Shown: in pieces, positions 1-20,428 of the stretch
Numbering within the stretch: the stretch's first letter is position 1
Layout of the letters: each line of letters opens with the position of its first letter
IMG/VR virus record: IMGVR_UViG_3300031772_000360
Coordinates: 1-20,428 of that record
Length of the DNA stretch: 20,428 nt
Direction: 5' to 3' (one strand)
Source: a virus
Made by a program: the position numbers and the translations under genes
Notes under the pieces: model-generated
What the model was told of the DNA's origin: nothing
The model's input: the letters and a program-made list of their open reading frames with translations, nothing else
Databases searched by the model: none

Positions 1-2
1 AG

Positions 3-866
3 GGCGAGCGGTCGACCTGGGAGCCGCGTGCCATCCCCGGCGAGTCGTGGCCGCTCGTCAACCCGCTCGGCATCGTCCCGATCATCCCGCTCGTCAACCG
101 GCCGCGGCTGCGCGGCAACGGCGAGTCGGAGATCGCGGGCGTGATCCCGGTCCAGGACGCGATCAACAAGCTCGCGATGGACATGCTCGTGGCCGCCGAG
201 TACGGCGCGTTCCGCCAGCGGTGGGCGACCGGCGTCGAGATCCCGATGGACCCCGAGACAGGCAAGCCGATCGACACCTATAAGACGAGCATCGACCGCT
301 TCATCTCGACGCCGGTCCCCGACGCGCGGTTCGGCGAGTTCGGCCAGACGGACCTCGCGCCGTACAAACAGGCGATCGAGATGTTCATTCAGCACATCGC
401 CAGCACGACCCGCACCCCGCCGCACTACCTGCTCGGCCAGGCGGGATCGTTCCCGTCGGGCGAGTCGCTCAAGGCGACCGAGACGGGCCTCGTGGCGAAG
501 GCTCACCGCAAGATGCGCCACTTCGGCGAGGCTCACGAGGAAGTCATCCGGCTCGCCTTCCGGGCCATGAACGATCCGCGCGGCGAGATCATCGACTCCG
601 AGGTCATCTGGGCCGATCCCGAGTCGCGGTCCGAGGCCGAGCACACCGACGCGGCGCTCAAGAAGCAGTCGCTCGGCATCCCAAAGGAACAGCTCTGGGA
701 GGATCTCGGCTACACGCCGCAGCAAATCGAGCGGTTCAAGGAGATGCAGTCGGAGGAGGCGCTCGCCACGGCGCCGTTGCCGCCTCCGCCCGAGGCACCG
801 ACCGAGATGACCATCTCGAAGGATGAGATGGGAGTGACGCGGATTGCGCGTGGTCCGTCCCGATGA
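3..866 (+). CDS. Phage portal protein, SPP1 gp6-like (5' end cut by window edge)
   Basis: The reading frame is open from base 3, so the start lies outside the window; the first internal ATG at 141 is not the real start. About 287 residues remain, the C-terminal part of a protein usually 400-500 residues long. The stretch around [17 protein letters not shown], followed by [17 protein letters not shown] and [14 protein letters not shown], matches the core of SPP1 gp6-like portal proteins as I know them. Portals form the dodecameric ring at one capsid vertex through which DNA is packed and to which the tail joins. The C-terminal tail is Pro/Glu-rich ([11 protein letters not shown]), as is common for portals. 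The stop overlaps the next start (ATGA at 863-866). A terminase large subunit gene would be expected just upstream. Confidence 0.9.
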
Positions 867-1288
867 GCACCGCAGACGACCTGGTCGCCGGGATCGTCGC
901 CGCCGGCATCGTCATGCAGGGCCCCCGCGGCGACCGGGGGCCGGCCGGGGCCCGGGGGCCGCAGGGCGAACGCGGCGTGCCGGGGCCGACCGGCGACACC
1001 GGGCGCCCTGGTGACGATGGCCGCGACGGCAGCGCGTCAACCACCCCCGGGCCGAAGGGTGATCGCGGGGTTCCGGGACCAGCGGGTGAGCGCGGGCCCG
1101 CCGGCCGGGACGGAACCCCTGGCCGCGATGGCCAGACAGCTCCGCGCGTCGTTCGCGCAGTGATCGAGCGCGGGCCGGACCGGCGCATGACCGCGATCCG
1201 CCAGTTCTTCGAGGACGGAACGACGGCCGTCCAGTCAATCAAGCGAGGCAGCGACGGCCTGACGGCCGAAGTCATCCCGACCAGCTAA
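863..1288 (+). CDS. Collagen-like Gly-X-Y repeat protein, probable virion fibre
   Basis: This 141-residue protein has a short N-terminal segment (1-19) with an Ala/Val-rich patch. It then has 12 uninterrupted Gly-X-Y triplets (about residues 20-55), a six-residue break (SASTTP), and nine more triplets (about 63-89). The triplets are rich in Pro at X or Y and in Asp/Arg/Glu pairs such as GDR and GER, which stabilise collagen triple helices without hydroxyproline. The C-terminal 50 residues are not repetitive ([20 protein letters not shown]) and may serve as a trimerising or anchoring head. Phage collagen-like proteins are generally virion fibres or fibre linkers. Its position directly after the portal (ATGA overlap) suggests a head or neck fibre rather than a tail fibre, but that is inference. 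Confidence 0.8.
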
Positions 1289-1300
1289 GGAGAAACCAGA

Positions 1301-1744
1301 ATGGCCGCCGATCCATGGACCCTGACCAACGGAGCCGCCAAGCTCATCGCTGACGGCACCATCCCCATCGACACGGGCTCGTTCAAGGTGGCCCTGTTCA
1401 CCGTCTGGAACCAGATCACCGCCGCGTCCGTGAACTACGCGACGACCAACGAGGTTGGCGTCACGAACACCGGCTACACGGCCGGCGGCGCGGCCGTCGA
1501 CCTCGCGAGTGCGACGGTCACCACCAACGATGTCGCCATCACGCAGGCGGCCGTGACGGAGTGGACGGCCGGCACGGCCAACCTCGTGGCGAAGCAGGCG
1601 GTCATCTATCTCACCACAGGCGCGACCCCGATCCTGTGCTTCGCGGCGCTCGACACGGGGCACGGCGACGTGACCGCGACGAACGGCAACAAGCTCCAGA
1701 TCGGCGGCACCTCGGCGGCCGTCATCAACATCACCGTCACCTAA
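1301..1744 (+). CDS. Putative virion structural or decoration protein
   Basis: This 147-residue protein follows a clear Shine-Dalgarno (AAGGAG at 1287-1292, 8 nt before ATG) that overlaps the stop of the collagen-like gene. It contains GSFKVALFT near residue 27, ATTNEVGVTNTGYTAGG near 47-63, a TAGTANLVAKQAVIYLTTG segment, and a beta-rich C-terminus ending in VINITVT. I recognise the combination of an FKVALF strand with a (T)NEV...GYTAGG stretch from uncharacterised phage structural proteins, but I cannot assign it a proven function. Composition is Ala/Thr/Val-rich with almost no charged residues, as in beta-sandwich virion proteins. The dedicated ribosome binding site suggests it is needed in quantity. 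Capsid decoration and fibre base are both possible. Confidence 0.7.
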   Translation: MAADPWTLTNGAAKLIADGTIPIDTGSFKVALFTVWNQITAASVNYATTNEVGVTNTGYTAGGAAVDLASATVTTNDVAITQAAVTEWTAGTANLVAKQAVIYLTTGATPILCFAALDTGHGDVTATNGNKLQIGGTSAAVINITVT

Positions 1745-1748
1745 TCGC

Positions 1749-1970
1749 ATGACCGTCTGGTACCGGCAGACCGTGGACGGAGAGGCGGGCGAGCCATGCC
1801 CGATCGAACCGCACGCGCCGGACCAGACGGACGCCGACCTCCTCGCCGCCAAGGCGAAGGGCGCCCACGACAAGGGGTGGACGGTCGGGTGGACGGGCGA
1901 GCGCTCGTTCACCGCCACGAAGGATCGCTGGGGCGGGGTGTCCTGCTTCCGCGAGTTCTGGACTGACTGA
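1749..1970 (+). CDS. Small hypothetical protein (73 aa)
   Basis: I do not recognise a family. The protein is 73 residues, acidic to neutral, and Trp-rich for its size (WYRQ, GWTVGWTG, RWGG, REFWTD), with a central charged helix-like segment (QTDADLLAAKAKGAHDKGW). It starts four bases after the previous stop and has no obvious Shine-Dalgarno. Its stop overlaps the next start by one base (TGATG), so it is probably translated by coupling between two virion-type genes. Short phage proteins beginning with a W-Y-R motif and containing an AKA.G..DKGW segment often sit next to fibre genes, but I cannot assign a role. Confidence 0.6.
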   Translation: MTVWYRQTVDGEAGEPCPIEPHAPDQTDADLLAAKAKGAHDKGWTVGWTGERSFTATKDRWGGVSCFREFWTD

Positions 1971-3745
1971 TGGCAGTCGCCCACGACGTCTCCACCGAGA
2001 GCCACGGCAGTACCACCGGGCACAGCGGCTCCGCGTCGTTCACCTGGAACCATACGGGTGGCGGGTCGGCCCGCGGCGCGCTCGTGTTCGTCTGCGGCGT
2101 CGTCACCGATGCCACCCCGCCCGTCACGTCGGTGACCTACGGCGGCGTGACGATGACCGCCATCCCGTACATCGGCAAGGACACCGACACCGAGCCGGGC
2201 CAGGTCACGGCCTACTACCTCGACGTCTGCGGAACAGGCACCAAGGCCGTCGTCGTCAACCGCTCCGATGCGACGCCGTGGGCGCACATCCTGTACGCGA
2301 CGTGCTCGACGGTCACGGCGGGTTCGGCGACCGAGGTCTATCTGCCGGGCGTCAAGACCTACGGCGGTTCGTCGTCAAACACCGCCGCCAGCACCAGCGG
2401 CACCAGCACCGCGACCACGACGGTCGTCTCGATCACCGACGGCAGTCCCGGCACCAACTCCCTGCGCTTCGCCTGCCGCTACACAGGTGCCGCCTCCCCG
2501 GGTACCGCGGCCACGGGCTCCACCGTTCCGGTCAGCATCGACTTCACGGCCTACGGCATCGCGCTCGCCTACCAGAACACGCCATCGCAGGGCGCGGCCG
2601 ACGTCGGGTTCACCAGCGCGGCCGATGACACGGCGATCGTCGCCCTGGCCGTCCGCGAGATCCCACCGATCCTTGTCCAGCCCGCTGCCGCGGCCGTCAC
2701 GATCGGCACGGCCACGCCGACCGTCGTCGCCCAGAATTGGCCGAGGGTCCAACCCGCCGCCGCGGCCGTCGCGGTTGCAGGTGCAACTCCGGCGGTAGGC
2801 ACCCCGGTCACGATCGCCCCGGCCGCAGCCGCGGTCACCATCGGCACGGCGACACCTACCGTCGTGGCAGGGGCGAACGTCCTCGTCCAGCCTGCGCCCG
2901 CCGCGGTCACCGTCGGCACGGCGACACCGACCGTCGCTTTGCCGCAACTGGCCCAGCCCGCCGCGGCGGCGGTCACCGTCGCCGGAGCGACCCCGGCGGT
3001 GGGCACCCCGGTCAGCATCGCGCCTGCAGCCGCCGCCATCACGATCGGCACCGCGACGCCTGCGCTCGTCGCCCAGAACTGGCCGAAGGCCGCGCCGGCC
3101 GCTGCCTCCGTCTCCGTGGCGGGCGCGACCCCGACGGTGGTCGGGCAGAACTACATCCTGATCCAGCCGTCGTCGGCAGCGGTCGCCGTCGGCGTCGCTA
3201 CCCCTGCGGTGGTGGCCCAGAACTACATCCTCATCCAGCCCGCCGCCGCAGGGGTCACGGTGGGCACCGCAACCGCCGGCATCCTCGCGGTGCAGACGTA
3301 CACGCCCGCCGCCGCAGGGGTCACGGTGGGCATGGCCACCCCGGCGATCGTTGCCCAGAACTACCAGCTGGCCCAGCCCGCCGCCGCGGCGATCGCCGTC
3401 ACGACTGCGACCCCGGCGGTCAGCGCCGCGGCGGCCACGGTCGTCCAGCCCGCGGCCGCGTCTGCCGCCATCGGCGCGGCGACCCCGACCGTCACGGTCA
3501 CCGACAACCGAGTCCTCCAGATGGCCGCCGCCGCGGTCATGTTCGCGGGGATGACGCCGGCGGTGGCGGTCACGACGAATGTCTGGGTCATGCCGGACCC
3601 GGTGGGCATGGTCTTCACCGGCTTGGTTCCGATCATTGCAGGGGCGGAAGAGAAGCGCCGACGCGCAGTCGGTGGCGGTGCCCGGGCGATCGCCTGGGCC
3701 ATCGAAGCCGAAGACGAGGAGATCCTGCTTGCCCTCTACTCCTGA
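1970..3745 (+). CDS. Large Ala/Val/Thr repeat protein, probable virion fibre or surface protein
   Basis: This 591-residue protein has three parts. Residues 1-233 form a non-repetitive, Gly/Ser/Thr-rich, beta-type domain (TSVTYGGVTMTAI, YYLDVCGTGTKAVVV, Ser/Thr-rich linker near 140-155, DDTAIVALAVREI). Residues 234-558 are about 14 tandem imperfect repeats of 22-26 residues with core QPAAAAVTIGTATPTV, often ended by VAQN. The last 33 residues (EEKRRRAVGGGARAIAW...LLALYS) are basic and then acidic. The N-terminal domain resembles, in order of strands and in Gly/Thr pattern, a domain inserted in the tail protein at 17270-18922. A surface fibre or decoration protein is the best guess; the head-gene location favours the capsid. 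Thr-rich repeats could be glycosylation targets for the transferases encoded just downstream, which is untested. It overlaps the next gene by 17 nt if that gene starts at TTG 3729. Confidence 0.75.
   Translation: MAVAHDVSTESHGSTTGHSGSASFTWNHTGGGSARGALVFVCGVVTDATPPVTSVTYGGVTMTAIPYIGKDTDTEPGQVTAYYLDVCGTGTKAVVVNRSDATPWAHILYATCSTVTAGSATEVYLPGVKTYGGSSSNTAASTSGTSTATTTVVSITDGSPGTNSLRFACRYTGAASPGTAATGSTVPVSIDFTAYGIALAYQNTPSQGAADVGFTSAADDTAIVALAVREIPPILVQPAAAAVTIGTATPTVVAQNWPRVQPAAAAVAVAGATPAVGTPVTIAPAAAAVTIGTATPTVVAGANVLVQPAPAAVTVGTATPTVALPQLAQPAAAAVTVAGATPAVGTPVSIAPAAAAITIGTATPALVAQNWPKAAPAAASVSVAGATPTVVGQNYILIQPSSAAVAVGVATPAVVAQNYILIQPAAAGVTVGTATAGILAVQTYTPAAAGVTVGMATPAIVAQNYQLAQPAAAAIAVTTATPAVSAAAATVVQPAAASAAIGAATPTVTVTDNRVLQMAAAAVMFAGMTPAVAVTTNVWVMPDPVGMVFTGLVPIIAGAEEKRRRAVGGGARAIAWAIEAEDEEILLALYS
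2669..3645 (+). repeat. In-gene tandem repeat array, ~14 units of 22-26 codons
   Basis: The units are in codon phase and share the core P-A-A-A-(A/G)-V-x-(I/V)-(G/A)-x-A-T-P-x-V. They diverge mostly at silent or conservative sites. Two adjacent units share 28 identical bases (3239-3266 and 3305-3332), exactly 66 bases or 22 codons apart. Another near-identical pair encodes AQNYILIQP (around 3148 and 3220). The mix of nearly identical and divergent units suggests growth by unequal recombination followed by drift. Unit number could therefore differ between related phages. Confidence 0.85.
3716..3721 (+). promoter_or_regulatory. Shine-Dalgarno GAGGAG that decides a TTG start
   Basis: GAGGAG lies 7 nt upstream of the TTG at 3729, inside the end of the repeat-protein gene. 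No in-frame ATG or GTG in the neighbourhood has an equally well placed site. The in-frame ATG at 3816 has AGGAG directly touching it, which is too close, and would cut off a conserved-looking basic helix. Confidence 0.55.
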
Positions 3746-4361
3746 CGTCCGAGCCGCCCGCTCCGCGGCCGTCTCCCGCGCCTACCGCCTTCGTCTCCGC
3801 GCGATCCGGGAGGAGATGCAGCGTCGGTTGGGCCGCGCCTACGAAGGCGTCGACCAAGCCGACATCCGGGCGACGTTCGCCGCGTTCGTGCCTCCTGCCG
3901 CACGGACGATCACGGCCGCCCAGGCCAGCTCGCAGACGCTCACCCGGGCCTACATCAGAGGCGCGAGCGGCGCCGATCCGGTCCCGGTCGAGAAGCTGGC
4001 CGGAACCTCGGATGCCGGGACGATGACGGCCGCGCTGGTCGGGATCATGCCGATGATCCTGGGCGCGATCGGGCGGGGAACGGCCCCCGACGAGGCCCTG
4101 ACGATGGGCGCCGGCTACGTCACGCGGATGGCCGACAACGAGGTCACCCGCGTCGTCGACGCGGAGATCGAGGCGCAGGTCACGGGCGTCCGCGCCGTGG
4201 GCTGGATCGGGATCGTCAACGCGCCCTGCGACATGTGCACGGGCAACGCCGGCGAGCACACCTTCGACGAGGAGATGGTCCGCCACCCCTGGTGCCAGTG
4301 CGACCGCGAGCTGATCTGGGCAGATTTCGCCTACAGCGTCCCGCAGCTGGCGCCGGCATGA
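3729..4361 (+). CDS. Minor head protein, MuF-like head morphogenesis family
   Basis: With the TTG start the protein is 210 residues. The ATG at 3579 lies deep inside the upstream gene in another frame and gives a low-complexity Arg/Ser/Pro leader, so I reject it. The N-terminal third is a basic helical region (SRAYRLRLRAIREEMQRRLG). The C-terminus has a Cys/His cluster: C167-D-M-C170, then H186-P-W-C189-Q-C191. A CxxC followed by HPxCxC is characteristic of the C-terminal domain of Mu gpF-like minor head proteins, where it probably binds a metal. These proteins sit inside the capsid near the portal and are often encoded right after it; here about 2.9 kb of accessory genes separate the two. 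It shares an ATGA overlap with the methyltransferase gene. Confidence 0.75.
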   Translation: MPSTPDVRAARSAAVSRAYRLRLRAIREEMQRRLGRAYEGVDQADIRATFAAFVPPAARTITAAQASSQTLTRAYIRGASGADPVPVEKLAGTSDAGTMTAALVGIMPMILGAIGRGTAPDEALTMGAGYVTRMADNEVTRVVDAEIEAQVTGVRAVGWIGIVNAPCDMCTGNAGEHTFDEEMVRHPWCQCDRELIWADFAYSVPQLAPA

Positions 4362-4816
4362 AGCTTGAGATCGGCGGGGGGCTGGCGGGCTGGCCGGGCT
4401 TCGTGAACCTCGACCCGGCCCACGGCGAGGGCGAGTTCCGACGCCGGATCCAGGACGGCATCCCGCTCGGGGACGGGACCGTTGAGGAGGCCCGGTGCTC
4501 GCACCTCATGGAGCACATCCCCGCCGGTGCCGAGCGGATCGACGCCTTCAACGAGGTCTGGCGCGTGCTCGTTCCGGGGGGCACGTTCGAGGTGGTCGTG
4601 CCGCTCGTCACGCTTGTCAACCTTGCGATCGGCTGGGGCGCGATCGCCGACCCGACCCACGTCTCGCTCTGGTGTGAGGAGTCGTTTTGGTACTTCACGG
4701 GCAGAGTGGCCGCCGCCGCCGACTATGGCCTCCGGCTCTGGGAGTTGGCCGAGTGGACCACGAAGGACTGGGACTGGGGGACCGAGGGCCGATGCGTCCT
4801 CCGGAAGCCGCGATGA
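4358..4816 (+). CDS. Class I SAM-dependent methyltransferase (short type)
   Basis: This 152-residue protein opens directly with the SAM-binding motif (KLEIGGGLAGWPGFVNLD; Gly-rich loop at 6-8, acidic strand end at D19). It continues with CSHLMEHIPAG, NEVWRVLVPGGTFEVVVP (post-motif III) and DPTHVSLWCEESFWYF. These are hallmarks of small predicted SAM methyltransferases usually found in polysaccharide or glycan clusters. The start at 4358 is chosen because it overlaps the previous stop as ATGA and places the SAM motif at the N-terminus as usual; an upstream in-frame ATG at 4235 would run through the minor head gene. The substrate cannot be read from sequence; a sugar or glycan hydroxyl is plausible next to glycosyltransferases. 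Confidence 0.85.
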   Translation: MKLEIGGGLAGWPGFVNLDPAHGEGEFRRRIQDGIPLGDGTVEEARCSHLMEHIPAGAERIDAFNEVWRVLVPGGTFEVVVPLVTLVNLAIGWGAIADPTHVSLWCEESFWYFTGRVAAAADYGLRLWELAEWTTKDWDWGTEGRCVLRKPR

Positions 4817-5400
4817 TCCTTCCCGACCTCGGATCGCTGGGGGCACTCCACCGGGCCAACAAGCCGACGTCGTACTTCCGGGTCTACGGCGAGGCGCTGG
4901 CGGACCTCAGGAGCCGGCCCGTTTCGCTGCTCGAGCTAGGGATCGCCACCGGCGCGTCGCTTCTCATGTGGCGCGACTACTTCCCGAAGGGGCTCGTCAC
5001 GGGCATCGACTGGGCCGTTCCCGAGCTCGCCGACAGCGCACGCATCGCGATGTACGCGGGTGCCCAGGACGATCTTGCGGTGCTGGACCTGGCCGGGTCG
5101 GAACGCGGCCCGTTCGACGTCATCGTCGACGACTGCGCCCACCTGGGCGCCACGGCCGAGGCGTCCTTCTGGCATCTCTTCTGCCACTATCTTCGCCCGG
5201 GCGGGCTGTACGCGATCGAGGACTGGGGCACGGGGTACTGGCCCGACTGGCCGGACGGCGCCGTCTTCGAGCGCGACCATGCAGCCGGCATGGTGGGCTT
5301 CATCAAGAGTCTCGTCGACGAGTGCGGCCGCGGCGTCTCGGACGTGGACCGCATCGTCCTGGTCCCGGGCCTGGTGCTCGTGACGAAGGGCCCGGCATGA
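4813..5400 (+). CDS. Class I SAM-dependent methyltransferase (CmcI / macrocin O-methyltransferase-like)
   Basis: This 195-residue protein contains SAM motif I LLELGIATGASL (39-50), the acidic residue ending the next strand (GIDW, D66), FDVIVDDCAHLGAT (101-114) and LRPGGLYAIEDWGTGYW (127-143). The paired D-D-x-x-H and E-D-W motifs resemble CmcI-type and macrolide-sugar O-methyltransferases, in which nearby acidic and His residues bind a divalent metal. The likely activity is O-methylation of a sugar or related hydroxyl; the exact substrate is unknown. The start at 4813 gives an ATGA overlap with the upstream methyltransferase. A farther in-frame ATG at 4687 only adds residues that shadow the upstream gene. 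The gene overlaps the double glycosyltransferase downstream, again by ATGA. Confidence 0.85.
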   Translation: MILPDLGSLGALHRANKPTSYFRVYGEALADLRSRPVSLLELGIATGASLLMWRDYFPKGLVTGIDWAVPELADSARIAMYAGAQDDLAVLDLAGSERGPFDVIVDDCAHLGATAEASFWHLFCHYLRPGGLYAIEDWGTGYWPDWPDGAVFERDHAAGMVGFIKSLVDECGRGVSDVDRIVLVPGLVLVTKGPA

Positions 5401-6968
5401 TCCTCGGCTGTCCGGCGTACCAGAACCACCGGCTCACCGCGGCGATGGTCGAGTCGCTCGCGGAGACCGTGACCGGACCGGACTTCACGCTCGTCATCGT
5501 GGACAACGGCTCGCCCCGGCCCTACCGAGCGAAGAGCTTCCGCGTCCCGTTCCGCGTGGAAGTCATTCGCAACGAGCGGAACGAGGGCAACTTCTGGCCG
5601 CTCGCCCAGGTCGCCGGCCTCGACCCGAGGGCCAGCGTTGTCGCCCTCTGCCACAACGACATGCTGTTCTACGAGCGCGGCTGGGATCGCCGCGTCGAGG
5701 ACGCCTTCCGGGACGACCCGCTTCTCGGCATGGTCGGCTTCGCCGGGTCCGACGGGATCGACCGGGACGGGAAGCGGGCCTCGACGATGAGCAACCTCCG
5801 GGGGACCCGTGGGCACATCTCCGCCGAGAAGGCCGGCACCCGGATCACCGACCTCCGGCCGGCGGCCGCCGCCGACGGCCTGTTCATGGCCTTCCGCCAC
5901 GAGGCGCTGGCGTCGCTCACCCTGACCCCGGCCATGCCGCCGGCCCACTTCTACGACTTCATCTGGGGCGCGCAGGTCATCCAGGCGGGCTGGCGCCTGG
6001 GGACGCTCGGGATCGAGTGCGATCACGTCGGCTGGTCGACGGAGGGGCGCCTGGCTGAGGAGCTCGACGGCGAGTGGCGCCGCTGGTGCGCCGAGCAGGG
6101 CATCGACCCCGGGCCCGATCCGATGGCGGCGATCTGGGCCGCCGGCGAGCGGACCTGGCACGACGGCTTCGGCGGCGGGAGGTTCTTTCCCTGCCACGTC
6201 GGTTCGGACTGGATCCGCCGGCCGACGGGGATGGTGGCCGCGGTCTCGATGTTCCGGAACGAGGAGGACGTGGCAGAGCAGGTCATCCGTCACATGCTCG
6301 CCGAGTGCGATCTGGTCGTCGTGGCCGACAACAACTCGACGGACCGCAGCCGCGAGCTCCTCGAGGCGATCGGCGATCCACGGCTCTTCATCTACGACGA
6401 GCCGAGCTTCGCGTACCTCCAGTCCGAGACGATGAACCGCATGGCGGCCGCGGCCGTCGGTGCCGGGGCTGACTGGATCGTCCCGTTTGACTTCGACGAG
6501 TGGTGGTACTCCGACGAGGGCCGGATCGGCGGCGTCCTCCTCGGCCTGCCGCCAGACGTCGTGCTCACGATGACCGACGGCCGCGACATGATCCCCCAGC
6601 CGTCGGACCCCGACGATCCCGACCCCTTCCGGCGCATCACCTGGACGCGGCCCGGCTCGCTCTGGTCGCTGCCCGACACCCGCAAGGTGGCGTACCGCCC
6701 GGGGGCCGACCGCGTGCTGATGCAGGGCAACCACGGGCTCCTGGGCCATCCACGCCCTGAACCGGGCCCGCTCCGCATCCGCCACTACCCCTTCCGCACC
6801 TACGACCAGGCGGCCGCGAAGCTCCGGCACGGCCGGGCGGCCGTCCTGGCGGCCAACGCGCCGGCCAACTCCGGCGGGCACTGGCAGAAGTGGGGCGGCT
6901 ACAGCGACGACGAGCTGCGCGCCTGGTGGGACGAGTGGACGAAGCCGGAAGGGCTGGTGCCGGGATGA
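5397..6968 (+). CDS. Two-domain glycosyltransferase (two GT2-type GT-A domains fused)
   Basis: This protein has 523 residues. Domain 1 (about 1-215) shows LVIVDNGS (32-39), RNEGNFWPLAQ (61-71), ALCHNDMLFYERGWD (83-97; the HND takes the place of a DxD) and WGAQVIQAGWRLGTLG (190-205), typical of rhamnosyl- or galactofuranosyl-type GT2 enzymes. Domain 2 (about 278-470) restarts with AAVSMFRNEEDVAEQVIRHM, VVVADNNSTDRSRE (307-320) and WIVPFDFDEWWYSD (360-373, DFDE metal motif), as in GT2 enzymes of the Glyco_tranf_2_4 kind. Each domain would transfer a sugar from a nucleotide-sugar donor. The start at 5397 overlaps the previous stop (ATGA). A frame open far upstream from 4482 is just a shadow of the methyltransferase genes. 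No membrane segment is seen, so it is probably cytoplasmic. Confidence 0.85.
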   Translation: MILGCPAYQNHRLTAAMVESLAETVTGPDFTLVIVDNGSPRPYRAKSFRVPFRVEVIRNERNEGNFWPLAQVAGLDPRASVVALCHNDMLFYERGWDRRVEDAFRDDPLLGMVGFAGSDGIDRDGKRASTMSNLRGTRGHISAEKAGTRITDLRPAAAADGLFMAFRHEALASLTLTPAMPPAHFYDFIWGAQVIQAGWRLGTLGIECDHVGWSTEGRLAEELDGEWRRWCAEQGIDPGPDPMAAIWAAGERTWHDGFGGGRFFPCHVGSDWIRRPTGMVAAVSMFRNEEDVAEQVIRHMLAECDLVVVADNNSTDRSRELLEAIGDPRLFIYDEPSFAYLQSETMNRMAAAAVGAGADWIVPFDFDEWWYSDEGRIGGVLLGLPPDVVLTMTDGRDMIPQPSDPDDPDPFRRITWTRPGSLWSLPDTRKVAYRPGADRVLMQGNHGLLGHPRPEPGPLRIRHYPFRTYDQAAAKLRHGRAAVLAANAPANSGGHWQKWGGYSDDELRAWWDEWTKPEGLVPG

Positions 6969-7630
6969 CTTACGCCGTCGTCACGCCGTCCCGCGGCACG
7001 ATCCATTCGCGCACCATCGAGGCGGTCATGGCGAACGTCCGCGACGTTCCGGGCTTCCTCGGCTGGACCGTGACGCACGACCTCCCGATCCCGGATTGCC
7101 ACGAGACGGTGACGGAGCAGGCGCTCGCGTCGGGCGCGGGGCTCATCTGGTTCGTCGAGGAGGACGTGATCCCGCCGCCGGACGCACTCCGCGAGTCGCT
7201 CCGCCTGGTGGCCGAAGGCTACGACATGGTCGCGGTGGACTACCCGGTCGGCGCGGCGTCCGATGGCTGGGGCTGCCTCGTTCGCAACGCCGAAGGCGAG
7301 ATCCTCTGGTGCGGGCTGGGCGCGACGCTCATCCGGCGCGAGGTCTTCGAGAAGCTGCCGCAGCCGTGGTTCGCGACTGACACGCGGTACATCAAGCGGG
7401 GAGGTGGAGTCTGGGAACCGGCGCCGCAGGTTCTACCCAATGAGAAACGCTACGGGCAGCAGGACATCTACTTCTGCATGACGCTCCGCGAGGCCGGCTT
7501 CCGCATCGGCCAGGTGCCGGACATGACTGCCAGCCACGCGAAGGTGGAAGCCTACGGCGAGCAGGGGACCAACGTCGGCTTCCACACGATCTCGATCCGC
7601 GACACGATCCTCAAGCAGTACCCCGGATAG
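6965..7630 (+). CDS. Glycosyltransferase-like protein, GT-A fold
   Basis: This 221-residue protein begins with a short strand (TYAVVTPSRG), has IWFVEEDVIPPPDALRESL (61-79), where EED sits in the place of the metal-binding DxD, then CGLGATLIRREVFEKL (116-131) and YGQQDIYFCMTLREAGFRI (163-181). The QQDIYF...AGFRIGQVP segment corresponds to the acceptor-side acidic motif of phage and bacterial GT-A enzymes, and the closing SH (190-191) matches a common metal-site His. The start at 6965 overlaps the previous stop (ATGA); an in-frame ATG at 6890 would lie inside the double glycosyltransferase gene. It is the last gene of the four-gene modification block, followed by 18 nt and the scaffold gene. 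Donor and acceptor sugars are unknown. Confidence 0.75.
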   Translation: MTYAVVTPSRGTIHSRTIEAVMANVRDVPGFLGWTVTHDLPIPDCHETVTEQALASGAGLIWFVEEDVIPPPDALRESLRLVAEGYDMVAVDYPVGAASDGWGCLVRNAEGEILWCGLGATLIRREVFEKLPQPWFATDTRYIKRGGGVWEPAPQVLPNEKRYGQQDIYFCMTLREAGFRIGQVPDMTASHAKVEAYGEQGTNVGFHTISIRDTILKQYPG

Positions 7631-7648
7631 ATTGACGAAAGGTGTACC

Positions 7649-8281
7649 GTGACTGACAACGCATCCGCGGGCGCGACGCCCGCCGTGGTCGACGCGACGT
7701 TGGCCCAGACGACCGGCACCGAGCCGGAGGCGCAGGACACCGCGACGGTGGACGTGCCCCTCGGTGACACCGGGAAGCGAGCCCTCGAGGCCGAGCGCAA
7801 GGCAGCGAGCGACGCGCGGCGCCGAGCCGAAGCCGCCGAGAAGGAACTCCAGGCACTCAAGGATGCTGCCCTGTCCGACGGCGAGAAGCGAGACAAGCGC
7901 CTCGCAGAGCTCGAGGCCGAGCGGGCGGTATGGACGCAGGAGCGCGACAACATGATCCTTCGGGCCACCATCGAACGCGAAGCGGCGAAGGCCGGAGCCG
8001 ACCCCGAGCTCGTGCTCGGCACGCTCCTCCTGAACCGCGACTCGATCGAGATGGCCGACGGCGCTCCGACGAACGTGGCCGCGCTTGTGGCGGGGCTGGT
8101 CAAGTCGAAGCCTGGACTCATCACTCGGCCGGTCGGATCGGCCGACCTCGGGACCGGATCGGGCGGCCGGACGGCGGGCAGCCTGACCTTCACTCGCGAG
8201 CAGCTCCGCGACCCGAAGTTCTACGCCGACAACAAACAGGACATCCTCTCCGCGATGGCGGAGGGCCGGATCAGGGGCTAA
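7649..8281 (+). CDS. Capsid scaffolding protein
   Basis: This 210-residue protein starts at GTG with GAAAGG 6 nt upstream (7637-7642). It has an acidic, disordered N-terminus (about 1-40, Ala/Thr/Glu/Pro-rich), a strong heptad-like helical region (about 45-105: ALEAERKAASDARRRAEAAE and onwards) and a C-terminal segment with FTREQLRDPKFYADNKQDIL near 182-201. A predicted coiled coil of this length immediately upstream of the major capsid gene is the signature of phage scaffolding proteins. The FTREQLRD...FYADNK...I motif is frequent at the C-terminus of such proteins, where capsid binding occurs. It should direct procapsid assembly and then leave. No protease domain is visible, so scaffold exit rather than self-cleavage is likely. 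Confidence 0.85.
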   Translation: MTDNASAGATPAVVDATLAQTTGTEPEAQDTATVDVPLGDTGKRALEAERKAASDARRRAEAAEKELQALKDAALSDGEKRDKRLAELEAERAVWTQERDNMILRATIEREAAKAGADPELVLGTLLLNRDSIEMADGAPTNVAALVAGLVKSKPGLITRPVGSADLGTGSGGRTAGSLTFTREQLRDPKFYADNKQDILSAMAEGRIRG

Positions 8282-8302
8282 CGCCCCGGAGGAAACACGG
8301 CA

Positions 8303-9214
8303 ATGGCTGACACGATCGACATCACTCAGGCGCAGTACTTCATCCCGGAAATCTGGGCCAATCAGGCGCTCGAGATCCTCCGGGCGAACATCGCCGTCGC
8401 ACCTCGCGTCCTGCGCGATACCGACGTGGCGACCTTCGCGCGCGGCGACATCCTCCACATCCCGTACCCCGGCACGCTGGCGGCGACGGCCAAGGCCGCC
8501 GGGACGGAGTACGTCCTCAAGCTCCCGTCGGGCGAGACCGAAGTGCAGGTGCCGCTCGATCAGCACTATGCCGTGAGCTTCGTCGTCGAGGACATCGTCC
8601 GCGCCCAGGCCAATCAGGACGTGATGGCCCGGTACAGCGAGGCCGCCGCAATCGCGCTCGCCGAGAACATCGAAGCGGCGCTCATCACGGAGCTCCAGAC
8701 GAACACTTCCGGCCCCGTCGGCAGCGTCGGCACCGCCCTCACGGCGGCGACGGTCCGCTCCGCATGGAAGGCCATGACGGACAACAAGTGCCCCGCCGAT
8801 CAGCGGTACCTCGTCATCTCGACGAAGGACTGGATCAACCTGCTCGACGACTCGGACCTCGCAAACTTCTTCGCATGGAACCGGACCACGGCGTTCTCCG
8901 CGGCATCGCTCGGCAACCTGTACGGCTTCGAGACGTTCGCCTCGCAGCTCATCACCACGGACTCGGCCACCCCGGCGCACACGCACAACGTCGCCTGGCG
9001 CCGGGACGGCGCCATCCTCGCGATGCGTGGTCTCCCCGAGCCGCCGGCCGGCTCCGGCGCTGTCGCGGCGAACGTCCGCGATCCCGAGTCGGGCCTCGTG
9101 CTCCGCAGCCTCATGGGCTACGACACCCGGCTCGGCGGCGTCCAGGTCACCCTCGAAGTCCTGTACGGCGTGCAGACGCTCCGGGCTGAGAAGGTTCTGC
9201 TCGTCAACAGCTAG
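8303..9214 (+). CDS. Major capsid protein (HK97-fold, P22 coat-like)
   Basis: This 303-residue protein has a strong ribosome binding site (GGAGG at 8288-8292) and follows the scaffold gene by 21 nt. Recognisable parts are the N-terminal IPEIWANQALEILRANI (13-29), the RGDILHIPYPG strand (46-56), the hydrophobic spine-helix region EAAAIALAENIEAALI, the A-domain portion PADQRYLVISTKDWINLLDD and the C-terminal strands (LMGYDTRLGG...TLEVLYGVQTLR). This order fits phage major capsid proteins with the HK97 fold, P22 coat type in particular. There is no long N-terminal delta domain, consistent with the separate scaffold gene. It would form the hexons and pentons of the icosahedral shell. Confidence 0.9.
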   Translation: MADTIDITQAQYFIPEIWANQALEILRANIAVAPRVLRDTDVATFARGDILHIPYPGTLAATAKAAGTEYVLKLPSGETEVQVPLDQHYAVSFVVEDIVRAQANQDVMARYSEAAAIALAENIEAALITELQTNTSGPVGSVGTALTAATVRSAWKAMTDNKCPADQRYLVISTKDWINLLDDSDLANFFAWNRTTAFSAASLGNLYGFETFASQLITTDSATPAHTHNVAWRRDGAILAMRGLPEPPAGSGAVAANVRDPESGLVLRSLMGYDTRLGGVQVTLEVLYGVQTLRAEKVLLVNS

Positions 9215-9234
9215 ATCGGCCAAAGGTGGGCGCT

Positions 9235-9260
9235 GCCGGTCGGAGGTAACCCCGGCCGGC
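9235..9260 (+). other. GC-rich stem-loop between capsid and connector genes
   Basis: A 9-bp stem (GCCGGTCGG paired with CCGGCCGGC, one G-U pair) encloses an 8-nt loop. It stands 20 nt after the capsid stop and 32 nt before the connector start, in the largest gap of the head module (78 nt). It has no U-tract. It could reduce read-through so that capsid protein is made in excess, or mark an RNA processing or 3'-end stabilisation point. Which of these applies is not decidable from sequence. Confidence 0.4.
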
Positions 9261-9292
9261 GGCGGCACCCGGACAGATAGGAGCATCTACCG

Positions 9293-10180
9293 ATGCACAC
9301 CTACGCTTCCGAGGCCGATCTTCGGGCGTACATGGTCGACGGCGACGCGCTCGCCTCCGACGTGCCCCTGCGGGCGCGGCTCGAGGCGAGCAGTCGCTCG
9401 GTCGACCTCTACTGCAATCGCAGCCTGTTCGGCTCCGACTTCGGGCCCAGGGTGGCGGCCAACCGCTACTCGGGCGACCGCGGGGACTGGTCGGATGGGC
9501 GGCTCTGGCTCAACGACGACTTCACCGCGATCACCGACATCAAGGTGGCGCTCACCGTCGGCGGGACGGTCACCACCTACGTTCCCGAGACGGACTTCTA
9601 CGTCCTGCCCTACGACCGGCTCCCGAGCCGCGCGATCGTCACGATCCCGACGGGCTCCATGTTCCTCGGCTCGGCGCTCCGCGGCATCACCGTTGACGGG
9701 ACGGCCGGCTACTCGAACACCCGGCGGGCGCTCACCGCCACGATCCGGGCGTGCCTGGCCGCCGATACCACGCTCACCCCGTCGGCAATGGCGGAGTTCT
9801 CCCCCGGCCAGACGCTCTGGCTGGATACCGAGATGGTCTACGTCCGCACCGTGGGCGCGTCGACGATCGTCGTCGACCGGGCGGCCAACGGCACCACGGC
9901 GGCGGCACACGGCACGATCGTCGCCGGCACCCCGCCGACCTACTCGGCCGTGGCCGCGGCGATCGTCACCTACCCCCCGGCCATCGTCGAGTCGTGCCTC
10001 ACGCTGGCGGCTCGCCGCTGGCGCCGCCGCGACGTGAACATCCCGCAGGCGTTCGGTGACGGCAACCAGTCCTTCATGATGGACCCATCCGAGAAGACGA
10101 TCCTGCGCGGCCTCGTCGGCTACCTGCGCTGTGTTCCGACGGAGCACGGGCTGGCCGAAGTAGCGGCGATCCGGGCATGA
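9293..10180 (+). CDS. Head-tail connector protein with an inserted domain
   Basis: This 295-residue protein follows AGGAG (9279-9283, 9 nt spacing). Its N-terminus (YASEADLRAYM...RLEASSRSVDLYCNRSLF) and its C-terminal helix (PPAIVESCLTLAARRWRRRD) resemble gp6/gp15-type head-tail connectors, which are usually 100-200 residues. The excess is largely a central region (about 120-212) containing FSPGQTLWLDTEMVYVRTV and VDRAANGTTAAAHGTIV. That VxRG.nGTtAaaH-like segment is a small beta module that recurs in unrelated phage virion proteins, as I recall. The protein should form a ring below the portal that receives the tail. It shares an ATGA overlap with the gp10-like gene. Confidence 0.8.
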   Translation: MHTYASEADLRAYMVDGDALASDVPLRARLEASSRSVDLYCNRSLFGSDFGPRVAANRYSGDRGDWSDGRLWLNDDFTAITDIKVALTVGGTVTTYVPETDFYVLPYDRLPSRAIVTIPTGSMFLGSALRGITVDGTAGYSNTRRALTATIRACLAADTTLTPSAMAEFSPGQTLWLDTEMVYVRTVGASTIVVDRAANGTTAAAHGTIVAGTPPTYSAVAAAIVTYPPAIVESCLTLAARRWRRRDVNIPQAFGDGNQSFMMDPSEKTILRGLVGYLRCVPTEHGLAEVAAIRA

Positions 10181-10653
10181 GCGAGCAGCGCCTCACCTTC
10201 GAGGTCATCGGCGTCGAGGATGTCCAGGCCATGCTCGCCGTCTTCACGGGCGACCTCATGGAAGCTCACCTCAAGGCATCCGTTCGCGCCGCCGCGATCG
10301 TCTACCGCGAGGCCGTCCCGCTCGCAGCTCCGAAGCTCGTCGGGCCGAAGCTCCGCGATCTCGCCCGGAGCGAGCACGAGGGCCCGCCGTTCTGGGCGGA
10401 CATCACCCCGGCCAATAACCTCTGGAACATGTTTGAAAAGGGCCGCAAGGCTGGATACAGCATCCCGGCCGTTCGCAAGAACCAGCGGACCCCGCTCAAC
10501 AAGATCCTCGCCGGCTATGAGTTCGGCCCCGTCCGGGGCCCGGTCTACGGCGGGGCGATGGCGCCACGGCCGTTCCTGGGCGAAGTGCTCCAGGACAAGG
10601 CCGACGAGGCGGGCCGGGTCGGCATGGACATGCTGATGAGCTTCATCCAATGA
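10177..10653 (+). CDS. HK97 gp10-like neck or tail-joining protein
   Basis: This 158-residue protein has an N-terminal strand-helix pair (LTFEVIGVEDVQAMLAVF), a helical stretch with VRAAAIVYREAVPLAAPK, and the closing MAPRPFLGEVLQDKADEA (128-145). Ending in a (A)PRPFL...L...A helix after a 'VYGGAMA' turn is typical of the HK97 gp10 family, found between connector and tail terminator genes. The role is inferred from that family: a minor head-tail joining or head-closure component. It is coupled to both neighbours by ATGA overlaps. Confidence 0.8.
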   Translation: MSEQRLTFEVIGVEDVQAMLAVFTGDLMEAHLKASVRAAAIVYREAVPLAAPKLVGPKLRDLARSEHEGPPFWADITPANNLWNMFEKGRKAGYSIPAVRKNQRTPLNKILAGYEFGPVRGPVYGGAMAPRPFLGEVLQDKADEAGRVGMDMLMSFIQ

Positions 10654-11111
10654 GCGGCGCCGAGACGTGGCTCGACTCCGTCGCCAACGTGGGCCGCGGC
10701 GTCTCCGGGATCGTCGAGGTCCGGGCGGGCGGGCAGGGCGGATACGTCGACGTGGAAGCGATGGCGACCGAGCTCCACACGCCCGCGATCACCTACACGA
10801 TCGGGCCCGGCAAGATCACTCCGGGAAGCTGGGAGCGCCTACGGTTCGAGGTCCGCGGGACAGTCTGGATCACGGGCGACAAGCTGCCGGACGCCTACGG
10901 CGAGATCGTCAAGTACCCGATCCGGCTCCTCGATGTCTACCGGGACAACGCGAAGGGCGGACTCCCGGCGGAAATCGCCTCGTGTCTCATGGTCGCGTGG
11001 GCCGCGCCGACGATCTCCGAATGGATCCCCGGCTCCCGGCACTACTACATGACGCTCCCGTTCACGCTGGAGGTCGTCGTGAACACGGCGACCGGCTACA
11101 CCCCCGCATAG
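10650..11111 (+). CDS. Tail terminator / tail completion protein (putative)
   Basis: This 153-residue protein has no motif I can name with certainty. The call rests on its slot between an HK97 gp10-like gene and the tail tube gene, its size, and its mixed alpha/beta pattern: an N-terminal helix (ETWLDSVANVGRG), paired strands (RLRFEVRGTVWITGD), a helix (YGEIVKYPIRLLDVYRDN) and a final strand set (YYMTLPFTLEVVVN). Tail terminators cap the tube and meet the connector. The start overlaps the previous stop (ATGA). The stop (11109-11111) overlaps the AGGAG of the next gene's ribosome binding site. Confidence 0.65.
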   Translation: MSGAETWLDSVANVGRGVSGIVEVRAGGQGGYVDVEAMATELHTPAITYTIGPGKITPGSWERLRFEVRGTVWITGDKLPDAYGEIVKYPIRLLDVYRDNAKGGLPAEIASCLMVAWAAPTISEWIPGSRHYYMTLPFTLEVVVNTATGYTPA

Positions 11112-11124
11112 GAGAAGGCCCGAC

Positions 11125-12156
11125 ATGGCTGAACACGTCTTCGATGTCCTCCAGTTCGGGCGTCAGTCCGTCGTGGGGACCTCGGTCGCAACCACCACCC
11201 TCTTCCCCGGCAAGGCTCCTGAACCGGAGCTCGACCGGGGCTACCAGAACCCCGACGAGGACTACGGCCGACTCTCCGAAGAGCAGCCCGGCCGCGGCTC
11301 GTTCGGGCTTCGCGGCGGCGCGACGAGCATCGACACCGAAGTCCGCTTCGAGGACTTCATGCACCTCCTCGAGATGCACCTCAAGGGATCGGTCACGCCG
11401 ACCGGCGGGCCGGTCTACTCGTGGCTCTATACGGCTGACGAGACGAGTTACTCGGTCAAGCCGTACACGATCGAGATGGGCAGCGTGGATACCGCCCAGG
11501 ATCAGTACAGGCTCACCGGCTGCGTCTGCGACGAGCTCGCATTCGGCTTCGACCAGCTCGCGGCACCAGGCGCCCAGCCGTGGACGGCGACGGCATCCAT
11601 CCTCGCACTCAATCGCGAAGTGGCCGCACTGTCGGTAGTCGCCGGTACGCCGACCACCGCGGTCCAGGCTCCGACGACCCTCGAGACGGCCTTCGGGCAC
11701 TTCTCGATCATCAAGGAAGGGGCGACGAGCGTCGCCTTCGGTTCGCTCTCCGAGCTGTCATCGCACCTCATCATGTTCCGGGCCACGTCCAAGGTTCCCT
11801 ACGTTCGGCGGGCCTACGGTGGGGCGACGGACATCGCCGTCGGCTACGGCTACTCGGCCAAGGCCAGCGTCGAGTTCGAGGCCGAGCTCAAGGTCAGCTC
11901 CAGCGCGAAGTCCAACGTCGTCGACATCTACAACACGGCGGCCACGGCCGTCCAGGAGCGCCGCTGGCGCATCGTCGCCGCCGGTTCCGGCTCCAAGGCA
12001 CTCACCACCGACATGCGGGTCCGCTTCCGCACCGTCGGCCGCGGCAACCGCGACGGTGAGGCGACGTACCTCGTCGCCGGGTCCGGCGTCTACGATGCCA
12101 CGCTCGGCGGGCGTATCGCCGTCACCTCAGCAAATGGCGTGGCGACCCTGCCGTGA
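11125..12156 (+). CDS. Major tail (tube) protein
   Basis: This 343-residue protein has an extended Shine-Dalgarno (AGGAGAAGG at 11110-11118), the richest of the tail genes, as expected for a product made in hundreds of copies. It lies immediately before the tail chaperones and tape measure gene. Features that fit are the N-terminal QFGRQSVVGTSVATTTLFPG, the IDTEVRFEDFMHLLEMHLKG helix-strand unit, repeated aromatic-polar beta strands, and a C-terminal strand-rich segment (RRWRIVAAGSG, LTTDMRVRFRTVGRGNRDGE). It should stack as hexameric rings around the tape measure. The stop overlaps the GTG of the next gene (GTGA). Confidence 0.8.
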   Translation: MAEHVFDVLQFGRQSVVGTSVATTTLFPGKAPEPELDRGYQNPDEDYGRLSEEQPGRGSFGLRGGATSIDTEVRFEDFMHLLEMHLKGSVTPTGGPVYSWLYTADETSYSVKPYTIEMGSVDTAQDQYRLTGCVCDELAFGFDQLAAPGAQPWTATASILALNREVAALSVVAGTPTTAVQAPTTLETAFGHFSIIKEGATSVAFGSLSELSSHLIMFRATSKVPYVRRAYGGATDIAVGYGYSAKASVEFEAELKVSSSAKSNVVDIYNTAATAVQERRWRIVAAGSGSKALTTDMRVRFRTVGRGNRDGEATYLVAGSGVYDATLGGRIAVTSANGVATLP

Positions 12157-12602
12157 CCGCCGAGCCTGTCCCGATCGTCCCGCTCGACGACGGCAACTTC
12201 ACGGCGGACACGACTACCACGATCAGTCTCGGGCCGTGCCTCTGCGCGGGCCGACCGCACGACGAGGACACGGCCGAGATCCTCGACGAGATCCCCTGGG
12301 GCGTTCTCACCGATGTCGGCGCCATCCCGACGCCGTCGGGGCGGATCGCTGCCCTCGCGCTCGTCGGGCTCGTTGCCTGGAACCTCACCGATCAGGACGG
12401 CAACCCCGTGCCGATCACCGCTGACACGGTCGGCCGCCTCCGGCCGCTCCGCATGGCGACGATCACCGAGGCGCTCGACGCTTCCTATGAGCGGACGAAC
12501 CGCCCACTCCCAAACGGATCTGGCGCTCCCTCTCGTCGCTCGCGACCGGGGAGCGCCTCACTCACCCCTACGATCCGGCCGCACGGGAAGCATACGAAGT
12601 AG
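12153..12602 (+). CDS. Tail assembly chaperone, frame-0 product (lambda gpG equivalent)
   Basis: This frame gives 149 residues from GTG at 12153, in a GTGA overlap with the tube gene. The first about 120 residues (SLGPCLCAGRPHDEDTAEIL, RIAALALVGLVAWNLTDQDG, RMATITEALDASYERTNRP) look like normal protein. The last about 28 (GSGAPSRRSRPGSASLTPTI) are low-complexity Ser/Arg/Pro, as expected when ribosomes read on in the zero frame past a frameshift site. The position between tube and tape measure genes is the conserved place for the chaperone pair. Its job would be to keep the tape measure protein soluble and seed tube polymerisation; it is not expected in the virion. Confidence 0.8.
   Translation: MTAEPVPIVPLDDGNFTADTTTTISLGPCLCAGRPHDEDTAEILDEIPWGVLTDVGAIPTPSGRIAALALVGLVAWNLTDQDGNPVPITADTVGRLRPLRMATITEALDASYERTNRPLPNGSGAPSRRSRPGSASLTPTIRPHGKHTK
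12509..12557 (+). promoter_or_regulatory. Programmed -1 ribosomal frameshift signal
   Basis: Slippery heptamer C-CCA-AAC (12509-12515) is in the correct phase of the chaperone frame (CCA and AAC are zero-frame codons) and fits X XXY YYZ. After a 6-nt spacer, GGCGCTCCC (12522-12530) pairs perfectly with GGGAGCGCC (12549-12557), giving a 9-bp stem and an 18-nt loop. The -1 frame is open from after the TGA at 12488-12490 to 12856. Confidence 0.85.
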
Positions 12603-12856
12603 AGCTCATGCGGATCACCGGCTGGGACACGGACACCCTGCGCCGCCAGCCGGCCCGCGTGGTCAGGGCGCACTTTGCGAGGATCTTCGTGGGCCTCATC
12701 TGGAACCCGGAACTCGCCGCCTCGGTCGCCGGCCCCGGCCCGACGCGGGGCGGCTACGCCGACCTCGGGGACTACGCGACGGCGCGGGCCCAGCGCGGTC
12801 GCCAAGTGACGGCTATGGCGGCGATCTCCGAGCTGCTCTGGCCGGAGGATGAGTGA
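12515..12856 (+). CDS. Tail assembly chaperone, -1 frame extension (lambda gpT equivalent), made as G-T fusion
   Basis: Read after the slip at 12509-12515, this frame adds 113 residues, giving a G-T fusion of about 234 residues that begins at 12153. The segment before the first in-frame ATG (12608) reads as ordinary protein: RIWRSLSSLATGERLTHPYD, then AREAYEVELMRITGWDTDTL. This argues that the true product starts upstream by frameshift and not at 12608. An independent start at 12608 would give 82 residues and lacks a good ribosome binding site. In related phages the minor G-T fusion binds the tape measure through its T part. The stop (12854-12856) overlaps the tape measure start. Confidence 0.75.
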   Translation, partial: RIWRSLSSLATGERLTHPYDPAAREAYEVELMRITGWDTDTLRRQPARVVRAHFARIFVGLIWNPELAASVAGPGPTRGGYADLGDYATARAQRGRQVTAMAAISELLWPEDE

Positions 12857-14649
12857 TGGCTGACGCGGAACGCGAACTCGGCATCATCGTCCGGGCCCAG
12901 GACTTCGCGTCGAAGACGATCGCCGGTATCAGCGAGAAGGTCGGCGGGCTCGAGGGCTTCGCCGGCAAGGCGAAGACGGGCCTGCTCATCGGTGCCGGCG
13001 TAGCTACGGCCGGCGTCGCGGCGGCCGGTGGCATCATCGGGAAGGGCGTCAAGGACGGCATCCAACTCCTGACGGAGCTCGAGAACGCGAACGCCGGCAC
13101 CGCATCCGCACTGTCCGCATCCGGCCTGGCCGCCAAGATCAGCGCCGCCCAGGTTCGTGAGTGGTCGAACGAGATCGAGGCCGGCACGGGCGCGGCGGTC
13201 GACGACAAGGCCATCCAGGCAGCGGCGAACACGCTCATCCGCTTCGGTGAAGTGGGAGCCGACAGCCTCAAGACGGCCATGCAGGTTTCGACCGATCTGG
13301 GCGTCTCGATGGGCAGCACGGAGTCGGCGGCGCTCGCGCTGACGAAGGCGATGGCTGACCCGCTGAACGTGAAGACGATCGGGCGCACCATCAAGCTCAC
13401 GAAGGCCGAGCAGGACCATCTCAAGTCGCTAGGCGACCTGACCGATGAGGAGAAAGCGCGCTACACCGCGCTGAAGAAGACGGACAAGGTCGCGGCTGAC
13501 ACCTACGCGGCCGAGATCCGGGCCACACGAGTCGAGCGCACGCGGGTCGCGCTCCTCGCCATGCTCGCCGAGAAGACGAAGGGCGCGGCGGAAGCTACGC
13601 AAGGGCCATACCAGCGGGCGCTCTCGACGCTGTCCGACACGATGGACGACGCGAAGATGGCACTAGCCAAGGGCTTTCTGCCAGTGCTCACTCGAGTCGC
13701 CGAGAAGATCAAGACGTTCATCGGCAAGCCCGAGAACATGGACCGGATCGGCGCGCTGGGCGACAAGCTCGCGGGAGCCTTCGACCGGCTGATGGGCATG
13801 GCCGAGAAAGTCCCCTGGCAGATGATCGCCGACACGCTGACCGTAGCGGCAGGAGCGGCCGGTAGCCTGGTGGACGCATTCCTTCGGATGCCGGACTGGG
13901 TCAAGGCCGCGGTGATCTCGGGCTGGGGACTGAACAAGGTGACGGGCGGGGCGCTCGCCGGCCTACTCTCCGGCGTGGCGAAGGGTGTCGGGGAGTTCGT
14001 CATCGGCCAGCTCAAGGGCGCTATCGGCATCCAAGCCGCACTCGTGAACGTTACCGGCCCAGTGGCAGGCATCCCCGGCGGCGCCGGCGTACCGGGAGCC
14101 GTGGCGGGTCCAGCTTCTCGGATCGGAAGCATCGCCGCCACGGTGGCCAAGGTCGCCGTCGTGGGCATGGCGGCCGGGGTCGTCGTGGCGCTCGCCAATG
14201 CTCTCGCGGACCAGTCAGGCCAGATCCGCGAGCAGGGCAAGGGCGTCGTCGAGAAGGCGAAGACGTTCGGCAACACGGGCAGCGAAACCGCGATCGTCGC
14301 GGCGATCAACAACATCGACGAGCAGGTCAAGAACCCGCTCAACGCGATGGCCCTCATCATCACCAACCCGCTCAATGGCGGGCTAGATGCGCTGCGCGAG
14401 ACGCGCACGAGCCTCGTGGCAAGCCTGAACACCCTGCGGACGGCCACCGCATCCGGTGACGAACGGGTCGGGGCACGCATCACTTCGCTCAACGCCGCCA
14501 TCCGGGCCATCAAGATCGCGCCGGTGATCAACGTCCCGGTTTACGTCACCTCGACCGTGAGCGTCCGCAACCAGACCGTCGCGATGGCCGTCCGCGCGAG
14601 ATACGTCAAGGCCCGAGGGTCGTCCGGCGACGTACGGGACATCCTCTGA
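12856..14649 (+). CDS. Tape measure protein
   Basis: This 597-residue protein starts at ATG 12856 (GGAGG at 12844-12848, 7 nt spacing). A GTG at 12853 would add one Met at only 4 nt spacing. The N-terminus (ERELGIIVRAQDFASKTIAG) matches the strand plus helix usual for tape measure proteins. There are hydrophobic stretches at about 42-61 and about 425-447. A long helical, Lys/Ala-rich middle contains AMADPLNVKTIGRTIKLTKA, typical of siphovirus tape measures. At roughly 0.15 nm per residue (a general rule for this class), the tail would be near 90 nm. It sits inside the tube and is ejected before DNA. No lytic transglycosylase or peptidase domain is recognisable. It shares a TGATG overlap with the next gene. 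Confidence 0.9.
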   Translation: MADAERELGIIVRAQDFASKTIAGISEKVGGLEGFAGKAKTGLLIGAGVATAGVAAAGGIIGKGVKDGIQLLTELENANAGTASALSASGLAAKISAAQVREWSNEIEAGTGAAVDDKAIQAAANTLIRFGEVGADSLKTAMQVSTDLGVSMGSTESAALALTKAMADPLNVKTIGRTIKLTKAEQDHLKSLGDLTDEEKARYTALKKTDKVAADTYAAEIRATRVERTRVALLAMLAEKTKGAAEATQGPYQRALSTLSDTMDDAKMALAKGFLPVLTRVAEKIKTFIGKPENMDRIGALGDKLAGAFDRLMGMAEKVPWQMIADTLTVAAGAAGSLVDAFLRMPDWVKAAVISGWGLNKVTGGALAGLLSGVAKGVGEFVIGQLKGAIGIQAALVNVTGPVAGIPGGAGVPGAVAGPASRIGSIAATVAKVAVVGMAAGVVVALANALADQSGQIREQGKGVVEKAKTFGNTGSETAIVAAINNIDEQVKNPLNAMALIITNPLNGGLDALRETRTSLVASLNTLRTATASGDERVGARITSLNAAIRAIKIAPVINVPVYVTSTVSVRNQTVAMAVRARYVKARGSSGDVRDIL

Positions 14650-16514
14650 TGGCTCTCATCTACAAGTACAACGGCGGGGCGATCACGCATAAGGTCGCGC
14701 CGAGCGGGATCAGCCTCACGCACCGCGCCGACATGGGCGAGGCATCGTTCGGCGGCATCCCGATTGAGGACCCGGCCGGGACGCTGGCGCTCGTCGGCCA
14801 CAAGCCGTTCACCGTCGAAGAGGACGACTGCTCGCAGCCGCGGCTCTTCACCGGCTGGACGACCGAGCGTGGCATCGGGCGCGACCTCGACCGGGGGATG
14901 TTCGTCGGGCCGAACCCGCGACTGCACGACACGACGATCGTGGACATGCAGGCTGCCTTCGGCTTCCGCCAGATCACGGGCGAGGACGGCAGCCGGCCCG
15001 AGGAGACGTGGCAGGCGCGCTGCACCTGGATCCTCCAGTCCGACTACCTCGACGACGCGATCTCGCACTCCGAGGACTTCATCGTCACGAACACCGTGAT
15101 GATGGACGCGGCCGACTACCGAAGTAGCGCGCCGTCGGCGGTCATGGACGACTTGTCGGATCGCTCGGGCAACGCTTACACGTACTCCCTGTTCTGGGAC
15201 CCTGCGGCTACGGCGATCACGCTGTTCTTTGACAACGACTCGGAGAGCATCGGCCTATCCACGCTCTCGATCTCCAACGTCTGGACCGACGTGGACAACG
15301 CGACATGCTTCGCTCCGGACAGCGTGGCGAAGCTCGCCCGCGAGCCCGACCAGACGTACAGCGAGGTCGTCGTCGTCTACAACGACGGGACGCAGAAGCT
15401 CTTCCGCAAGCGGCCCGCGACGGAGACGGCGTTCATCCGGCGGGGCACGCAGATCGAGCGGCCATATACCAAAAGCCTCGCCACCGCGACGAGCCAGGCC
15501 GACAAGTGGCTCACGAAACACTCGGTCGAGGTGGACCGGATCACCTGCTCAATCCAGGTGCCCGCGGCATCCGCCGGGCTGGTGCAGGCTGGCCAGTCGA
15601 TCGCCGTCCGGTTCACCCATCTCCCGGGCTACGAGACGGGCACCACGATGCGGGTCGTCTCGTGTTCGCCGAAGCCGACGGATGACACGGGCTACTGGTA
15701 CGACATCGCGCTGGAGCTTGTCTCAGCAACGCCCGCGCCTGTTCCCGTGGCGCTCGTGGCCGAACTCATGTACAGCGACAAGGCTTGCGACCCCGACCAA
15801 TACGTCTTCCCGCGGACCCTGCAATGGCAGAACACGGGAGACAATCCCAAGCCTGGCTGGCATGGCAATCCCCTCCAGGGCGCACTCGCATATGTGGACT
15901 GCGCCTCCGTTCCGGGGGAGTACAGCGGGATCGAGGTCACCGCCGACGCAATCGTGGACGTAGTCCACAACGGCCAGTTCACGGGGGTCGATCGCGGGGT
16001 TCACCACACGGTCGATGTCGAGATCCGCCAGAACGGGACGCCCATCGCCTCGTACCAATGGGTAGGCGAATGGGACAGCGGGCTGCATGGCTTCGTCCGC
16101 AACTGCAGTCTCACCGCCACCGACATCGCGGCGACGGCCGGAGACATCTTCACGGTCTATGTAAGCAAGACCCAGCCCTTGCCGTTTGGCTACCGGCCAA
16201 ACCCTGCCGCGGATCAGACGCGCAGCCAGTTGATCGTCTCCGGTTTCTCATCGAGCGACGTGACCCTGCCGCTGCCACCGACATCCGGCACGGAGGTGAC
16301 TGGGGAGACGCCGTTCCCATCACCGGACGGGACCGCCGTTGACTACGTCACCGCCGAGCCTTATCGGGCAGGCTCACTCCAGGTCACCATCGATGGGATC
16401 GTCATCCCCGCATCGGAGGTCACGGAGACAGATCCGGGACAGGGGCAGTTCGCCCTCTCGTGGGCGCCCGACGCGGACGAACTGATCACCGTCAGGTATC
16501 TCACGGGCCCGTGA
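14649..16514 (+). CDS. Tail tip protein, probable hub or distal tail component
   Basis: This 621-residue protein overlaps the tape measure stop by one base, the usual place of distal tail or tail hub genes. The N-terminal half (1-370) has motifs seen in phage tail hub proteins: SGISLTHRADMGEASFGGIPIEDP, RLFTGWTTERGIGRDLDRG, SYSEVVVVYNDGT-like segment near 240, and an LATATSQADKWLTKHSVEVDRITCSIQVP block (about 278-305). The C-terminal half (about 390-621) looks like added beta-sandwich domains (VDVEIRQNGTPIASYQWVGE; VTAEPYRAGSLQVTIDGIVI) that could contact the host or carry fibres. Which of the Dit or Tal roles it fills is uncertain. No clear Shine-Dalgarno is present, so translational coupling is likely. 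Confidence 0.65.
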   Translation: MALIYKYNGGAITHKVAPSGISLTHRADMGEASFGGIPIEDPAGTLALVGHKPFTVEEDDCSQPRLFTGWTTERGIGRDLDRGMFVGPNPRLHDTTIVDMQAAFGFRQITGEDGSRPEETWQARCTWILQSDYLDDAISHSEDFIVTNTVMMDAADYRSSAPSAVMDDLSDRSGNAYTYSLFWDPAATAITLFFDNDSESIGLSTLSISNVWTDVDNATCFAPDSVAKLAREPDQTYSEVVVVYNDGTQKLFRKRPATETAFIRRGTQIERPYTKSLATATSQADKWLTKHSVEVDRITCSIQVPAASAGLVQAGQSIAVRFTHLPGYETGTTMRVVSCSPKPTDDTGYWYDIALELVSATPAPVPVALVAELMYSDKACDPDQYVFPRTLQWQNTGDNPKPGWHGNPLQGALAYVDCASVPGEYSGIEVTADAIVDVVHNGQFTGVDRGVHHTVDVEIRQNGTPIASYQWVGEWDSGLHGFVRNCSLTATDIAATAGDIFTVYVSKTQPLPFGYRPNPAADQTRSQLIVSGFSSSDVTLPLPPTSGTEVTGETPFPSPDGTAVDYVTAEPYRAGSLQVTIDGIVIPASEVTETDPGQGQFALSWAPDADELITVRYLTGP

Positions 16515-16517
16515 CCG

Positions 16518-17270
16518 ATGCCGAGCCCGCCTGATCTCGTCGCGCACAAGCCGCATTTCCACCGCAACGAGGCGTGGAAGCAGCCTGTCCGCTGCGCCAC
16601 CGCGGCAGCGGGGACGCTCGCGAGTTCGTTTGAGGACGGGGACATCGCCGGTGGCGTCACCCTCGCCACCGGCGACCGTATCCTCGTCAAGGACCAGGCG
16701 GCGGCGGAAGAGAACGGCATCTATGTCGTCGCGGCCAGCGGAGCCCCGGCGCGAGCCTACGACATGGACGTGGACGCCGAGGTCGTGGGAGCAATGGTCC
16801 CGGTCGTCGACGGGACGCACGCTGGGACCGTCTGGCGCTGCACAAACACGGCGACGCCTACGCTTGGCGTCACGGATCTCGTGTGGGCCGCATGGCCGTC
16901 TGCCGCAGGCGGCACGGCCGCGATCGAATACGTTGTCGATGGTGCGGGCGCCGAGTTGACCGCCGGGCTCAAGGGCTTCCTGGAGATCCCCTTCGACTGC
17001 ACGATCACCGCGGGGCGTCTCCTGGCCGATACGGCTGGAGGGGCGATCGTGGACGTGTGGAACGACACCTACTCGGCGTTTCCGCCGACGAACGCCGACT
17101 CAATCACGGCGGCGGCCCCGCTCACGATGGCGGCTGCTGCCAAGTCGGAGGACGTGACGCTCACCGGCTGGACGACGGGCATCGATGCGGGGGACATCCT
17201 CGCGTTCAACATCGACTCAGTATCCACGGTGACCAGGCTCACCATCTCCCTGACTGTTGAGAGGGTGTAA
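16518..17270 (+). CDS. Tail fibre-type protein
   Basis: This 250-residue protein has two modules. Residues 24-85 contain VRCATAAAGTLAS, GGVTLATGDRILVKDQAAAEENGIYVVAASG and ARAYDMD, a module common in phage fibre and baseplate proteins (a GDR-LVKDQ...NGIYVV signature). Residues 136-250 contain YVVDGAGAELTAGLKGFLEI, IVDVWNDTYSAFPPTNADSI and WTTGIDAGDILAFNI, a second beta module seen at the C-termini of phage tail proteins. It should be part of the tail tip or fibre that reaches the host surface. The stop overlaps the next start (TAATG). The start is three bases after the hub stop. Confidence 0.8.
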   Translation: MPSPPDLVAHKPHFHRNEAWKQPVRCATAAAGTLASSFEDGDIAGGVTLATGDRILVKDQAAAEENGIYVVAASGAPARAYDMDVDAEVVGAMVPVVDGTHAGTVWRCTNTATPTLGVTDLVWAAWPSAAGGTAAIEYVVDGAGAELTAGLKGFLEIPFDCTITAGRLLADTAGGAIVDVWNDTYSAFPPTNADSITAAAPLTMAAAAKSEDVTLTGWTTGIDAGDILAFNIDSVSTVTRLTISLTVERV

Positions 17271-18922
17271 TGGGAACGATCGTCTTCATCGATGGCTTTG
17301 ACGACTATGCAGCCGTGGACAGCACTCTTCATGGCTGGACGAACGACGCCTTCTTCGCGATGGTCGCCGGTCGGGTCACGGGTAATGCTCTCTATCTCCC
17401 CGGCGCGACGGGGCAGTCGGACATCCGACGCGCGGTTGCCGCAGACGCGGAATACACGGCGAGTTGCGCAATGGCCCTCGACGACGCCGGGGTCGGCGCT
17501 GGCGTCCCCGTCAGATGGCGCGAGGGGGCGACGATCCACGGTTCGGTCGTTTACAACGGGGACGGGACATTCAGCGTGACGAACGGGGCGGGGACCGTCC
17601 TGGAGACATCCGGCAACTGCGGCATCGGCACGGGGGTGTGGTTCACGCTGGAGTTCAATTACAAGGTAGACGACGGGAACGGCCACTATGAGCTTCGGAT
17701 CAATAAGTCCGTCGTGATCGGACCGACCGCTGGTATCGACACGAGGAACGGCGGAACGGGCGTCATCACCGTGTTCAACATGGCACCCGTAGGAGCCAAT
17801 AAGGGGCTCATCGTCGATGACCTGATCCTCACGAAAGGCGGGGGCTTCCAAGGCGACCTGCGGATCGTGACCCAAATGCCCGATGGAGACGGGGCCAATA
17901 CGGACTGGACAGCCGTCCCATACGGGACGCCGGTATACGTCGCCCAAACGGCGGCCAGTTCTCCTTCTGCTGGGACGGTTGCATGGCCCGGCCACGTCGC
18001 GAACGACGTGGCACTGTTACTCGTGGAGGCGGCGGGCGGCGAGGCGATCACGCTCTCCATCCCCAGCGGCTTCGTGGAAGTGACGAATTCACCACAGGCG
18101 ACGGGAGCCGGAACGGCGGGCGTCCGATTACATGCCTACTGGTGCCGGGCCACGCACCCGGCGATGCCCACCGTCACGGTCGCCGACCCCGGCGACCACT
18201 GGTCTGCGGCCATGCTCACCTTCCGCGGTTGCGCCAAGACCGGCAGCCCCATCGACGTGACGGCCGGGGGCGTCAAGACCCCCGCCACCACGTCCTTCTC
18301 ATCGCCTAGTGTGACGACGACCATGGATGGGGCTCTCATCGTGGCGAGCATCGCCCGAGACGATGACATCGCAACCGCCGAGTTCAGCGCGTGGACGAAT
18401 GCCGGGCTTGCGAGCATCGCGGAAGTGTTCGATCTCGGGACGACCCTCGGCAACGGTGGCGGCATCGGCGTGGGCGTCGGCATCAAAACGGCAGCCGGGG
18501 CGACGGGGGCAACCACGGGGACCGTCGTTTCGAGCATCAACGCCTCGATCACCATCGCGCTGGCGCCGGTTCCGGCGGGCGACTTCGGGCAGGTGAACGA
18601 CATCACGGAGGATGGCGACCTGAGTTACCTGACCAGCGCGACGGCGACCGACCGCGACACCTTCACCTTCCCCGATGTAGGCGTGGTCGGCACCGTCAAG
18701 GCCGTGGCCATCAATCACGTCAGCCGCAAGGATGACGCCGGGACGCGCAAAATCGCGACTTCCGTCCGTGCGGGAGGGACCGACTACGATGGCACCGGGG
18801 TCGAGGTGTCTACCTCGTGGGCGGCGTACCAGGAGATCCGCGAGGTAGACCCCTCCACGACCGATCCGTGGGATGTGACGGACATCGACGCCGCGGAGTT
18901 CGGCATCTACCTGGACACCTAA
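17270..18922 (+). CDS. Tail fibre / receptor-binding-type protein with LamG-like domain and inserted domain
   Basis: This protein has 550 residues. Residues 1-195 read as a concanavalin/LamG-like jelly roll (IDGFDDYAAVDSTLHGW, WFTLEFNYKVDDGNGHYELRI, LIVDDLILTKG). Residues 196-217 (GDLRIVTQMPDGDGANTDWT) and 438-550 (VNDITEDGDLSYL, DRDTFTFPDVG, RKDDAGTRKIATSVRAGGT, AAEFGIYL) look like two halves of one familiar phage tail module, usually contiguous. Between them, about 218-435, lies another beta domain (AWPGHVANDVALLLVEAAGG, MLTFRGCAKTGSPIDVTAGG, MDGALIVASIARDDD) similar in layout to the N-terminal domain of the repeat protein at 1970-3745. The role as receptor-binding or fibre protein is inferred from position and domains. 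Confidence 0.75.
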   Translation: MGTIVFIDGFDDYAAVDSTLHGWTNDAFFAMVAGRVTGNALYLPGATGQSDIRRAVAADAEYTASCAMALDDAGVGAGVPVRWREGATIHGSVVYNGDGTFSVTNGAGTVLETSGNCGIGTGVWFTLEFNYKVDDGNGHYELRINKSVVIGPTAGIDTRNGGTGVITVFNMAPVGANKGLIVDDLILTKGGGFQGDLRIVTQMPDGDGANTDWTAVPYGTPVYVAQTAASSPSAGTVAWPGHVANDVALLLVEAAGGEAITLSIPSGFVEVTNSPQATGAGTAGVRLHAYWCRATHPAMPTVTVADPGDHWSAAMLTFRGCAKTGSPIDVTAGGVKTPATTSFSSPSVTTTMDGALIVASIARDDDIATAEFSAWTNAGLASIAEVFDLGTTLGNGGGIGVGVGIKTAAGATGATTGTVVSSINASITIALAPVPAGDFGQVNDITEDGDLSYLTSATATDRDTFTFPDVGVVGTVKAVAINHVSRKDDAGTRKIATSVRAGGTDYDGTGVEVSTSWAAYQEIREVDPSTTDPWDVTDIDAAEFGIYLDT

Positions 18923-18925
18923 CCG

Positions 18926-19243
18926 ATGGCCGGCCGCGTCACACAGGTCCCGCGCCTAGTCCCGATCGAGCCGGACCCGAATGCCCGCGTCACGCACGTC
19001 GGGCGCCGAGTGGCAACGGAGCCGGACCCGAATGCCCGCGTCACGCAAGTTTCGCGGTTCGTTCTGATCCCGACCGACGAGGGCTCTGCGGTTGCGCTCA
19101 CCACGCAAGTCTCCCGGCTGGTGGCAGTCCCCGCCGACGAGGACGCGGCTCAGGCACTCACGACGCAGGTGACGCGCCTGGTGGCGTTCGCCGCTCCGGT
19201 CGTGGCGGGCGGCGAGCGATCGTTCGGCTACATCATCGGCTGA
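18926..19243 (+). CDS. Small tandem-repeat protein at the end of the tail module
   Basis: This 105-residue protein is built of five imperfect repeats of 17-21 residues with core (R/T)-V/T-T-Q-V-x-R-L-V, for example RVTQVPRLVPIEPDPNA, TTQVSRLVAVPADEDAAQAL and TTQVTRLVAFAAP, followed by a short SFGYIIG tail. Similar R-V-T-Q-V repeat proteins are found close to fibre genes in high-GC phages, to my recollection; no function is proven. The strongly alternating polar and hydrophobic pattern suggests stacked beta strands, so a short fibre or trimeric spike is possible. It follows the fibre gene by 3 nt and is the last gene before a non-coding gap with a promoter. Confidence 0.7.
   Translation: MAGRVTQVPRLVPIEPDPNARVTHVGRRVATEPDPNARVTQVSRFVLIPTDEGSAVALTTQVSRLVAVPADEDAAQALTTQVTRLVAFAAPVVAGGERSFGYIIG
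18968..19047 (+). repeat. Exact 29-bp direct repeat in the small repeat gene
   Basis: Bases 18968-18996 and 19019-19047 are identical and 51 bases (17 codons) apart. They encode the EPDPNARVT part of two adjacent protein repeats. Identity at silent sites shows a recent duplication or gene conversion between units. Confidence 0.85.
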
Positions 19244-19257
19244 CAGCCAACCTGTCA
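19241..19257 (+). terminator. Small inverted repeat at the end of the tail module
   Basis: TGACAG, a CCAAC loop and CTGTCA form a perfect 6-bp inverted repeat that begins at the stop codon of the repeat gene. Flanking GGC and GCC could extend the stem with a bulge. There is no U-tract, so it may be a weak terminator, a transcript end or an operator-like site. The downstream promoter makes a transcription boundary here plausible. Confidence 0.3.
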
Positions 19258-19296
19258 CAGCCATCGCGCACCCGCCCCCGGTCGTCAGCCTAGGGG

Positions 19297-19326
19297 TTGA
19301 CATCCGTTGGTAACGGGTGCTAACGT
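19297..19326 (+). promoter_or_regulatory. Sigma70-type promoter for the regulator gene
   Basis: TTGACA (19297-19302, perfect -35) is followed after 18 nt by TAACGT (19321-19326), a fair -10 for a high-GC host. The 11-bp inverted repeat CGTTGGTAACG (19305-19315) lies in the spacer and would be well placed as a repressor operator. TAAC occurs again at 19321. The predicted transcription start falls at or next to the ATG at 19334. Confidence 0.6.
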
Positions 19327-19333
19327 CTCGGGC

Positions 19334-19519
19334 ATGACCGGACCAGAGCTTCGCAAGGACCGAGAGGCGGTCGGCGTCAGCCAGGAGGCTCTCGCCACGG
19401 TTCTCGGCGTCACTCGCCCCTACATCTCCCAGATCGAGAACCGGCTGCGCGTGACCGACTCGCTGCGCCGCCGGTACCTGCGCGCGCTCGCTGACGCGCA
19501 GCCGAGGAACGCCGCATGA
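19334..19519 (+). CDS. XRE-family helix-turn-helix regulator (Cro/CI-like)
   Basis: This 61-residue protein is little more than one HTH domain: GPELRKDREAVGVSQEALATVLG (helices 1-2) and VTRPYISQIENRLR (turn and recognition helix), with the SQE.LA..LGVTR..ISQIEN pattern of the XRE family. I take ATG 19334 as the start. An in-frame TTG at 19307 would place the protein start upstream of the -10 element. The gene would bind a short operator as a dimer, and an inverted repeat in its own promoter suggests self-control. The stop overlaps the next start (ATGA). It could be a Cro-like switch or a late/early regulator; no partner repressor is visible in the window. Confidence 0.85.
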   Translation: MTGPELRKDREAVGVSQEALATVLGVTRPYISQIENRLRVTDSLRRRYLRALADAQPRNAA

Positions 19520-19716
19520 CTCGCCAGCTCCTTCTCCGCCAACTGGCCCGCGCCCGCGAGATCGGGGACCGCGCCGCCACGACGATGCTGCTGGCCCGCA
19601 TCAGGGCCGAAGAGCGCCGGAACACGGCTTCCGCCCTGTCCGCCCGTCCTGGTGGCTTGGCGGGCCGCGTGGGGCTTTCCGAGCTGGAGCTTCGCTGGCT
19701 TCACGGCGACCGCTGA
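19516..19716 (+). CDS. Small basic hypothetical protein (66 aa)
   Basis: I recognise no family. The protein is Arg-, Leu- and Ala-rich, with a predicted helix-rich N-terminus (RQLLLRQLARAREIGDRAAT and MLLARIRAEERRN), a Gly/Ala linker and a short C-terminal helix (GLSELELRWLHGDR). The basic helical character would suit DNA or partner-protein binding. It is coupled to the HTH gene by an ATGA overlap, so it probably shares the promoter at 19297. Confidence 0.55.
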   Translation: MTRQLLLRQLARAREIGDRAATTMLLARIRAEERRNTASALSARPGGLAGRVGLSELELRWLHGDR

Positions 19717-19741
19717 CAGTCCCCAGGAGGGAGACGAGCAC

Positions 19742-19939
19742 ATGGCGCAGCCCACTTGCGACGCATACCACGGCGGCCTCATGCCACCGCGCGCCACCGT
19801 TGACTTCCGCCGGCGCGTCCGAGCGGGGGGCATCCCCGAGCGTGTCCGCTACCTGTGCGACCAGCACGCCCGCGGCCTTGCCGGATGGCGCGACAAGTAC
19901 CGACTGCCCAGCGCGCCGCCCCCTGAGCCGGTCCGATGA
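19742..19939 (+). CDS. Small Cys/His-containing hypothetical protein (65 aa)
   Basis: The start is ATG 19742, with AGGAGG (19725-19730) followed by GGAGA upstream. An in-frame ATG at 19652 would overlap the previous gene heavily and is rejected. Two Cys/His pairs, CDAYH near the N-terminus (C6, H10) and CDQH near residue 40, could bind one zinc ion, with a basic stretch between them (VDFRRRVRAG). I cannot name the family. The C-terminus is Pro-rich. The stop overlaps the start of the exonuclease gene (ATGA), suggesting they are made together. Confidence 0.55.
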   Translation: MAQPTCDAYHGGLMPPRATVDFRRRVRAGGIPERVRYLCDQHARGLAGWRDKYRLPSAPPPEPVR

Positions 19940-20428
19940 TCGCTGCGCCGCGCGTGGTCGGACCACGCAAGCTCCACGTCCTGCAAGGCAGCCCGGAATG
20001 GCTCGAGGCCCGCCGGACCCACATCACGGCCACGGATCTGCCCGTCCTGCTCGGCATCTCGCCGTGGAAGTGCGAGCAGGACCTGGCCGACGAGAAGGCG
20101 GGCGGCAACGGCACCGAGTCCACGCTCGTCATGCGCGTCGGCTCGGCGCTCGAAGACCTGATCGCCGACGCCTACGCGACCCAGACGGGCCGCAAGGTTC
20201 GCCGCGTCCACGGGCTCTGGGAGTCTCGGGCCATCCCGTGGGCGGCGGCCAGCCCGGACGCCACGTCCGCGGGCCGACTCATCGAGATCAAGTGGACGGG
20301 CAGCCGGGCCCGCTTCCGCGATGGCCTGCCGGACGACACGGCGGCCCAGGTGCAGTGGCAGCTCATGGTCGCCGAGGCGCCGGTCGCCGACGTGGCGACG
20401 CTCACCGTGGGCGAGGACGAGATCCGCG
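19936..20428 (+). CDS. YqaJ-family phage recombination exonuclease (3' end cut by window edge)
   Basis: The frame is open to the window end and 164 residues are visible. It shows the family's motif order: GSPEWLEARRTHITATDLPV (18-37) with LLGISPWK (38-45), GSALEDLI (69-76, acidic E73), AASPDATSAG (104-113, D108), IEIKW (116-120, the E-x-K catalytic pair E117/K119) and QVQWQLMVA (138-146). Together these make the PD-(D/E)xK core of YqaJ/lambda-exonuclease-like 5'-3' nucleases. Such enzymes resect double-stranded ends so that a partner annealase (RecT or Bet type) can recombine phage DNA. A RecT-like gene would be expected close downstream. The start overlaps the previous stop (ATGA). Confidence 0.88.
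   Translation, partial: MIAAPRVVGPRKLHVLQGSPEWLEARRTHITATDLPVLLGISPWKCEQDLADEKAGGNGTESTLVMRVGSALEDLIADAYATQTGRKVRRVHGLWESRAIPWAAASPDATSAGRLIEIKWTGSRARFRDGLPDDTAAQVQWQLMVAEAPVADVATLTVGEDEIR

Follow-up and report, generated by a model that had tools for sequence, protein, structure and literature searches.

A glycosyltransferase and methyltransferase cassette within the head genes

The window analyzed here, a stretch of 20,428 nucleotides comprising positions 1 to 20,428 of the IMG/VR virus record IMGVR_UViG_3300031772_000360, encodes at positions 4358-7630 two methyltransferases (MT1 and MT2) and three GT-A glycosyltransferase domains (GT1, GT2 and GT3), the first two of which are fused. This cassette is flanked upstream by a head-maturation-type gene and downstream by the genes for the scaffold and the major capsid protein (MCP):

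3-866, plus strand: portal protein, 5' end cut by the contig (phrog_104, E=2.5e-78)
863-1288, same operon as the cassette: collagen-like protein
1970-3745, same operon as the cassette: repeat protein
3729-4361, plus strand: MuF/head-maturation-type minor head protein, start uncertain, TTG at 3729 or later (phrog_1522 head maturation protease, E=1e-14)
4358-4816, plus strand: MT1, small class I SAM methyltransferase (phrog_6636, E=2e-7)
4813-5400, plus strand: MT2, MycE/TylE-type sugar O-methyltransferase domain (PDB 3ssm, E=1.3e-25; 8ia9, E=1.5e-17)
5397-6233, plus strand: GT1, GT-A family 2 domain, N-terminal half of the fused protein (Glycos_transf_2, E=3e-12)
6231-6968, plus strand: GT2, GT-A domain with DxDE motif (Glyco_tranf_2_4, E=1.8e-9)
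6965-7630, plus strand: GT3, A197-like GT-A glycosyltransferase (A197 profile match, GT-A model)
7649-8281, plus strand: scaffolding protein (phrog_1793, E=1.6e-5; phrog_4708, E=1.5e-4)
8303-9214, plus strand: MCP, P22-coat type (phrog_283, E=1e-37; PF11651, E=2.6e-14)

A sequence-only reading had placed two methyltransferases and three glycosyltransferase domains between minor head and scaffold genes, in strict ATGA overlap and with intact-looking motifs. PHROG, Pfam and PDB profiles together with a fold model confirm this gene content; an NCBIfam search gave no matches. Four ATGA overlaps can be read directly from the sequence, i.e., at 4358-4361 (head gene/MT1), 4813-4816 (MT1/MT2), 5397-5400 (MT2/GT1-GT2) and 6965-6968 (GT1-GT2/GT3), and GT3 ends at 7630 shortly before the GTG start of the scaffold gene at 7649. 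All four cassette genes have a GC3 of 0.90-0.94 and are free of internal stops. Their motifs are indeed kept in relatives with 60-70% protein identity, and dN/dS values of 0.13-0.35 between close pairs of relatives indicate purifying selection. Thus, the cassette genes are real and functionally maintained.

Predicted activities of the encoded enzymes

Beyond its PHROG match, MT1 matches Pfam Methyltransf_11 below the cut-off (E=0.0018). Residues G6, G8, D19, E52 and H53 are invariant across 11 relatives, MT1 relatives at 60-70% identity occur inside glycan cassettes, and the one hydrophobic stretch of MT1 is probably a core strand. MT2 matches a PHROG methyltransferase (E=2e-17) and the sugar 2''-O-methyltransferase MycE, the active site of which includes Asp275, His278 and Asp304 (PMC9275233). 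In the alignment with 3ssm (numbering offset 20), D107, H110, E136 and D137 of MT2 correspond to D275, H278, E303 and D304 of MycE, and these residues are invariant in MT2 alignment A3. MT2 therefore resembles the macrolide sugar O-methyltransferases MycE and TylE in their catalytic domain, including equivalents of the active-site residues, and differs in consisting of this domain alone, whereas the MycE chain of 419 residues has a large N-terminal region. By this similarity, MT2 is a predicted MycE-type enzyme acting on a sugar hydroxyl. For distant MT2 relatives in AT-rich large phages (L064-L077), no neighborhood was found with MCP and portal queries; MT2 by itself is, therefore, no virion marker.

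The open reading frame at 5397-6968 contains two GT2-family domains, Glycos_transf_2 and Glyco_tranf_2_4, both above the Pfam cut-off; GT1 is a separate gene in L002, L003 and L084, and is fused to GT2 in the window. The DxDE residues D87, D89 and E90 of GT2 are invariant in 35 relatives. GT2 profiles match the flagellin glycosyltransferase GmaR (E=1.1e-6) and the peptide S-glycosyltransferase SunS (E=0.0024), and the GT2 model (pLDDT 95.8) has ThuS, plant GalS1 and SunS as top Foldseek matches. GT2 thus appears, by profile and model, to resemble peptide/protein glycosyltransferases. However, while GmaR and SunS/ThuS are its nearest profile matches and SunS/ThuS also among its top folds, the match spans mainly the nucleotide-sugar domain, and acceptor specificity is not transferable by similarity. 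A portal or MCP is recognizable in 44 of 80 GT2-family loci, on the same strand every time.

GT3 is seen weakly by Pfam (E=0.04), and its profile matches glycosyltransferase A197 of the archaeal virus STIV (HMM E=7.5e-8). The GT3 model adopts a GT-A fold (pLDDT 94.4) with STIV A197 (PDB 2c0n) as the best Foldseek match (E=1e-9, 21% identity) and the collagen glycosyltransferases ColGalT1 and LH3 among the more distant ones. Its DXD-type metal/nucleotide motif, EED (E65-E66-D67), which aligns to DED in A197, and D167 are invariant in 40 relatives. The family is little studied and apparently virus-specific: a scan of 84,980 bacterial and archaeal genomes returned a single GT3 relative, on a Shapirobacteria metagenome contig. 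Cultured phages almost lack GT3 as well. Their records gave one match for P0003; P0004 and L028 each had a single GT3-family match (metagenomic Manatee Spring genomes in both cases), and three other GT3 queries had none.

Linkage of GT3 to virion genes and the probable function of the cassette

We found homologues of GT3 at 51 viral loci. Where a record has a P22-type MCP (39 records, ranging in GC content from 35 to 72%), GT3 invariably lies ≤1.08 kb from the MCP gene (median 140 bp), and in 37 of the 39 it lies downstream. Two annotated phage genomes have the gene order scaffold, MCP, small gene, glycosyltransferase, and three phages with an HK97-type MCP carry the cassette near the MCP gene at ∼60% identity. 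In five records (L033, L041, L043, L046 and L050), GT3 lies immediately 3' of the tail-tube gene Phage_tube_2 or a homologue, and two records carry GT3 twice, in the head module and again after the tail tube. The linkage records are phylogenetically related and the argument from position is one of guilt by association; the Fisher test for GT3/MCP linkage (P=5e-17) counts related records as though they were independent, and we do not take it as proof. On the MCP tree, the presence of GT3 requires at least eight changes. Apparently, 32 MCP relatives lack GT3, which suggests that phages can do without the modification. In L078, the nearest MCP relative (73%), the portal-scaffold interval contains no cassette, and the contig stops just past the MCP gene.

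We consider it likely that the cassette serves glycosylation and O-methylation of the virion, i.e., of the capsid, and is expressed with the late head genes. This reading builds on which genes are present, on their motifs and folds, on purifying selection among relatives and on the linkage to MCP and tail-tube genes. That the cassette acts in virion assembly and makes O-methylated glycans had been proposed earlier, and several independent, if indirect, lines of evidence support it: the linkage of GT3 to MCP and tail-tube genes, the MycE-type chemistry with its catalytic residues, A197 as the structure nearest to GT3, the near absence of GT3 from bacterial genomes, and the layout of the mycobacteriophages Corndog and Firecracker. 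The more specific idea that GT3 represents a virus-specific, A197-related family of protein glycosyltransferases that modify the MCP or tail-tube protein encoded next door has, in our estimate, an even chance of being correct.

We infer the acceptor, the sugars, the order of steps and the benefit as follows. The soluble GT-A enzymes would take nucleotide sugars from the cytoplasm of the host and build a short glycan on a high-copy virion protein, for which the MCP encoded just downstream is the most likely candidate, and the methyltransferases would then O-methylate this glycan. By eye, the C-terminus of the MCP has no obvious Ser/Thr-rich tail. GT3, as the enzyme kept beside the MCP in many phages, may transfer the first sugar onto the capsid protein, and GT2 and GT1 may extend the glycan or start at other sites. 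MT2 would methylate a ring hydroxyl in the manner of MycE, which involves SAM, Mg2+ and neighboring hydroxyls, and MT1 could add a second methyl or cap the chain. The benefit might be shielding, particle stability or avoidance of surface recognition.

Host-surface conversion, in which the enzymes would alter envelope glycans and block adsorption of other phages (superinfection exclusion), is a frequent role of phage glycosyltransferases and was proposed for a glycosyltransferase of gut phages, encoded upstream of a kinase gene located between the portal and MCP genes (PMC8008677). We regard this role as unlikely here. All four cassette genes encode GT2-family glycosyltransferases or methyltransferases, without a flippase or lipid-carrier transferase, and the hallmarks of Gtr-like lysogenic seroconversion (membrane flippase, bactoprenol-linked transferase) were not found in the cassette. 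GT1-GT2, GT3 and MT2 all lack transmembrane segments, and the single relative in the genome scan argues against GT3 as a typical prophage conversion gene. Moreover, the cassette lies in the late head module, and GT3 adjoins MCP or tail-tube genes in unrelated backbones.

This adjacency would be left unexplained if the glycosyltransferases decorated modified DNA bases, as is known for many phages. Base-modification genes could sit beyond the partial contig; within the window, however, none was recognized, the structures closest to the glycosyltransferases are A197, SunS/ThuS and GmaR, and MT2 belongs to a natural-product type of sugar O-methyltransferase, making DNA hypermodification highly improbable. 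Modification of another virion protein in place of the capsid, i.e., the collagen-like or repeat protein or tail fibers, is improbable as well. The collagen-like and repeat genes share an operon with the cassette, and ColGalT1 and LH3 are among the distant folds of GT3. However, of 52 loci with GT3, only two, this window and L054, have a collagen-like run, against the earlier suggestion of a fiber or collagen target; L005, L013 and L017 have cassette genes and a similar portal, scaffold and MCP, yet no collagen-like run; and GT3 is linked instead to the MCP or tail tube.

If modification of the neighboring capsid or tail-tube protein by GT3 is true, GT3's neighbor would reveal its substrate, and GT3 would serve as a marker of glycosylated virions in many uncultivated tailed phages. 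Genome order may then predict the modified protein phage by phage, with the A197-like glycosyltransferase encoded next to its likely substrate, and phrog_1574, a PHROG without assigned function, would gain one. The data suggest that virion glycosylation occurs widely among uncultivated phages of several capsid types and evolved with differing enzyme sets, and why phages add sugars and methyl groups to their shells becomes a question that can be tested by deleting a single small gene.

Relation to known virion glycosylation systems

The coat protein of STIV carries glycans, and A197 is essential (PMC10551542). GT3 matches A197 best in both fold and profile, with DED and EED in register; however, STIV is an archaeal tailless virus, A197 is itself a proposed capsid glycosyltransferase, and the structural overlap is moderate (TM 0.60-0.69). 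The window has no close cultured relative. Its closest cultured MCPs, from Corynebacterium and Gordonia phages (29-32% identity over half the protein), give a mere hint of a host, possibly among Actinobacteria.

In the literature consulted, virion glycosylation of tailed phages is documented mainly in mycobacteriophages, and Corndog/Firecracker and Che8 are the closest known cases. Corndog gp35-38 and Firecracker gp33-36 (cluster O) comprise one O-methyltransferase and three glycosyltransferase-type genes that lie upstream of the MCP gene, in the interval from portal to capsid protease (PMC4351075). Placement of the cassette in the head operon, previously judged unusual, is thus shared with these phages, and that judgment was only partly right. 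Corndog virion proteins are reported to be glycosylated, and gp38 is called essential for capsid glycosylation in a passage citing Freeman 2023 (PMC12363180). As in the window, glycosyltransferases and an O-methyltransferase lie within the head module; by contrast, the window has two methyltransferases, one of MycE type, and a GT1-GT2 fusion, and the cluster O phages lack an A197-like GT3. Che8 (cluster F1), with capsid and tail-tube proteins reported as glycosylated, shares the glycosyltransferase and O-methyltransferase content (gp108-110), and its MCP belongs to the same family as that of the window (33% identity across 132 aa, E=5.5e-11). However, its glycosylation genes lie at the far right genome end, outside the head operon, and its glycosyltransferase sequences have no convincing match to the window. 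In blastp and profile searches for orthology to Che8 gp108-110 or Corndog-type enzymes, with Firecracker gp33-36 in place of Corndog gp35-38, the best E-value was ∼0.001 or weaker. Thus, the cassette, whose enzymes show no detectable homology to those of these mycobacteriophage systems, would work like them without being orthologous to them.

Cassette layout and proposed action

The cassette of two methyltransferases (MT1, MT2) and three GT-A glycosyltransferase domains (GT1 to GT3) is best explained as a virion-glycosylation set acting mainly on the major capsid protein (MCP), because cytoplasmic, coupled sugar transferases and O-methyltransferases lie repeatedly beside capsid or tail-tube genes and are nearly absent from cells and cultured phages. 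In the window, an IMG/VR virus fragment of 20,428 bp, the gene order is as follows.

Gene layout of the window
3-866, portal
863-1288, collagen-like gene
between the collagen-like gene and the repeat protein, two small genes
1970-3745, repeat protein
ending at 4361, MuF/head-maturation-type gene
4358-4816, MT1
4813-5400, MT2
5397-6968, fused GT1-GT2 protein
6965-7630, GT3
7649-8281, scaffold
8303-9214, P22-type MCP
3' of the MCP, connector and tail genes

All four cassette genes start in an ATGA overlap with the preceding gene, which implies that they would be translationally coupled, and their sequences contain no stops and no composition breaks suggesting foreign origin or decay. The 591-aa repeat protein has PAAAAVTVGTATPTV-type repeats and an N-terminal part similar to the minor tail protein phrog_2106; the site between portal and head-maturation gene is unusual both for it and for the collagen-like gene.

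We suggest that these translationally coupled sugar transferases and sugar O-methyltransferases would modify virion protein, mainly the MCP, in the cytoplasm, and that GT3 would be the initiating enzyme. We chose GT3 because, by inspection, several GT3-positive loci, for example L021, L023 and L025 (L-numbers denote viral loci with homologues of window genes), have no sugar gene besides GT3 in the region read. We infer the sugar donors, the linkage residue and the selective advantage of the cassette.

Linkage of GT3 to capsid and tail-tube genes

A scan with the GT3 alignment gave 51 viral loci, and the MCP profile phrog_283 matched in 38 of the 50 GT3 records searched. In all 39 records of this type (these 38 and the window), GT3 lies within 1,078 bp of the MCP gene (median, 140 bp), and it is downstream in 37 of the 39. 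The linked loci span 35% to 72% GC and 22% to 61% MCP identity to the window. Three more records have an HK97-type MCP (PF05065, phrog_10); their cassette genes share 47-67% identity with those of the window and lie ∼6 kb or less from the MCP; all cassette genes are present in L002 and L003, which have this MCP type. For two deposited phage genomes, their own annotation lists a scaffold, an MCP, a small gene and a glycosyltransferase in this order. A gene of 71-100 aa often separates MCP and GT3 (L056:8899-9114, L057:4541-4777, L155:2065-2367, L156:5699-6001).

A tail-tube gene (Phage_tube_2, E=3e-13 to 2e-8) is directly 5' of GT3 in L033, L041 and L043, and homologues of it occupy the same position in L046 and L050. 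In L043 and in the L045/L050 record, GT3 occurs twice, once within the head module and once 3' of the tail-tube gene. The MCP and the tail-tube protein are the two most abundant virion proteins; thus, the neighbors of GT3 encode these two.

Directly 3' of an HK97-type MCP, the large ORF L219:5307-6791 contains a domain that weakly resembles GT3 (E 1e-8 to 1e-14 across the set). Similar ORFs (∼400-500 aa) occur at this position in L166, L171, L173, L177-L179, L198, L202, L209, L220, L224 and L234, and the set may represent a second type of capsid-linked glycosyltransferase, of larger size.

Distribution and variation of the cassette

Cellular genomes gave one GT3 match in 84,980 species, in a pattern-based scan that may overlook distant relatives, and the set is nearly missing from cultured phages. 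In an MCP-based scan (tree of 68), GT3 was present in 30 and absent in 32, requiring at least eight changes, of which well-supported branches force five; the gene keeps the same slot. In L078, the closest MCP relative (73%), the portal-scaffold interval holds no cassette. Among 80 GT2-family loci, 44 have a recognizable portal or MCP, on the same strand every time. In close relative pairs, cassette genes have dN/dS of 0.13-0.35, i.e., purifying selection.

Composition varies. On a related backbone, L005 has the cassette 3' of the MCP and differently ordered: GT3, MT1, a Methyltransf_24 enzyme, GT2 and a TOD1/MUCI70-like glycosyltransferase. L017 has GT3 3' of the MCP and two other glycosyltransferase-type genes (Pfam confirms one; the other was recognized by eye) between head gene and scaffold, and the portal-scaffold interval of L013 and L084 holds cassette parts. 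Across L057, L055 and L041, nucleotide-sugar genes are added: UDP-glucose/GDP-mannose dehydrogenase and DegT aminotransferase (Pfam) and an epimerase-like gene (by eye). L055:345-5470 is a large sugar island abutting the scaffold gene, with GT3, several glycosyltransferases, a GT-B/methyltransferase fusion and a DegT aminotransferase. Within the late operon of L019, two AHREE/YAAHR-like repeat ORFs lie on the minus strand (11563-12384 and 13191-13805).

Enzymes and comparison with known systems

Two structures match the MT2 catalytic domain: MycE, the mycinamicin sugar O-methyltransferase (3ssm; E=1.3e-25), and, at E=1.5e-17, demethylmacrocin O-methyltransferase (8ia9). D107, H110 and D137, invariant among MT2 relatives, correspond to MycE Asp275, His278 and Asp304 (PMC9275233), a pairing that depends on the 20-residue numbering offset of the crystallized MycE chain. 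MT1 belongs to the small class I methyltransferases (PHROG E=2e-7; Pfam score under cut-off), and its motif I and acidic residue are conserved in 11 relatives. In several distant phages, a distinct small methyltransferase-like gene is directly 3' of GT3 (L054:10644-11099, L047:1405-1902, L090 ∼6498-7151); thus, the pairing of GT3 with a methyltransferase recurs with differing methyltransferase families.

GT1 and GT2 are Glycos_transf_2-type domains, fused in the window and encoded by two overlapping genes in L002 (8001-9556) and L003. The GT2 profile matches GmaR (1.1e-6) and SunS (0.0024), and ThuS, plant GalS1 and SunS top the PDB list for its model (pLDDT 95.8); the likeness to GmaR, SunS and ThuS hints that the acceptor may be a peptide or protein. 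GT3 has a weak Pfam signal; its model (pLDDT 94.4) and its profile both pick A197 of the archaeal virus STIV (Foldseek E=1e-9; profile E=7.5e-8), with EED of GT3 aligned to DED of A197. According to reviews, the STIV coat protein is glycosylated and A197 is essential and the candidate enzyme (PMC4187194, PMC10551542).

Corndog-type mycobacteriophages have an O-methyltransferase and three glycosyltransferase-type genes between portal and protease, which were seen in infected cells and are suspected of capsid modification (PMC4351075); the Firecracker map shows this layout. PMC12363180, a later paper that cites Freeman et al. 2023, reports glycosylation of Che8, Corndog and Myrna proteins and names gp110 of Che8 and gp38 of Corndog as essential for glycosylating the capsid. 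The window MCP is a recognizable relative of the Che8 MCP. Because the cassette enzymes have no detectable homology to Che8 gp108-110 or Firecracker gp33-36, the cassette is, judged from sequence, a separate enzyme set, yet one that would function like the Che8 and Corndog systems.
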